Shown piece after piece: positions 1 through 64,000 of a stretch of DNA of 64,000 nucleotides. The DNA lies in assembly GCF_010365785.1 (NCBI RefSeq), contig NZ_CP048387.1, positions 682,001 through 746,000 of the forward strand, in the 5' to 3' direction. A program made the translations under genes and the position numbers. Each line of letters opens with the position of its first letter. Within the stretch, counting starts at the first letter, position 1. Origin of the DNA: Spiroplasma sp. TIUS-1. GTDB lineage: Bacteria > Bacillota_I > Bacilli_A > Mycoplasmatales > Mycoplasmataceae. Under the pieces are notes generated by a model. The model did no database searches. It was given only the letters and a program-made list of their open reading frames with translations, and had not been told where the DNA came from.

Positions 1-476
1 GTATTGCTAACAAAAAATTCACCACTCATAGTTGCTACTTTTGTTCCAACATATGTAATATCAATTGAAAATTGATTATCACTAACTTTTGATCAAGTTG
101 CTTCAAAAAAAGCTGGATTCAAGATACTATCAATACTAATTATTTTATATATTCTAAGATTTGCAGAAAAAGTATCAAGCATGATTTCTTTTTGTCTTTC
201 ATTTACCGGTTGGCCTAATATCATATCTTTTTCTTCTCAAGTTTTAATATTAAAGTAAAGCTCATCAGTAATATTACCCTTCATATATGGATTAGCAAAT
301 GAAGCAATTTTATTCATTATCAAAGGCACTTGTTTTTTAGTTTCTTCTGATGTCATAAATTTATAACCATTGGCACTATAATACACTTCAACTTCTTTTG
401 GAAAGCAAGACACCAAAGTTAATGAGGTACTTGAAAGAAATATTGTAGCAGCTAATATCTTAAATAATTTTTTCAT
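1..476 (-). CDS. Lipoprotein, 3' end outside window
   Basis: The N terminus is a type II signal peptide: MKKLFK basic start, hydrophobic core, then the lipobox LVSC with Cys at about residue 24. This predicts a diacylglyceryl-anchored surface protein. A good ribosome binding site (AGGAG) precedes the ATG at 476. One in-frame TGA at 237-239 is read as Trp, and the frame stays open to the window edge, so at least 158 residues are present and the C terminus is missing. I do not recognise the mature domain. It lies 11 bases after the ECF S-component gene and shares its cobalamin-riboswitch leader, so it may take part in the same uptake process; that is inference from position only. Confidence 0.75.
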
Positions 477-487
477 ACATCTCTCCT

Positions 488-1012
488 TTAGAATTTGTAT
501 TTTTCACTTAATCTTTCTTTTAAAGAAGTCAAAGGTTTATACAATGTTAAAGCTATTACAAAGTTTGACGTCCCATGAATTACATCAAATGGTAATGATT
601 TAATCCAATAAGCCATAGTTGCTGGGCCATCAAACCCATACATTATATAAAATATTAATGTATCAACTGATCCAAACAAAAAGCCAAATGTTGTATTTAC
701 AGCAACAAAAACTAATCATTGTTTTTCAATAACTTTTTTAAGTAATAAAGTTATCACACATAATAAGGGTCAAATTATTAAATATAAAATAACTCAAGGC
801 ATGAATCCAAATACCAATGCTTCAAGCATTGTAAATACTATACAAATACTTGCACTCATCCATAATGGAAATAACATTACTGAAAAAGATAATAACAACG
901 TGACTAATTCAACATTTGGGATAAAGGCAAGTGCCACTTGTATTGCAAATACTAGTGCAGAATAACAAGCAACTGTTGTAATGTTAATTGTGCTTCTATA
1001 TCTTAATTTCAT
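488..1012 (-). CDS. ECF transporter S component, predicted corrinoid-specific
   Basis: This 174-residue protein has about five to six hydrophobic segments. Its N-terminal pattern (ALVFAIQVALAFIPNVELVT) and C-terminal pattern (LPFDVIHGTSNFVIAL followed by KPL) resemble the ECF_trnsprt S-component family, which binds a vitamin and docks on a shared EcfA1-EcfA2-EcfT module. That module is encoded at 29003-32215. Two in-frame TGA codons are read as Trp. A cobalamin-type riboswitch with its own terminator lies directly upstream (1030-1274), so the likely substrate is cobalamin or a precursor, as for CbrT-like S components. The substrate is inferred from regulation, not from binding residues. The ribosome binding site is weak (GTGGG). 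The lipoprotein gene follows 11 bases later. Confidence 0.72.
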
Positions 1013-1029
1013 CTAACCCACTCTAACAA

Positions 1030-1274
1030 AATAAAAAAACCACCGATATTTAATCGTGGCTTTTTTAATTAGGTATCAAAAGAATATTTCAATGACCATC
1101 TTTTTAACCAGAAAAGAATATCGCTCAAACAAATTGAGCCGGTATACTGACTAAGTTTCACACATCTAACTTCCTTCTCAGATTTACATCCAATGGAATA
1201 ATAGTTAGACAATCCACATCACAGTTGCTGGTACAGTTCAAGATTTTCTTGATTCCCTGACACTCTCTTGTTTA
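1030..1274 (-). promoter_or_regulatory. Cobalamin-type riboswitch with terminator, ahead of ECF S component
   Basis: On the minus strand the aptamer spans about 1274 to 1127. It shows the conserved blocks of the cobalamin family in order: TGTCAGGGAA, then ACCAGCAACTGTGA (the B12-box core), CCATTGG, GAGAAGG and AGTCAGTATACCGGC. Flanking AAACAA and TTTGTTT close the outer stem. A hairpin at about 1085-1118 has a loop containing CTGGT, complementary to ACCAG in the aptamer, which fits the L5-L13 kissing interaction of this class. A terminator follows at 1030-1062 (CCACGAT paired with ATCGGTGG, then a T run). The layout predicts transcription termination when the corrinoid binds. Confidence 0.88.
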
Positions 1275-1290
1275 TTTTTATTTATAAGGT

Positions 1291-1305
1291 TATATTAGCA
1301 TACAA
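1291..1305 (-). promoter_or_regulatory. Promoter core of the ECF S component transcript
   Basis: On the minus strand this reads TTGTATGCTAATATA, an extended -10 element (TGnTAATAT) just ahead of the riboswitch and just after the nrdE terminator. The same string occurs before the nrd riboswitch at 5378-5392. I see no convincing -35 box. Confidence 0.6.
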
Positions 1306-1311
1306 TTTAAC

Positions 1312-1350
1312 AAAAAAATGACTCTTCCAAAAGAAAGAATCATTTTTATT
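1312..1350 (-). terminator. Terminator of the nrdF-nrdI-nrdE operon
   Basis: A hairpin pairs AAAATGATTCTTT with AAGAGTCATTTT and is followed by a T run on the minus strand, 16 bases after the nrdE stop codon. Confidence 0.75.
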
Positions 1351-1365
1351 TTTGAGCAATATTTT

Positions 1366-3525
1366 TTAAATCATACAAGAATCACATTCATAGTTTTCAC
1401 TATCTTGTAATACTTCTTGTCTTATTCTTACATAATAAATTGATGCACAACCTTTTTTGAAAGCATTAATATAAGCTTTATTTAAATCACGAGTTGTAGC
1501 TGTATCTTTCATAAATAATGTTAGTGATATTGCTTGATCTACATGTTGCTGGGCTGCGGCCACAATATCAATAATTGGATCTGGCCCTAACTCATAAGCA
1601 CCCATTGCATAATATTCCATGTTATCAAAACTAATATTATATGCTGGAACATATACCCTACCAATTTTCCCTTCTTTTCTAACTTCAACAGTTGATACAA
1701 CTGGCTGTAAACTTGGTGTACAAGAGGTCAAATAACTTATTGATCCAGTTGGGGCCACAGCTAATAAATGTGAGTTGGCTAGTCCTGATTTTTTAATTTC
1801 ATTTACTAATCCAATTCATTCTTTTTGAGTTGGAATTGCAACACCATATTTTTCAAATAGCTCAATTGTTTTTTGAATTTTAGGTGTTCACTTTAGTTCA
1901 TCACATTTAGTGTATTTTTCAAAATATGAACCATCTTTAAATTTAGATACTCCAAAGTGTTTAAATGATCCATATTTTTTTGCAAGTTTATTTGAAGATC
2001 TAAATGCATGATATGCAACAGTATAAAAAAACATACTTGTAAATTCAACGGCTGTTTCAGATTTATAGTTAACACCATTAGTTGCTAAAAATCCGTGAAG
2101 GTTCATTGCTCCCAGTCCTATTGCATGATTATTGTTGTTACCATTTTTTATTGATGGAGCACAATTTATATTTGAAACTCTTGATACATGATCTAATGAC
2201 GTAATTGCATTTTCAATTAATTCTCCAAACTCTATTCCACTTTTCATTGCTTTATCAATGTTTAAACTACCCAAGTTACAACAAATGTCTTCACCAATTT
2301 TTGTAAATGTTAAATCTTCTGAATACTCACTTGGCGTACTTACTTGAACAATTTCACTACATAAGTTACTCATTATAATACGCCCTGTTTTATCATGAGC
2401 ATTTCTTTTATTGACAGTATCTTCAAATAATAAATAAGGATATCCACTTTCAAAATGAAGTTCAGCAATAGATTGAAATAGTTTACGTGCACTAATGAAA
2501 GTTTTTTTTATATCGTTATTGTCAAGCATTTCATAATATTTTTCTGTAATTGAAATATCTGACATGGGCTTTTTATAGATGCGTTCAACATCATAAGGAC
2601 TAAATAAAGCCATTTGTTCATTTTTTTTGGCTAATTCAAAAGTAATGTCAGGCATTACAATTCCCAATGATAATGATTTGATTCTAATTTTTTCATCAGC
2701 ATTTTCTCTTTTTGAATCCAAAAATTGCATAATGTCTGGATGGTGTGCGCTTAAATAAACTGCTCCCGCTCCTTGTCTCTGTCCAAGTTGATCAGCGTAT
2801 GAAAATGAGTCTTCCAATATTTTCATTACAGGAATAACTCCAGCTGATAGTCCTTCAATATTCTTAATTGGAGCTCCTACCTCTCGTAAATTAGTTAAAC
2901 AAACAGAAACACCTCCACCTCTTTTAGAAAGTTGTAAAGAAGTTGTAACAGCTCTACTAATTGATTCCATATTATCTTCAACACGCAATAAGTAACAAGA
3001 AATATATTCACCTCTTTGTTGTTTACCTGCATTCAAGAATGTTGGCGTTGCTGGCTGATATCTTCCTAGCATTATTTCTTTTAAAGTTGTTTTTGCAATC
3101 TTTAGATCACCATTTCCAAAAAACAAAGCATTCATTAAAACACGATCTGTATAAGTTTCTAAATACATTTTATTATCTTTTGTTTTTAACCCATAGGCAT
3201 TAAAAAATTTTAGTGCTCCCATTAAACTTGGGAATTTAAAATTATATGAATAAGCTAATTTGTTTAGTTCATCAATATCTCTCATTTTATATTTTGATAC
3301 TAATTTTTTATCATAGTACTGGTTTTCTAATAAGTATTCAAAACGCTCCTTAGTGCTTTTAAAACTCATATATTTTGGCATTATATTATTTTCTAAATAA
3401 CTATTTGCTGCTTCTCTATCAAGCGAATAATTGTCTTTACCCTTACTAAAAATTTTTGAACGCGCATTTAATTTTATATATTCGTCATTTTCAATATTTA
3501 ATTTATTTATATTTTCGATTTTCAT
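1366..3525 (-). CDS. nrdE: Ribonucleoside-diphosphate reductase large subunit
   Basis: This 719-residue catalytic subunit reduces ribonucleoside diphosphates to deoxyribonucleotides. Visible features are Cys177 (ISCYLL) and Cys415/416 for the redox pair, the N387-x-C389-x-E391 motif with the thiyl-radical Cys, APTGSISYL near the C terminus, and a C-terminal CDSCMI tail carrying the thioredoxin- or NrdH-facing cysteines. The length is normal for NrdE, and there is no N-terminal ATP cone. TGA codons at 1888-1890 and about 1834 are read as Trp; in the standard code the gene would look broken. The start at 3525 lies two bases after the nrdI stop. It is the last gene of the nrdF-nrdI-nrdE operon behind a cobalamin-type riboswitch. 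Confidence 0.95.
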
Positions 3526-3527
3526 TT

Positions 3528-4025
3528 TTACTCCTTAATTCAAAAATCATTTAAGATTTTTTTTAAATCATCAACGTTTTGTTGTGTTCCTAATAACTCA
3601 AATTGATACAATAGCGGAACATTTAATTTTGTAGATATAATTGGTCCAGCTAACGCAAATGAATCACCAAAGTTTGTATTTCCCGAAGCCATAACTCCAC
3701 GGCATAGACTTCTATTTTTTTTATTATTTAAAAAGTTGATAACTGGTTTAGGTACTGATCCCTTTGTATCAACAACCTTATTTCCATGAATATGACCTCC
3801 ACCATATGTTGGTGTTAGTAATACATATTCATTGTCCACTTGAATACTCTCAGTTTCTTCATTAGGGATTCTAATACTATTAATATTTAATTTCTGCACA
3901 AATCTATGAGTGTTGTTTGATGTAGAAGAAAAATAAACTAATGTTACTTTACCTTTTGGTCTGATGATTTCATCAGCACTGACTTTTTTTAATTCGCTAT
4001 GCATCTTAAAATTCTCAATCGTCAT
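3528..4025 (-). CDS. nrdI: NrdI flavodoxin-like activator
   Basis: NrdI is an FMN protein that supplies the oxidant for activating the NrdF radical; class Ie enzymes need it to form the DOPA radical. The flavodoxin-like phosphate loop is visible as YFSSTSNNTHRF, followed by TPTYGGG and the SGNTNFGDSF segment. The likely start is the ATG at 4025, inside the end of nrdF (11-base overlap), giving 165 residues. An alternative ATG at 4004, giving an MHSELKK start, is also plausible because neither has a clear ribosome binding site. The protein ends in WIKE, through one TGA read as Trp, before TAA at 3528. Confidence 0.92.
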
Positions 4026-5025
4026 CTTCAGTTTCAACAGAAACACCCATTACATATGAAGACCCATTACCAGAAAAGAAATCATGATTTTCATCAGCTC
4101 GTGCTGATAATTGGTTAAATATTTCAGGTTCAACCTTTGTTTCTTCTTCAGTAAATGGTGAATCATATCCAAGGTTTTGTAAAAATTTACCTGCGTTATA
4201 AATACTAAATTTAATTGCTTCATCTGCAATATCAAATCCTTCATATAATTCTTTTAAATATTCTTTTTCTAAATCAATTAGTTCATACATTAAATCAAAC
4301 ACAAACTTCTTCATTTCTTCTTGCTTTTCTTTTGATAAATTTTCTATTTTTCTTTGGTATTTATAACCACTGTAGTAGTTGTGAATTACTTTGTCACGCA
4401 ATATCAGGCGAATTATATCTGATGTATTTGGTAACTTATTTCTAGCAGAAAGATAGAAAGGTAAGTAAAATCCTCCATATAATAAGAAACCTGGCATTAA
4501 CGCTGCAGCTACTTTTGATTTCAATTCATCTTTACCAACATAAAAAGGTATTAAAGCATTTGCACGTTCTTGTAGTGACTTACATCCAACTACTCATTCA
4601 TGTGCTTCTTCAATTTGTTCACTTGAACAAAGTGTTGAAAATATGTTTCCATAGGATCTAGCGTGTACACCAACCATAAATGCAAAGTTTGCATATATTA
4701 CTTGTTCATGATCAGTTTGCGAACTAGGTATTTGAGCTATGTCACCGATTGTCGCTTGAATAGTATCAAGCAATGTTAAACCCGTGAATGTTCTTGTTAT
4801 TAATTGTTGTCATTCTTTTGACAAAGCCCTTCATGATGGTAAGTCATTTGATACTGGTATTTTTTCTGGTAATCAAAAATTTTGAGTAATTCTATTTCAT
4901 ACTTCTAAATCTTTTTCATCATTGATATTATTTCAGTTCACCGATCTTAATGAACCTTTAAAATTGTTTTTAACATACTCAAGTGGAGACACTGAGTTGT
5001 TGTAATATTTTTGGACTTTAGCCAT
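4015..5025 (-). CDS. nrdF: Ribonucleotide reductase small subunit, metal-free class Ie type (VPK)
   Basis: This 336-residue R2-like protein would hold the radical that starts ribonucleotide reduction in NrdE. Aligning by motif, Asp87 (LTLLD), His121 and His215 of the metal site remain. The three other carboxylates are replaced: Val118 in FMVGVHARSY (normally FMExVHA), Pro178 in LMPGFLLYGGF (normally LES) and Lys212 in RDKVIH (normally RDEAVH). This Val-Pro-Lys pattern is the signature of class Ie, described from Mesoplasma florum, where a Tyr modified to DOPA carries the radical without metal. The matching tyrosine here is Tyr125 in HARSY. Several TGA codons encode Trp. The start has a strong ribosome binding site (AAAGGAGGT). 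It is the first gene of the operon and follows the riboswitch at 5115-5353. Confidence 0.95.
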
Positions 5026-5114
5026 ATAACCTCCTTTTTTTATAAAAGGGGACAATTATAGAATTAGTGTTATTAAGTTTCACTATTATTTAATTTATCC
5101 CTAAAATTGGGAAA

Positions 5115-5353
5115 TAAAAAGCACGATTACAAATCGTGGCTTAATTAATTATAGTAAAGACAATATTAAAAATGACTTACACTACTTCTCTCTAGCCAGG
5201 AAAGAATATGTTTTTAATTAATAGGCCGGTATCCTGACTTAGATTCATATGTTTAGCGCCTTCTCGGTTTCCCAATGGATAATGCTAAACAATCCTCATT
5301 ACAGTTGCTGGTACAGTTTGAGATTGACACTCAATTCCCTGACACCTTATTAA
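5115..5353 (-). promoter_or_regulatory. Cobalamin-type riboswitch with terminator, ahead of nrdFIE
   Basis: On the minus strand the aptamer runs from 5353 to about 5215. The conserved blocks are GGTGTCAGGGAA, then ACTGTACCAGCAACTGTAA, TATCCATTGGG, GAGAAGGCG and AAGTCAGGATACCGGCC. TTAATAAGG and CCTATTAA close the outer stem. A hairpin at about 5178-5200 has a CCTGGCTAG loop that can kiss the CCAG of the aptamer. A terminator at 5115-5140 (GCACGATTxxxAATCGTGC type, then T-rich) follows, about 90 bases before nrdF. The architecture predicts that the corrinoid represses the B12-independent reductase by transcription termination. This is better conserved than the copy at 1030-1274. Confidence 0.92.
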
Positions 5354-5377
5354 TTTTTTGCTTTTTTATTTCATAAA

Positions 5378-5392
5378 TATATTAGCATACAA
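5378..5392 (-). promoter_or_regulatory. Promoter core of the nrd operon
   Basis: The minus strand reads TTGTATGCTAATATA, an extended -10 element (TGnTAATAT) located just upstream of the riboswitch. It is identical to the element at 1291-1305, so both transcripts share promoter and riboswitch architecture. Confidence 0.6.
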
Positions 5393-5400
5393 ATAAAATA

Positions 5401-5432
5401 AAAAAAATGATTCCTTTACTAAGAAATCAAAT
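5401..5432 (-). terminator. Terminator of the MBL-fold gene
   Basis: TGATTTC pairs with GGAATCA around an 8-base loop, followed by eight T on the minus strand. It starts four bases after the stop codon of the MBL-fold gene and ends just before the nrd promoter. Confidence 0.75.
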
Positions 5433-5436
5433 TTTT

Positions 5437-6099
5437 TTATTTTATTTTTATAATATTTTCTTTATAAATTTGGTGATCTTTATTATTTAAAACATCTTCT
5501 ATTTTAAATCCTGCTTTTCTATGTCCTGCATAAATTGTTAATCCAAACGAATTGTTAACAATTCAAATTAGAGACTTATTAAATTTTCTAATATTACATC
5601 CGGGCATTCTTTTGTTATGAAATCCTAATGTTTCTAAAAACAGTGTATCTCCTACAAATAGTAATTCTTCAATTTTAAAAAATGCAGTTCCTTTAGAATG
5701 ACCGCCCATCAAATAATAATTCACATTACCTATAAGAGTTGAAACTATTTCTTGCTTATTTTTTAGTGGAATGAAATTTAATGATTTTTCTAAAACATAT
5801 GGATTTTTTTTACTTAGTGAAAAATTCCTCTTTGCTGAAAATACATTCTTAAAATCAGCTTGTCCAATATAAATTTTTAAATCTTTAAAAATTTTTGCAA
5901 TTTCATTTAATCCCAATAAGTGGTCAAAGTGTGAGTGTGACAAAAAAACATCTGTAATTTGAATATTGTTGTTTAAACTGTATTCTATTATTTCTTCACT
6001 AGAACACCCTGTATCAATTAAAACTGCTTTGTTATTTTTTATAATTAAATATGCATGCGCTTCATTTATAAGCTTATTGGTAAATACTTTTAACTCCAT
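5437..6099 (-). CDS. MBL-fold metallohydrolase
   Basis: This 220-residue protein has the metallo-beta-lactamase fold signature HSHFDH (His55, His57, Asp59, His60), then GGHSKGT, GDTLF and a C-terminal GHR motif. These form the usual dinuclear metal site of glyoxalase-II-like hydrolases. The family includes glyoxalase II, persulfide dioxygenase-like and uncharacterised thioesterase-like enzymes, and the sequence alone does not fix the substrate. A TGA at 5563 is read as Trp, which adds about 42 residues, including the GHR motif, that would otherwise be lost. It ends in its own terminator, and an 88-residue membrane protein gene lies three bases upstream. Confidence 0.85.
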
Positions 6100-6102
6100 A
6101 AA

Positions 6103-6369
6103 TTAACTTGTTTGAATAATAAACATTAACGCAGTTATAAACAAAATAACTCCAAATAATGTGACAAAAATTGGAAAGTTCTTTTTAGTAAATTCCCAAA
6201 TTGAATTTGATTCTCTATTTTTTTTGTTCATATATTTATTATTTTGATTGTTAATATGTCAAGTTAGTCAACCAAAAACAACAGCTAATATGAGTCCAAC
6301 AATCATTATCCCTATTCAAATTCAAAATAAATTTGGATCTGTATTTTCTACTTTTCTTAATAAATTCAC
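6103..6369 (-). CDS. Small two-helix membrane protein, GTG start
   Basis: This frame is open only when TGA is read as Trp (four such codons). It encodes 88 residues starting VNLLRKVENTD at a GTG, preceded by GAGAGG at suitable spacing. Two hydrophobic segments are visible, about residues 14-36 (WIWIGIMIVGLILAVVFGW) and 65-85 (PIFVTLFGVILFITALMF), with a charged Asn/Lys-rich linker between. No family is recognised. The start lies two bases after the stop of the 167-residue membrane-anchored protein, and the stop lies three bases before the MBL gene, so the three genes look co-transcribed. A shorter start at 6231 (MNKKNRES) is possible but would lose the first helix. Confidence 0.6.
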
Positions 6370-6371
6370 AA

Positions 6372-6875
6372 CTACCTCTCGAACATTCTATTTTCTAATT
6401 TTAACTCATCTAAAAGAGTTTCTTTTCACTTAATTGTTTCATCAATAGAATCTAACTTTGCAATTAATACAAAGTTTATTTTATTGATTGTGTATTCTTT
6501 TTCTCACAATCAAGAATTTACTTGTTTTGCTAACTTAGTTTCATTTTTTATAATTTCATTTTTCATGTCCAAAACTCATTTGCTAGCATCTTCTGTTGTA
6601 TCGACAAATATAGATTTAAAGTACTCATCATTTTTGGTATCTATTACAAATCCTACAACACCAATTAAATTACTATATTTTTCTAATTTACTTAAATCAA
6701 TATCTTTTGAACCACTTAAAGGATTTTTAATTCTTTCTCGTTTATTTGCCGTTATAGAAAAAATTTTAAATCCAGAGAAGAAAGATCAAAAACCAAGAAC
6801 TATTCCTATTATTGTAAAAATTCCTATAATTGCTCAAGCTCATGTTGGCAATTGTGTATTGGATGTGAAAAACAT
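6372..6875 (-). CDS. Membrane-anchored protein of unknown function
   Basis: With TGA as Trp this is a 167-residue protein starting MFFTSNTQLP, with AGGAG six bases upstream. Residues about 12-35 form one transmembrane segment, followed by a basic stretch (KRERIKNP) and a mostly charged soluble domain of about 120 residues with predicted helices (EIIKNETKLAKQV, DSIDETIKWKETLLDEL). The positive-inside rule places the C-terminal domain in the cytoplasm. I do not recognise the family. The soluble part begins by discussing no known catalytic motif. It opens a three-gene unit with the two-helix protein and the MBL hydrolase. Confidence 0.6.
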
Positions 6876-7123
6876 AAATACTCCTAACTACGTTAATTAT
6901 ATCAACAACGCTTGTTAAAATAAAAAAAGCTAAACTATACCTTTTTTGAATGACTTTAAAATATTGTTATAAAGCCTTATTATAACTTTGTATTCTAAAG
7001 CAGCTAACTTTCTAAGGTATTTTCTTTTTCTCGAATTTTAAAAAAGTAAAACTTATATTAAAAAATAAGACAAACATTAGTTAACTAGTATCTGCCTTAT
7101 TAATTTTTTTATTGTATAAATAT
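6876..7123 (-). other. Intergenic region with hairpins
   Basis: This 248-base gap contains the terminator of the secreted-protein gene (7060-7102) and then the leader of the next operon. A perfect seven-base-pair hairpin (GTTATAA with TTATAAC, around 6965-6985) sits in that leader about 90 bases before the start codon. It is not followed by a T run, so it is not an obvious terminator. I see no gene or recognisable riboswitch here. Confidence 0.4.
7060..7102 (-). terminator. Terminator of the secreted-protein gene
   Basis: AATAAGGCAGAT pairs with ATGTTTGTCTTATT with G-T wobbles, a stem of about 12 pairs, followed by six T on the minus strand. Confidence 0.7.
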
Positions 7124-7936
7124 TTAAATATTATTTGGGTATTTTGCAAAATCGAAACTATATAAAGTGGTATTCAAAACACCATATTCATTGCCATATT
7201 CACTTGGGCTTAAAACCATTTTTAATGTAGTAGTTTCTCCATCTTTCATATTATCTAGATCATTTTGAGTAAATCTTTTACCTGTTTCTGCATTAAACAA
7301 AAGATTCGGTTGAGATTTAAATATTTCTGGCCCAAAAGCTAATGGAGTATATCAACCAAGATGAGCTGTTCTATAAACTTCATAGATTCATATTTTCATT
7401 TGTTCAACAATGCTTTCAATTGTTTCATGATGTCATCTTTCTGGTATATTAATTGGGTAATGAGCATTAGTCAATTCAGAGTTTGACAAGTCTAAATAGT
7501 CATGCTTCATAAAATTGATAAATAGCATTTCTCCAATTAAACCTTTTTCCTTTCCTTCTTCTGACGGAACTACTTTTACTTCAAGAGTTCTTGTACCGGC
7601 TCCAAAGTGCCCCAATACATCTTGCCTGTTTAACTCTCTATTTTCATCAATATTTCAAATATATTCAATATCTATATCATTAAAATTAAGATCATTTGAA
7701 TTTCTTGCTTCATTAATTCCGCGAGCTGCAAACCCTCTTAAAACGAGACTAAAGTAATTAATATCCATTTGATAATATGACATCTCCGGAGAATATGTTA
7801 TGTAATCATTTACTTCGCTAATATCAAAACTTTCAGTAATATCTTTATTAATTATGTTTGTTGAACCTGCAATTACAGGTGCAAAACCAGAAGCACTTAT
7901 TCCTATGCTTCCAATTAAACTTAATAATTTAATCAT
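7124..7936 (-). CDS. Secreted protein with lipoprotein-like signal lacking the Cys
   Basis: This 270-residue protein begins MIKLLSLIGSIGISASGFAP, closely matching the lipoprotein signal peptides typical of Spiroplasma and Mesoplasma. At the cleavage site it reads VIAGS, where relatives have VxAC. It is therefore predicted to be released or loosely bound rather than lipid-anchored; the alternative is a lipoprotein gene that lost its Cys. The mature part is acidic and rich in Asn, Asp and Tyr, with no domain I recognise. A strong ribosome binding site (AAAGGAG) precedes the ATG. Several TGA codons encode Trp (for example IWNIDENR, ERWHHE). It appears monocistronic, with its own terminator. Confidence 0.65.
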
Positions 7937-8101
7937 TTATCTCTCCTTTTTTCTTAACCCACCCTCACCAATTCTTAGTAATATTTTACCATTAATTTAT
8001 GATAAACAAATAAAATTACAATTATGGAAATCAAAATAATACCCAATAATTATCCTTAAGCAATTATTCAAAATATTTACTTTCTATATAACACTGCAAA
8101 A

Positions 8102-8131
8102 TAAAAAAAGCATTTAAAATGCTTTTTTTAT
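8102..8131 (-). terminator. Terminator, usable from both strands
   Basis: AAAAAAAGCATTT and AAATGCTTTTTTT form a symmetric hairpin with A and T runs on both sides, 20 bases after the stop of the gene at 8151-9023. Confidence 0.75.
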
Positions 8132-8150
8132 TTATGTTATTTTTAAAAAT

Positions 8151-9023
8151 TTAAATTTCGAAAAAGTCCACAAATATATGATCATAAATTCTTTCTATTC
8201 AATACAATGTGTGAATTTCTGATCTCTTGAATTTTGTTTTCATTTTTAATTGTAGTAAGTCATAATATTGATTTCAAATTTCTTTATATATAAGTAAAAT
8301 CTCACCATTTAACTTTTCTATATTATTACTTTCTGTACTTGTTAAATCTTTTGAATTTTTAAATACAAAAATACCCTTTTTTGAATTTAAATCTACTTTT
8401 TTAAAATAAACATTTAAGTAGTCGTTCTTAAATTCAGTATCTTCAAACAATGTTTTATTTGAATAATATTGATCTTTTAGTAATTTAACATAATTTGCAT
8501 CAACTTTACTATTTGTACCAACTATTTTGTTAAATGTATTCAAAAATGAAGGTAGTAATAACATGTTCATAGCTATTTCAATAAATGAGGATAAGACAAT
8601 GTTATCTGCAAAAATATTATTTATTTCTACATTAATAAAAACGGCTGTTAAAAAGTTAACTGAAATTATATAAAGTAGAAATGATAAAGGTAAAAAACTT
8701 ACTTCTCTAAAAATTTCCATATCAATTTCATCAATTTTAGTTTTCTTTTTAAAAACTACTAATGATTTGTAATATCAATTCTTTGATAGTCAATTGCTAG
8801 TTGTAAACTTTAATAGTAAATATATTGTTGAACCCAATATTGAGTAATTCAATCAAGCCTGGTTATTATCTTTAAACATTGTTACTTCTAAAATAAAAAA
8901 TATTAAAGCTATTAAAAATACTACCTGATCAACTAAGAACATTGCAAATAGGTATGGTTTTAATTTAAGATAACCACCTGCATATTTTTTTTGTTCTTTT
9001 ATTAATTGCTTCTTTTTGTCCAT
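8151..9023 (-). CDS. Membrane protein of unknown function, four predicted helices
   Basis: Read in code 4, this is 290 residues. A basic N terminus (MDKKKQLIKEQKKYAG) precedes four hydrophobic segments at roughly residues 24-46, 57-75, 104-125 and 132-155 (for example YLFAMFLVDQVVFLIALIFF). A soluble C-terminal half of about 130 residues follows, rich in Lys, Asn and Asp. I do not recognise the family. It starts seven bases after the stop of the 153-residue Cys-containing membrane protein, so the two are probably co-expressed and may form a complex. The ribosome binding site is weak, which fits translational coupling to the upstream gene. Confidence 0.6.
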
Positions 9024-9029
9024 AATAAA

Positions 9030-9491
9030 TTAAATTTCCTTATTACTTGTGTTTATTTTATATTGGTCTTCACCTTTGCATTTGTAGCAAGCTAAAACCA
9101 TCATTTCTATTTTGAAGCCTGATTGACCAGCGTTAACTGAAAAGTTATTTATCTCAGGAATAACTTTATCAACAGTTTTAAAATAATCCATGTATTTTTT
9201 TACGTCTAATTTTCTTTTGCAATTTAAACAAATAAAAATTCGAATATTAAATTTTTTTATAATTGCTAGCAATTCAGCGTAGTACCATTCAAAATCATTT
9301 TTAGGATATTCAGTTGAAAAGTATTTATCAAATGAATCTAAAAGTGCTTCTTCAATTGCATCTTTTTTCTTATTTCTATCATTATTTTTTTTAATAATTA
9401 GAGGAAGAATTAGTGATGCTGTAACAACTGTTAATGTTGTAACAGTTGTTAATGTTGTATTAATTATTTCTATTGTTGTTGCTAAAAACAT
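9030..9491 (-). CDS. Membrane-anchored protein with paired CxxC motifs
   Basis: This is 153 residues with an N-terminal transmembrane segment (about residues 10-33, Thr/Val-rich), then a basic stop-transfer stretch (KKNNDRNKKK) that places the rest in the cytoplasm. Two CxxC pairs, CLNC near residue 88 and CYKC near residue 136, are spaced about 45 residues apart and could bind one zinc ion as a split ribbon. No catalytic motif or named family is recognised. A strong ribosome binding site (AAAGGAG) precedes the start at 9491. It appears to be the first gene of a two-gene operon with the membrane protein at 8151-9023. Confidence 0.6.
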   Translation of the reverse strand: MFLATTIEIINTTLTTVTTLTVVTASLILPLIIKKNNDRNKKKDAIEEALLDSFDKYFSTEYPKNDFEWYYAELLAIIKKFNIRIFICLNCKRKLDVKKYMDYFKTVDKVIPEINNFSVNAGQSGFKIEMMVLACYKCKGEDQYKINTSNKEI

Positions 9492-9568
9492 TTTTATTTT
9501 TTCTCCTTTTATTTAATTTTTATTTTAAATATTTCTATTTAAAATAGTTATTTAATTTAACAATATTC

Positions 9569-9595
9569 AAATAAAAAAAGCAATATATATTGCTC
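9569..9595 (-). terminator. Terminator of the ligA-gatCAB unit
   Basis: GAGCAATAT and ATATTGCTTTTTTT form a short hairpin with a T run, six bases after the gatB stop codon. Confidence 0.7.
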
Positions 9596-9600
9596 TTTGA

Positions 9601-11037
9601 TTACTTAAATGATTTTAATAGTTTTAATAGAATTTCGTTTGCTACAACTAAAGATACATTTCCACCAGTTTCTTTCATTAATTGACCCATTAATGTTTTT
9701 TCGACACGTTCTGGTCTTGTGTGAATATTTTCTTGTATCATCTCTTGATTGTCTTTTGCAAGTCTAACAATGATATCTTCTATAAATTTAGGATCTGAAA
9801 TAACCTTTAAATTATTTTCTTCAATTATTGAACTAATAGATTTATTGTGATCTCCCAATATTGTAACGATTGCTTTTACATGTTTAGAAGAAATTTTTCC
9901 TCTATCTAATCTATTCATTACATCTGCAATTTTTGATGGTGTGAAATTTGATTCTTTTATTTCAATATTATGAGTATTTAGTGAAGCTTGAATATCTGAA
10001 GTTATTAAGTTATATGCTTTTTTTGGATCAATATTTAATTTAATTAATTCTTCAAAAAACATTGTAAGTTCATAATTTGATAAAATTTGATTTGCATCTT
10101 TTTCACTAAGTTTGTAAGAAAAAACATATTTTTTTCTTTTTTCTTTTGCCAATTCAGGCGCATTTTCAATAACTTGATTTATAAATTCTTCTTCTAATCT
10201 AATCGGAGTTATGTTTGGTTCTTCAAAATATTTATAATCCACTGAGGTGTCTTTTAAACGCATTACTTTTGTTTCCTGACTCGCTTCATCAAATCGTTTT
10301 GTTTCAGAAAGTATTGGTTCATTTTTTAATAACATTGATGTTTGCTTTTTAATTTCAAATTCAATAGCTTTTCTAACATTATTAAATGAATTAAGGTTCT
10401 TAATTTCTACTTTTGTTCCAAATTCTTTATACCCATATGGTCTTAAAGAAATATTTACATCACATCGCAATGAACCCTCATTCATTTTTACATCACTTAT
10501 TCCTAAGAATAATAATGTTTCACGTAATTCTTCTAAGTATGCTATAACTTCATCAGCACTTCTTAAAACTGGTTTTGTGACTATTTCAACTAACCCATCT
10601 CCAGAACGGTTGTAATCAATATATGTTAAATCACCCTTGTGAGTCTGTTTTGCAGTGTCCTCTTCAATATGTAATCTTTCAATTTGAACTCTCTTAGTTT
10701 TTCCATTAACATTAATTTCTAGAAAACCATCTTTTCCGATTGGATAAAAGTTTTGTGTAATTTGAAAACCTTTCGGTAAATCAGAATAAAAATAACTCTT
10801 TCTATCAAAGCGAAGTAGACTATCAATTTTCATATTTAAACCGTTACATGCAAGTATTGCAAGTTCAACACCTTTTTTATTTACTGTAGGAAGAGCACCT
10901 GGTAAGGCCAACGCCATTGCATCTATATTTGTATTTTGAATAGAATTAAAATTTACTTGCGATGAGGCAAACATTTTAGACATTGTTTTTAGTTCAACAT
11001 GGTTTTCAATTCCAATAACTACTTCAAAATTATTCAT
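9601..11037 (-). CDS. gatB: Asp/Glu-tRNA amidotransferase subunit B
   Basis: This 478-residue kinase-like and tRNA-binding subunit of GatCAB activates the Glu or Asp on misacylated tRNA and transfers ammonia from GatA, making Gln-tRNA(Gln) and possibly Asn-tRNA(Asn). Family motifs visible are VIGIENHVELKT at the N terminus, DLPKGFQITQNFYPIG, RLHIEEDTAK, DYNRSGDGLVEIVT and the C-terminal YqeY-like helical tail ending MKETGGNVS. The length is normal. This gene needs no TGA readthrough, unlike many neighbours. It is the last gene of ligA-gatC-gatA-gatB, with five bases between gatA and gatB. Confidence 0.96.
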   Translation of the reverse strand: MNNFEVVIGIENHVELKTMSKMFASSQVNFNSIQNTNIDAMALALPGALPTVNKKGVELAILACNGLNMKIDSLLRFDRKSYFYSDLPKGFQITQNFYPIGKDGFLEINVNGKTKRVQIERLHIEEDTAKQTHKGDLTYIDYNRSGDGLVEIVTKPVLRSADEVIAYLEELRETLLFLGISDVKMNEGSLRCDVNISLRPYGYKEFGTKVEIKNLNSFNNVRKAIEFEIKKQTSMLLKNEPILSETKRFDEASQETKVMRLKDTSVDYKYFEEPNITPIRLEEEFINQVIENAPELAKEKRKKYVFSYKLSEKDANQILSNYELTMFFEELIKLNIDPKKAYNLITSDIQASLNTHNIEIKESNFTPSKIADVMNRLDRGKISSKHVKAIVTILGDHNKSISSIIEENNLKVISDPKFIEDIIVRLAKDNQEMIQENIHTRPERVEKTLMGQLMKETGGNVSLVVANEILLKLLKSFK

Positions 11038-11042
11038 ATCTT

Positions 11043-12461
11043 TTATTCCTTATTTTTTAATATTTCTTCTACTTGTTGGGCAAAATCTAATAACAGTATA
11101 TCTTTTTTAATATTTGCGTTTAGATTAATGCCAATTGGCAAATTGTTAAGTTTGATAAATGGAATTGTGATTGATGGCATACCATTAAAGTTTGCAAGCA
11201 ATAGTGCAGAATCAATTACACCATTGACAGCTGCATCTCCAGATGCTGACTTCATTGCTTCGCTCACTGTTGGAGCTATTCCAGAAGAAGGCGGTAAAAC
11301 TATAATGTCTGCCGTTTGATAAATTTCAGCGATTCTATCAACAATTATTCTTCTTATTTTTTTTGCCTTCAGAAAAATGATATCTTGGTTTTCAGACTTA
11401 AGTGAGTAACCTCCAATTATCATTCTTTTTTTAACTGTTTTTGAAAAATTGTTTCCTCGTGAATGTTTAATAATATTTTCATAACTATCACCTTCTTCTC
11501 TTTTTCCAAAATGTACACCTTGTAAGTTCGAAAGAGTTGATGCTGCTTCAGCATATGAAATAGCCATATATACTTCACCAAGCATATTTAATATATTTAT
11601 ATCAATTGATTCGAAACTAACTGTATGACCTACTGCCAACATTCTTTCTGTAAAGTTGTCATATTCTTTTTTAAGATCTTCTGGCATTAGATCATAAATT
11701 TCTCTTATTTGAACTATTTTTAGTTTCTTGTCAAATTTTTTATTTTCATACTTAAAAGGATTATTGATTGAGGTAAAGTCTTTCTTGTCTTGTTTGAATG
11801 TAACCTCTGCCAAAATTTTTTGATCATCTACATTATTTGTAAAAAAACCAATAGTGTCTAAACTAGGAGCATATGGCATTAAACCATATCTTGAAATTGA
11901 ACCATATGTTGGTTTAAATCCAACAATGCCAACAAATGAAGCAGGTTTTCTAATTGAATCACCAGTATCTGACCCTGTTGCAAAAGGTACCATACCTGTT
12001 GCAACAGCATAAGCTGATCCAGATGATGAACCTCCAATAATTCTATTTTTTTCATATGGATTTCTAATTTCACCATTAAATGAAAATAACCCTGTTCCAC
12101 CCATTCCAAATTCATCCATAGCTGTTTTACCAACCATCATTGCTCCAGCTTCACTTAATATTTCGTTAATTGTTGCATTAAATGGTGAAACATAATCTTT
12201 TAAAAATAATGATCCCGCAGTTGTTGGAATATCAGTATTTACAATGTTATCTTTTTCAAAATATGGAACTCCAAATAAATGAGAATTTATTCTAGCTTTT
12301 TTATCCAATTGTTCAGCTTTGATATTAATTTTTTCTTTATTCAAATTAATATAAAAATTAGAATCAAACTCCTTTTCAATATCTCTAAATGAGTACTCAA
12401 GAACAGTTTTAATTGATGACTCTTTAACTAATTTTGCATAGTCTTTAATTGTCTTATTCAT
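11043..12461 (-). CDS. gatA: Asp/Glu-tRNA amidotransferase subunit A
   Basis: This 472-residue amidase-signature enzyme hydrolyses glutamine and channels ammonia to GatB. The Ser-cisSer-Lys machinery is visible: Lys in VGKTAMDEFGMG, the GGSSSGSA loop, then TGSDTGDSIRKPASFVG carrying the nucleophilic Ser. The length is normal. The ATG overlaps the gatC stop by one base (TAATG), so translation is likely coupled and gives matched subunit levels. GatCAB is normally required in mollicutes that lack a glutaminyl-tRNA synthetase. Confidence 0.96.
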   Translation of the reverse strand: MNKTIKDYAKLVKESSIKTVLEYSFRDIEKEFDSNFYINLNKEKINIKAEQLDKKARINSHLFGVPYFEKDNIVNTDIPTTAGSLFLKDYVSPFNATINEILSEAGAMMVGKTAMDEFGMGGTGLFSFNGEIRNPYEKNRIIGGSSSGSAYAVATGMVPFATGSDTGDSIRKPASFVGIVGFKPTYGSISRYGLMPYAPSLDTIGFFTNNVDDQKILAEVTFKQDKKDFTSINNPFKYENKKFDKKLKIVQIREIYDLMPEDLKKEYDNFTERMLAVGHTVSFESIDINILNMLGEVYMAISYAEAASTLSNLQGVHFGKREEGDSYENIIKHSRGNNFSKTVKKRMIIGGYSLKSENQDIIFLKAKKIRRIIVDRIAEIYQTADIIVLPPSSGIAPTVSEAMKSASGDAAVNGVIDSALLLANFNGMPSITIPFIKLNNLPIGINLNANIKKDILLLDFAQQVEEILKNKE

Positions 12462-12754
12462 TATTTAACCACCCTTGGAAGTATTACATAATTGTCGATA
12501 ACCTGTTTTGCATTTTTCAATCCATCATCACGTGAAAGAGTAGAAATTTCTTTGTCATCTCTTAAATAAGTATTTTCAATTTCAAAAGGAAAACTCAAAG
12601 GTTCAACATCCCCTTTGATTTCAAATTTTACAATTTTTTCCATTTTTGCACGTATCTCAATTTCAGATTTAACGATTTCATTGATTTCTTTATCATCTAA
12701 AGAAATTCTTATATCGTTGGCAATTTCAATGACTAACTTCTTATTTAATTCCAT
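12461..12754 (-). CDS. gatC: Asp/Glu-tRNA amidotransferase subunit C
   Basis: This is a 97-residue GatC. The small subunit wraps between GatA and GatB and stabilises the complex. The pattern fits: an N-terminal helical segment (KLVIEIANDIRISLDDKEI), a middle containing VEPLSFPF (family VxPxxxP region) and a C-terminal section DGLKNAKQVIDNYVILPRVV matching the usual end (NAP...YFxVPRVL). Identification rests on both these motifs and the position between ligA and gatA. It starts four bases after the ligA stop. Confidence 0.92.
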   Translation of the reverse strand: MELNKKLVIEIANDIRISLDDKEINEIVKSEIEIRAKMEKIVKFEIKGDVEPLSFPFEIENTYLRDDKEISTLSRDDGLKNAKQVIDNYVILPRVVK

Positions 12755-12758
12755 ACTA

Positions 12759-16380
<3,622 letters not shown>

Positions 16381-16402
16381 AATTTACCTCTTTTTGATTA
16401 TA

Positions 16403-18355
16403 CTATCTCTCACCTTTTACTTTATAAATTAAGTTATCAGAGTTATCGATAAGCGCTGTCACATTTTCAAATTCAGCTTTTGAGTTTCTAACCTCTTCAT
16501 TGTCAAAAGAAACAGTTAAATTACTTGAAGCTTCTTTTTCCTTTTCAATATCAAGAAAGTGAATATCACTTTCGTCTGTTTTTATAGTTAGGTCACTAAT
16601 TTTTTGAATTAAATTAATATCAATAATTTTTGATACTAAAGGTATTTTTGCAATTGTTTCAAATATTAGTTTTGGAGAACATATAAATGATGTAACTATA
16701 ATTAGACCAAATGATGATGAAATTGTAATTAATGCCAATTGTAATAAAAACGAAATTTGATTTTCATCAATGTAATCTTTAACACTTTTTATATCTTCAA
16801 CAACCATGTAGTTTAATGTTAATGCAATAACTATTGGAACAATCAATACAAGAATATTTCTTGTTGAGAAATTAGATGTCGCTGAATATGCAAGATATCT
16901 ACTGCAGTAAATTGAAAGATATACACTTCGAACAAATAAGAAAAATATTTTCAATGAATACATCACTGTAATCCCAATTATGATATATGAATTATTTCCA
17001 GGTTTAGTAAGAACTATTATTGATAGAGCTATTAATGTTGAGAAAAAATAAGCCAATCCTATTGAATTTTGAACATTAGATATTTCATAGTTTTTTCCTT
17101 TAGCTTGAATTAAAGTATTCTGAGATTCTCCAACAATAACAAGTGATGTAGATGCTGCAATTAACATCGAGAACGTTGTGTTTGTAAACATGAATTCCAT
17201 TGCATTTGACTCTGGTAAGAAACTTGTTATATCACCACTTTCATTTAATCCTGCAATCTCATCTCTAACTATTGGATAGTACATAGATGACACAAAGTAT
17301 GGCATCAAAATTGCAAGATTTATGAAAGTAAATGCTGCTACTGCAAATGTATAAAGTTCATATTTTGCATATGTTTCAAACTTCAACCTACCTTGTTTTG
17401 CTATAACATTTGTAAAGTATTCTCTAAATGAAATAATAAAGTTCATCATAACTGCTTGAACATTTAATGCAACTATCATATATAGAGATAAAGTAGAAGA
17501 AACCCCTGCACCAAAGAAAAGGATTACTAACAATATATCTGATGAAAGCATTAATGTTACTCCCAATCCAGATTTAGATAATTGGAACGACATTAAATTC
17601 ATTTTTTGGTTAACAATACCACGACGGTATTTCAACCAAACATAGTTCTTTTTAACAAATATTCAAATGAAAACTAACTTAATTGGTCCAATCAATCAAA
17701 ATAATGAAAATGTAACTACTGGTGAAAGTGTACTAATATTAATTGTCATTAATATAATTGAATAAACAAAGACTTCTGAAAATAGTATAATTGCTTTTCT
17801 TGAAAATGACTGTTGATCTGCTGCAATAACATTTTCTTCAGCTGCTCCAAAAAATGTTGGTATAAAGTTTCTTGTTGAAAAAACTAAAGTTATAAAAACC
17901 AATTGAAAGTAATTTATTGATGCAAATGCATCCTTGCTTGTACCTGTTAATGTGATCCCATTTTGTCAAGTTTCTTTATGTAATATAGATCCAATATCTT
18001 GCAAGTTAAGGTGAATAAATACTGGATATAAGAAAGAAATAGCGACAGCTATAACAAGAGATGAAATTGCACTTTTTCGATACATTCTTTTTGAAGCTGA
18101 GTAAATCTCGTTTGCTGAAATTCAGTCTCCCTTTTGCATTGGCTTAACAAGCAATATCATAGTAACAATACCAATACCTGAATCGGCAGTAGCAATTAAA
18201 GCTGCAAATAACATTGTAATTCTCACATACCCGTTAAACTCAGAACCAAAGTTTTTCAGCATAAAATAAATTAATAAAATCTGAAGTGTTGCACCAATTA
18301 GAGAAATTGATATTGCAATTCACAAGTTTATAAATGTTTTTTTTGTAGATAACAT
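16403..18355 (-). CDS. MOP-superfamily flippase-like membrane protein
   Basis: This is 650 residues with about 12-14 hydrophobic segments. The N terminus (IAISISLIGATLQILLIYFMLKNFG, then EFNGYVR, then ATADSGIGIVTMILLVKP and YSASKRMYRK) resembles Wzx-type polysaccharide flippases of the MOP superfamily. These move lipid-linked glycans across the membrane. The C-terminal 90 residues are soluble and acidic and have no match I recognise. TGA codons encode Trp (for example SLFWLIGP, FVWLKYRRG). GGGAG precedes the start. The downstream polytopic protein gene may act with it. The substrate is unknown and the family call is by pattern only. Confidence 0.6.
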
Positions 18356-18427
18356 ATCAATCTCCCATTTAATAAATTATAACATTACACCCACTATTTA
18401 ATTGATTAGCAAGTTTAAAATTGTAAA

Positions 18428-18458
18428 TAAAAAACACGATATAAATCGTGCTTTTTTA
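18428..18458 (-). terminator. Terminator of rplM-rpsI
   Basis: AAAAGCACGATT and ATCGTGTTTTTT form a hairpin with a T run about 13 bases after the rpsI stop. The same CACGAT/ATCGTG stem is used in the two cobalamin-riboswitch terminators. Confidence 0.8.
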
Positions 18459-18470
18459 ATATAAATAAAA

Positions 18471-18869
18471 TTATCTTTTTGAGAATTGAGGTGCACGACG
18501 TGCTCCGTATAGACCGTATTTTTTACGTTCTTTAATACGTGCGTCACGTGTGATCATACCTGATTGTCTTAAAGTTGGTTTAAAATCTGCATTAACTTCT
18601 AATAAAGCTCTTGCGATTCCTAATCTAGCAGCTCCTGCTTGACCTGTAAATCCACCACCTTTTACCTTAACATGAATGTCAAAATCTTTTCTTGTTTCAG
18701 TAAATACTAGTGGTTGTTCTAAATCTTGAACAAGTGTAGGGAATGGGAAAAATTCTAATGCAGGTTTTCCGTTAACAACAATGTTACCGTTTCCTGGTGT
18801 TAATATAACTTGAGCTGTAGAAGATTTTCTTCTACCTGTTCCTCTATATTCAACTCTATTGTTTGCCAT
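18471..18869 (-). CDS. rpsI: 30S ribosomal protein S9
   Basis: S9 is 132 residues here, the normal size. The N terminus has [14 protein letters not shown], and the highly conserved C-terminal tail ends RRAPQFSKR, whose basic end contacts tRNA in the P site. The ATG overlaps the rplM stop by one base (TAATG), so the two proteins are translationally coupled, the usual L13-S9 arrangement. Confidence 0.97.
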
Positions 18870-19315
18870 TACTTACTAGCTCCCTTGATTACCATTACTT
18901 CTGGTTGTTGTGCTTCATGTGGATGAGTTTCACCTGCATATACATGTAATGCACGAAATTGACTTGATCCTTGAACGTTTTTTGATAACATCAAACGAAC
19001 AGCTCTCTCCACAATTCTTTCTGGATTTAATTCTCTCTCAGTTGCTACATTTCTTTTGTGTAGTCCACCTGGGTGAAGTGAATGACGGTAGTAGTATTTA
19101 TCTGCTTCTTTTTTACCTGTTAACAGTACTTTCTCTGCATTAATAACGATCACGTGATCTCCGTTATTTATGTGAGGTGTGTAATCTGCTTTATGTTTAC
19201 CACGTAAAATCATAGCGATTTGTGTAGCCATTCTACCTAGTGTTTGCCCCTCGGCATCCACCACTCATCATTTTTTATTTATGTCTGCTGATTTAATCAG
19301 TGTTGTTTGTTTCAT
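18869..19315 (-). CDS. rplM: 50S ribosomal protein L13
   Basis: L13 is 148 residues and starts MKQTTLIK. Two consecutive TGA codons give the conserved Trp pair before [13 protein letters not shown], so the standard code would truncate the N terminus by 17 residues. The [12 protein letters not shown] and [17 protein letters not shown] motifs are intact. GGAGAA precedes the start. A compact leader hairpin that covers the ribosome binding site (19318-19360) suggests autoregulation by L13. Confidence 0.97.
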
Positions 19316-19317
19316 TG

Positions 19318-19371
19318 TGCTTATTCTCCTTACGGTTCCGAGGCCTATTGGGTGTAAGCAAAAATATTATA
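19318..19371 (-). promoter_or_regulatory. rplM leader: -10 box and L13-leader-like hairpin
   Basis: A TATAAT box lies at 19366-19371 and predicts a start near 19359. The transcript would open with GCTTACACCCAATAGGCC, and CTTAC can pair with GTAAG of GTAAGGAG, which includes the ribosome binding site. A second possible pairing lies between GCTTA and TAAGC further down. This compact structure resembles the ribosomal-protein L13 leaders of Firmicutes, in which L13 blocks its own translation. The family call is from pattern; the pairing is seen. Confidence 0.55.
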
Positions 19372-19431
19372 TATTAATATATAGACTTGTTTCAATACAA
19401 ATATGCAAGAAGTTAAACTATTAAAAATATA

Positions 19432-20208
19432 TTATGATTTTTGCTTTGCTGCTTCAAGAGCTTTTATAATGATATCTTGAAAATTATTAGTTTCTAAAAC
19501 TTTTTGCCCTTCTATAGTAGATCCATTAGGAACACAAATAGAATTAATTAATTCATCAAATGAATTATCTGAGTTTGTTGAATACTCTGTACTTCCAATT
19601 ATAGTATTTTTCATAATTCTATATGCTTGGTCCTTTGAAAAACCATTTTTTAATGCATATTTATAAAATCCATTTAAAAATGTAAATATATAACTAGGTG
19701 AACATCCTGCTAGAGCAGTGAAGGCTGGAAATTTATCTTCAGGAATTTCTTCTACTGTGCCACAATTAGAAAACATTTCAATTACAAATTTTGTAACTTC
19801 ACTATTTATTTTATTTGATGAATAAGCAGTAACAGATTGTTGAATAGCAGCATTCATATTAGGCATTATTCTGACTATATTTAATTTATTATTTCCAAAT
19901 ATGTCGCTTGCTTGTTTTATAGAGAGTGCATTAATCATAGTTACAAAAGTTTGTTTCTCTAATGTAAATTTTTTTAAGTCAACTGCTAGTTGTTCAAAAT
20001 CAGCAGGTCTTATACCCAAAACAACAATATCATAATTTAGATGTTCCAGTTTTTTAACTGGAATCACGTTGTACTTTTTAGATACATCTAACGATTTTTC
20101 ATAAGTTCTATTAAAAACAAAAATTTGCTCTTTAAAATTATTGTTTGATTTTATTCCAGAAATTAGAGCTGATCCCATATGTCCAGTTCCAATAAATAAT
20201 ATTTTCAT
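19432..20208 (-). CDS. proC: Pyrroline-5-carboxylate reductase
   Basis: This is 258 residues. The Rossmann motif GTGHMGSALISG opens the protein for NAD(P)H binding. VVLGIRPADF, the MPNMNAAIQQS segment and the C-terminal AGCSPSYIFTFLNGF helix match ProC, which reduces pyrroline-5-carboxylate to proline. The length is typical for a small ProC. GAGAGG precedes the ATG. It appears monocistronic, placed between rplM and a small membrane-peptide gene. The family is broad, so a related imine reductase cannot be fully excluded, but the MPN and ACS-type motifs support ProC. Confidence 0.88.
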   Translation of the reverse strand: MKILFIGTGHMGSALISGIKSNNNFKEQIFVFNRTYEKSLDVSKKYNVIPVKKLEHLNYDIVVLGIRPADFEQLAVDLKKFTLEKQTFVTMINALSIKQASDIFGNNKLNIVRIMPNMNAAIQQSVTAYSSNKINSEVTKFVIEMFSNCGTVEEIPEDKFPAFTALAGCSPSYIFTFLNGFYKYALKNGFSKDQAYRIMKNTIIGSTEYSTNSDNSFDELINSICVPNGSTIEGQKVLETNNFQDIIIKALEAAKQKS

Positions 20209-20256
20209 GTTAACCTCTCATTTGTATTTATATAATAATTGATATTCCTTTTTAAA

Positions 20257-20287
20257 TAAAAAATACAGTTTAACTGTATTTTTTATT
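20257..20287 (-). terminator. Terminator after the NCS2 permease unit
   Basis: AAAAAATACAGTT and AACTGTATTTTTT form a symmetric hairpin with a T run, 11 bases after the stop of the 61-residue gene. Confidence 0.75.
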
Positions 20288-20297
20288 AATCTTAAAA

Positions 20298-20483
20298 TTA
20301 ACCTTTTAAGAATCCACCTTTACCTGGTCAAACTAGGTAAAGAACACCTGGAATAATTGCCATAACTAGTAAAACTACTAATGCAACAATTTTAAATTTT
20401 GGGTGTAGGAAAAAGTAAACGATTCCTGGAATAATTGCCATAATTAATAAAATAATTAATAGCACTAAACTTTTATTTTGCAT
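20298..20483 (-). CDS. 61-residue membrane peptide with internal duplication
   Basis: This small gene has AAAGGAG at good spacing before the ATG at 20483 and one TGA read as Trp. The product is two copies of one hydrophobic hairpin: LLIMAIIPGIVYFFLHPKFK and LLVMAIIPGVLYLVWPGKGG, each a helix with a central IIPG turn. The duplication is visible in the DNA too (GCAATTATTCCAGG twice). No family is recognised. It lies 58 bases after the NCS2 permease gene and before the shared terminator, so it is likely co-transcribed; it could be a permease partner or a small stress-type membrane peptide. Confidence 0.75.
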
Positions 20484-20541
20484 AATAAACTCCTTTTAAA
20501 TGTAAATATATTATCTCAAATTTGTTACTTAAATACAACTA

Positions 20542-22143
20542 CTATTGCACGAAAGCAAATGCAATAAAATAAGCAATAAACAAGATTGCAAGTAAGTACA
20601 TTATTCAACTTACTTCTTTACCTTTTTTCATAATTAACATCATAAATGCATATGAAATAAATCCAATTGCAATTCCGTTTGCTATTTCATATGATGAAAT
20701 CATAAATACAACTGTTAGGAATGTTGGAACAACAAATTCCATTTTAGTTCAATTAACTAGCTCTGCTTCTTTAAATAACATAATCCCAATATATACACAT
20801 GCTGCGCCAGTAATACATTGTGGTATTGCTTTAAAAATTGGAAATAAAGCAATAGCTAAAAAGAATAGTAACCCATTTATGATAGCTGCAAATCCAGTTC
20901 TAGCTCCTTGTTGAATTCCAACTGATGACTCAACAAAAGTTCCCAATGGAGTTGTTCCCATTAAAGAAGCAACCATTGTACCTGATGCATCAACAATTAG
21001 TGCTTTACTTGATATTTCATGATGTTGATTTGTATTTTTGTTTAGTTGGTGTGTGAATGTAGCAAGTGTACCTGTAGCATCAAAGAAATTCATTAATAAG
21101 ATAATGAATACTGAAACATAGAATATTGGATTATTTCAAATATCCATGTTTGTAAAAGCTGAGAATGTATTATCTCAGTTTGAAATTAAACCTCCAAAAT
21201 CATAAGTTCAACCACCGTTTAGTTTAAAGTTTGCATCATGTAAAAAACCATTCTTATATGTAGTTATATTTGTACCATTCACATTTGTTGTTACTTCATA
21301 ACCTAATCAATGGCTATCTTCTGGTAATAAATTCGCAATTATTAATGCGATTATAAACATTGCTACAATCCCAATCGCTACTGCCCCAGGTATATTTCTA
21401 AACGACAATATTAATATAATTGCTAATGTTGCCATACCTAAAATAATGGCTAATCAATTTTGTGATAAATTACCTAATGCTGGTCCAGCTGGAGTTGTTG
21501 AAAATCAACCCATACTTTGTAAACCAATATATGAAATAAATACACCTATTCCAATTCCAATCGCTAATATAATTTCTTTAGGTATTACCCTTAAGATTTT
21601 AGTTCTTAATGGTGTTAATGACAATGTTACAAATAAAATTGAAGAGATCATTGTAACTATTAATGCCCCTTCATATCCTAAACCACCTGCATTACCAACA
21701 GAGAAAGCTACAAGAGTATTAATTCCCATTGTTGTTGAAACAGCAACTGGAACATTGGCAAACAATCCCATAAATATACATCCCACACCTGAAGCAATGG
21801 CTGTCGCAAAGAATATACCAAAATAATTCATATTTGGTGCACCTTCTGTAATTGACTCAGTTCCGCTAACAAGCCCAGGTTGTACAGATAATATATAAAC
21901 TAATGATAGGAAAGTTGCTAATCCACCAATAACTTCTTTTTTCATAATTGCGCCTAAAGTATCAAACTGAAAGAATTTTTCAATTCCTCTAATGGCTTTG
22001 TTGTTGCTAAATTTATAATTTGAAGCAAACCTTTTTGCAGTTTCTTCAGGTGTCTCTCCCTCAATTGGGATAAGACTATTATTTGGATTAAAAATTTTAT
22101 TTTGAGTTTCTCTATTAATATCCTCAATATTTTTTTGTTCCAT
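20542..22143 (-). CDS. NCS2-family nucleobase permease
   Basis: This is 533 residues with about 12-14 transmembrane segments. EVIGGLATFLSLVYILSVQP (the AzgA/PbuG-like N-terminal motif), the SxTMGIN loop, and MNFFDATGTLATFTHQ with SSVGIQQGARTGFAA match the guanine/hypoxanthine/adenine branch of NCS2. These are proton-coupled importers of purine bases, which mollicutes need because they cannot make purines. An N-terminal soluble extension of about 60 residues precedes helix 1. GGAG at correct spacing selects the ATG at 22143 over one at 22176. A purine riboswitch with terminator lies directly upstream. Confidence 0.9.
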
Positions 22144-22192
22144 AATTTCTCCTTTATTTAAATCGGCAAAATCCAAGTATTAAAACTTGAAG

Positions 22193-22326
22193 CAAAAAAA
22201 GAAAAGACTTTTCTTGTTTGAGAATGCTGAAAACACATTTTACAAAACAAAAAAAGTCTAGTAACTCATAATACAGCATAGGTGCTGTGTAGAGACTCCT
22301 TCCCGTTATGAAGGATTATATAAGTT
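22193..22326 (-). promoter_or_regulatory. Purine riboswitch (U74 type) with terminator
   Basis: The aptamer spans 22326 to 22263 on the minus strand. P1 pairs AACTTAT with ATGAGTT, P2 pairs CCTTC with GAAGG around a TAACGG-type loop, J2/3 reads GTCTCTAC and P3 pairs ACAGC with GCTGT. J3/1 carries T at the position equal to nucleotide 74, which selects adenine in known aptamers, while guanine binders have C. A terminator follows: AGACTTTTTTTG (22248-22259) pairs with AAGAAAAGTCT (22205-22215), then a T-rich tract to 22193. The NCS2 permease starts 49 bases later. Ligand choice is a prediction from one base. Confidence 0.88.
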
Positions 22327-22387
22327 TTCATATTGAATTTTACTTTTTAAATATAACATGAATATTAATACTTTTGACAATTTTTAA

Positions 22388-22420
22388 AATAAAAAAATAT
22401 CTCTAAAAAAAGATATTTTT
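22388..22420 (-). terminator. Terminator of the FtsX-type permease gene
   Basis: AAAAATATCT and AGATATTTTTTT form a hairpin with a T run immediately after the stop codon at 22422. Confidence 0.75.
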
Positions 22421-22421
22421 A

Positions 22422-25400
22422 TTAAGCATTTAACGCCTGTGCAGGTGTTAATTTTTTTATTTTGTCATATGCTGCATAGAATGTAACAAGGAAAACTATT
22501 CCTAATAACCCAAGAACTTCTATTGGCATTCAGAATGCAAATTGAACAGGTAGTATTCAGGCACCTTCATTTGCTAGGTAGTTTGTAACTCCCATAAATG
22601 AGAATCAACCAATAGCAAATCCAATTCCATAAGCTATCAAAATAGCTATTAAATACACACTAATTATTTGTCATACAATATAACGTTTTCTATAACCTAA
22701 TAATTTCATTGTTGCAATAAATTGTGAATTTTCACTAATAACAATTGATGTTACTAATAAAATAATTATTGAAGAAATTATCATAGCAAACACAATAAAC
22801 ATAATTGTAATCATTTGAACAAGTTCAGTTAATTGAGAAAGCACTAGTCTTGCTTGATCCATTGGCATTGCCATTGCTGTTGATCCAAGAGCATAACCAC
22901 TATCAAAACTTTCATTCCTGTAATCATATTGCCCATTTAACCCTACAGCAGAGAAATCTCCATTGCTTGTAGTGGTTGACATAACCTTTGTTATGTCATT
23001 TATATTGTCATCCATTGAATACTTGTAATTAAATACTGGGTAAGTATTTTCAAAGACTGTTAAATATTTTTTAAAATATTCAGAATCATCACTATTAGAG
23101 TTGGCCAAAAATTTCAAATTATCATAGCCTCCCATGTTGATTAGTAATATTATATCTTCTTGTTTTTTTGTTTCAAAAATATCTCCAAATATATATTTTT
23201 GTAATGGTTTACTATTTAAATCAAAATTTTTAAATCACTGACCGAACATAACTTCTTTTGAATTATTATAACCAAGAATGTCTTCTGCAACTTCATTTGT
23301 AGTTCAAGCTTGAGGTTTACCAAAACTTTTTTGAATACCCTTTACAGTAAAAGTTGTCATTACATCTGTTGTTAAGTTAACAATTTCTCCGTTAGACATA
23401 GCTTTATTAATTTGTGTTGCTCCTGTTGAAGCCAAAACACCCTTTGCGCTAATAGAATAATTATTATCTATAGTAACTGGGTTAATACCAGATGTTACAC
23501 CCGCGTCTGCAAATGTTTTACCATTAGTTGATTGTCATGAACGACTTGAATTTGTTACATAGCCATCCGTATAGCCAGGTAAATCTTTTACAGGGTTTTT
23601 AGTTTCATTCTCTTGAGTTATATCTGCCGAAACAATATCACCTGATGCATTAATAAGTTGATTTTTAGTTATGTTTAACTGAATTTTATCTCCAACCTTG
23701 TAACCAAGAGATTTAGCAAGAGACTCATTTATGATTATTGGATTTTTATTTTCATATGTATTAAATAATTCAGAGTATAAATCTTTACCTTTGAAATCTG
23801 ATAAATCTATTAATCTAATGTCTTCTGCACTTAATCCATAAATATTTAAACTTTTATCATTATTAGTTCTAGCCTTTAGCATTGTTCCTTTGATTTCTTT
23901 TTTTGGATCAAACGGAGTTACGTTAAACGCTATTGAAAATTCTGAACTTTTATCATTTCCGGAATTTGAATTAATCACGGCATTTTTAATGCTCTCTTGT
24001 ACAAAATAAGGTGCACGAGAATAAGCTGTTTGTAACAGATACATAGAAATTCTATCGTTATACAACATAGTAAATCATGTTGCAAGCTGAATAGCAATAA
24101 CACGTAAAGCAGTATCAGGATCTCATGAATTTAGTTCTTTAAACGACATATAGTATAAGTCATCTAATGGCTTCCTATCTTCATCCCAGAACAAAATATT
24201 ATCAGAAACATCATTTTTACCCATTGTTCTTTCATCTATGTTAATTAGGTCAATATATTCCGGTAACTCTATTTTTATCTTAACTTTATTTGTAATTTTT
24301 TTTGTATCTTTAAGCAATTCCTTGTGTTTAATTATTCCATCTTCATTTATATATTTTTTATTAAACGTAACTGGTATTCCTGTTACATATCTTTTATAAA
24401 ATGAAAGTAAATACTTAACAAATTCATTTATATTATTATCTTCAATACTGTTTAAGTTATGTTCAAATTCAACAAGATCTGATCATTGCTTTTTTAAAGT
24501 ATCTCCTGCCATAGAACTAATTTCTAATGGGAATTTATCCAATGCAGATAAAAATGTTTCAGGCAAAATTTGATAACTTAAATACGCCATTCTACTTGAT
24601 CCTGGCGCTAATTTAATAGGTCAAAAACCTTCACTATCTACTTTCAATATGTTAGGTGAGTAACTATATCTGCTCATATTATTATTCATTAAATCATCAA
24701 ATAAAATTTCATAATCTATTCCCTCTTTGGTTTCATCAAGTGGTAGCGGTGTATACACCTCGTCATTTGTTTTGCTTGGTGACACATAATCTTTAATTAA
24801 CTTAGATTCATCATAACCATATTTTTTACTTTTACCATTTTCCGTTTGAGTATGGTTTGGATTAAATGTCTTATAAAAAGATAAAGGGTTCTCAGCTATT
24901 GGTTGTTGATATTCTGTTACAAATTTGTAATTCATACCTTCAAATGAAGCCGTTTCATTTTTAGCAATAACACTTGGTGTTATTGAAGTGATTGTTATAA
25001 GAATTGTTGAGGCAAAAATTGTTACAAATGTACCAACAAATTTTAATCATGAACCAGCAAAAATACTCATCCTTAACCTTGTGTCAAAATTTGATTTAAT
25101 AAATATTGATTTAATCATTGACCCAATTAATGAGTACTTAGATGTATTTTTTCCTTGTAGGAGTTCTAGAGCAGGTTTTTTTACTTCTATTAAAATTAAT
25201 ATTGAAGCAAAGAAAGTTAACAATAAAAATCCGACTGCGAATGTAGAAAAATATGCAGCAAAAGAAAATGTATAAACACCAAATGATATTGTAAAAAATG
25301 TTGAAAATGTATGAATAACAACTGCACTAAGAACTAATGAAATTAAATATCCTGTTGTAACCCCTATTGCTGCAGTAATAGATGGAATAGCTAAGAAGTT

Positions 25401-26612
25401 AACCAAGATTTCTCTTTTTCAATACCCAAGAGCTTTAAGACATCCCATTTGTGCCTTAACTGCTTCAACTCTTTTTTTAAGAACAATAGAAAGCGCAAAT
25501 AGTGAAATTAAAATTGTAATTACAAATAAAAATAATGCTATTACATTATATGCAGTTATTACTGTAATAAATAAAGTTAATCTATTTGAGTATTCATATG
25601 ACGTGTCACTAGTCATAAATAAAATTTTGTTATTTACAATATTTTCATCCAATACAGCTCTATTAAAATCATTGTTTAATTCGTGAATATCTATATTTTT
25701 AGAATTCAATTTAAATGATAGATACGATTCTTTACCAAACTCAGTACCGTATAATAGTGACTTTGTTTGATCAAAAGCATAATAACCATTATCAACTCTA
25801 CTTAACCCAAAATTTTCAGGCTTTACATATCCAATAAAACTAGTTTTTGAATCAGGAAATGAAGTTGTGATATCTGTAACTGGGGTAGCAAAATCGGCGG
25901 ATGTTCCAAATCCTATTATATGGAACCAAGCCATTGGTTCATTGTTGTTGACAAAGTCTGTTGGCGAACTATTTTCTAATTGTGACTTTAGTGATTCATC
26001 TATATTTTGTGAATTTTTGACTAAAAGAGAGTCACCGTATTTATCTTTTTCAACACGAACTACATCGCCTATTTTTATATTGTTTAATTTGGCGAAGTTT
26101 TCATTTATTATCATTTCACGACTTACTGAAATATTATCTTCATCTACTTCCGTACTAAAATTTCTTCCTTCTGAAATAGCAATTGAGTCAACACTAACTT
26201 TTTCATCAATTGATGGTGAAGTTTTTGATACTATTTTCATATTTATATTGTTTCCATTTTCTGTTAGCTGAGAAAATGATCTAGCTTCAGTTCTTGATCA
26301 TGACAAGTCATAACCTTTTTCTTTAATCATATTATCAAAGTAATACTGGTATAAATATGTTTGATCATTTCTAATATTTTTATCGGTTGGAGTTTTAGCA
26401 CCCTTTGAATTTTGTAAATCAAAAATACCATCACGTAAGTTTGAAATTTTATTTAGATAATCATTTTTGTGAGTTATTTGTTCACTACTTGAAGTAACTA
26501 GCGACAAAATAACTGTCATAAGCATAACTAATAATGAAATACCAAACAACTGACTCTTTACTTTTCATGAGCTTCTGAAGGCATTTTTTAATAGAAGTCT
26601 TTTACTTTTCAT
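22422..26612 (-). CDS. Large FtsX-type ABC transporter permease
   Basis: At 1396 residues this is the largest gene in the window, and it is one frame only if TGA is Trp. The N terminus has a single helix (LFGISLLVMLMTVILSLVTSS) followed by an extracellular domain. A first FtsX core of three helices lies around residues 330-525 (TLFITVITAYNVIALFLFVITIL, then GCLKALGY at residue 400). A second large extracellular domain follows, then a C-terminal FtsX core with MKLLGYRKRYIV and the usual ending TPAQALNA. This is the MacB/FtsX architecture, associated with lipoprotein or peptide handling rather than small-solute import. No ATPase gene is adjacent. GGAGA precedes the start. Confidence 0.8.
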
Positions 26613-26676
26613 ATTTCTGTCTCCAATGTATAAAGGTATTATATATAAAAACTAGACCTGATGTCTAACTCTTGTT

Positions 26677-28245
26677 TTACAGTGTGTTATTTATAATTGA
26701 TAGAAAATGTTTAAATTTGTCAGTGAATTCTGATTCAGATAATAGTTCATTTTTATCCATTTTTACAGCATTCATGTCTCGCTTCATATGGACATAATTT
26801 ATTAATAAGGATATGGCTGTAAACAATACAACTACAACACTTATACATCTCATTATAAATACAAGTATTTTTTGAGCGTTTTGATCATTTCCAATAATAA
26901 GAACAAAGACAACAATAAATGCAGTCAGTACACCTATTATTCCTGAAATAATTACGTTAAAAGAAATCTTAGGAATATAGTTATTTCCAACCTCATATCT
27001 TAGTGCAGCTGTTTGTTGAGATAAAGCAGCAGCACACGTCATTATCGGAATTGAAGTTATTGGATCTAATCCTAGTAATGATATTACAACCATTGATGGT
27101 GCATATAATCCAACACCAAAACTCATTAAGATACCTAAACCAAAGAACATTATTAATCCAATTATTAATAAGTGAATATCTTCTTTTGCCATTAGTCCAG
27201 TTTTAACCCCAGTTGGAAAAACATTAGCCAAAACCATAATCATTAATATAACTGTTGCAAAAAGTGCACTGGCAATTACAAAGGTAATTGCTTTTCTATG
27301 TAACTTTTCTACGATATATGACCCTAGTGTAGTTCCGAATATAGTAAAAAGACTAAACAATACCAAAGTTCAAATATCAACATCGATTGCTCCTAAGAAA
27401 AGAATTCCTGCAAACATTTGTGAAAAGACTAGCCCTACATTCAATGTACCTGGCAACATTTTTAATTCATGTGGCTTAATAGCATTTGTAATCTTAAATG
27501 TGGCTGTTGCCATTGCAAAAGAACCAATACCTAATGTGTCTAAACCAGCAGCAATAAATCCAGCAACTGAACCTTTTCACATTGGTTTTTCATCATTTAA
27601 ATATAATCTTCCAAATGAATGTCTTAAAAGTAGTTGAAGTCAAAACGCAATATTAATTAGAACAAATGCCACAATAACAATGATTGTAAATATTTGTGGT
27701 TCAATTCCTTTTAACGGTAATAAGTAAATATAGTTTATCAATAGACCCGTTACAAGCGAAAGGATAAAAGTAATAGCAATACCTGCTGCAAGATGTGATG
27801 GCTTTAAGTCCACTATCCTTCTTTTTTCCATTCTAGATAAAACAGTCTTAGATCTAATAACCAAATCTTCGATTTCTGATATTCTGGAATTTGTTTCATT
27901 TAAATCATCTGTATATCAATCTTTTAAATCTGTTAATTTTAAATTAACAGATTTTACATATTCTTTATGTTGCTTTTGTTTTGCGATATCTTCTTTTAAC
28001 ATGATAGCACTTCTGTTTTTGAAGTTATAAATATCATCTAAATGTTTTCTTAATTCTTCAATTTCTTTAAGCATTGAAATAATATCAATTTTTAATTCTT
28101 CAACCATTGAATTAAGGCGAACTGAATTATCGTTAACAAAAATTATCAGATTTTCTTTTCCTAATTTTTTTGCTACCGCTTTATCTGCATAATATTTTTC
28201 TAAATCAGTTAAAACTGTAATAGAAAAATTTCTCAGCTCTTTCAT
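26677..28245 (-). CDS. TSUP (TauE/SafE)-like membrane protein with coiled-coil N terminus
   Basis: This is 522 residues. The first 130 are soluble and heptad-rich (LKIDIISMLKEIEELRKHLDD, then IAKQKQHKEYVKSVNLKLTDL), predicting a cytoplasmic coiled coil. About ten membrane segments follow. GSVAGFIAAGLDTLGIGSFA and PGTLNVGLVFSQMFAG resemble the paired repeats of the TauE/SafE sulfite/anion exporter superfamily, and a second such repeat (MSFGVGLYAPSMVVISLLGL) follows. The transported substrate is unknown. AGAGGT precedes the ATG. It follows truA by eight bases and is followed by the FtsX-type permease after a 64-base gap, so it belongs to the ecf-truA transcript. Confidence 0.65.
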
Positions 28246-28253
28246 GTAAACCT

Positions 28254-29000
28254 CTAATAAATTATTTTTTTTAAGAATAAACCTTTGCCTTCAGCTATAT
28301 AGTCCATCTTATCTTTACGTAAATTCAATACGTCAAATATATCTTGTAATTCTATTTTACCATTAGAATGAGCAATTGCGGCACCTAACATTATTCTTAT
28401 TTGATGTTTTAAAAATCCCTTAGCTGTAAATTCAATAAAAATTTTATTTCCAAACTTTTTTACTCTGATAGAATCGATTACTCTATTAGTATCTTTTCCA
28501 ACTATTTCATCTCTTTTAAGAGCAATAAAATTACGGAAATTATGTTCTCCTTTAAAGACTAAAATAGCCTTTTTAAATTTTTTAAAATCAAAAAATTGTT
28601 CATCACAATATTGATAATACTTTGCATCAAAAACACCTGGTCTTGTAGTCATTATTTGAAACTGATACTTTTTCAAAATGCTTCCACGAACATCAAAATC
28701 TTTTGAAATTAATTCAATATTTTTTACTTGAATATCTAATGGAAGAATTTTATTTAATCCAGCATACATTTTTTTTATGTTCGGTAAGAAGTCCAATTCA
28801 ATTTTCACTTTTTGGTCAATAGCATGAACATGTGTATCAGTTCTAGAAGCAGCTGCGGTAGTAAACATCTTCGTTTGGCAAAACATGCTTAAAGCATATT
28901 CAAGTTGTCCTTGAATAGTCGACTTTAAATTTGGTTGTTTAGCTCATCCATTGTAGTTATAACCATCATAAGATACTGTTAGCAAAAAATAATATTTCAT
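28254..29000 (-). CDS. truA: tRNA pseudouridine(38-40) synthase
   Basis: TruA is 248 residues and converts uridines 38-40 of the anticodon arm to pseudouridine. The N terminus VSYDGYNYNGWAKQP matches the conserved YDG-F-GW-Q pattern. The catalytic Asp lies in SRTDTHVHA (family GRTDxGVHA, here with Thr-His instead of Lys/Arg-Gly). The C-terminal FLKHQIRIMLGA motif is intact. The gene starts two bases after the ecfT stop, the arrangement common in Firmicutes and mollicutes, where truA rides with the ECF module. Confidence 0.93.
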
Positions 29001-29002
29001 TT

Positions 29003-29959
29003 TTAAATATTTAAAATATTATCTATTCTAGGAATTTGTATTCAACTTAAAGTGTCAACAAATGGATAACACATTAATAAAATACATGCTGCAAGTCCTA
29101 GTGAAAAGAATATTCAATCTGCAAATCTAAAGTGAAATTGACGGTAACGTGTTCTCTTTGCTGATGGATCATACCCACGTGAATCCATAGCATATGCTAG
29201 GTCTTCAGCTTTTTGAAAAGATGAAACTAATAATGGAATTATTAGTGAAACCATAGTTTTTGCCTTATCTTTTAATTTACCATTTTTAAAATCAATACCT
29301 CTTGAAGCTTGTGCTTTCATAATTCTCCCGGCTTCATCAATTAAAGTTGGAATCATACGTAAGGCAATTGAAATGATTGTTGAAAATATAAATACAGGAA
29401 ATCCAACAGCTTTTAAAGGTCATAGTAAATCTTCAATTGCCAATGTAAGTGCCAATGGTTGAGTTGTACCAGCAAGTATTGATGTTAATGTAATCATTAA
29501 GAAAATTCTCAAAGTCATGTAAATAGCATTATATAAAGTAGCTTCACTAATAGTCATAAATCCTGTTGCCACATGACCATCAGCTGAAATTTTAGCTCCT
29601 CCAAGAATTAAAATAAATCCATCTCTTGAATCTTGCTTTAACAAAGCAATTCCGTTTGCTATCATTTCTCAGTTTGCGCTTTCTTTATCATAGCTAACTG
29701 ATCCAGCAAATACATTAATAATAAGGAGCACAACAAAAATTAATGAAACTGGAATTAATATCTTAAATAACATTGTTCATCTCAATTTTGATATTGTATA
29801 CATTAATAATATAACTGGTCCAATCAGTGCAAATCCTGTAAATCCAATAGGTAAAAATAAAACAACAATCATAACTATTATCATTAATAGTTTTAACCTT
29901 GGATCCATTTTATGCATTATTGAATTATTGGGTATATATCTTCCGAATGTCATTCTCAT
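29003..29959 (-). CDS. ecfT: ECF transporter transmembrane subunit EcfT
   Basis: This is 318 residues with about five to six transmembrane segments and two cytoplasmic coupling motifs, QASRGIDF and AMDSRGYDP, the Ala-Arg-Gly type signatures that dock on EcfA1 and EcfA2. N-terminal NNSIMHKMDPRLKLL is the family opening (S.LHKLDPRxKL). With the two ATPases it forms the shared module that energises interchangeable S components, including those at 488-1012 and 54222-54908. An extra periplasmic-side insertion of about 40 residues (QDSRDGFILILGGAKISADGH region) is longer than usual. The ATG at 29953 is an alternative start. Confidence 0.94.
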
Positions 29960-29966
29960 AATTTAC

Positions 29967-31037
29967 CTACTTTTTCTTAGCCTCTTTAATTACTTTTGCT
30001 AAGTCTTCTACTGTTCTAAATTCTTTATCAAGAATATCTAAACCTTTTTCCTTTAATTTATATGCAAGATTATATAGTTTAGGAGGTTCAATACCTAACT
30101 CTTCAATCATACTTTTGTTTTTAAATACATTAGTTGGTGTGTCTTTAACAAACAATTGACCTTCTTTCATAACTACAACTTTATCAGCGATTTGCAAAAC
30201 GTGATCCATGTTATGAGTAACAATAACAATTCTCTTACCTCTTTCCTTATTCAATCTTTGGAATAAAGCCATGAAGTCTTCTTCACCTCTTGGATCAAGT
30301 CCACCAGTGGGCTCGTCAAGCACTAATGTATTTCCATCCATTGCAATAATACCTGCAATAGCAACACGACGTTTTTGACCACCAGATAAATCGAAGGGAG
30401 ACCTCTTAGCATAGTCTTCGGGTAAATCAACCATTCTTAAGTATTCTGGTACCTTAGCGATAGATTCAAACTTATCTCCACCAAGATTAATTGGCCCAAA
30501 TGAAATATCCTTTTCAATAGTTTTTTCAAATAGTTGGTACTCAGGAAATTGGAAAACTAATCCAATTTCTCTTCTTAAGTTTTTAACTTCAGGAATTTTT
30601 TTAGTTGATGCTGGAATTTGATAATTACCAACTACAACACGTCCTGTATCTGAAATCAACAAACCATTTGTCATTTGAATTAATGTTGATTTACCACTAC
30701 CAGTTGTTCCAATAATAGCAGTAATTTCTCCAACCTTAAAGTCAACTGTTGTATTTGTTAATGCATGAAATTCAAATGGTGAATTTTTAGAATATACATA
30801 TGAAATGTTTTCTAATTTAATATCACCTGTGAAATCAAAGTTAGGAGATTTTGCTGCTAACATTTTTGATTTATAAGTTGATTTAATTTTTTTATCACTC
30901 TTGTCTTGTTCAGACATTCATGTCTTAACTTCTTTTATTCTCTGTTTAATTTTTGGTTTTTCAGATTTTCTAAAAGAATTTAATTCATTTTGATATTGTT
31001 TTTGCAATACTTTTTCATTATTAATTATTTTTGACAT
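29967..31037 (-). CDS. ecfA2: ECF transporter ATPase EcfA2
   Basis: Read from the ATG at 31037 in code 4 this is 356 residues; the next ATG (30917) would drop 40. Walker A is [10 protein letters not shown], the signature is [13 protein letters not shown], and Walker B is [12 protein letters not shown], with a Q-loop at FQFPEYQLF that is typical of EcfA2. The N-terminal about 70 residues before the ATPase fold are Lys/Gln-rich and not in the family core. The start overlaps the end of ecfA1 by 13 bases, and GTGGGG may serve as ribosome binding site, so the upstream start is plausible but not certain. Confidence 0.93.
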
Positions 31038-32215
31038 ATTTGCCCCACTAATTCATCTAAGTTATCAACATGTGAAATTTTAACTCCAACTTCGTTTAGA
31101 GCTTCCTCCATTAATGTAACGAACGGAACATCAAGTTTAATTGATCTAATGAATTCTTTGTCTTTTAAAATTTCAGACGGCTTACCACAACGAACCAATT
31201 CTCCACGATTCATAACAATAACTTTGTCAGCATTTAAAATCTCATCCATATCATGTGTAATTGATATAATTGTTTTATTTTCATTTTGTCTTAAGTCAAG
31301 CATGATTTCTTTAACTTCTTTTTTACCTTTAGGATCTAACATACTTGAAGCCTCATCGAAAATCAAAATATCTGGCGAAAGAGCCAGAGCTGAAGCAATA
31401 GCAACTCTTTGCTTTTGACCACCTGACAATAATAGTGGTTCGTGATCTAAGAATTTTTCCATTCTAACTTTTTTGGCAACTTCTTCTATGATTGCTGGCA
31501 TCAATTTTGGATCCATTTGCCTGTTTTCTAAACCAAAAGCTATATCGTCTTTAACTGTTGATCCAATGAATTGGTTATCAGGATTTTGGAAAACTATTCC
31601 CATAAATTTAATAATATATTTAATAGTTGACGCACTAATTGCGTTTCCATAAATAGAAACTGATCCTTCATTAGCCCTTAAAACTCCAATTAATAATTTT
31701 GATAAAGTTGACTTACCACTACCATTGTGACCAATAATTGTTACATATTCTCCATGATTGATTTCAAAGTTGATATTTTTAAGAACATACGGATGCTCTG
31801 ATTTATACTTGAAACTAAGGTTTTCCACCTTAATTGAAATATCATTTAGCTTAGAAAGAACTGCTGTTTTACCTTTGCTTTTCACTGCATGTTTAGCTTC
31901 AGAATTTATTTTTCTTGCCAGCTCATAGTCATCTTGTAAAACTGAAAAATTTGGATCAGTTTGATTAGAATTTTCTAAAGCTCTTTTACATTCCACTTCA
32001 TTGTCTTTGAACTTTGTAGTAACAGCTATTTTTTTAAATTTCTCTTTTGCCAATTTAAATTCTAACTCAACTGCTTTAACATCATCTTTTGTAACAAGTT
32101 TGTTTGAGTACTTATTTTTTATTTTATGCAATGCTTTGGCCTTAAAAAGAACTTCACCCCATTCTGAGTTAAGTTCAATTTTAAAGTCATTTAAGTCTTG
32201 TAATGTCAATTTCAT
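31025..32215 (-). CDS. ecfA1: ECF transporter ATPase EcfA1 with long N-terminal extension
   Basis: This is 396 residues. The ATPase core begins near residue 128 ([22 protein letters not shown]) and has Walker [14 protein letters not shown]-loop FQNPDNQF, signature [13 protein letters not shown] and Walker [14 protein letters not shown]. EcfA1 is usually about 270-280 residues; here about 125 extra N-terminal residues form a charged, helical extension ([24 protein letters not shown] onward). The extension has no domain I recognise. It is the first gene of the ecfA1-ecfA2-ecfT-truA cluster, beginning after the rplQ terminator. Confidence 0.94.
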
Positions 32216-32297
32216 AATTACTCCGTTATCTATATTCTAAATTATAATTTTTATAATTTTCAACTTTATTTGTTATATTAATTTTACCAAATTTACA

Positions 32298-32330
32298 CAA
32301 AAAAACATTAAGCATAAACTTAATGTTTGT
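32298..32330 (-). terminator. Terminator of the ribosomal protein operon
   Basis: ACATTAAG and CTTAATGT pair around TTTATG, followed by a run of seven T on the minus strand. It lies ten bases after the rplQ stop and separates the ribosomal operon from ecfA1. Confidence 0.85.
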
Positions 32331-32339
32331 AGAGAATAA

Positions 32340-32699
32340 TTATACTAATTCGATAATAACTATTGGTGCATTGTCCCCTTTACGGTTATCAAGTTTTAAG
32401 ATACGAGTGTATCCACCATTTCTATCTTTATATTTTTTTCCTAATTTTGTGAAAAGTTTTTGTAAAGCAGTTTCTTTATCAGAAGCGTCGATATCTCTTA
32501 ATCAAGCAGCAGCTTGTCTACGAGCATGTAAATCTCCACGTTTAGCTAAAGTAATCATTTTATCAAAATGCACTCTTAACTCTTTTGCTCTTGTTTCAGT
32601 AATTTCTAATTTTTCTTTAACAATAAGTTCTGTTGTTAGGTTTCTCATAAGTGCTACTCTTCAAGCAGTATTTTTACCTTGTTTTTGAATATATGACAT
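32340..32699 (-). CDS. rplQ: 50S ribosomal protein L17
   Basis: L17 is 119 residues, starting [21 protein letters not shown]; the family has WR at this position, and here the Trp is TGA. The middle [28 protein letters not shown] and the end ([25 protein letters not shown]) match. It is the last gene of the long ribosomal operon, directly after rpoA. Confidence 0.96.
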
Positions 32700-32711
32700 A
32701 TGTGCCTCCTA

Positions 32712-33665
32712 CTAAACAGATTTAAATAGCAAACCAAGTTGTGCTACTTTGTCTTTTATCTCTTTTAAAGATTTTTTTCCTAAATTGCGGATCTCTTGAA
32801 TATCATATTCAGATTTTTCAACTAGGTCACGCAAAGTATTCACATTTGCTCTTTTTAAGCAATTCAATGATCTTTGTGTGAAATCTAATTCTTCAATTGG
32901 TCTGTCTAATTCTTTTTCATCAGTTTCATCTTCTACACCTAATACTTCTAATTGAGTTGCACTAGTGTTTAAGTCTACTAATAATGATAAATGTTCTGAT
33001 AATATTTTTCCTGCAACTGCAACTGCCATTGAAGGAGTAACAGATCCATCAGTTGTTACTTTTAATATTAAAATTTCAAAATCTTGTGTCTTACCAATAT
33101 TTGTTGGTAAAACTTCATAAGAAACATTTAATACTGGTGTGTAGTTTGAGTCAATTGTAATTGAACCAACTTCTTGTTTTTCTTTTTTATTTTCTTTAAA
33201 TGATCTATAACCTCTTGAGTTTTTAGCCATTAAAATCATATCCATAACTCCACCATCAGAGATAGTAGCGATATGTAAGTCTTTATTAATAACTTCAACT
33301 CCAGCAGGACATTCAATGTCTGCACCAGTTACGGCTCCAACAGTTGAAGATTTAAGTGTTAGCTTAGCAATTTCCCCTTGGTTGAACATTGTTTCATCGA
33401 TTCTTAAAATTAATTTTTTTATGTTAAGCACAATTCTACTTACATTTTCAACGATACCGTTAACAGAAGTAAATTCATGTGTGGCTCCAGCAATTTTAAT
33501 TGCGTATACTGCAGCTCCTGGTGTTGAACTTAGTAGTGTTCTACGAATTGCGTTTCCAATTGTAGTACCAAATCCTCTTTCTAATGGTTGTAATGTAAAT
33601 TCAGCGTAGTTTTTAGTTTCGTCATTTTTTATGACTTCATATTCTGGTCTTGTAAATGGTTTCAT
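32712..33665 (-). CDS. rpoA: RNA polymerase alpha subunit
   Basis: Alpha is 317 residues. The N-terminal dimerisation domain has FTLQPLERGFGTTIGNAIRRTLLSS, where the polymerase beta and beta-prime subunits assemble. The C-terminal domain (residues about 250-317) keeps the helix-hairpin-helix NLGKKSLKEIKDKVAQLGL that contacts upstream DNA and activators. No TGA is used in the frame. It sits between rpsK and rplQ, the standard alpha-operon order, with a two-base gap to rpsK. Confidence 0.97.
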   Translation of the reverse strand: MKPFTRPEYEVIKNDETKNYAEFTLQPLERGFGTTIGNAIRRTLLSSTPGAAVYAIKIAGATHEFTSVNGIVENVSRIVLNIKKLILRIDETMFNQGEIAKLTLKSSTVGAVTGADIECPAGVEVINKDLHIATISDGGVMDMILMAKNSRGYRSFKENKKEKQEVGSITIDSNYTPVLNVSYEVLPTNIGKTQDFEILILKVTTDGSVTPSMAVAVAGKILSEHLSLLVDLNTSATQLEVLGVEDETDEKELDRPIEELDFTQRSLNCLKRANVNTLRDLVEKSEYDIQEIRNLGKKSLKEIKDKVAQLGLLFKSV

Positions 33666-33667
33666 GA

Positions 33668-34057
33668 TTATCCTCTTGGTTTCTTGCGAGGTCTTACACC
33701 ATTATGAGGTAAAGGTGTTTTATCATAAATTGAAACAATTTCTAATCCAACTCCACTTAAACTTCTAACGGCAGCATCGCGCCCTGGTCCGGGCCCTTTT
33801 ACTTCTACTTGAATTGTTTTTACACCATGCTCCATGGCACCCTTACCAGCAGCTTCTGCAATTAATTGAGCTGCGTAAGGTGTTGATTTTTTAGATCCTT
33901 TAAAACCCAATGTACCAGCACTTGATCATGATAGTACATTTCCTGTTTCATCAGAGATTGTTACGATTGTATTATTAAATGTTGCGTGTACGTGTGCTAT
34001 ACCTTTAGGTATGTTTTTTTTGATTTTTTTCTTAACGTTTCTTTTTGGTTTCGCCAT
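33668..34057 (-). CDS. rpsK: 30S ribosomal protein S11
   Basis: S11 is 129 residues, starting [15 protein letters not shown], followed by [15 protein letters not shown] and a TGA-encoded Trp in VLSWSSAG. The C-terminal [12 protein letters not shown] tail is intact. Platform protein of the 30S subunit, placed between rpsM and rpoA. Confidence 0.97.
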
Positions 34058-34074
34058 GATTAACTATCTCCTAC

Positions 34075-34440
34075 CTATTTCTTTTTATTAGCAACAGTCT
34101 TTCTAGGACCTTTTCTTGTACGCGCGTTTGTTTTTGATGATTGCCCTCTTACAGGTAATCCTTTACGGTGTCTTGTTCCTCTATATGAACCAATTTCCAT
34201 TAAACGTTTGATGTTTAATAATTGTTCCCTTCTAAGGTCACCTTCTGTTTTTTCTTCTAGTAATCTTTTTGTTAATGTTTTGATTTGTTCTTCGGTTAAA
34301 TCCTTAACTCTTACATTTTCGTTGATAGTAACGTCTGCTAAGATTTTTTGTGATCTTGATAGACCAATTCCATAAATGTAAGTTAAACCGATAACAACTC
34401 TTTTATTATTTGGTATTTCTACTCCACTAATACGAGCCAT
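34075..34440 (-). CDS. rpsM: 30S ribosomal protein S13
   Basis: S13 is 121 residues: [15 protein letters not shown] at the start, [14 protein letters not shown] in the middle, and the basic end [16 protein letters not shown] followed by [14 protein letters not shown], which reaches the tRNA and the subunit bridges. Normal length and position after rpmJ. Confidence 0.97.
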
Positions 34441-34451
34441 GTCTTATCCCC

Positions 34452-34565
34452 TTATCCTTGTCTTTGTTTATGTTTTGGTTGTTCACAAATAATCATTACT
34501 CGACCTTTTCTTTTAATTACACGACATTTGTCGCAAATTTTTTTAACTGATGATCTTACTTTCAT
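34452..34565 (-). CDS. rpmJ: 50S ribosomal protein L36
   Basis: L36 has 37 residues and would be missed by a length cutoff. It reads [20 protein letters not shown], with a C-x2-C pair, a later Cys and a His ([11 protein letters not shown]) that complete the zinc site, so this is the zinc-binding (C+) form. GGAGGACCG-like ribosome binding sequence precedes it. It lies between infA and rpsM as usual. Confidence 0.96.
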
Positions 34566-34589
34566 CTTTCGGTCCTCCGTGATTAATGT

Positions 34590-34817
34590 TTATTTTCCGT
34601 TTTTGAATCTATATGTGATTCGCCCAAGTGTTGGGTTGTATGGTGAAATTGCTACAGTTACTGTATCTCCGGGTAAAATGCGAATGTGATTCATACGGAT
34701 TTTACCAGACACTTGAGCTGAAATAACTATATTGTTTTCTAATTTCACTTTGAAAGCGGCGTTGGGTAATACCTCAACCACTTGACCACTGACTTCTAAA
34801 TAATCTTCTTTAGCCAT
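34590..34817 (-). CDS. infA: Translation initiation factor IF-1
   Basis: IF-1 is 75 residues with a single S1-type OB fold: [19 protein letters not shown], then [19 protein letters not shown] and a C-terminal GRITYRFK. It binds the A site during initiation. It begins directly after the map stop codon, and its ribosome binding site (GGAGG) lies inside the end of map, so coupling is likely. Confidence 0.97.
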
Positions 34818-35585
34818 CTAATCCTCCATTGGTTTTATGGTAGTCAAGATTTCATATCCTGACTCTGTTACAAGTATTGTGTGTTCAAAATGAGCTGTTG
34901 GTTCTTCATTTGCAGAAACAATAGTTCATCCATCTTTTAACATTTTTACTTTGCTAGTACCAATTTGTACCATCGGTTCAATACATATAGCCATACCCTC
35001 AATCAAACGAGCACCAGTATTTGGTGTTCCTTGATTTGGGACCATTGGATCTTCATGCATTGATTTACCTATACCGTGTCCTGAAAATTCAGTTGGTAAA
35101 TAATATCCTTGCTCAACAACGAAGTTTTCTATTGTTGATGATATATTACCTAATCTAACTCCTGGTGCTATCTGCTCGATTGCAAGGTATAGGGATTTTT
35201 CAGTAGTCTCTAACAACCTTTGGTGTTCAGGGTCTTTTGAATCACCGCAAATAATGCTGAATGCTGCATCGGCATGATAGCCTTTGTAAATGCATCCTGC
35301 ATCAATTGAAACAATATCTCCTTCGTTAATAATACGATCTGAAGGTATTGTGTGAATTAATTGTTGATTAATAGAAATACAAGTATACGCAGGAAATCCC
35401 ATGTAACCTTTAAAACTACTTTTACAATCATTCTCAGTAATAAATTCATAAAAGAATTTATCTAAATCTAAGCAATTAACTCCCGGCTTGATCATTTGTT
35501 GTAAATGATATAGAGCCGCGCCCAAGACTTTGCCAGCATGTCTCATTAATGCTGCTTGGTCTTTATTTTTTAATGTTATGTTCAT
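34818..35585 (-). CDS. map: Methionine aminopeptidase
   Basis: This 255-residue type I MetAP removes the initiator Met after deformylation. The metal ligands sit in SIDAGCIYKGYHADAAFS (two Asp), SGHGIGKSMHEDP (His), AICIEPMVQIG (Glu) and the C-terminal segment, which reads as TESGYEILT and supplies the last Glu. One TGA (34926) is Trp before TIVSANEEPTAHFEHT; the standard code would cut away that last stretch with its active-site residues. The start overlaps the adk stop by one base. Confidence 0.97.
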
Positions 35586-36220
35586 TAAAGTTTTAGTCCT
35601 TCAACAACAGCCTCATATAATTCTGTTGGAGTGACGTTTGTTACGTCAATTTCCACCATTTTATTATTATATATATTTATAAGTGGGGCTGTCAATGTGT
35701 TGTATTCTTCCAAACGAACTTTAATTTTATCTGGTGCATCATCAGGTCTTACAACTAATGAGGTTCCATCGTTATCACAAATGCCATTAACTTTTGGTTT
35801 AATATTGATTTTATGATAACTTTTTTTACATACAGGACAAATCATTCTATTACCTAAACGTTCAATTAAAACAGACTCATCACACACAAAGTGGATAACT
35901 TTGTCTAACTTAGTACCTTTAGATTCCAGTAATTTATCTAAACCTGCAGCTTGACCAACAGTTCTAGGAAATCCATCAAACAATAAATTATCTGATTTTT
36001 TTTCTAAAAACTTAGCAACCATACCAATTGTAATTTCATCTGGAACATATTTTCCAGCGTTAATATATTCAATTGCTTTTAGTCCTAATTCAGTTTTATT
36101 TGAGATTTCAGCTCTATAAAGATCTCCTGTAGATAATTGCGTAAATCCATTAAATTTAATCAACTTTTCTGAGGCTGTTCCTTTACCAGAACCTGGTGCA
36201 CCCAATAATAAAATGTTCAT
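35585..36220 (-). CDS. adk: Adenylate kinase
   Basis: This is 211 residues. The P-loop GAPGSGKGT lies at the N terminus, followed by FDGFPRTVGQAAGLD (NMP-binding region) and a long LID domain with a four-Cys type zinc knot beginning CPVCKKSYH and closing with CDNDGT (Cys-Cys-Cys-Asp). It interconverts ATP, ADP and AMP. GGAGA overlapping the secY stop selects the ATG at 36220 over upstream in-frame starts. Confidence 0.96.
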   Translation of the reverse strand: MNILLLGAPGSGKGTASEKLIKFNGFTQLSTGDLYRAEISNKTELGLKAIEYINAGKYVPDEITIGMVAKFLEKKSDNLLFDGFPRTVGQAAGLDKLLESKGTKLDKVIHFVCDESVLIERLGNRMICPVCKKSYHKINIKPKVNGICDNDGTSLVVRPDDAPDKIKVRLEEYNTLTAPLINIYNNKMVEIDVTNVTPTELYEAVVEGLKL

Positions 36221-36230
36221 ATGTTTTCTC

Positions 36231-37628
36231 CTATCAAATATGTGATGAATTTGAATCTCCAATCCCATTTTCAAACTTGTCTTGTTTCTTGTCAATGAAT
36301 GATTGTTGAATCAATCTACCTTTTACTTGCTGAGTTGTTTGTAAAGCAACAGAAATAATAATAATTAATCCTGTACCCCCTATCGCCAAGTTGGATGGCA
36401 AGTCGGTTAATTTTGCAATTACATATGGTAACGCAGCAATTGTAGCCAAGAAAAGTGCTCCATAACAACTTAACCTATTGATTGTACCACTCAAGAATTT
36501 TTGAGTATCTTTACCAGGATTAATACCAGGAATAAATGTTCCTGACTTATTAAAGTTATCTGCAATCTTTTCTGGATTGATTTGTACTTGCGAGTATAGG
36601 AATGTAAATAATATAACTGTTACAGAATATACTATTATTCCACCTCATGAAGAGAAAGATAAGAAGTTATCCGTGAAGTATACAAAACCACTACTTGGAT
36701 TTGAAATCTTAACAATCTCTGCAATTGTGATTGGGGTTGATATAATTGCCGAGGCAAAGATTACAGGTATAACTCCAGCATTATTTAATTTCAATGGGAG
36801 ATATGGCATATTTTCTTCACCCTCAACGAGACCTGAACCAGTTTGTTGGATTGGTATTTTTCTTTCTACTTCATTTGTAAAAGTAACAATAAATATAACA
36901 AATACAAATGCAACCATATATATTGCAAAATAAATTAGTCCTTCAAATAATACTGTCGCTTCATTTGAAGCATTTGTTCAAAAACCATATGTATCAATGA
37001 TGTTTTGAGGCATTCCCGAAACAATACCCACAAAAATTATTATTGATATACCGTTTCCAATTCCCTTGATTGTGATCTGGTCAGAGATTCATAACATTAA
37101 AAATGTTCCTGCCAGCATAATAAGTGGAATTAAGAAAAAGTAGAATGTGGCTCCACCAATTGTATCCATTTCTCATTTGGGTTCAATTAGATGATATTGT
37201 GACAATGTAAATATTGTTGCAATAGTTTGCATCAGAGCAAATGGAATTGTCAATACTTTCGTTAGGCGATCAATTTTTTTTCGACCCCTTTCTCCAGACT
37301 TAGATCAATTTGTAAGAATTGGAACTACATCTGTTGAAAGTAATTGAGTAATAATTGATGCAGTAATATAAGGTGATACCCCAAGGGCTAATATTGAGAA
37401 TTGATTTATACTTCCACCACCAAGTGTTGAAAGTAATTTAAAAAACTCAATGTTATTAGCCCCCTCCGTATAATCACTTGACAATGTAACACCAGGCACA
37501 GTAATAAGCATTGCAATTTTTACAAACAATAAAACAACTAAAGTGAAGATAATTCTCTTCACTAAGTCCTTATTTTTTATTGTAAATTTTGGTTTATCTT
37601 TTTTATTAACTTGGTCTGATTTTCTCAT
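36231..37628 (-). CDS. secY: Protein translocase subunit SecY
   Basis: This 465-residue channel subunit has ten transmembrane segments. The start region (VKRIIFTLVVLLFVKIAMLI), the plug/STxL region SQLSILALGVSPYI-type (here NQFSILALGVSPYITASI) and the cytoplasmic C5-C6 loops are present. Several TGA codons encode Trp, and the last codon before TAG is TGA-Trp (SSHIW). With SecA at 60892-63756 it exports lipoproteins and secreted proteins of this cell. It lies between rplO and adk, nine bases after rplO. Confidence 0.95.
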
Positions 37629-37636
37629 ATGCCACC

Positions 37637-38074
37637 TTAAATTAAGTCTACGCTACCTCCGGCAGCTTTAATTGCTTCCTCAGCGTGTTTTGATACCTTG
37701 TTAACTTTAACTACTAATTTTTTAGTTAATTCACCATTACCTAATATTTTAATTAAAACTCTTTTGTTTTTAATTACTTTTGCATTAAATAATGTTTCGT
37801 GATTAACTTCTGTTAATTTTAATTCTTGAAGTTTTTCAATATTAATAACAACATATTCTTTTTGAAAAATGTTTGTGAATCCAACTTTTGGTATTCTTCT
37901 GAATAAAGGAGTTTGACCCCCTTCAAATCCTGGTCTAACTCCTCCTCCACTACGTGAATTTTGTCCTTTGTGACCACGAGTAGAAGTTTTTCCTTTTCCT
38001 GAACCCATACCTCTACCAACTCTAGTAGTGTCTTTTTTTGAACCTTCAGTATATTTTAATTCATGTAATTTCAT
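37637..38074 (-). CDS. rplO: 50S ribosomal protein L15
   Basis: L15 is 145 residues with the hallmark glycine-rich basic N-terminal arm: [19 protein letters not shown], then [16 protein letters not shown]. It follows rpsE directly; the rpmD (L30) gene usually found between them is absent, as is general in mollicutes. Confidence 0.97.
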
Positions 38075-38086
38075 ATTAAGACCCTC

Positions 38087-39487
38087 CTATTTTTTTGACA
38101 TTTCTTCAGAAATTGAACGCATGTAAATGATCAATTCTTTTTTAGTCATGTCTCTTAAGTTTGCTTTTTGTAATTTAGCAGATAGTTTATTTTCTATTGC
38201 CATTTTTCTAGTAGTGTTTGAATGTTTTTGTAAGTCACTTCTTTTTTCTTTAATAGATGCTGATCCATCTAGCTTAGATCTTTCATCAGCTGAAAGTTCT
38301 TTAACATTGATTTTTTTTGCAGCTTCAACTTTTTTTGCAGCTTCAGCAGCAGCTTTTTCTGCATTTTTCTTAGCTTCAGCTTCTTTTTTAGCAGCAGCTT
38401 TTGCCTTTTCAGCTTCAGCTTTTAGCTTTTCAGCTTCTTTTTTAGCAGCTTCTTTTGCCTTTACATCTGTTTCTGATTTAGCCTTTTCTTGAATTTTTTT
38501 AGCTTCAGCTAATTTTTTTTCAGCCTCTTTTTTAGATTCAGTTTCTTTTTTAGCAGCTTCTTTTGCCTTTGCTTCAGCTGCTTTCTTAGCTTCCATATCA
38601 GCAGCAGATGGAGATTGAGTTTTTGCAGCTAATTCTTCTGCATACTTTTTCTCCATTTCTTTTAAAAATTTACTTGCTTCTGATTGTTCAGCTTTAGTAA
38701 CTGTTTCAACTGGTTTTGGAGCGACAACTTTTTTAACTTCAACTGGCTTAGCAACTGGTTTTGGAGCTTCAGCTTTTTTAACTTCAACTGGCTTAGCAAC
38801 TGGCTTTGGAGCTTCAGCTTTTTTAACTTCAACTGGCTTAGCAACTGGCTTTGGAGCTGGTTTAATTCCTTGTCTTAGCATTAATATTTTTTCTGCTGTT
38901 AACATTTGGCTAAGACCATCAATTGTTGCTCTAATCATATTAATTGGCGTATTAGATCCTAATGATTTAACATAAACATCTCCAATACCAGCACATTCAA
39001 TAACCGCACGAGCTGGTCCCCCTGCAATTACCCCTTTTCCTTTAACGGCAGGTTTAATTAGCACGCGACCTGAACCAAAATGTCCAATGATTTCATGAGG
39101 AACTGTTGTTCCAACAATTGAAACCTCTACTAATGATTTTCTTGCGTTTTTGATAGCTTTTTTAATTGCATCAGGTACTTCGTTTGCTTTTCCAGTACCC
39201 AATCCAACATTACCTTTTTTATCACCAATAACTACAACAGCTCCGAAACGGAATCTTCTTCCACCTTTAGTAACTTTTGTAACACGGTTAATTGCAACAA
39301 CTTTTTCTGTGTAAGGATTTTCTTCTCTTTCACGTTTGAAACCTTTGTTACCATCACGTTTTTTATTATTATTAAATGATCTTTTGTTATCTGAAGAAGT
39401 GTTATTAGATGAGTTTGTGTTATTAGATTTTAATACTGCATTAGGTGCAATATTAGCTATTTTATTTGCTTGTGTAATTTCTGCCAT
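38087..39487 (-). CDS. rpsE: 30S ribosomal protein S5 with 250-residue C-terminal extension
   Basis: S5 is usually 165-220 residues; this one is 466. Residues 1-55 are an Asn/Ser-rich basic leader. The S5 core is residues 58-208 ([21 protein letters not shown], the [13 protein letters not shown] motif, [17 protein letters not shown]). Residues 209-260 are three copies of a 15-residue [15 protein letters not shown] unit. Residues 275-392 are a Lys/Ala/Glu-rich region with strong coiled-coil or single-helix character. Residues 393-466 are less repetitive and end in [19 protein letters not shown]. No TGA and no stop interrupts the extension, and rplO follows 12 bases later, so it is a genuine part of the product. 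Its function is unknown. Confidence 0.96.
38312..38665 (-). other. Coiled-coil-like Lys/Ala/Glu region in S5 tail
   Basis: Residues 275-392 of S5 repeat [21 protein letters not shown] phases with almost no hydrophobic core other than Ala and Leu. This composition favours a long single alpha-helix or a two-stranded coiled coil extending from the ribosome. Confidence 0.65.
38708..38863 (-). repeat. rpsE: Tandem repeat in rpsE (15-residue unit, three copies)
   Basis: A 45-base unit encoding [15 protein letters not shown] is repeated three times with small changes (the last copy reads VVAP), followed by the helical region. Near-identical DNA copies indicate recent unit gain or loss by slippage or recombination. 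Confidence 0.9.
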
Positions 39488-39496
39488 GCGTACCTC

Positions 39497-39847
39497 TTAA
39501 AATTTAATTCCTTCTTCTCTAACAGCTTCGGCAAATGCCTTAACTTTACCATGGAAAATATATCCACCACGGTCAAATACTACTTCTACTATTTTTTTAG
39601 CTTTCGCTTTTTTTGCTATATCTTTTGCAACAGCTTTAGCTGCTTCAATATTACATCCGTTTTTTAATCCCATTTTGATTGATGATGCACTCACTAAAGT
39701 AACACCATTTAAATCATCAATAATTTGTGCATAAAAGAATGAGTTTGATTTAAATACATTAAGTCTTGGTTTTGTTTTTGATCCACTAACTTTTGAACGA
39801 ACACGAAAGTGTCTTCTTTTTCTAGCTTCTGCTTTTGAATATTTCAT
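39497..39847 (-). CDS. rplR: 50S ribosomal protein L18
   Basis: L18 is 116 residues. The start [19 protein letters not shown] and the end [26 protein letters not shown] match the 5S-rRNA-binding family. Normal length, located between rplF and rpsE. Confidence 0.97.
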
Positions 39848-39870
39848 TTTATCTCCAACTTATCAACTGA

Positions 39871-40413
39871 CTATTTACCAGCTGATTTTCCTTCTTTTCT
39901 GATGATTTTTTCATCACTGTACTTAATACCTTTACCTTTATATGGTTCTGGTTTTCTGTAAGCTCTAATTTCTGCACAAACTTGTCCAACTAATTGTTTA
40001 TCAATTCCTGAAACGATAATTTTAATTGGTTTTGGGATTTCTACTGTAACACCTTTTGGTATTTGATATGCAATTGGGTGTGAGTAACCTAATGATAAGT
40101 TTATTTTATCACCTGCTAAAGCAGCACGATAACCAACCCCAACAATGTCAAGTTCAACTTTGTAACCAACACTTACACCAATCAACATTCCTGATAATAG
40201 TGAATTTGTTGTTCCGTGTAATTGCTTAGTATGTTTGATCTCATTTGTACGTTTTGTAACTAATCCATCTTCTTCTAAAGAGATCGCTATTAGTGGTGAG
40301 AATGATTGTCTCAACTCTCCTTTTAAACCTTTGATTATAACTGTGTTATTTTCATCAAATTTTACTTCAACTCCAGCCGGAATTTTTAGAACTCTATTTC
40401 CTATACGTGACAT
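39871..40413 (-). CDS. rplF: 50S ribosomal protein L6
   Basis: L6 is 180 residues: [17 protein letters not shown] at the start, [18 protein letters not shown], and the C-terminal [16 protein letters not shown] motif that contacts the sarcin-ricin loop region. Normal length and place after rpsH. Confidence 0.97.
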
Positions 40414-40426
40414 ATGTTCCTCCTAC

Positions 40427-40816
40427 TTATCAGATGAAAGCTAACACTTCACCACCTACGTTAGTAGTGCGCGCAACTTTATCTGTAATAATTCCTTTTG
40501 ATGTTGATATGATTGCTATTCCTAATCCGTTAAGTACTTGTGGTATTTCACTTGCATTTGAATAAACTCTAAGTCCTGGTTTTGAAATTCTTTTCAATCC
40601 ACGTATTACTCTTTGTTTTTCAACATATTTTAAAGTTATTGTTATATCTTTTTTATAGTCTGTTCCGATTTTGAAGTCTTCAATGAATCCTTCAGCTTTT
40701 AGAATTTTTGCGATATCTTGTTTCATTTTTGATCCTGGTATTAATACTGTTGGATGAAAACGTTGATTTGCATTTCTAATTCTAGTAAGCATATCTGCAA
40801 TTACGTCTGTTGTCAT
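40427..40816 (-). CDS. rpsH: 30S ribosomal protein S8
   Basis: S8 is 129 residues, starting [17 protein letters not shown]. The C-terminal Trp that ends the family consensus (GGEVLAxIW) is encoded by TGA immediately before the TAA stop, a direct sign of code 4. [10 protein letters not shown] and the [14 protein letters not shown] motif are intact. Confidence 0.97.
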
Positions 40817-40836
40817 ATTTTAGTTTTCTCCTTGTA

Positions 40837-41022
40837 TTATCATGATGCTTTAGTTACTCCAGGAATTTGTCCTTTGTAGGCTAATTCTCTGAAGCAAATA
40901 CGGCATAAATTGAATCTTTTTAATACTGAATGTGGTCTACCGCAATTTCCACAACGTGTATAATTTCTAACTTTAAATTTTTGGTGTGATGCTTGTTTTA
41001 CTTTTAATGCTTTTCTTGCCAT
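40837..41022 (-). CDS. rpsZ: 30S ribosomal protein S14, zinc form
   Basis: This 61-residue type Z S14 has CGNC and CRIC pairs ([10 protein letters not shown] and [11 protein letters not shown]) forming a zinc ribbon. The final Trp of the family (KASW) is TGA before TAA. It lies between rplE and rpsH. The non-zinc paralogue is not seen in this window. Confidence 0.97.
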
Positions 41023-41032
41023 CTTTTACCTC

Positions 41033-41581
41033 TTACTTAGCGAATGGCATACCCATTTGTTTTAACAATGAGAATGATTCGTCCTTATTTTTTGCTGTTG
41101 TTACGAATGTTACATCCATACCACGGATTTTTTTTACTTTGTCATAATCTATTTCTGGGAAAATAATTTGTTCTTTAATTCCCATTGTATAGTTACCTTG
41201 CTTATCAAAACCTCTATTTGACACACCTTTAAAGTCACGAACACGTGGCAGTGCTACATTAGTTAGTTTTGACATAAAGTCATACATTTTTTTACCACGT
41301 AAAGTAACTTTTACACCAATAGGCATACCTTCACGTAGTTTAAATACAGCTATTGATTTTTTTGCTTTAGTAACAAGTGGTTTTTGACCTGTTATTTGTT
41401 GCATTTCAACAGCAGCATCATCGATTCTTTTTGAATCTTGTACAGCATCACCAATACCCATGTTAAGAACAATTTTTGTTAACTTAGGAACTTCCATAAT
41501 TGATGTGTATTTGAATTCCTTCATTAATGAAGGAACAATTTTTTCTTTATATAAAGTTTCTAATGCACTTTTATTTGTCAT
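41033..41581 (-). CDS. rplE: 50S ribosomal protein L5
   Basis: L5 is 182 residues with [54 protein letters not shown] and the end [22 protein letters not shown]. It binds 5S rRNA and the P-site tRNA elbow. Normal length; rplX lies 14 bases upstream in the transcript. Confidence 0.97.
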
Positions 41582-41595
41582 AAATTAATTCCTCC

Positions 41596-41910
41596 TTATT
41601 TTAATGAATTACCTGTTTTTTTTGCTATTCTAGTTTTCTTAGAACCAGCGATTTTATACCCTACTTTTGTAATTGAAGATTTATTTTTTGGATCTATTAA
41701 AGCTATATTTGAAATATCAACTGAAATATCAATTTGAATTATTCCACCTTCTTTACCATCTTGCGTTGGTTTTTGGTGCTTAACACCTGTAATACCATTA
41801 ACATACACTCTTGATTTATCTTTAGAAAATTTTGTAATAGGACCTTGTTCACCTTTGTGTGAACCTGCAATTACTTTAACTACGTCTCCGACTTTTAATT
41901 TAAGTTTCAT
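41596..41910 (-). CDS. rplX: 50S ribosomal protein L24
   Basis: L24 is 104 residues with the KOW motif GDVVKVIAGSHKGEQGPITKF near the N terminus, KHQKPTQDGKEGGI in the middle and a basic end. It starts assembly of the large subunit near the 5' end of 23S rRNA. Confidence 0.96.
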   Translation of the reverse strand: MKLKLKVGDVVKVIAGSHKGEQGPITKFSKDKSRVYVNGITGVKHQKPTQDGKEGGIIQIDISVDISNIALIDPKNKSSITKVGYKIAGSKKTRIAKKTGNSLK

Positions 41911-41922
41911 ATTAATTTCCTC

Positions 41923-42291
41923 TTAAAGTACTTCAGGAGCTAATGAAGCGATTTTTGAAAAACCAGCATCTTTAACTTCTCTAGCAATCGGACCAAAGAT
42001 ACGAGTACCTCTTGGTGACTTATCATCTTTTATAATTACAGCTGCATTTTCTGAAAATTTGATATATGTACCATCTTCTCTTCTAACTCCACGAATTGAT
42101 CTAACAATAACCGCTTTGACAACTTGTCCTTTTTTTACAGTTCCACCAGGTGCTGCCTGTTTAACAGTTGCAACAATGATGTCTCCGATATTTGTAAATT
42201 TTCTAACACTTCCACCTAAATTTCTAATAACTAAAATTTCTTTAGCCCCTGAATTATCAGCGACTTTTAATCTTGATTCTGTTTGTAACAT
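41923..42291 (-). CDS. rplN: 50S ribosomal protein L14
   Basis: L14 is 122 residues: [19 protein letters not shown], then [29 protein letters not shown] and [28 protein letters not shown]. Normal length. The gene starts two bases before rpsQ ends its spacing, i.e. nearly abutting rpsQ. Confidence 0.97.
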
Positions 42292-42292
42292 A

Positions 42293-42553
42293 TTAAATTA
42301 ATGATTTCTCAACTACTCTAATTAATCTGAAATTTTTAGTTTTACTTAGTGGTCTAGTTTCCATAATTTCAACTTTATCACCAATCTTGGCAATACCTTT
42401 TTCATCGTGGGCTTTGTATTTTTTTGAGTGTTTGTAACGTTTTTTGTATGTTGGGTGTGTTTTATAAGTTTCAACTTCTACAGTAATAGTTTTGTCCATT
42501 TTATCTGACACAACTTTACCAGTAAAAGTTCTTCTTAGTGAATCTCTTTCCAT
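42293..42553 (-). CDS. rpsQ: 30S ribosomal protein S17
   Basis: S17 is 86 residues with an OB fold: [21 protein letters not shown], then the [16 protein letters not shown] loop and [25 protein letters not shown]. Located between rpmC and rplN as usual. Confidence 0.97.
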
Positions 42554-42567
42554 ATTTACTCTAATCC

Positions 42568-43488
42568 TTATTTTTTATTTTTAGATTTTTCATTTTCTTG
42601 CAATTCTTTATCTAGTAGGTTTTTGTTTGACCCAAAAACATAAGTTTTTGCATCCTTTGGTTTTTTAGGCAGATCAACGTTTATTGCTTTGAAGTTATCT
42701 TCAATTTGAATATCCATTTCACTTATTTTTAAAGGTGTTTTTGTTTCTTTAACACCTGCCGATTTTGTTTCGGTTTTTTTTGCAGCAGACTTAACTTCAG
42801 CTTTTTTTGCTACAGGTTTTGCAGCAGACTTAACTTCAGCTTTTTTTGCCACAGGCTTTGCAGCAGACTTAACTTCAACTTTTTTTGCTGCAGGTTTTGC
42901 AGCAGACTTAACTTCAGCTTTTTTTGCCACAGGCTTTGCAGCAGACTTAACTTCAGCTTTTTTTGCCACAGGCTTTGCAGCAGACTTAACTTCAGCTTTT
43001 TTTGCTGCAGGTTTTGCAGCAGACTTAACTTCAGCTTTTTTTTCTACTGGCTTCGCAGCAACTTTAACTTTTTGTTCTGTAGCTGTTGGAACTTCCATTC
43101 CTGCTCCAGCCATCATAGCTGCAGTAAAGTCATCAACATTTCCAGTTGAACTCATACCCATTTGATCTTGTTGCATTTGTTGTACTTGTTCAATTTGTTT
43201 TTTTCTAACTGCCTGACCTTCTTTGTCAGCAGCTTTAACGGCTTTGCTATAGTTTGTTTTAACAGGCTTAATTTTTTTAACTTCACCAGCTTTCATTCTT
43301 TCTGAAATTAATAATTCAATTCTAGCAATGTCTTTTTTTAATACTTTTAATTTATGAGTTTGCTCTAAACTACCTACTGCGGCTTGAAATTTTAAAGCAA
43401 ATAATTCTGCTCTTTTTTCTTCGCTTAGTTTCATTAGGTCAGATGTAGATTTTGCTCTAAGTTCTAACATAAAGTCTTGATTAGTCAT
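42568..43488 (-). CDS. rpmC: 50S ribosomal protein L29 with 230-residue repeat-rich extension
   Basis: L29 is normally 60-70 residues; here it is 306. The L29 core occupies residues 1-70 ([20 protein letters not shown], then [27 protein letters not shown]). A linker (71-140) is Gln/Met-rich. Residues 142-245 are about seven to eight copies of a 13-residue [13 protein letters not shown] unit. The last 60 residues ([20 protein letters not shown], then [16 protein letters not shown]) are non-repetitive and acidic-to-mixed. L29 lies at the polypeptide exit, next to the binding sites of SRP and trigger factor, so the tail would hang near the nascent chain. No TGA interrupts it. rpsQ follows 14 bases later. 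Confidence 0.95.
42754..43065 (-). repeat. rpmC: Tandem repeat in rpmC (39-base, 13-residue unit)
   Basis: Seven to eight copies of a 39-base unit encode [13 protein letters not shown] with small variations (V/A at one position, AEV or VEV). The final unit degenerates to [13 protein letters not shown]. The copies are nearly identical at DNA level, which points to recent expansion. Confidence 0.92.
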
Positions 43489-43901
43489 TATTCTTCACCT
43501 CTCTTAACTATTTTGCATCTCACAGGAAGTTTATGCATAGCAAGTCTCAATGCTTCATGAGCAACTTCTTCACTCACTCCACCAATTTCAAACATTATTT
43601 GTCCTTGTTTCACTACTGCCACTCATTCTTCAGGAGATCCTTTACCAGATCCCATTCGAACTTCCAGAGGTTTTTTAGTAATTGCCATATGTGGGAAAAT
43701 TCTAATTCAAACTTTACCAAAACGTTTCATATATCTTGTCATAGCAATACGTGAAGCTTCAATTTGTCTTGAAGTTATTCAATCTCCATCCAATGACATC
43801 AATCCGTATTCTCCGAATGCTACAAATTTTCCACCTTTAGCTTTACCTTCATAACTTACTCTATGAGGTCTACGGTATTTAACTCTTTTAGGCATTAACA
43901 T
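43488..43901 (-). CDS. rplP: 50S ribosomal protein L16
   Basis: L16 is 137 residues, starting [44 protein letters not shown] has Trp encoded by TGA, as does [29 protein letters not shown] is intact. The last base pairs overlap the start of rpmC (ATG within TAA context at 43486-43490). AGGT precedes the start. Confidence 0.96.
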
Positions 43902-43903
43902 AA

Positions 43904-44710
43904 CTATTTACCTCCCTTTACAGCATTTGCAGTTGGTGCTGCAGATCTGTTATTGTTTGGTTTGTTATTTGGACGGCGATTACCATCTCTTGGTCCACGA
44001 TTTTCTCTTGGTGGATAAGGTTTTGATGACGCTGGTTTTTCAGTAATAAATAGATTTTTATTTCTATTATTTTTATCTAAAATTTCACCATGGTTAATTC
44101 AAACTTTAACACCGATTTGACCATAAACTGTCATTGCTTCATATAGAGCATAATCAATATCAGCACGTAGTGTTGATAATGGAACAGAACCTTCTAGATA
44201 CCCTTCAGTTCTGGCCATTTCAACTCCACCTAAACGTCCTGATACAGAAGTTTTAATTCCTTTTGCTCCGGCCTTAAGTGCTTTTCTAATAGCTAATTTT
44301 TGTACAGTTCTAAATGATGCACGGTTTGTAATTTGTTCACCAATAAATGCTGCCACTAAAGCTGCATTGATATCTGGATTTTTTATTTCTATTACATTGA
44401 TCTTGATTTTTGCATTTTTGTTTTTAATTGTCATTTGAATTCTTTTAACAAGAGCAGGAATATTTTTTCCTTCTTGTCCAAGAACAACTGCTGGTCTTGC
44501 TGTATGAATAAATAAAATAATTTCTTTTTTAGTTCTTTCTATTTCAATTTTAGAAACTGCTGAGTTTTTAAAATCTGCTAATAGAGTTTTTCTTATCTTA
44601 ATATCTTCGTGTAATCATTTTACATATTCGTCTTTTTCAGCATATCAACGGTCTTCTCAACCACGGATAATACCAACACGAAGAACATTAGGCGATACTT
44701 TTTGTCCCAT
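43904..44710 (-). CDS. rpsC: 30S ribosomal protein S3 with short disordered tail
   Basis: S3 is 268 residues, about 40-50 longer than the family core. [22 protein letters not shown] opens it, the KH domain with [11 protein letters not shown] is present, and [28 protein letters not shown] and [18 protein letters not shown] follow. From residue about 225 a Pro/Arg/Asn-rich tail begins ([22 protein letters not shown]). Several Trp are TGA. Confidence 0.96.
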
Positions 44711-44723
44711 TTAATCTATTCTC

Positions 44724-45065
44724 CTATTTCTTAAATTCATCACTTACAACAATTGTTATATGACTTGTACGTTTTAAAATTTCAAATGCTTTACCGTGAT
44801 CTTTTGGTCTGAATCTTTTTAGAGTCGGACCTTCGTTTACTAATATTGTTTTTACAAATAATTTGTCTGCTTCGGCACCATCATTATTAACTGCATTAGC
44901 TATTGCTGAGTTTAATAATTTAAGTACTGGTTCAGATGACCTTTTATCTGTATTGTTTAATACAGCTATTGCTTCATCAATTTTTTTGCCTCTAATAGCA
45001 TCTGCTACTAATCTAACTTTTCTAGGTGAGGTTCTTAGCATAGATAGCTTTGCGCTTGTTTCCAT
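44724..45065 (-). CDS. rplV: 50S ribosomal protein L22
   Basis: L22 is 113 residues: [23 protein letters not shown] at the start and the tunnel-lining hairpin region ending [24 protein letters not shown]. Unlike S5 and L29 it has no extension here; mollicute L22 is extended in some lineages. Confidence 0.96.
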
Positions 45066-45081
45066 ATTTTATTCCCTCTCC

Positions 45082-45354
45082 CTATTTCTTTTTCTTTTTG
45101 TCATCACCGTGACCACCGAATTTACGTGTTGGAGAAAATTCCCCCAACTTGTGTCCTACCATGTCTTCAGTTACATAAACATTGATGAATTCTTTTCCGT
45201 TGTAAACAGCAAATGTGTGTCCAACAAAACTTGGGAAGATAGATGATCTTCTTGATCAAGTTTTAATTATTTCGTTTTTACCATCTTTAGCAGTATCGAC
45301 TTTCTTTAAAAGATAATCGTCTGCAAATGGACCTTTTTTTAATGATCTAGACAT
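45082..45354 (-). CDS. rpsS: 30S ribosomal protein S19
   Basis: S19 is 90 residues: [19 protein letters not shown], then [42 protein letters not shown] split over a TGA-encoded Trp, and the [16 protein letters not shown] tail. Normal length. Confidence 0.96.
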
Positions 45355-45362
45355 CTAACCTC

Positions 45363-46205
<843 letters not shown>

Positions 46206-46229
46206 AATGTGTTCTCCTTGTCGTCAATC

Positions 46230-46272
46230 ACTTATATCATTTTTTGCAATAAGTAGTTATTACACTAATAAC
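46230..46272 (-). promoter_or_regulatory. Two hairpins in the rplW-rplB gap
   Basis: The gap between rplW and rplB is the longest within this part of the operon. A perfect 7-base-pair hairpin (GTTATTA with TAATAAC, loop GTG, 46256-46272) is followed by a second stem (ACTTAT with ATAAGT, 46230-46254), which ends about 9 bases before the rplB ribosome binding site. Neither has a T run, so a processing or translational role is more likely than termination. Confidence 0.35.
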
Positions 46273-46294
46273 TTTTTCTACAATTCATTTAATT

Positions 46295-46579
46295 CTATAA
46301 GTCGTTTAAGATTTCGAATTTTTCTCCATCTTTTAATTTGATGATTGCTTTCTTGTAAGAGGCTTTAGTTCCTTCGAACTTACCCATTCTTTTGGCTTTA
46401 CCATCGTAATTCATTGTTCTAACTTCTTCTACTTTTACATTAAATATTGTTTCGAACGCTTTTTTGATTTGTACTTTATTTGCTTTTTTATCAACAATAA
46501 AAGCATATTCATTGTTAGCTCTAGAAGCATATGTCTTTTCTGTTAACAATGGTTTTTTAATAACTTCTGTTAAGTGCAT
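46295..46579 (-). CDS. rplW: 50S ribosomal protein L23
   Basis: L23 is 94 residues: [17 protein letters not shown], then [28 protein letters not shown] and a basic [19 protein letters not shown] end. It lies at the tunnel exit beside L29. Starts with one-base overlap of the rplD stop. Confidence 0.97.
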
Positions 46580-47205
46580 TAGGCGTATACCTCCTCAATG
46601 TGTCTGATTGCATCTTCTGTAATCAGTAATGTTGTTGCATTCATTAAATCAAATAAGTTTAATTTAATTACGTCAATTGTTTTAACACCTGTAATATTTG
46701 ATGAAGATTTAGCTACATTGAAATCATCTTCTAGTGTTACAACTAATGTTTTTTTATCATTGATTTTTAGAGCTGTTTGAATTTTAATAAACTCTTTTGT
46801 TGAAGGTTTTGCAAATTTAAATTGATCTACAACAATTAAGTTTGTTTCTTTAGCTTTGATTGATAAAGCTGATTTAATAGCAAGTTGTCTAACTTTTCTA
46901 TTAACCATTTTTTTGTAATTAATGCTTGGAGTTGGACCAAATACTACTCCTCCACCTCTTCATTGTGGAGCTCTAATAGAACCTTGACGGGCTCTACCTG
47001 TTCCTTTTTGTCTTCATGGTTTTTTACCACCACCAGATACTTCACCTCTAGTTTTAGTTTTTTTAGTACCTTGTCTTAAAGCTGCTTGTTGAGCAATAAC
47101 TGTATCGTACATTGCTTGTTTATGTGGTTTGATTCCAAATACACTTGAAGCAATTTCAATATCCTTAAGAGTTTTACCTGTTGTATCAAATAATTTAATT
47201 TTCAT
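46579..47205 (-). CDS. rplD: 50S ribosomal protein L4
   Basis: L4 is 208 residues. The tunnel loop [20 protein letters not shown] followed by [15 protein letters not shown] and [14 protein letters not shown] is complete when TGA is Trp. [15 protein letters not shown] and the Rossmann-like C-terminal half are present. L4 is a known autoregulator of the S10 operon in enterobacteria; no evidence of that mechanism is visible here beyond the short hairpin leader. Confidence 0.96.
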
Positions 47206-47217
47206 ATAAACCCCTTA

Positions 47218-47916
47218 TTACTCAGCTGCAGCCATTTCTTGAACTGGCGCCTCTTCTTTTTTGTTTCTAGAAATAATTTGTGAAGCTTTTGTTGCTTTTT
47301 TACCCTTAGCATTTTGTTTGATAATTACAAATCCTTTTTTAGGTCCAGGAACTGAACCTTTAATAAGCATTACATTTTTATCATCTAAGATTGCAACGAT
47401 TTCTAAATTTTGAATTGTTACTTTTTCATGTCCCATGTGACCTGCCATTTTTTTAGATTTAAAAATCCTGTTAATAATGGCTCCCATTGATCCAATACCT
47501 CTGTGGTATCCTGAACCATGAGCTTTTGGCCCGATTGAGTAATTGTGTCTTTTAATAGCCCCAGCGAATCCTTTACCTTTAGAAATTCCTGTAACATCGA
47601 TAAATGTTCCTGCTTGGAAAAGTTGACCTGGTGTCAAGTCTTCTCCAATTTCAAAACCTTTCATATTACGGATCTCTTTAATGAAGCGCTTAGGTGATGA
47701 GTTTGCAGCTTTGAACTGACCCATCTGTGGTTTGTTAACTAAATTTTCTCTTTTTTGACCCACACCTAATTTCAGTGCTTCATATCCGTCTTTTTCAATT
47801 GTTTTAACTGCAAGAACTTTATTTGGTTCAACAGCCACAACAGTTACTGGAATTAATTTTCCATTTTCGTCGAATACTTGAGTCATCTCTAGTTTTTGTC
47901 CTAAGATTCCTATCAT
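47218..47916 (-). CDS. rplC: 50S ribosomal protein L3
   Basis: L3 is 232 residues: [19 protein letters not shown], then [39 protein letters not shown] split in the usual tip region, and [17 protein letters not shown]. An extra 25-residue C-terminal tail ends [12 protein letters not shown], beyond the normal family end. Confidence 0.97.
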
Positions 47917-47971
47917 AGATTTTCTCCTTTATTTTTTGTAATAAGTTTCATACATACTTTGTGATTTTGTT

Positions 47972-48280
47972 TTATAGTTTGATTTCTATGTTAACCCCTG
48001 TAGGCAATTGAACTCTTGTAAGTGAATCCATTGTTTTTGCAGTGGGGTTAATAATTTCTAAAATTCTTTTATGTGTTCTAATTTCAAATTGTTCACGTGA
48101 ATCTTTGTGTTTATGAACAGATCTAAGAATTGTGATAATTTCTTTATCAGTTGGTAAAGGGATTGGTCCCCTAACTTTTGCACCAGTTGATTCAGCTGCT
48201 TCAATGATTTTTACCATTGACTGATCCACGATTGCATTGTCATAACTTTTAAGTTTGATTCTTATTTTTTGCTGAGCCAT
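47972..48280 (-). CDS. rpsJ: 30S ribosomal protein S10
   Basis: S10 is 102 residues: [52 protein letters not shown] across the conserved loop, and [13 protein letters not shown]. First gene of the S10-spc-alpha operon. AGGAGGAATT precedes the ATG, an ideal ribosome binding site. Confidence 0.97.
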
Positions 48281-48360
48281 TAATTCCTCCTATATAATAG
48301 ACAACCCTTATCGGTGTATTGTCAATATGCACACAAAATACATACGTAATATTTATTATA
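48281..48360 (-). promoter_or_regulatory. Promoter and leader of the ribosomal operon
   Basis: A TATAAT box on the minus strand lies at 48355-48360, placing the start near 48348 and giving a leader of about 68 bases. The leader contains GACAATACACC and AGGGTTGTC (48300-48323), which form a bulged hairpin just upstream of the rpsJ ribosome binding site. The position fits a ribosomal-protein feedback element, but I know of no family it matches. Confidence 0.45.
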
Positions 48361-48418
48361 TAGAAGTTTTTAATTAAGATACATACAATTTGAAATTTGG
48401 TTTTAGATTTAAAATAAT

Positions 48419-48445
48419 AAAAAAACTCAAAAAATTTGAGTTTTT
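48419..48445 (-). terminator. Terminator of alaS
   Basis: AAAAAAACTCAAA and TTTGAGTTTTTTT form a symmetric hairpin with a T run directly at the alaS stop codon. Confidence 0.8.
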
Positions 48446-51109
48446 TTATTTAGATTTTATAATTTTACCTTGGGCAAATTTGCTATTTCCCCCACCTTTA
48501 ATTTCAAATCTTGGGTTATTTTTTAAGATATCAATTGCAGGTATTTTTGGGTCACTAGAAGAAATAACACAAACTTTTAACAATTCATTGAATCCCTCAA
48601 ATATCAATAGATCATATTTGTTTTGCAGTATGTCTGATATTTTTTTAAACATTTGCATATCTAAACTATCGTTGATTAAAACAATTTTGTTATTTATTGG
48701 TTCTAAAGATTTAAATTTATCTACTATAGAATCTGTCATTTCAGATTCTGCAGCTTTCTGATATAGCTTAAATTCATTTTTAAATTCAAAAACAAGTTCT
48801 TTAATCTTAGTATAATTTTCTTCTATGATTTTTAATGAGTCAATTTTTTCAATTAGTGAGGCAATTGATTTAGAAGATTTAATCTTTGATAATTCAATAA
48901 ATTTATTTTTTTGACCAAGAATTTCATTTCTTTGTTTTGAAAATTGTTCTTCTAAAAATTCCTGTATTTTACTTTCAGTAGTTAGTGCAGTAAATCTATA
49001 TACTCCACTTCCCTTTGACTCCACACTTGTCACAAATAATTTTTCAATAATTCCTGTTTGTGGAACATGGGTTCCACCACAGAGTTCACTTGAAACATTT
49101 GAAAATTTAACAACTCTTACTTCAGAATCATATTTATCACTAAATAAAGCGATAGCATTATGCTTTTCAATTGCATCTTTTAAAGAACAATAATAAACTT
49201 CACGTTTGAAATTTTTAGCAATATACTTGTTTGCCTGATTTGAAATTTTTACAATTTCATCTTGTGTTGGCATCCTGTTAAATGAAATATCTAATCTGAA
49301 CCCATCTTCATTATTATAACTACCAGTTTGAGTTGCATCATTTCCCAATACTTCACGAACAGTTGCATGCAATAAGTGTGTTCCTGAATGATTATTAGCT
49401 GTAAGATCTCTTTTTATCTCATCAACCTCAGTAATTAAAAGATCACCTAATAATATTTTGCTACCAACAACCACAGTGTGAATATTTTGTCCGTTAGGAC
49501 CTGACTGAACATCAATAACTTTATGTATTTGTCCATCATTATTAACAAGTATTCCTGTGTCATTTGCTTGACCACCTTTTTCAGCATAAAATGGGGTTTT
49601 GTCCAAAATAATTTGAATAACTTGATCTTGTTTTGCTTCTGAAAGTTCTTTATCGTTTGCAAACATAAAAACGACTTTTGAATTTCTAGTTGTAAGAGTT
49701 TCATAACCAACAAACTCAGACTCAACTTTTAAATCAGTTAAAATTTTTGATTGCTTATTCCAAACTGAATTATTTTTATTTGCATTTTTAGCAATTTCTT
49801 TTGCGTCATTAAATAGTTTGTCAAAACCATCCAAATCAACTTTAATGTTTTCTCTTTCACCCAACTCAGTAATTATCTCAATTGGAAATCCATATGACTC
49901 AAATAACAATAATGCATTTTTGGCAGAAATTGATTTTTCTCTTTTAATTATTTCATTAAATAATTCATATCCCTTAGTCAATGTTTTAAGAAATTTTGTT
50001 TCTTCTTCTAAAATTGATTTTTTGACAATATCCTTTTTGTCTTTTAAATAAGTATAAAACCCACTCATTGTTGAAATTACAACATCAACCAAATCGGATA
50101 GAAATGGTTTATTTATTCCAAGTGCTTTAGCATATACACTTGATCTTCTAATTAGTCTTCTAATAATATATCCACGATCTTTATTTGAAGGAAAAGCTCC
50201 ATCAGCAATTGCAAAAGTACAAGCACGTATATGATCTGCTATTATTTTAAATGCTGTATTAATTTGAGTTTGCTCTTTATTTGGTTTAAAGTAATTTTCT
50301 AATGAATATCTTTTTGTTGTTAATTTTTCAACTGCTCTAATTGTAGGCATAAATAAATCAGTTTCAAAATTTGTTGGTGTTTCTTGAAATATTGAAACCA
50401 TTCTTTCTAACCCAGCTCCGGTATCAATATTTTTCCTTGGTAATGCTGTATAGTTATTTTGACCATCATTATTGAATTGCGAAAATACGATATTTCAAAC
50501 TTCAATATATCTGTCATTTTCAATATCGTCTTTTAATAATTTAACTCCAATATTTTTTGGATCTCAAATTTCACCACGATCAAAAAATATTTCACTATTA
50601 GGACCACAAGGACCTTGCCCTACATCTCAAAAGTTAGTATCTCTTCCCATTTTGAAAATTTTGTCTTCCGATAAACCTATAATATCTTTTCAAATATTAA
50701 ATGCTTCATCATCTTCATCAAATACAGTTACATAAAGTTTTTCAATTGGCATCGCGTATCAATCTTTTGAGGTTAATAATTCTCAAGCAAATTGTATTGC
50801 TTCTTTTTTAAAATAATCCCCAATTGAAAAGTTACCTAGCATTTCAAACATTGTTTGGTGTCTTGCAGTAACTCCAACATTCTCAATGTCATTCGTTCTA
50901 ATGGCTTTTTGTGAGTTTGTTAATCTTTGTGATGGTGGGTTTAATCTTCCATCAAAATAAGGCTTCAATGTTGCTACTCCTGAATTTATTCAAAGCAAAC
51001 TAGGATCATTAACCGGAACTAAACTAACCGGTTCCAAGAAGTGATGTTGTTTTGATTTAAAAAAATCTAATCAGATTTTTCTAACTTCATTTGCACTTAA
51101 TTTTTTCAT
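48446..51109 (-). CDS. alaS: Alanyl-tRNA synthetase
   Basis: AlaRS is 887 residues, a normal length. The class II catalytic domain contains [29 protein letters not shown] and [12 protein letters not shown]. The editing domain has [14 protein letters not shown] and CGGTH, which hydrolyse misacylated Ser/Gly-tRNA. The C-terminal domain ([10 protein letters not shown]) ends the protein. TGA codons are Trp in at least five places in the catalytic domain. It is the last gene transcribed before its own terminator. Confidence 0.96.
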
Positions 51110-51188
51110 ATCTACCCCTAAATATAAGTCAATTTTACCATAGTATATTTATTTGATTATTTGATAGTACACAAAAGCTCAACTCTTT

Positions 51189-52196
51189 CTACTTCAAATC
51201 TTTTGACAATCAATCTTTAATTTGAGTCAATGATTCTTTAGCTTTTTCTGAACCTTCATTTACAAAATTATCTTTGAACTCATTTATACTATTTATAATT
51301 TCTTCCTGGTCAATTCCTAGTAAGCCACTTAATTCACTAATATCAATTTTAATTTCGTCACCCATTATAGATATCACACCACCTTCAGTGTTAATTATTT
51401 GATTTACGATTTCTTCCAAATTACCATCATTAATTTTTCCTAAAATACCATCAACAAATTCTTCTGCCTTGTCTTTAATATTTTCTATTCCAGAGATAAT
51501 TCCACCAGTTATGATATGTGCTTGCCCTTTTATGAAAACTGTAAGTATTGTTGCTGTCTTAACATTAGCATTTATTGAAAAAATTAAAAATCAAATACCA
51601 AAAAATAACATAACGATAAAAAACATGAAATACGCAACTTGCACACTTAATTTTATAAATTCAAATTTTGGAGCAAAAATAATAGCTAAAGTTATTAAAA
51701 AAATTAATCCTATATTTACTCAAGCAATTATCATTGGAATATTTAATATAAATTTAATTACTGATTGTGTTGATAATGTTTGATAATTCATACCTGAACC
51801 AAATATTCCACCTATCATACCATTAAAAAAATTAATTCCAGTCTCTCCTGATGTTTTAACAATTTCTCTAAATGTATCTAGTATTGGATCAATTGTTGAA
51901 TTAAGAGGATCTAATATATGAAACCAATTATATGAAAGTGCTATTAATAGAAATGTAATAAGCAATGTAATTACTGATCATAATGAAAATAGTGTATACA
52001 CTGCTACTCTAACTTTTTTCTTATGAAAAAATTTATAAAGTACAAGAGTCATTAAAGTTACAAATATAAATATTGCAGAACCAATGATCATTGCATTATT
52101 AATAAAAGTGTCTACTGAACCTAAATCTATTTTTCCAATAATACTTGTTATAAAATTGTCTACAAAGTTATTTATATTATTTTCAATGCTTCTCAT
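51189..52196 (-). CDS. Membrane protein of unknown function
   Basis: In code 4 this is 335 residues. An N-terminal amphipathic region (MRSIENNINNFVDNFITSIIG) is followed by about five membrane segments (for example FIFVTLMTLVLYKFF, ITLLITFLLIALSYNWFHIL, FILNIPMIIAWVNIGLIFLI). A C-terminal soluble domain of about 90 residues is acidic and Ile-rich (DKAEEFVDGILGKIND, then ELSGLLGIDQEEIINSI). I recognise no family. It lies between pepA and alaS. No strong ribosome binding site was seen, although AAAAGGAT lies just upstream of the ATG. Confidence 0.6.
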
Positions 52197-52225
52197 CTTT
52201 TATCCTTTTAATGTATCTATACTTA

Positions 52226-52262
52226 ATATAAATAAAAAAACACCTAATAACGATGTTTGTTT
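52226..52262 (-). terminator. Terminator of pepA
   Basis: AAACATC pairs with GGTGTTT around TTATTA-type loop bases, followed by a run of T on the minus strand, three bases after the pepA stop. Confidence 0.65.
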
Positions 52263-52264
52263 TT

Positions 52265-53608
52265 TTATTTTGATCCTAATTCAAATAGCGTTTTTAACAT
52301 AGGCGCATCACCACGATCATTTGTTGCATCAGTGGCAGCAATGTCTAGATGTATGTATGGTTTACCTTCTGCAAAATGGTTTAAGAAGGCAGCAGCAGTT
52401 GATGATCCAGCTTGTCTACTTGTTTCAGAATTATTTAAATCTGCAATTTTTGAAGCTTTTTGCATTACTTCGAAATGCTCCTCAATTACTGGTTGTCTTC
52501 ATACATATTCAATTGCTTTATTATGTGCAATTTCGAATTCTTTGTAGTATTCGTCATTTGTTGAAAAAGATCCTGTAAACCAAGCTCCTAAAGCAATAAC
52601 AATTGCTCCAGTTAATGTAGCTACGTCAACTACTTTTTCTGCTCCAAATTTTCTAATAGCTAAAGTTATTCCGTCAGCCAATACTAATCTACCTTCTGCA
52701 TCTGTATTACCTATTTCAACAGTAGTTCCATTCATTGAAGTTAATACTGACTCAGTAAGAGTTGCTGATGAACCAATTCTATTATCTGTTAAACATGCAA
52801 CGGCAATTACATTTGATTTAGCTTTTGCTTTTGCAAGCGCCATTACTGAAGAACAAACAATTGCTGCTCCTGACATATCAAATTTCATTCCTTTTAAAAA
52901 TTGTGAACCTTTTAAGTTATATCCACCAGAGTCAAAACAAATTCCTTTTCCAATATAAGCAGTTTTTTCAATTGAACTATCTGATGAATATTCCATTACT
53001 ACTACTCTAGCTTCAACACTTGATCCAGCATTTACTCCAAGTAATAATCCCATTTTTAATTGTTCAATTTGCTTTTTGTTATAAACAGTTACTTTTAATC
53101 CTGCTATGCCTTTTGCTTTTTCAACAAGCATATTAGCAATTTCCACAGAAGTTCCAATGTTAGGTGGTAAGTCTTGTAGATTTCTTGCAAAGTTTACAAA
53201 TTCCATTTTAATTTCTGACGAATTAAAAATTGCATCAAACTCATTATTATTAAATACAATGTTAAAATCACGGTCGTGTTTTTTAGCATCTTTTTTAAGT
53301 ACATAACCTGGATTATTTGCAAACATAATTGCCTCTACCACAACTTGGAAAATCTCTTTGTCATTTTCTTTGATGCATAAGAATGATTCAATATCCACAT
53401 TTACATTGTATGGCAATGAAGTAAACGTTGTTTTAATAATGTTTTCTAATTTTCTTAAACTTGTTTTTTCATTTAAGAATAGGTATATTGTTTTTTCTTC
53501 ACTAATTAAAGTTATTGCTCCTGGAGTCTTTACTACCATCGCATTATCACTTGAGCAAATGGCTTTAAGCGTAATGTCAAATGACTTGTTATTATTTTTA
53601 AATATCAT
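52265..53608 (-). CDS. pepA: Leucyl aminopeptidase (M17)
   Basis: This is 447 residues. The M17 metal-site motifs are visible: GKGICFDSGGYNLKG (Lys/Asp ligands), MKFDMSGAA, and NTDAEGRLVLADGI, the family signature with the Asp and Glu ligands and the catalytic Arg. The N-terminal domain (about 150 residues) is shorter than in Escherichia PepA but typical of mollicutes. It releases N-terminal amino acids from peptides, a supply route for a host-dependent cell. One TGA (52496-52498) is Trp in EYVWRQP. It follows the GIY-YIG gene by 21 bases. Confidence 0.94.
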
Positions 53609-53629
53609 AATTTTTACCTCTATACATAG

Positions 53630-54220
53630 TTATTTTAACATGTATTGTTTCTTGCAATGTTTTCTAATGCATTTTATTTTTATGTCATATGACATTACAT
53701 TTACATCAGAACTAACAAAAGAAACATTTGTCATCCCACCTCCGCAATTTATGCAGTGGTATTTTCTATCTCTCATTCTCTTATTTGCATTAACAAACTT
53801 ATTTCAGACCTTAGCAATATTTAAAATTTCACTTTTTAATCTTTCTTGTTCATTATCTGAAATTAATATTATCCCAAAATATAAATCTTCTATACCTTGA
53901 TTGTTGATGTTTAATATTTTTAATCATGATTTATAAGTTTTACTTTTTGTCTTTTCCAATCCGACTTTATGAGTTTTTATTCTATTTTTTATATTCTTTG
54001 AAACTCCAATATAGCTAAATGTTAACTGTTCATTATTATTAGAAAAAATGGCATAAACACCTTGTACGTTTTTTTCATAATTATTAATATTAATTAGTTT
54101 ATCAACAAGTAAAAATTTTATTGTTTTAAAATCATCTGTGGCTACTTGTATTGCCAGTTTTCGATTTGTTTCTATGTTACTTCTCTTTGCAACATTAATT
54201 TCGGCAAATTTATATTTCAT
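53630..54220 (-). CDS. GIY-YIG domain protein with Cys-rich C terminus
   Basis: This is 196 residues in code 4. The central domain has GVYAIF (54-59) and SYIGVSKNIKNRIKTH (69-84), matching the GIY and YIG strands and the conserved Arg (Arg80) of the GIY-YIG nuclease fold. A candidate catalytic Glu lies in RLKSEILNIAK. The first 45 residues are a separate short domain, and the C terminus has CINCGGGM and CIRKHC, a possible four-Cys zinc site. This architecture is unlike UvrC, which is much longer. It may be a structure-specific nuclease or a catalytically altered relative. It starts two bases after the folT-like gene and is likely co-transcribed with folC and uvrA. Confidence 0.72.
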
Positions 54221-54221
54221 T

Positions 54222-54908
54222 AACTACACCTGTACCTTTTGTTTTTAAGTACCATCAACAATCTTCATCATTCATTCTTTTTATAATTTGAATAAATAAA
54301 AAGAAGGTTGCCGAAATTAAAGAAATATAAATTGCTAAAGAGATTGGTAATTTTATTAATTTCAAAGCCATATCAACATAAACATATTCACCATATCTCA
54401 TACTGAACAATCATATTGGATTCAATACAATTGATTGTAATATGTAAGCTAAAGAATATAGAATTGCTCCCTTTAATAAAATATGTTTTTTACCAAATAG
54501 CAAAGTTACCCCTCCCGCAAAACCTATGATTACAGAACACAACATAAATCCAGCATGAAAAGCTCCACCACCAAGTCCAAGCAATGAACCCACTAAGTCT
54601 CCACATATTCCAGCTACAACTCCTAATGTGGGGCCATAAAAAATTCCAACTATAAATATTAATCATTGTCCAAGAGCTAACTTAATTGACAAAGAAAATA
54701 TTGAAATGTTATATCCTAATAAGTTTGTAAGTATTGCAGATAGTCCACAAATTGTTCCCACTATCGAAATGTGTAATATTTTTGTTTCTGTTAATCTTTT
54801 TCTTTCGATAAAAATTGCTGCTAATAGAAATGCTCCGACTAATAACCATGATATTACATTTGTAAATATTAATAGAAATTGGTCACCTTCAAAATTACGT
54901 ATCGCCAT
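54222..54908 (-). CDS. ECF transporter S component, FolT-like
   Basis: This is 228 residues with about six hydrophobic segments. The pattern GTICGLSAILTNLLG, then LGQWLIFIVGIFYGPTLGVVAGICGDLVGSLL, is the S-component family layout, with a substrate-binding loop region rich in Gly. The gene overlaps the 3' end of folC by 14 bases, with GAGGAG selecting the ATG at 54908 over 54926. Because folC adds glutamate to folates, the likely substrate is folate. The last 20 residues (DCWWYLKTRYRCS) are unusual and charged. Energising would come from EcfA1/A2/T at 29003-32215. Substrate is inferred from context. Confidence 0.72.
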
Positions 54909-55980
54909 TTCCAAACTCCTCAACAATTAACGGTAGAAAATAAAGACTACCTGTAGCAATTATATTTCTATGCAAATTATCTCTAACTGTTTTTTTTCAA
55001 TCATTTGTAAAGTTTTTTTGATTTGAAAGATCAACTGATTTTTCACTTTCAAAATTTACAAACAAATATTCATTATCTTTAAATATATTTTTACACATTT
55101 GGACTTTTGACAAATCGGATAAACCAATTAATATAAGTGGCTTTTCAACATCAGAAATAGTTATTGCTAACTTTTCAAGTGCATCAATATTATGAGCACC
55201 ATCAATTAATAGTAATGGTTTACTTTTTAATATGGTCATTCTACCAAGTAATTTATTTATTGATAGATCTACTTTTAAATTAAAGTTATTAAAAACACAC
55301 TCAACCAAACCTCGATTATCTCTATCAAAAATATTATTTGAATTTGACTCATCAGCAAATATAAACTCAATATTTTTTTGGTCAAAATATTTTTTATATT
55401 TCTTATTCGAGTTGGCTACAAATATCTTAGACTTACCTTTTCATATTCCTATTTTTTGGTCAATTATATCTTCAATTTTATTCCCTAAAATATTAATATG
55501 ATCAATTGATATGGATGTTACAATTACCGCTAACTGGTTTTCAAACACATTTGTTGAATCAAATTTTCCACCTATACCAGCTTCAATAATTGCAACTTCA
55601 ACATTGTTATTTGTAAAATGGATTATACCTATGAATGTCCATATTTCAAAATATGTAAGTTCATATTTTCTAATAATTGAATTATATTCATCTAATATAT
55701 TTTTTATTTCTTCATCAGTAATATACTCATTATTAATTTGTACTCTTTCATTGTGAAACAAAAAAGCAGGAGATATAAACATACCTACTTTTTTATATTG
55801 AGTTTTCATTCCTTCAGACAACATCAGTGTTGTTGATCCTTTACCATTAGTTCCTACAACACTTAATACTTTAATGTTGTTTTCAATATTGTTAAACTCA
55901 TTTGTTAACATTTCTTTTAAACGGTAGTTCTTTTTGAATATTAAGTCCTTAGGAAATATCTCTTTGTTTACACTAATCAT
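54895..55980 (-). CDS. folC: Folylpolyglutamate synthase (Mur ligase family)
   Basis: This is 361 residues, shorter than the usual 420-440. The ATP loop [11 protein letters not shown], the folate-binding segment [28 protein letters not shown] and the C-terminal [13 protein letters not shown] motif are present, so it is likely functional. It adds glutamates to folate to keep it in the cell. The gene begins eight bases inside the uvrA 3' end and ends inside the folT-like gene, a tightly overlapping unit of transport and trapping. Confidence 0.9.
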
Positions 55981-58813
55981 TTTTTAAATATGGTTCTAAA
56001 TACTCAGCTGTATAACTTCCTTTTGCTTTTAATAATTGTTCAGGTGTCCCAGATCCAACAATTAATCCACCACCTGTTCCACCGTCTGGTCCTAAGTCAA
56101 TTATATAGTCTGACATTTTAATAAAGTCTAAATTGTGTTCAATTGTTAAAACTGTGTTTCCATAATCAACTAATTTATTTAGTACTTTAACTAATCTAGA
56201 AACGTCATCGATATGTAAACCAGTTGTTGGCTCGTCTAATAAAAACAATGTATTTCCAGTTTGTCTTTTCAATAGGTGTGTTGATAATTTAACACGCTGA
56301 GCTTCCCCACCAGATAATGTTGTACCGTTTTGACCTAATTTAATGTAACCAATTCCAACTTCTAATAATGTGTCTAATTTATCTTTTATATTAGGTATAT
56401 TTTCAAATAGAGTACTTGCTTCTTCAATTGTCATATCCAAAACATCTGAAATATTTTTACCTTTGTACTTAACTTGTAGAGTCTCTTCATTGTATCTTCT
56501 TCCCAAGCAAACATCACATTTTATTTCTACATATCCTAAAAACTGCATATCAATTTTTACAATACCATCTCCACGGCAATTCTCACATCTACCACCTGGA
56601 ACGTTAAATGAAAACCTACCTTTTGCATAACCTCTCATTTTAGAATCAGGAGTCATTGTAAATAAATCTCTAATGTCATCAAATACAGATGTATATGTTG
56701 CTGGGTTAGATCTTGGTGTTCTACCAATAGGGTCTTGAGAAATATAAATTATTTTATTTACATTATTTGCTCCTGTAATTTTTGAAAATTTACCGGTTCT
56801 AATTCTCTCTTTTCCAATTTCGTTCTTAACACCTTTATAAATTATTTCTTCTAGTAACGTCGATTTACCTGAACCTGATACACCAGTAATTGAAATAAAT
56901 TTTCCAAGTGGAATTGTCACATCAACATTTTTTAAGTTGTTTTCACGTGCTCCTTTAATTTCTATTGTTTTACCATTTCCGCTTCTACGTTTTTTTGGTA
57001 TTTCAATCTTTTTAACTCCACTCAAATATTTTCCTGTTAATGATTTATCATCTTTCAAAATTTGTTCATAAGTTCCTTCGAACGTAATTTCACCACCGTG
57101 TTCTCCAGCCCCTGGACCAATATCAACAATTCAATCTGACGCTTTCATTGTGTCTTCATCGTGTTCAACAACAATTAATGTGTTACCTAAATCTCTTAAT
57201 TTTTTTAAAGTTCCAATTAACTTATCATTATCTTTTTGGTGCAATCCAATTGATGGCTCGTCAAGAACGTAAAGTACTCCTGATAACTTCGAACCAAGTT
57301 GTTTAGCAAGTCTAATCCTTTGAGCTTCTCCACCAGACAATGACATTGAAGCTCTTTCTAAGTTTAAATAACTTAAACCAACTTCGTTTAAAAAACTTAT
57401 TCTTGAAACTAATTGCGTCATAACAAGTGAAGCAATTTCTTCTTGTTTTTTTGTTAAATTAATATTTAATAAAAAGTCTAAATTTTCCCCAATTGTCATT
57501 GCAACAAAGTCTGCAATACTTTTGTTTTGAATTTTAACAGCAAGAGCTGTCATGTTTAGTCTTTTACCTTTACATGCCTCACAAGTTCTTGAAGACATAT
57601 ATTTTAAATAGTTTTTTCTAGCATCATCTGAGTTTGTTGAAATATATCTTCTTTGAATTAAAGACGAAATTCCATCTAGTGGTTTTGATTGTCTGTATAC
57701 ACTACCTGACGAAGTTTCAATTGTCACATCAACATCATATTCACTACCATTTTTAATAATATCAATTTGTTTATTTGTAAAATTTTCAATTGGAACATCA
57801 AGTGAAATTTTGTAATGTGCTAATAATTTTGAGAACATTTGTCAATCAATGTTTTTTGATCCAACAGTGTTCTTGAAAAATGCAATAGCCCCTTGGTTAA
57901 TAGTCAAAGATTTATCTGGAACTATTAAATTAAAATCGGGAATCATATTTGTCCCTAATCCTGAACACTCCTCGCAAGCTCCATCCTTTTTATTAAATGA
58001 AAATAAGTTTGGTTCCAAATTTGAAATCATAAATCCACATTTTTTACATGAATGATTCGTTGAATATAAAACTTCTTTGTTTCCATTTTTTGGTTCTACA
58101 ATTTTTACAAGACCCTTTGAATACATTGCACACATTTCAATTGCAGAAAACAATCTAGAATTTAAATCATCAGTATTTTTATAGATCAAACGATCAACTA
58201 CAATTTCAATATTGTGTCTTTTGTTTTGTTCTAATTCAATATCATCTTCAAGTAGTCTCATATCGCCATCTACAATAACACGAACAAAATTTTCCTTTTT
58301 TAAGTTATAGAACAAGTCCTTATGAGTACCTTTCTTATCTCTAACTATTGGTGACTGAATAAAAATTTGATCACCCTCTTTTACATTCTTTTTGACAGAA
58401 TTATAAATCTCTTGAACAGTTTGAGAAGAAATTTCTCCATGTCCATTAATACAAAAAACTTGACCAATATTTGCTCAAAGTAATCTTAAGTGATCGTGAA
58501 TTTCTGTTGCAGTTCCCACAGTTGATCTTGGATTATGGCTAGTTGTTCTTTGGTCAATTGATATTGCAGGTGATAAACCTTCAATATCATCAACTCGCGG
58601 TTTTTCTGTAGTTTTAATAAATTGTCTAGAAAAAGATGAAAGTGATTCAACATATCTTCTTTCACCTTCTGCATAAATTGTATTAAATGCTAATGACGAT
58701 TTACCAGAACCAGATACACCAGTAAATACAACAAGTTTATTTTTCGGAACCTCTATATTAATATTTTTTAAATTATGTTCTTTCGCCCCAATTACAATAA
58801 TCTTATCTTTCAT
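55973..58813 (-). CDS. uvrA: Excinuclease ABC subunit A
   Basis: UvrA is 946 residues with two ABC modules. The first Walker A is [12 protein letters not shown], and the signature-type [16 protein letters not shown] is in the N-terminal module (residues about 480). The second module has [13 protein letters not shown] and [15 protein letters not shown] with LDEPTTGLH. Zinc modules are visible as CKKCGFM to CEECSGLG, and CENCRGDG to [10 protein letters not shown]. Several TGA codons encode Trp. It recognises DNA damage with UvrB, whose gene is immediately upstream. Confidence 0.96.
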
Positions 58814-58814
58814 A

Positions 58815-60791
58815 TTATTCTCCCTCTAGCTGTATGATTATGTCTCTTAATTTAGCTGCTGTTTCAAAATCAAGTTCACGTGCTGCTATAATCATTTCTT
58901 TTCTTGTTGAAGCTATTAACTTCTCAATTTCAGTTTTTCTTTCTTTCAACGATTTAGATTTAAGTTGTGCAATTTTGCCCCTAATATCTCCATCATGCAA
59001 TGATGCTGCCAAATCTTTGGTTATTGTTTTTGGAACAATGTTATTTGCAATATTAAAATCTTCTTGAATTTTACGTCTTCTTGAAGTTTCTTCCATTGCT
59101 TCTTCCATAGATCTACTAATTGTGTTTGCATAAAAAATAACTCTACCATTTTCATTTCGTGCAGCTCTACCGATTGTTTGTATTAGACTTCGTGTATTTC
59201 TTAAGAAACCTTGTTTATCTGCATCTAATATACAAACTAAACTTACTTCTGGAATATCCAGTCCTTCTCTTAAAAGGTTTACTCCAACTATTACATCATA
59301 AACACCTAAACGTAAATCATTTAAAATTTGGCTTCGCTCAAATGTTTTTAGTTCTGAATGAATATAGGCAACTTTTATATTTTTATCTTGTAAATATTCT
59401 GTAATACTTTCTGAAGACCTAATTGTCAATGTTGTTATGAATACTTTTTCACCTTTAGGAGTTCGTAAATTTATTTCTTTTATAATATCGTCAATTTGAC
59501 CTTCTTGCTTCCTTACCTCAACAATTGGATCAAGTAACCCAGTTGGGCGAATGATTTGTTGTGCAACATTTTCTTTTGCCAACTCAAGTTCATACTCACT
59601 TGGAGTTGCTGAAACATAAATAGTTTGACCAATTTTTGACTTAAATTCTTCAAAGTTCAGTGGTCTATTTTCTTTTGCTGAAGGCAACCTAAATCCATAT
59701 TCCACAAGCGACTCTTTTCTGCTTCTATCAGTTTGATACATACCTCTAATTTGGGGCATCGTCATATGTGATTCATCAATAACTGTTAAGAAACCATTCG
59801 AACTAAAAAAATCAATCAATGTTCAAGGTACAGATCCTATTTCTCTAAAATCTAAATACATTGAATAATTTTCAATTCCAGAACAAATACCAAATTCAGA
59901 TAGCATATCTAAATCATAGTTAGTTCTTTTTTGAAGTCTGTCAAGTTCAATATATCTACCTGCTTGATTTAATTCTTTGCTTCTTTCATTTAGTTCTTTT
60001 TTAATGTTTTCAACAACAATATTAATTTTGTCCCTATCACTAACATAAGCTACAGCTGGATAAATTGTCAATGTTCTTAATGATTCTAGTTTAGTATTGT
60101 TTAATGGTTCATATGTTCCAATGCTTTCAATTTCATCTCCAAATAATGAAATCTTATAATACATCTTGTCACTTCACCCTGGTCTAATTGTTATTGCGTC
60201 ACCTTTAACTGAAAAACTACCAATTTCATCATCAGTATCATTTCTAATATAACCCATCTGAATTAAGTCAGTTAATGTTTGTTTAAGATTTATTGTTTCT
60301 CCTAAATCTAATTGAAGAAATATTTTTTCATAAGTAGTTGGATTTTGTGTTGGATAAATTGCAGCAACCGAAGCCACTACAATAACATCATCTCTAGTAA
60401 CTAATGAGTTTAATGTTCTAACTCGCATCATGTCTAAATCAGCATTTCTTCTAGCATCTTTGCCAATATACAAATCTCTTGCTGCAACATACGCTTCTGG
60501 TTGGAAAAAATCGAAATGTGAAACATAGTACTCAACTTTGTTGTTGGGAAATAATTCCTGCATCTCAACATATAATTGCATAGCAAGTGTTTTATTGTGT
60601 ACTAAAACTAGAGTAGGTTTTTGAACTTTGTTTATTACGTTTGCAATTGTAAATGTTTTACCAGTCCCAGTTGCCCCTAACAATACTTGATCTTTTACTT
60701 TGTTCAAAACACCTTCAGCTAATTTATCAATTGCAAGAGGCTGATCACCTGACGGTGCAAATTTTGTAACTAACTTAAATTTCTTTTCCAT
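58815..60791 (-). CDS. uvrB: Excinuclease ABC subunit B
   Basis: UvrB is 658 residues. Helicase motif [13 protein letters not shown], the [15 protein letters not shown] damage-loading hairpin, [35 protein letters not shown] and GRAARN motif VI are present, and the C-terminal UVR motif ([28 protein letters not shown]) that contacts UvrC closes it. TGA codons occur as Trp. A strong GGAGG precedes the start. The leader carries a hairpin (60805-60852). The uvrA start overlaps closely downstream. Confidence 0.96.
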
Positions 60792-60804
60792 ATTTCCTCC
60801 AAAA

Positions 60805-60852
60805 TGTAAAAAACACTACAAACGACAAAAGTCATCAGCAGAGTGTTTTTAT
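60805..60852 (-). promoter_or_regulatory. uvrB leader hairpin with candidate promoter
   Basis: AAAAACACT pairs with AGTGTTTTT around an inner stem (ATGAC with GTCGT, loop TTTT), followed by T residues, only 14 bases before the uvrB ribosome binding site. A TATAAT (about 60851-60856 on the minus strand) lies just upstream, so a transcript would begin with this hairpin. It looks like a terminator or attenuator in the leader of uvrBA. Confidence 0.45.
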
Positions 60853-60860
60853 TATATATT

Positions 60861-60888
60861 AAAAAAAACACCCTTGGATGTTTTTCCT
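60861..60888 (-). terminator. Terminator of secA
   Basis: AAACATCC and GGGTGTTT pair around AA, followed by a run of T on the minus strand. It begins four bases after the secA stop codon. Confidence 0.75.
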
Positions 60889-60891
60889 TTG

Positions 60892-63756
60892 TTAACCTAT
60901 TTTTGTCAAAATGTCTATTTGAGTACTATCGTCATTATCATCGATATCATTAATTAACTTTTCTAATTGAGGATTTTCTTTAATAATTTTATCTAAGTCC
61001 CTAATCAAGATTGCTTCTTGTAATAATTGCTTTCTTACATTATCAGGTTGACCATGTGATAGTTTATTAAACATTTCCATTATTAAATCATTATTACCTC
61101 TAACTTTTTTGAAGTTATATTTCGTGGCAACAGCAACTATCATTTCATCTGTAATTTGAACTTGTTTTTTTTGTTCAAAAATCATCTTATCTAGTTTTTG
61201 CATAAATTGAGATAAAATATTTTGCTTAATTAAAATATTTCTTTTTTGTTCTTCTGTAAGTTCACTTGAAAGAATTTCTTGAAATCTTTTTTCAACATTT
61301 GGTCTTGTAAATTGTTCTTTTTCAATTCCTATTTCACTTAATATTTGTTTCACATCTGCTTCAGTAATTCTAACTTCTGGTTTAGTTTCGTGAACATGAT
61401 CTTGACCAGATTGTTGAATATTTAAGTTTGGCATCATATCATCATTAATCGAAGTTATTAAGTGTTTAACTGAAACACTTGCTATATTTATCTTCATATT
61501 ATTGAACATTCTTGATGACTCTTCAATATACTCGTGTAATGGGTTATTTTGAGCATATTGCTGTAAATAAATACCAGATCTTAATTTTGAAGAAATGTTA
61601 ATGTGCTTAGTTCAATATGAATCCAAGTTTTTAACTATAGTAGTTCTTTCAATTTTAGTTCTAACATCTTGTGGAATATTTCTTGATTTATATAGATAAT
61701 ATTGCATCATAAGTACTTGAATTTTTTTAGCAATCCCTGCCTTATCCAAACCTAAATAATCGTTTTTGTTTCATGAGTTAGGATCTATAAAATCTTTTAC
61801 TATATCATTTTTTAATCTATCAAGATTTATAATCCTTTCTCCACGCACAACCTCAGATGAATCATTAACTATTTCATAAGCTGTTGTATATTGAAATCTT
61901 TCTAATACTTTTGTCAAATCCTCTTGTAATAAGATTGTATCTCTCTGAGAATAAATTGATTCACGTTGTTGTGAAAGGATATTATCATAATCTAAAATAT
62001 TTTTTCTTTGATCAAAGTTTAATCCTTCTAATTTTTTTTGTGCATTTGTTAATGCTTTGGTAAACATTTTTGAGTTTATATGATCATCTCCAAGTTTGGC
62101 AAACATATTTCTTACTCTAGGTGATGAAAACCTAATCATTAAATCATCTTCCATAGTTATATAAAATCTTGATGAACCTGGGTCACCTTGACGACCTGCA
62201 CGTCCACGTAACTGATTATCTATACGACGAGCTTCATTTCTTTCAACACCTATAACAAATAAACCACCATTTTTTTTAACATCATCTGAAAGTTTAATAT
62301 CAGTACCACGACCTGCCATGTTTGTTGCTAATGTTATTGATCCAACTTGCCCGGCCATTTCGACAATATCTGCTTCTCTATGATGATTTTTGGCATTAAT
62401 CATTTCAAACTTCAGACTTTCATTTGTAAGGTATCTTGAAATTTGTTCTGATGATTCAACAGATGTTGTACCGATTAGAATTGGTCTACCGTTTGCAATA
62501 ATTTCCTTAATATCTTTTGTCATTTTTAACAATGCAGCTCTTTTAGTACCAAATGTAAAGTCAGGTAAATCTTTTCTAATTACTGGTTTGTTAGTTGGAC
62601 ATTGAATTACACGTGTATTGTAAATTTTAATAAATTCTTCTTCTTCAGTCTTCGCAGTTCCTGTCATACCTGAAATTTTTGAATAAAGTCTGTAAAAGTT
62701 TTGATAAGTAATTGTAGCAAGAGTTTGAGTTTCCTCTTCAATCTTTACCCCTTCCTTAGCTTGAAGAGCTTGTTGTAGGCCATCTGAATAAGAACGACCA
62801 TCCATAACCCTACCAGTAAATTGGTCTATCAATTTAATTTCCCCATCAGAAACCATGTACTCAACACCCTCAGAAAATGTAAAATTCGCACGTAATGCGT
62901 TTGTAATTAAGTGAAATAATTCTGAGTTCTTAATATCAAATAACTTAACAAGCCCAAAGAATTTTTCAGCTTTAGCAATTCCTGAATCAGTCATATTTAT
63001 TTGTTTTGTTTCCAAATCAAACTTTAAATCCACATGTTTATTTAATTTTTTTGCAAAACTGTCAGCAGCTTGATATTGATTGTTTCTATTCTGAGTTCCA
63101 CCTGAAATAATTAAAGGTGTTCTTGCTTCGTCAATCAATACTGAGTCAGCTTCATCGATAACAACATAATTTAGACCTCGTTGTACTTTTTGAGCAAAAT
63201 CAATTACCAAGTTATCACGCAAGTAATCGAATCCTAATTCCGCATTTGTTGTGTAAGTAATATCTTGAGAATATGCTTGCCTTTTTAAGGGTTTAGATAA
63301 AGCCCTACCATTTAGCCCTACAGTTAAACCTAAAAAATTAAATACTACTCCATTAATCTTACTATCTCGTCCTGATAAGTATTCATTAACAGTAACAATA
63401 TGAACAGGTTTTCCTGTTAGCGCATTTAGATAAACAGGAAAAATTCCTGTTAAAGTTTTTCCTTCACCCGTTCTCATTTCGGCAATATCACCATTATGTA
63501 AAATAATTCCACCAATCAACTGAACTTTATAAGCCTTCATTCCAAGTTTTCTATAAGCTGCTTCACGAGCAACCGCAAAAGCTTCAACTAATATTGAATC
63601 CAATGACTCACCATTTTCTTGAATTCTTTTTTTAAATTCATCTGTTTTTGAACGTAATTCTGTATCTGACAGTTTTGCATATTCACTTTCAAGAGCAATA
63701 ATTTCTTCTGCCAATTTACTATGTTTTTTAATTATGCTTTTATCACTTGCTGCCAT
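60892..63756 (-). CDS. secA: Protein translocase ATPase SecA
   Basis: SecA is 954 residues. MRTGEGKTLTG is Walker A, IDEADSVLIDEARTPLIISG is the DEAD-box region, SGMTGTAKTEEEEF, TNMAGRGTDIKLS and QLRGRAGRQGDPG follow. The C-terminal helical domains are present, but the short zinc-binding tail seen in many bacteria is absent; the protein ends DILTKIG. Several TGA codons are Trp. It drives lipoprotein and secreted-protein export through SecY. GGAAATT, a weak ribosome binding site, precedes the ATG at 63756. Confidence 0.96.
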
Positions 63757-63794
63757 ATTTAATTTCCATTATCATTATGACTATTTTAACATAT

Positions 63795-64000
63795 CTAATA
63801 ACTTTGAATAGTTTTTGATGTTTTAAAAATTTCATGAATTCTTGGGAAGTATTCCAAGGAATGCTCTCCACTATAATTTTTTGCATATCCAGTTACGTAA
63901 GTATCCTGACAGCTATTTTGAATTTTGCTGAGTATATTCTCTGTTGGAAAATTATGTCCTCCAGAATATTTACTCCAACTTTTAACATTATTTGTTCCAC
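63795..64000 (-). CDS. C-terminal end of a ComEC-like MBL domain protein, 5' end outside window
   Basis: Only the last 68 residues are in the window. They read KSWSKYSGGHNFPTENILSK, then DTYVTGYAKN, then GEHSLEYFPRIHEIFKTS. The Gly-His motif, the strand around YVTGYAKN and the His-x3 turn before the terminal helix resemble the end of the metallo-beta-lactamase domain of ComEC/Rec2 competence proteins (GHHGS...NxYGHPH). The family assignment is uncertain because no N-terminal sequence is visible. The stop lies 38 bases before the secA start. Confidence 0.5.
   Translation of the reverse strand, partial: GTNNVKSWSKYSGGHNFPTENILSKIQNSCQDTYVTGYAKNYSGEHSLEYFPRIHEIFKTSKTIQSY

Follow-up and report, generated by a model that had tools for sequence, protein, structure and literature searches.

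The window, by which the whole stretch of 64,000 nucleotides analysed here is meant, comes from the genome of Spiroplasma sp. TIUS-1 and carries on its minus strand the three genes of a ribonucleotide reductase. The R2 subunit, of the class Ie (VPK) type, is encoded by nrdF at 4006-5025 (stop codon included), a gene of 339 amino acids whose frame contains seven TGA codons and stays open only when these code for tryptophan. An earlier note on this DNA had placed the gene at 4015-5025; it had found the right gene, and what needed correction was its extent and the strand, which had gone unstated. Downstream of nrdF lie nrdI (3528-4004, minus strand, ATG start at 4004), coding for the flavodoxin activase (TIGR00333, 172 bits; PF07972, 150 bits), and nrdE (1366-3525, minus strand), coding for an R1 subunit of class Ib type with a C-terminal CxxC (TIGR04170, 958 bits). 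In such a unit NrdI would activate the class Ie R2 and NrdE would reduce the ribonucleotides. The unit is complete within the window, as had been claimed, and the order nrdF-nrdI-nrdE on a single strand agrees with that described for VPK genomes (PMC11846895).

Properties of the R2 subunit

The alignment with other R2 proteins proposed in the earlier note was run against the NrdF of E. coli K-12. Val118, Pro178 and Lys212 occupy the three columns of the ligand glutamates, which we take to be Glu98, Glu158 and Glu192 in the E. coli numbering. Glutamate is present at all three columns in E. coli and is replaced at all three in the protein studied here, while the other ligands Asp87, His121 and His215 and the radical tyrosine, Tyr125, are identical in both. 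The numbering given earlier for V118, P178, K212 and Y125 proved exact. On the basis of the alignment, ligand glutamates at shifted positions or a metal-binding site were rejected.

The protein scores 616 bits with NF010572 and 268 bits with PF00268, and it is the single NrdF of the genome. Its best match in the PDB is 6gp2 (654 bits), where the molecule is named just as a reductase beta chain and which we take to be the R2e of Mesoplasma florum; 6ebo scores 584 bits and 3n37, presumably the NrdF of E. coli, 376 bits. The sequence is thus closer to the VPK R2 proteins (6gp2, 6ebo) than to the metal-binding R2b (3n37), and it shares about 80% identity with VPK proteins, including one of solved structure. 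6EBO is named as class Ie in PMC8463856. The three residues, the difference in score between 6gp2 and 3n37 and the order of the genes all support the class Ie assignment made in the earlier note. Judged by its sequence, NrdF is a typical class Ie R2 of the VPK kind, an enzyme type that by itself is already known, and its chemistry would be that of a metal-free DOPA radical.

In order to place the VPK residues among relatives, 148 genomes of the same order were searched and an NrdF match was obtained in 86. These comprise 64 close homologues (at least 73% identity), 16 distant ones (27-36%) and 6 weak ones (E values of 1e-6 to 1e-4) that were kept outside the alignment. At the seven columns considered, D-V-H-Y-P-K-H is found in 64/64 of the close homologues and D-E-H-Y-E-E-H in 16/16 of the distant ones, without any intermediate among these 64 and 16 proteins. 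Such a split argues that the VPK pattern is due neither to chance nor to misalignment. All metal ligands are present in the 16 same-order genomes with a distant NrdF (L107-L122). Sorted by R2 type, 80 named relatives (the protein studied here and that of E. coli excluded) are divided into 8 VPK, 12 QSK and 60 EEE. A published survey counts 128 VPK genomes, 93 of which belong to the Mycoplasmatales, with the gene order nrdFIE (PMC11846895).

Riboswitch and terminator upstream of nrdF

A cobalamin riboswitch aptamer is located on the minus strand directly before the operon (5207-5365; RF00174, 67.8 bits for a gathering threshold of 31.5). The genome contains two RF00174 matches only, both in the window and with E values of about 1e-14; neither riboswitch had been mentioned in the earlier note, nor had the class II reductase encoded elsewhere in the genome. 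The aptamer is followed on the same strand by the L13 hairpin (5186-5206), whose loop CUGGCUA is complementary to the aptamer loop L5 (UACCAG), and then by an intrinsic terminator (5122-5138, minus strand; stem CACGATT-TGT-AATCGTG, tail CTTTTTATTT; 1 found, as against 0.2 in shuffles). The foot of this terminator, AGCCA (5137-5141, minus strand), is complementary to the UGGCU of L13 and constitutes the putative antiterminator partner. The CCAG/CUGG pairing between L5 and L13 is kept in both leaders of the genome; a neighbouring pair is an A-C mismatch in the nrdF leader, with four pairs left. The antiterminator of the nrdF leader (UGGCU with AGCCA) amounts to five pairs only, and the folding of the leader stretch is ordinary (z -0.71). 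A promoter-like sequence, GTGAAA-17-TATAAT, with 10 of 12 positions matching, lies past the terminator at 5083-5055, and its TATAAT (5060-5055) could bypass the riboswitch. The riboswitch of the nrdF leader would be expected to bind cobalamin and to change expression of the operon. A 2'-deoxyguanosine (2'-dG) riboswitch like that of M. florum was considered for this leader and rejected, RF01510 (2'-dG-I) not being among its matches.

The predicted B12 importer and the class II reductase

The second cobalamin riboswitch (1120-1282, minus strand; RF00174, 64.6 bits, gathering threshold 31.5) precedes a transporter gene. A terminator-like hairpin with the same AAGCCACGAT motif as in the nrdF leader is found between the two (1038-1061, minus strand); its energy is -7.6 kcal/mol and that of the antiterminator duplex -4.9. 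Another terminator-like site, at 1139-1123, was discarded as it belongs to the stem that closes the second aptamer, which leaves 1061-1038 as the likely terminator. The gene itself (488-1012, minus strand) codes for a membrane protein of 174 residues resembling the ECF S-component CbrT and predicted to import cobalamin. The sole PDB match is 6fnp, with an E value of 1.6e-5 for the single sequence and 5.1e-13 for a 12-sequence profile, the similarity extending over the full length, and no Pfam or NCBIfam model matches the protein. 6FNP is ECF-CbrT, the vitamin B12 transporter of Lactobacillus delbrueckii, which is encoded beside nrdJ (PMC5997447). A cobalamin riboswitch is present on the same strand less than 2 kb upstream of the cbrT-like gene in 17 of the 24 genomes having that gene. 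An ECF energising module is encoded farther along the window (29003-32215, minus strand) and consists of EcfT (29003-29959; PF02361) and of two ATPases (29967-31037 and 31025-32215), the latter named by eye from their Walker and signature motifs.

Other features of the window include a purine riboswitch (22249-22343, minus strand; RF00167, 51.5 bits) placed before a frame at 20542-22176 whose product resembles, by eye, an NCS2 purine permease. The segment 32001-48000 displays a G+C content of about 0.33, compared with 0.26-0.31 elsewhere in the window, and a stronger AT skew.

Elsewhere in the genome (G000:C1, inside frame L032:1111-3615) a protein of 834 residues scores 1295 bits with NF005991, for a cut-off of 854, and contains the NPCGE, CNLS and C-terminal CPIC/CPEC motifs; it is predicted to be NrdJ, the B12-dependent class II reductase. 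The cobA gene, coding for a CobA/BtuR adenosyltransferase, starts 91 nt downstream of nrdJ; its product scores 142.7 bits with PF02572 (cut-off 25.7) and 102.6 with TIGR00708, under the cut-off of 167.75 of the latter model. No other B12 enzyme was found in the genome with PF02310 (B12-binding domain) or TIGR00276 (QueG), and these two kinds of enzyme were consequently rejected as users of the vitamin. Over the 148 genomes, in hand-compiled sets that count intact and broken nrdJ alike, 31 have both CobA and NrdJ, 3 CobA only, 1 NrdJ only and 113 neither. Together with the two cobalamin riboswitches, this class II enzyme indicates that the cell does not depend on the metal-free reductase alone.

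Comparison of the nrdF leaders

Directly before nrdF, a cobalamin riboswitch over the cut-off is present in 14 of the 64 VPK genomes, a 2'-dG-I riboswitch in 10, and neither in 40. When 721 bases at each of these 40 loci were searched with higher sensitivity, weak cores of cobalamin type appeared in 4, the other 36 giving no match. Among the 16 glutamate-type nrdF loci scanned, none has a cobalamin or 2'-dG riboswitch over the cut-off. The 14 genomes with the cobalamin riboswitch contain nrdJ in an intact form in 10 cases and in a broken form in 3 (G051, G019, G079), the gene being absent from one (G056); in the 50 VPK genomes without it at nrdF, nrdJ is found in 3 (G076, G118, G140), always intact. 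Counting intact and broken genes together, the association between the riboswitch and nrdJ (13/1 vs 3/47) gives a Fisher p value of 5.6e-10 when relatedness is ignored. Relatedness-aware pairing on the NrdF tree leaves at most two independent informative pairs, all in the expected direction (p 0.5), and when intact nrdJ alone is counted a few of the random pairings gave one pair in the opposite direction. None of the 10 genomes with a 2'-dG-I riboswitch has a gene for NrdJ, CobA or the transporter.

The four weak cobalamin-type riboswitches at nrdF, all below threshold, belong to G037, G103, G126 and G057 (L218, L219, L220 and L224). These genomes lack nrdJ, cobA and cbrT altogether, and L5, L13 and the terminator are still in place in their leaders, which may be relics, functional switches or sensors of something else. 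In G079 (L123, G079:C2:110500-120800), nrdJ, cobA and a cbrT-like gene, which immediately precede an intact class Ie operon, have all been disrupted by frameshifts or stops; the riboswitch of nrdF scores 38 bits there and the cobalamin riboswitches at the locus are weak. This locus is to be read as a B12 branch caught in decay. G125 (L131, G125:C1:419500-423500) contains an open frame resembling a reductase, with 38% identity to NrdJ and a score under the cut-off of the family; this genome, which has neither cobA nor cbrT, was counted as being without NrdJ.

The terminator was assessed by folding, an earlier scan with strict loop limits having recovered it in 7 of the 14 leaders. In the final count a terminator of -6 kcal/mol or lower is present in 13/14 of the riboswitch-nrdF leaders, in 6% of 70 shuffles and in 5/36 of the leaders without riboswitch. 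The contact between L5 and L13 was looked at in 30 leaders, 26 of which could be scored, and the pair next to CCAG/CUGG covaries: a C in L5 is matched by a G in L13 in 19/19 cases, and an A in L5 by U in 3/7 and by C in 4/7. Complementarity of the L13 loop extends to the terminator as well, at its foot or in its 5' arm. When the terminator arm alone was considered, the outcome of the antiterminator test was mixed (z between -4.5 and +1.5 in 13 leaders; p 0.26 against shuffles for the leader studied here), and the stretch was widened by the 7 bases preceding the terminator, a choice made after that outcome. The pairing of L13 with its own terminator then averages -8.46 kcal/mol as compared with -5.67 for permuted combinations (permutation p 0.0009), in a set of 10 representatives that are interrelated and include one weak leader. 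G112, whose best terminator reaches -3.3 kcal/mol, was excluded from the antiterminator tests, and no clear antiterminator was seen in the leaders of G046 and G051.

A predicted B12 switch between two reductases

Quite probably, nrdFIE is one half of a two-enzyme system, the half that does without B12: the RNA of its leader would sense (adenosyl)cobalamin and turn the operon off in the presence of the ligand, and the class Ie enzyme would be kept as a backup. Repression by B12 is predicted because L13 has two mutually exclusive partners, L5 and the foot of the terminator. With the ligand bound, L13 would dock on L5 of the aptamer, the terminator would form and transcription would stop before nrdF; in the absence of ligand, L13 would pair with the terminator foot as an antiterminator and the operon would be transcribed. 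When B12 is available, the CbrT-like S-component and the ECF module would import it, CobA would adenosylate it and NrdJ would make the deoxynucleotides, adenosylcobalamin most likely ending class Ie transcription while the class II enzyme works. When B12 is scarce, the switch would open both the metal-free enzyme and the importer. Points that speak against this reading are the genomes departing from the association (G118, G076 and G140, with intact nrdJ and no riboswitch at nrdF; G056, with the riboswitch and no nrdJ; the four with a weak riboswitch and no B12 gene), the A-C mismatch and the short antiterminator of the nrdF leader, and the promoter-like sequence past its terminator.

Other readings of the locus were weighed against this one. 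The class Ie unit might be expressed constitutively from a promoter located between the terminator and nrdF, the riboswitch being a relic or controlling a minor transcript. The promoter-like sequence past the terminator and the three nrdJ-bearing VPK genomes without a riboswitch at nrdF both favour such an arrangement, which nevertheless seems unlikely: TATAAT is frequent in AT-rich DNA (5 promoter-like sites, as against 2.6 in shuffles), it or its variants have no constant position in the other leaders, and both riboswitches of the genome retain their core, the L5-L13 contact and the terminator, which would not be expected of relics. A switch of opposite sign, by which B12 would act, for example, as a nutrient signal that raises expression of the class Ie enzyme, is very improbable. 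Since L13 is complementary to both L5 and the terminator foot, its docking would free the terminator; the importer has the same switch, at a place where repression by B12 makes sense; and the precedent in Streptomyces concerns the control of a class I operon beside NrdJ (PMC4991794).

It is most unlikely that in these cells the VPK protein works with a metal cofactor, retained or acquired anew, and functions in practice as a class Ib enzyme. The three ligand positions D87, H121 and H215 are indeed retained, but the protein is highly similar to VPK proteins, a type reported to be active with less than 0.2 equivalents of metal (PMC8463856), and the three changes are common to 64/64 of the VPK genomes.

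Beyond the B12 switch proposed for this genome, the distribution of the leaders may be read as a history, which we put forward tentatively and regard as rather doubtful. Gains and losses of the rival enzyme would have been accompanied by changes in the molecule that the essential nrdFIE operon senses. In genomes that encode the class II enzyme this would be B12; in those that have lost it, the B12 sensors would persist in weakened form; and in the Mesoplasma group an unrelated riboswitch would let the operon respond to 2'-deoxyguanosine, its own end product. The sensors that have weakened may even have acquired a different ligand.

Comparison with known systems and significance

The class Ie reductase of M. 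florum resembles the present one in its VPK residues, in the retained tyrosine and Asp/His ligands, in its nrdFIE order and through 6gp2 as the best PDB match. It differs in the control region, as a 2'-dG-I riboswitch is reported before its R2 gene (PMC8872408) whereas in the genome studied here the riboswitch is of the cobalamin type and a class II enzyme is encoded as well. The genome G032 likewise displays a 2'-dG-I riboswitch at nrdF and is devoid of nrdJ, cobA and cbrT. In Streptomyces coelicolor, which also has NrdJ, a B12 riboswitch controls the class I operon nrdABS, and this operon was proposed to act as a backup without adenosylcobalamin (PMC4991794); it is of class Ia and belongs to a large genome, whereas a metal-free class Ie enzyme is encoded here in a genome of 811 kb. 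The nrdJ-cbrS-cbrT-pduO cluster of L. delbrueckii also brings together B12 import, adenosylation and NrdJ (PMC5997447), but with PduO in place of CobA/BtuR, while in the present genome the genes occupy two separate loci and the circuit would also include a class Ie operon. Streptococcus pyogenes offers a class Ie reductase that serves as a backup of a cofactor-demanding one and is repressed when iron and manganese are plentiful (PMC8463856); the rival enzyme is a manganese class Ib reductase there and a class II reductase here, where B12 would be the signal, acting through an RNA switch.

Neither B12 control of a class Ie reductase nor a comparable B12 circuit in Mollicutes was found as published in the open-licence PMC literature. 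The word 'cobalamin' has zero occurrences in the main text of PMC11846895; Fig. 1 of that survey marks other reductase classes, and the co-occurrence of class II and VPK enzymes may be visible there. What is new here is the regulatory circuit around the class Ie operon, for which the sequence provides good support. It would place a complete B12 circuit in a mollicute genome of 0.8 Mb; an older survey of 17 genomes of the group listed 15 without use of nickel or cobalt, urease being the sole nickel enzyme of the other two (PMC2667541). The condition under which the class Ie enzyme would be used is named by the DNA itself, namely the lack of B12. This suggests that in each species class Ie may stand in for the cofactor-demanding reductase present there, manganese class Ib in S. 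pyogenes and B12-dependent class II in the organism studied here.

Follow-up and report, generated by a model that had tools for sequence, protein, structure and literature searches.

The minus-strand segment 5365-5112 of the 64,000-nucleotide stretch of Spiroplasma sp. TIUS-1 DNA analysed here (the window) is, with high probability, a repressing, transcription-terminating cobalamin riboswitch that governs the class Ie ribonucleotide reductase operon nrdFIE as a member of a small B12 regulon. We infer its ligand, its physiology and its direction of control, the last (B12 turning nrdFIE off) from the anatomy of the leader and the presence of the class II reductase NrdJ. Since the genome holds NrdJ, the adenosyltransferase BtuR and a second switch before a predicted B12 importer, the element very probably shuts off nrdFIE when B12 is available.

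The nrdFIE leader

A search of the whole chromosome (811,521 bp, one contig) with the covariance model RF00174 returned two matches, at 5365-5207 and 1282-1120, both on the minus strand. The first lies directly upstream of nrdFIE on the same strand and scores 67.8 bits (E 1.4e-14 for the window), more than twice the gathering score of 31.5 bits; it spans the full model (1-189) with its core blocks intact. This is in agreement with a preliminary description, made from the sequence, which had reported a cobalamin aptamer with all core blocks and had proposed this covariance search. The extent that it gave, 5115-5353, was right for the element and missed the ends of P1, the aptamer starting at 5365. 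The kissing loop and the terminator ahead of nrdFIE that it had described were also found, as follows.

The aptamer is followed by the P13 hairpin UUCUUUC-CUGGCUA-GAGAGAA (5206-5186), whose loop L13 offers CUGG (5199-5196) to CCAG of L5 (5311-5308). This L5-L13 kissing loop has 4 bp, compared with 5-6 bp in most relatives, and the pair adjoining these four shows compensation from A-U to C-G between lineages. An intrinsic terminator, AAGCCACGAUU-UGU-AAUCGUGCUU with a U-rich tract, occupies 5142-5112 (stem 5142-5119, core 5138-5122). Its 5' foot is overlapped by the pentamer AGCCA (5141-5137), which is complementary to UGGCU of L13 (5198-5194) and is the putative antiterminator partner. Just upstream of the leader, at 5391-5379 on the minus strand, the string GTATGCTAATAT reads as an extended -10 element; it is common to the nrdF leader and to that of cbrT (see below), upstream of each, and looks like a candidate promoter. 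The window also contains a purine riboswitch (RF00167, 51.5 bits) at 22343-22249 on the minus strand, upstream of a 544-residue permease-like frame (22176-20542).

The class Ie operon

The genes downstream are, in order, nrdF, nrdI and nrdE, all on the minus strand. nrdF (5025-4006; 339 residues) has a ribosome binding site GGAGG at 5034-5030 and its start codon at 5025. nrdI (4046-3528) encodes the flavodoxin (TIGR00333, 172 bits; PF07972), the 5' end of its longest frame overlapping nrdF, and nrdE (3525-1366) encodes an R1 subunit of 719 residues (TIGR04170, 958.5 bits). When NrdF was aligned with two proteins each of the VPK (from Mesoplasma and Streptococcus), QSK and class Ib types, V118, P178 and K212 were found at the sites of the three metal-binding glutamates of class Ib (E/E/E), while D87, H121, Y125 and H215 were retained. 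The closest solved structures are 6gp2 and 9r5l, followed by 6ebo and 7mmp. Because the three glutamates are replaced by V118, P178 and K212, NrdF is assigned by alignment to class Ie of VPK type and is predicted to act as a metal-free, DOPA-modified protein; the preliminary description had likewise taken the enzyme to be metal-free. R2e proteins occur as VPK and QSK variants, and the order nrdFIE is found in virtually all VPK genomes (PMC11846895).

Predicted import, adenosylation and use of B12

The preliminary description had predicted a class II NrdJ elsewhere in the genome, and the genome search located one, intact, at chromosome positions 359074-361578 (PRK08115, 1295 bits against a cut-off of 854; TIGR02504, 579.6 bits against 400). 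Adjoining it, at 361670-362203, is a corrinoid adenosyltransferase of the BtuR/CobO type, which scores 142.7 bits with PF02572 (cut-off 25.7) and falls under the NCBIfam equivalog cut-offs. Synthesis of cobalamin, said beforehand to be absent from mollicutes, is not evident here, a search for CobS having given only a sub-threshold fragment. No B12 user besides NrdJ was detected, since no protein with the B12-binding domain PF02310 scored over the cut-off in the 24 genomes searched and no QueG was found in the 12 searched for it.

The second aptamer (1282-1120, minus strand; 64.6 bits, E 1.1e-13) also covers the full RF00174 model, 1-189, and was not mentioned in the preliminary description. 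Its expression platform (1119-1033) comprises P13 (1119-1098) with CUGGUU in L13, a terminator at 1060-1039, GCCACGAU..AUCGGUGGU, and a U tract, so that the leader of cbrT (1282-1033) repeats the L13/AGCCA design of the nrdF leader with a terminator of its own. The gene that follows (1012-488, minus strand) encodes a membrane protein of 174 residues without a Pfam or NCBIfam match. A profile built from 16 aligned relatives matched 6fnp_A (E 8.3e-15), the sole solved structure below E 0.001, and the protein is thus CbrT-like, an S-component of the ECF type; 6FNP is the structure of ECF-CbrT, for which import of B12 is proven (PMC5997447). For the protein in the window a role in cobalamin transport is predicted from the riboswitch and from the presence of btuR or nrdJ beside its gene in relatives, and B12 uptake in this genome is predicted to be explained by this homologue. 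The presumed partner of CbrT is the EcfT subunit of the shared ECF module, encoded in the window at 29959-29003 on the minus strand (PF02361, E 2.3e-39 at G000:C1:711153-711926). As predicted from their sequences, import, adenosylation and use of B12, with two sensors for it, form a single consistent set.

This set bears on two other readings of the leader. One is that it is a relic which has lost B12 binding and serves only as constitutive attenuation of nrdFIE. Decay in such an order is seen in one relative (G079), in which nrdJ, cbrT and btuR are broken beside degenerate riboswitches, but both aptamers in the window match the full model with intact core blocks and NrdJ, BtuR and CbrT are intact, and we consider a relic very improbable. 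The other reading changes the main ligand and leaves the regulatory logic as it is: the switch could respond chiefly to a corrinoid other than cobalamin, such as cobinamide or the cobamide of other microbes. Several corrinoids trigger cobalamin riboswitches (PMC9600662), and CbrT of Lactobacillus delbrueckii binds and transports cobinamide as well (PMC5997447); such a ligand is unlikely here, if less so than a relic.

Proposed mechanism of switching

In the favoured scheme, that of repression by B12, CbrT, under the control of its own cobalamin riboswitch, would bring in B12, which BtuR would convert to adenosylcobalamin for consumption by the oxygen-independent class II enzyme NrdJ. With corrinoid bound to the nrdF leader, kissing between L5 and L13 would stabilise P13, AGCCA would be left free, the terminator would form and nrdFIE would be off. 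At low B12, L13 would instead use its UGGCU to pair with AGCCA in the 5' foot of the terminator; the terminator would be blocked and nrdFIE transcribed. As the UGGCU:AGCCA pairing uses bases of L13 itself, L13 could either kiss L5 or block the terminator, never both. Folded alone, the segment after the aptamer forms P13 and the terminator (-19.2 kcal/mol), and when the 3' half of the terminator is left off the transcript the fold contains UGGCU:AGCCA, the last two bases of AGCCA belonging to the core terminator stem. The same switch design has been demonstrated by mutation in the metE riboswitch of Priestia megaterium (PMC10653944); that riboswitch controls another gene, and the competing pairing here, known from sequence, is made by the loop bases of L13 themselves.

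Comparison between lineages is consistent with this scheme. The partners in L13 and the terminator foot co-vary, being GGCU/AGCC in the window, GGUC/GACC in G106 and G156, GGGG/CCCC in G031 and GGGGAUG/CAUCCCU in G144, and by this evidence their complementarity is preserved across lineages through compensating changes. When L13 sequences and terminator feet were swapped among ten leaders, complementarity dropped (permutation p 0.001), and swapping of L5 and L13 partners gave p 0.005; the ten leaders are not fully independent and two of them fit poorly, G051 having no good L13-terminator complementarity and G112 having an insertion and lacking a clear terminator.

The same anatomy bears on the opposite polarity, in which B12 would switch nrdFIE on. 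Activating corrinoid riboswitches are known, for example that of A. halodurans cobT, but riboswitches of this type have bases common to P13 and the terminator, which are mutually exclusive (PMC10653944), whereas in the nrdF leader P13 (5206-5186) and the terminator (5142-5119) have no bases in common and both form in the minimum-energy fold, and the third pairing, UGGCU:AGCCA, competes with both. The presence of a B12-independent enzyme beside NrdJ also favours repression, and activation is extremely unlikely.

Distribution among the Mycoplasmatales

Of 198 Mycoplasmatales genomes sampled, some of which may be incomplete, 15 have a cobalamin riboswitch above the cut-off directly upstream of nrdF, and the NrdF behind it is of VPK type in all 15. 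Among the 14 genomes that have NrdE and an intact NrdJ, 11 carry the switch, whereas about 93 genomes have NrdE and no intact NrdJ and 4 of these carry it (Fisher p 1.4e-9, from counts made by hand that take no account of kinship). These four are G019 and G051 (both with a split nrdJ and an intact btuR), G056 (intact btuR) and G079. G056 has thus kept the switch and BtuR with no NrdJ detected, and among the genomes that have the switch and lack NrdJ no match to the monomeric class II reductase (TIGR02505) passed the cut-off. The riboswitch of G079 is visibly degenerate, at 38 bits. This genome (L119, G079:C2:105000-124900) presents a decaying B12 regulon in which nrdJ, btuR and cbrT are broken, both riboswitches are degenerate and nrdFIE is intact.

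Coupling of the switch to NrdJ is not obligatory, since G076, G118 and G140 have NrdJ and NrdE and no switch at nrdF; the nrdF leader of G118, like that of G100, gave no cobalamin riboswitch match. In Streptococcus, Lactobacillus, Atopobium and two Mycoplasma-type genomes, the search before the class Ie genes gave no cobalamin riboswitch. G159, the only other sampled genome from the genus of the window, gave no match to a cobalamin riboswitch, NrdE, NrdJ, BtuR or CbrT and by sequence appears to lack any class I and class II reductase. Weak matches to the riboswitch, of 24-30 bits and below the cut-off, occur in three NrdJ genomes (G060, G111 and G140; L122, L123 and L128). In G060 and G111 the weak match precedes a series of three to four frames, perhaps a B12 transporter of another type.

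In related genomes cobalamin riboswitches are also found upstream of CbrT (in many genomes), of the gene for a class III NrdD, next to which a protein of 171 residues is encoded (G112), and of a deoxynucleoside-salvage cassette (G061 and similar genomes) with genes for a nucleoside phosphorylase, a deoxynucleoside kinase (dNK), a transketolase, a KDPG-type aldolase and a nucleoside deoxyribosyltransferase. The salvage cassette and class III nrdD, with the riboswitches before them, are at L085 1500-6683 and L083 1479-4539. All of these wider targets serve either a B12-free supply of deoxynucleotides or the acquisition of B12. To our knowledge there is no earlier report of deoxynucleoside salvage controlled by B12.

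Shortened leaders in relatives without the B12 genes

In one related genus, six genomes (G037, G057, G103, G109, G126 and G153) are without NrdJ, BtuR and a true CbrT, three of them having distant S-component matches of 27-39 bits, and have kept a shortened nrdFIE leader (L226, L227, L230, L231, L232 and L234, around 1380-1578 on the plus strand). This retains P1, P4, L5, P13, the antiterminator and the terminator, and has a plain hairpin in place of the P6 arm with its CCATTG/GAGAAGG core. It scores below the RF00174 cut-off or escapes the Rfam model. All six share the same 20-base P13, and L5 reads GUACCAGCA; a search with the P13 pattern allowing three mismatches gave, beyond the exact matches, mostly chance matches. 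The leaders are 78-91% identical between species, compared with 60-87% at the four-fold codon sites of nrdF and 54-77% in the stretch after the terminator, and this higher conservation suggests that selection acts on the leader. In P1 (p 0.026) and in the replacement hairpin (p 0.033) pairing is better between native partners than between swapped ones, these values coming from six related sequences. RNAalifold gave a mixture of competing pairings, which was not taken as structure. The shortened leader may, tentatively, be a new class of regulatory RNA that arose from the cobalamin riboswitch and senses a ligand other than B12, perhaps a nucleotide, although we think this somewhat less likely than its being untrue; slow decay of a cobalamin riboswitch is a possible alternative. 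These leaders would be a natural experiment in the loss of a riboswitch or the change of its ligand.

Relation to known systems

Control of class I reductases by B12 has precedents. In Streptomyces coelicolor the class Ia operon nrdABS has a B12 riboswitch beside NrdJ (Borovok et al., 2006, as related in PMC4991794), and in Bacillus methanolicus control of nrdAB by AdoCbl has been inferred (PMC4342826). Both resemble the present case in having a cobalamin riboswitch before a B12-independent class I reductase, and S. coelicolor, by the same account, also in the class II NrdJ alongside and in repression by B12, which is predicted in TIUS-1; the preliminary description had remarked that in other bacteria such switches repress a B12-independent reductase where a class II enzyme is available. 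The targets there are NrdAB. In TIUS-1 the target is nrdFIE, of class Ie, and the organism is a mollicute of reduced genome which apparently imports B12.

In the same position, before the class Ie operon of a related mollicute, Mesoplasma florum has a terminating riboswitch whose ligand is 2'-deoxyguanosine (PMC12268651), and in Mesoplasma grammopterae a 2'-dG-I riboswitch (RF01510, 87 bits; L138 1632-1695, plus strand) was found upstream of class Ie nrdF. The Mesoplasma aptamer is unrelated and senses a product of the pathway instead of the cofactor that a replacement enzyme needs. The cluster nrdJ-cbrS-cbrT-pduO of L. delbrueckii, a B12 auxotroph, likewise joins importer, adenosyltransferase and NrdJ as a functional unit (PMC5997447), whereas TIUS-1 has an adenosyltransferase from the BtuR/CobO family (PF02572), and its cbrT adjoins nrdFIE, each with its own riboswitch.

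The preliminary description knew of no pairing of a cobalamin riboswitch with class Ie, and no report of one was found. Searches of the open-access literature gave no report for cobalamin riboswitch with mollicutes and ribonucleotide reductase or with Spiroplasma, and those combining riboswitch, class Ie and ribonucleotide reductase gave other subjects only. While B12 control of class Ia is known, class Ie thus appears to be unreported as a target of cobalamin riboswitches.

These findings suggest why some mollicutes keep two reductases, a class Ie enzyme for use without B12 and the oxygen-independent NrdJ for use with it, with an RNA switch between them. B12 is predicted to be both nutrient and signal for bacteria usually characterised by their dependence on hosts or nucleosides, and related genomes carry the logic of the B12 switch further, to class III nrdD and to a deoxynucleoside-salvage cassette.
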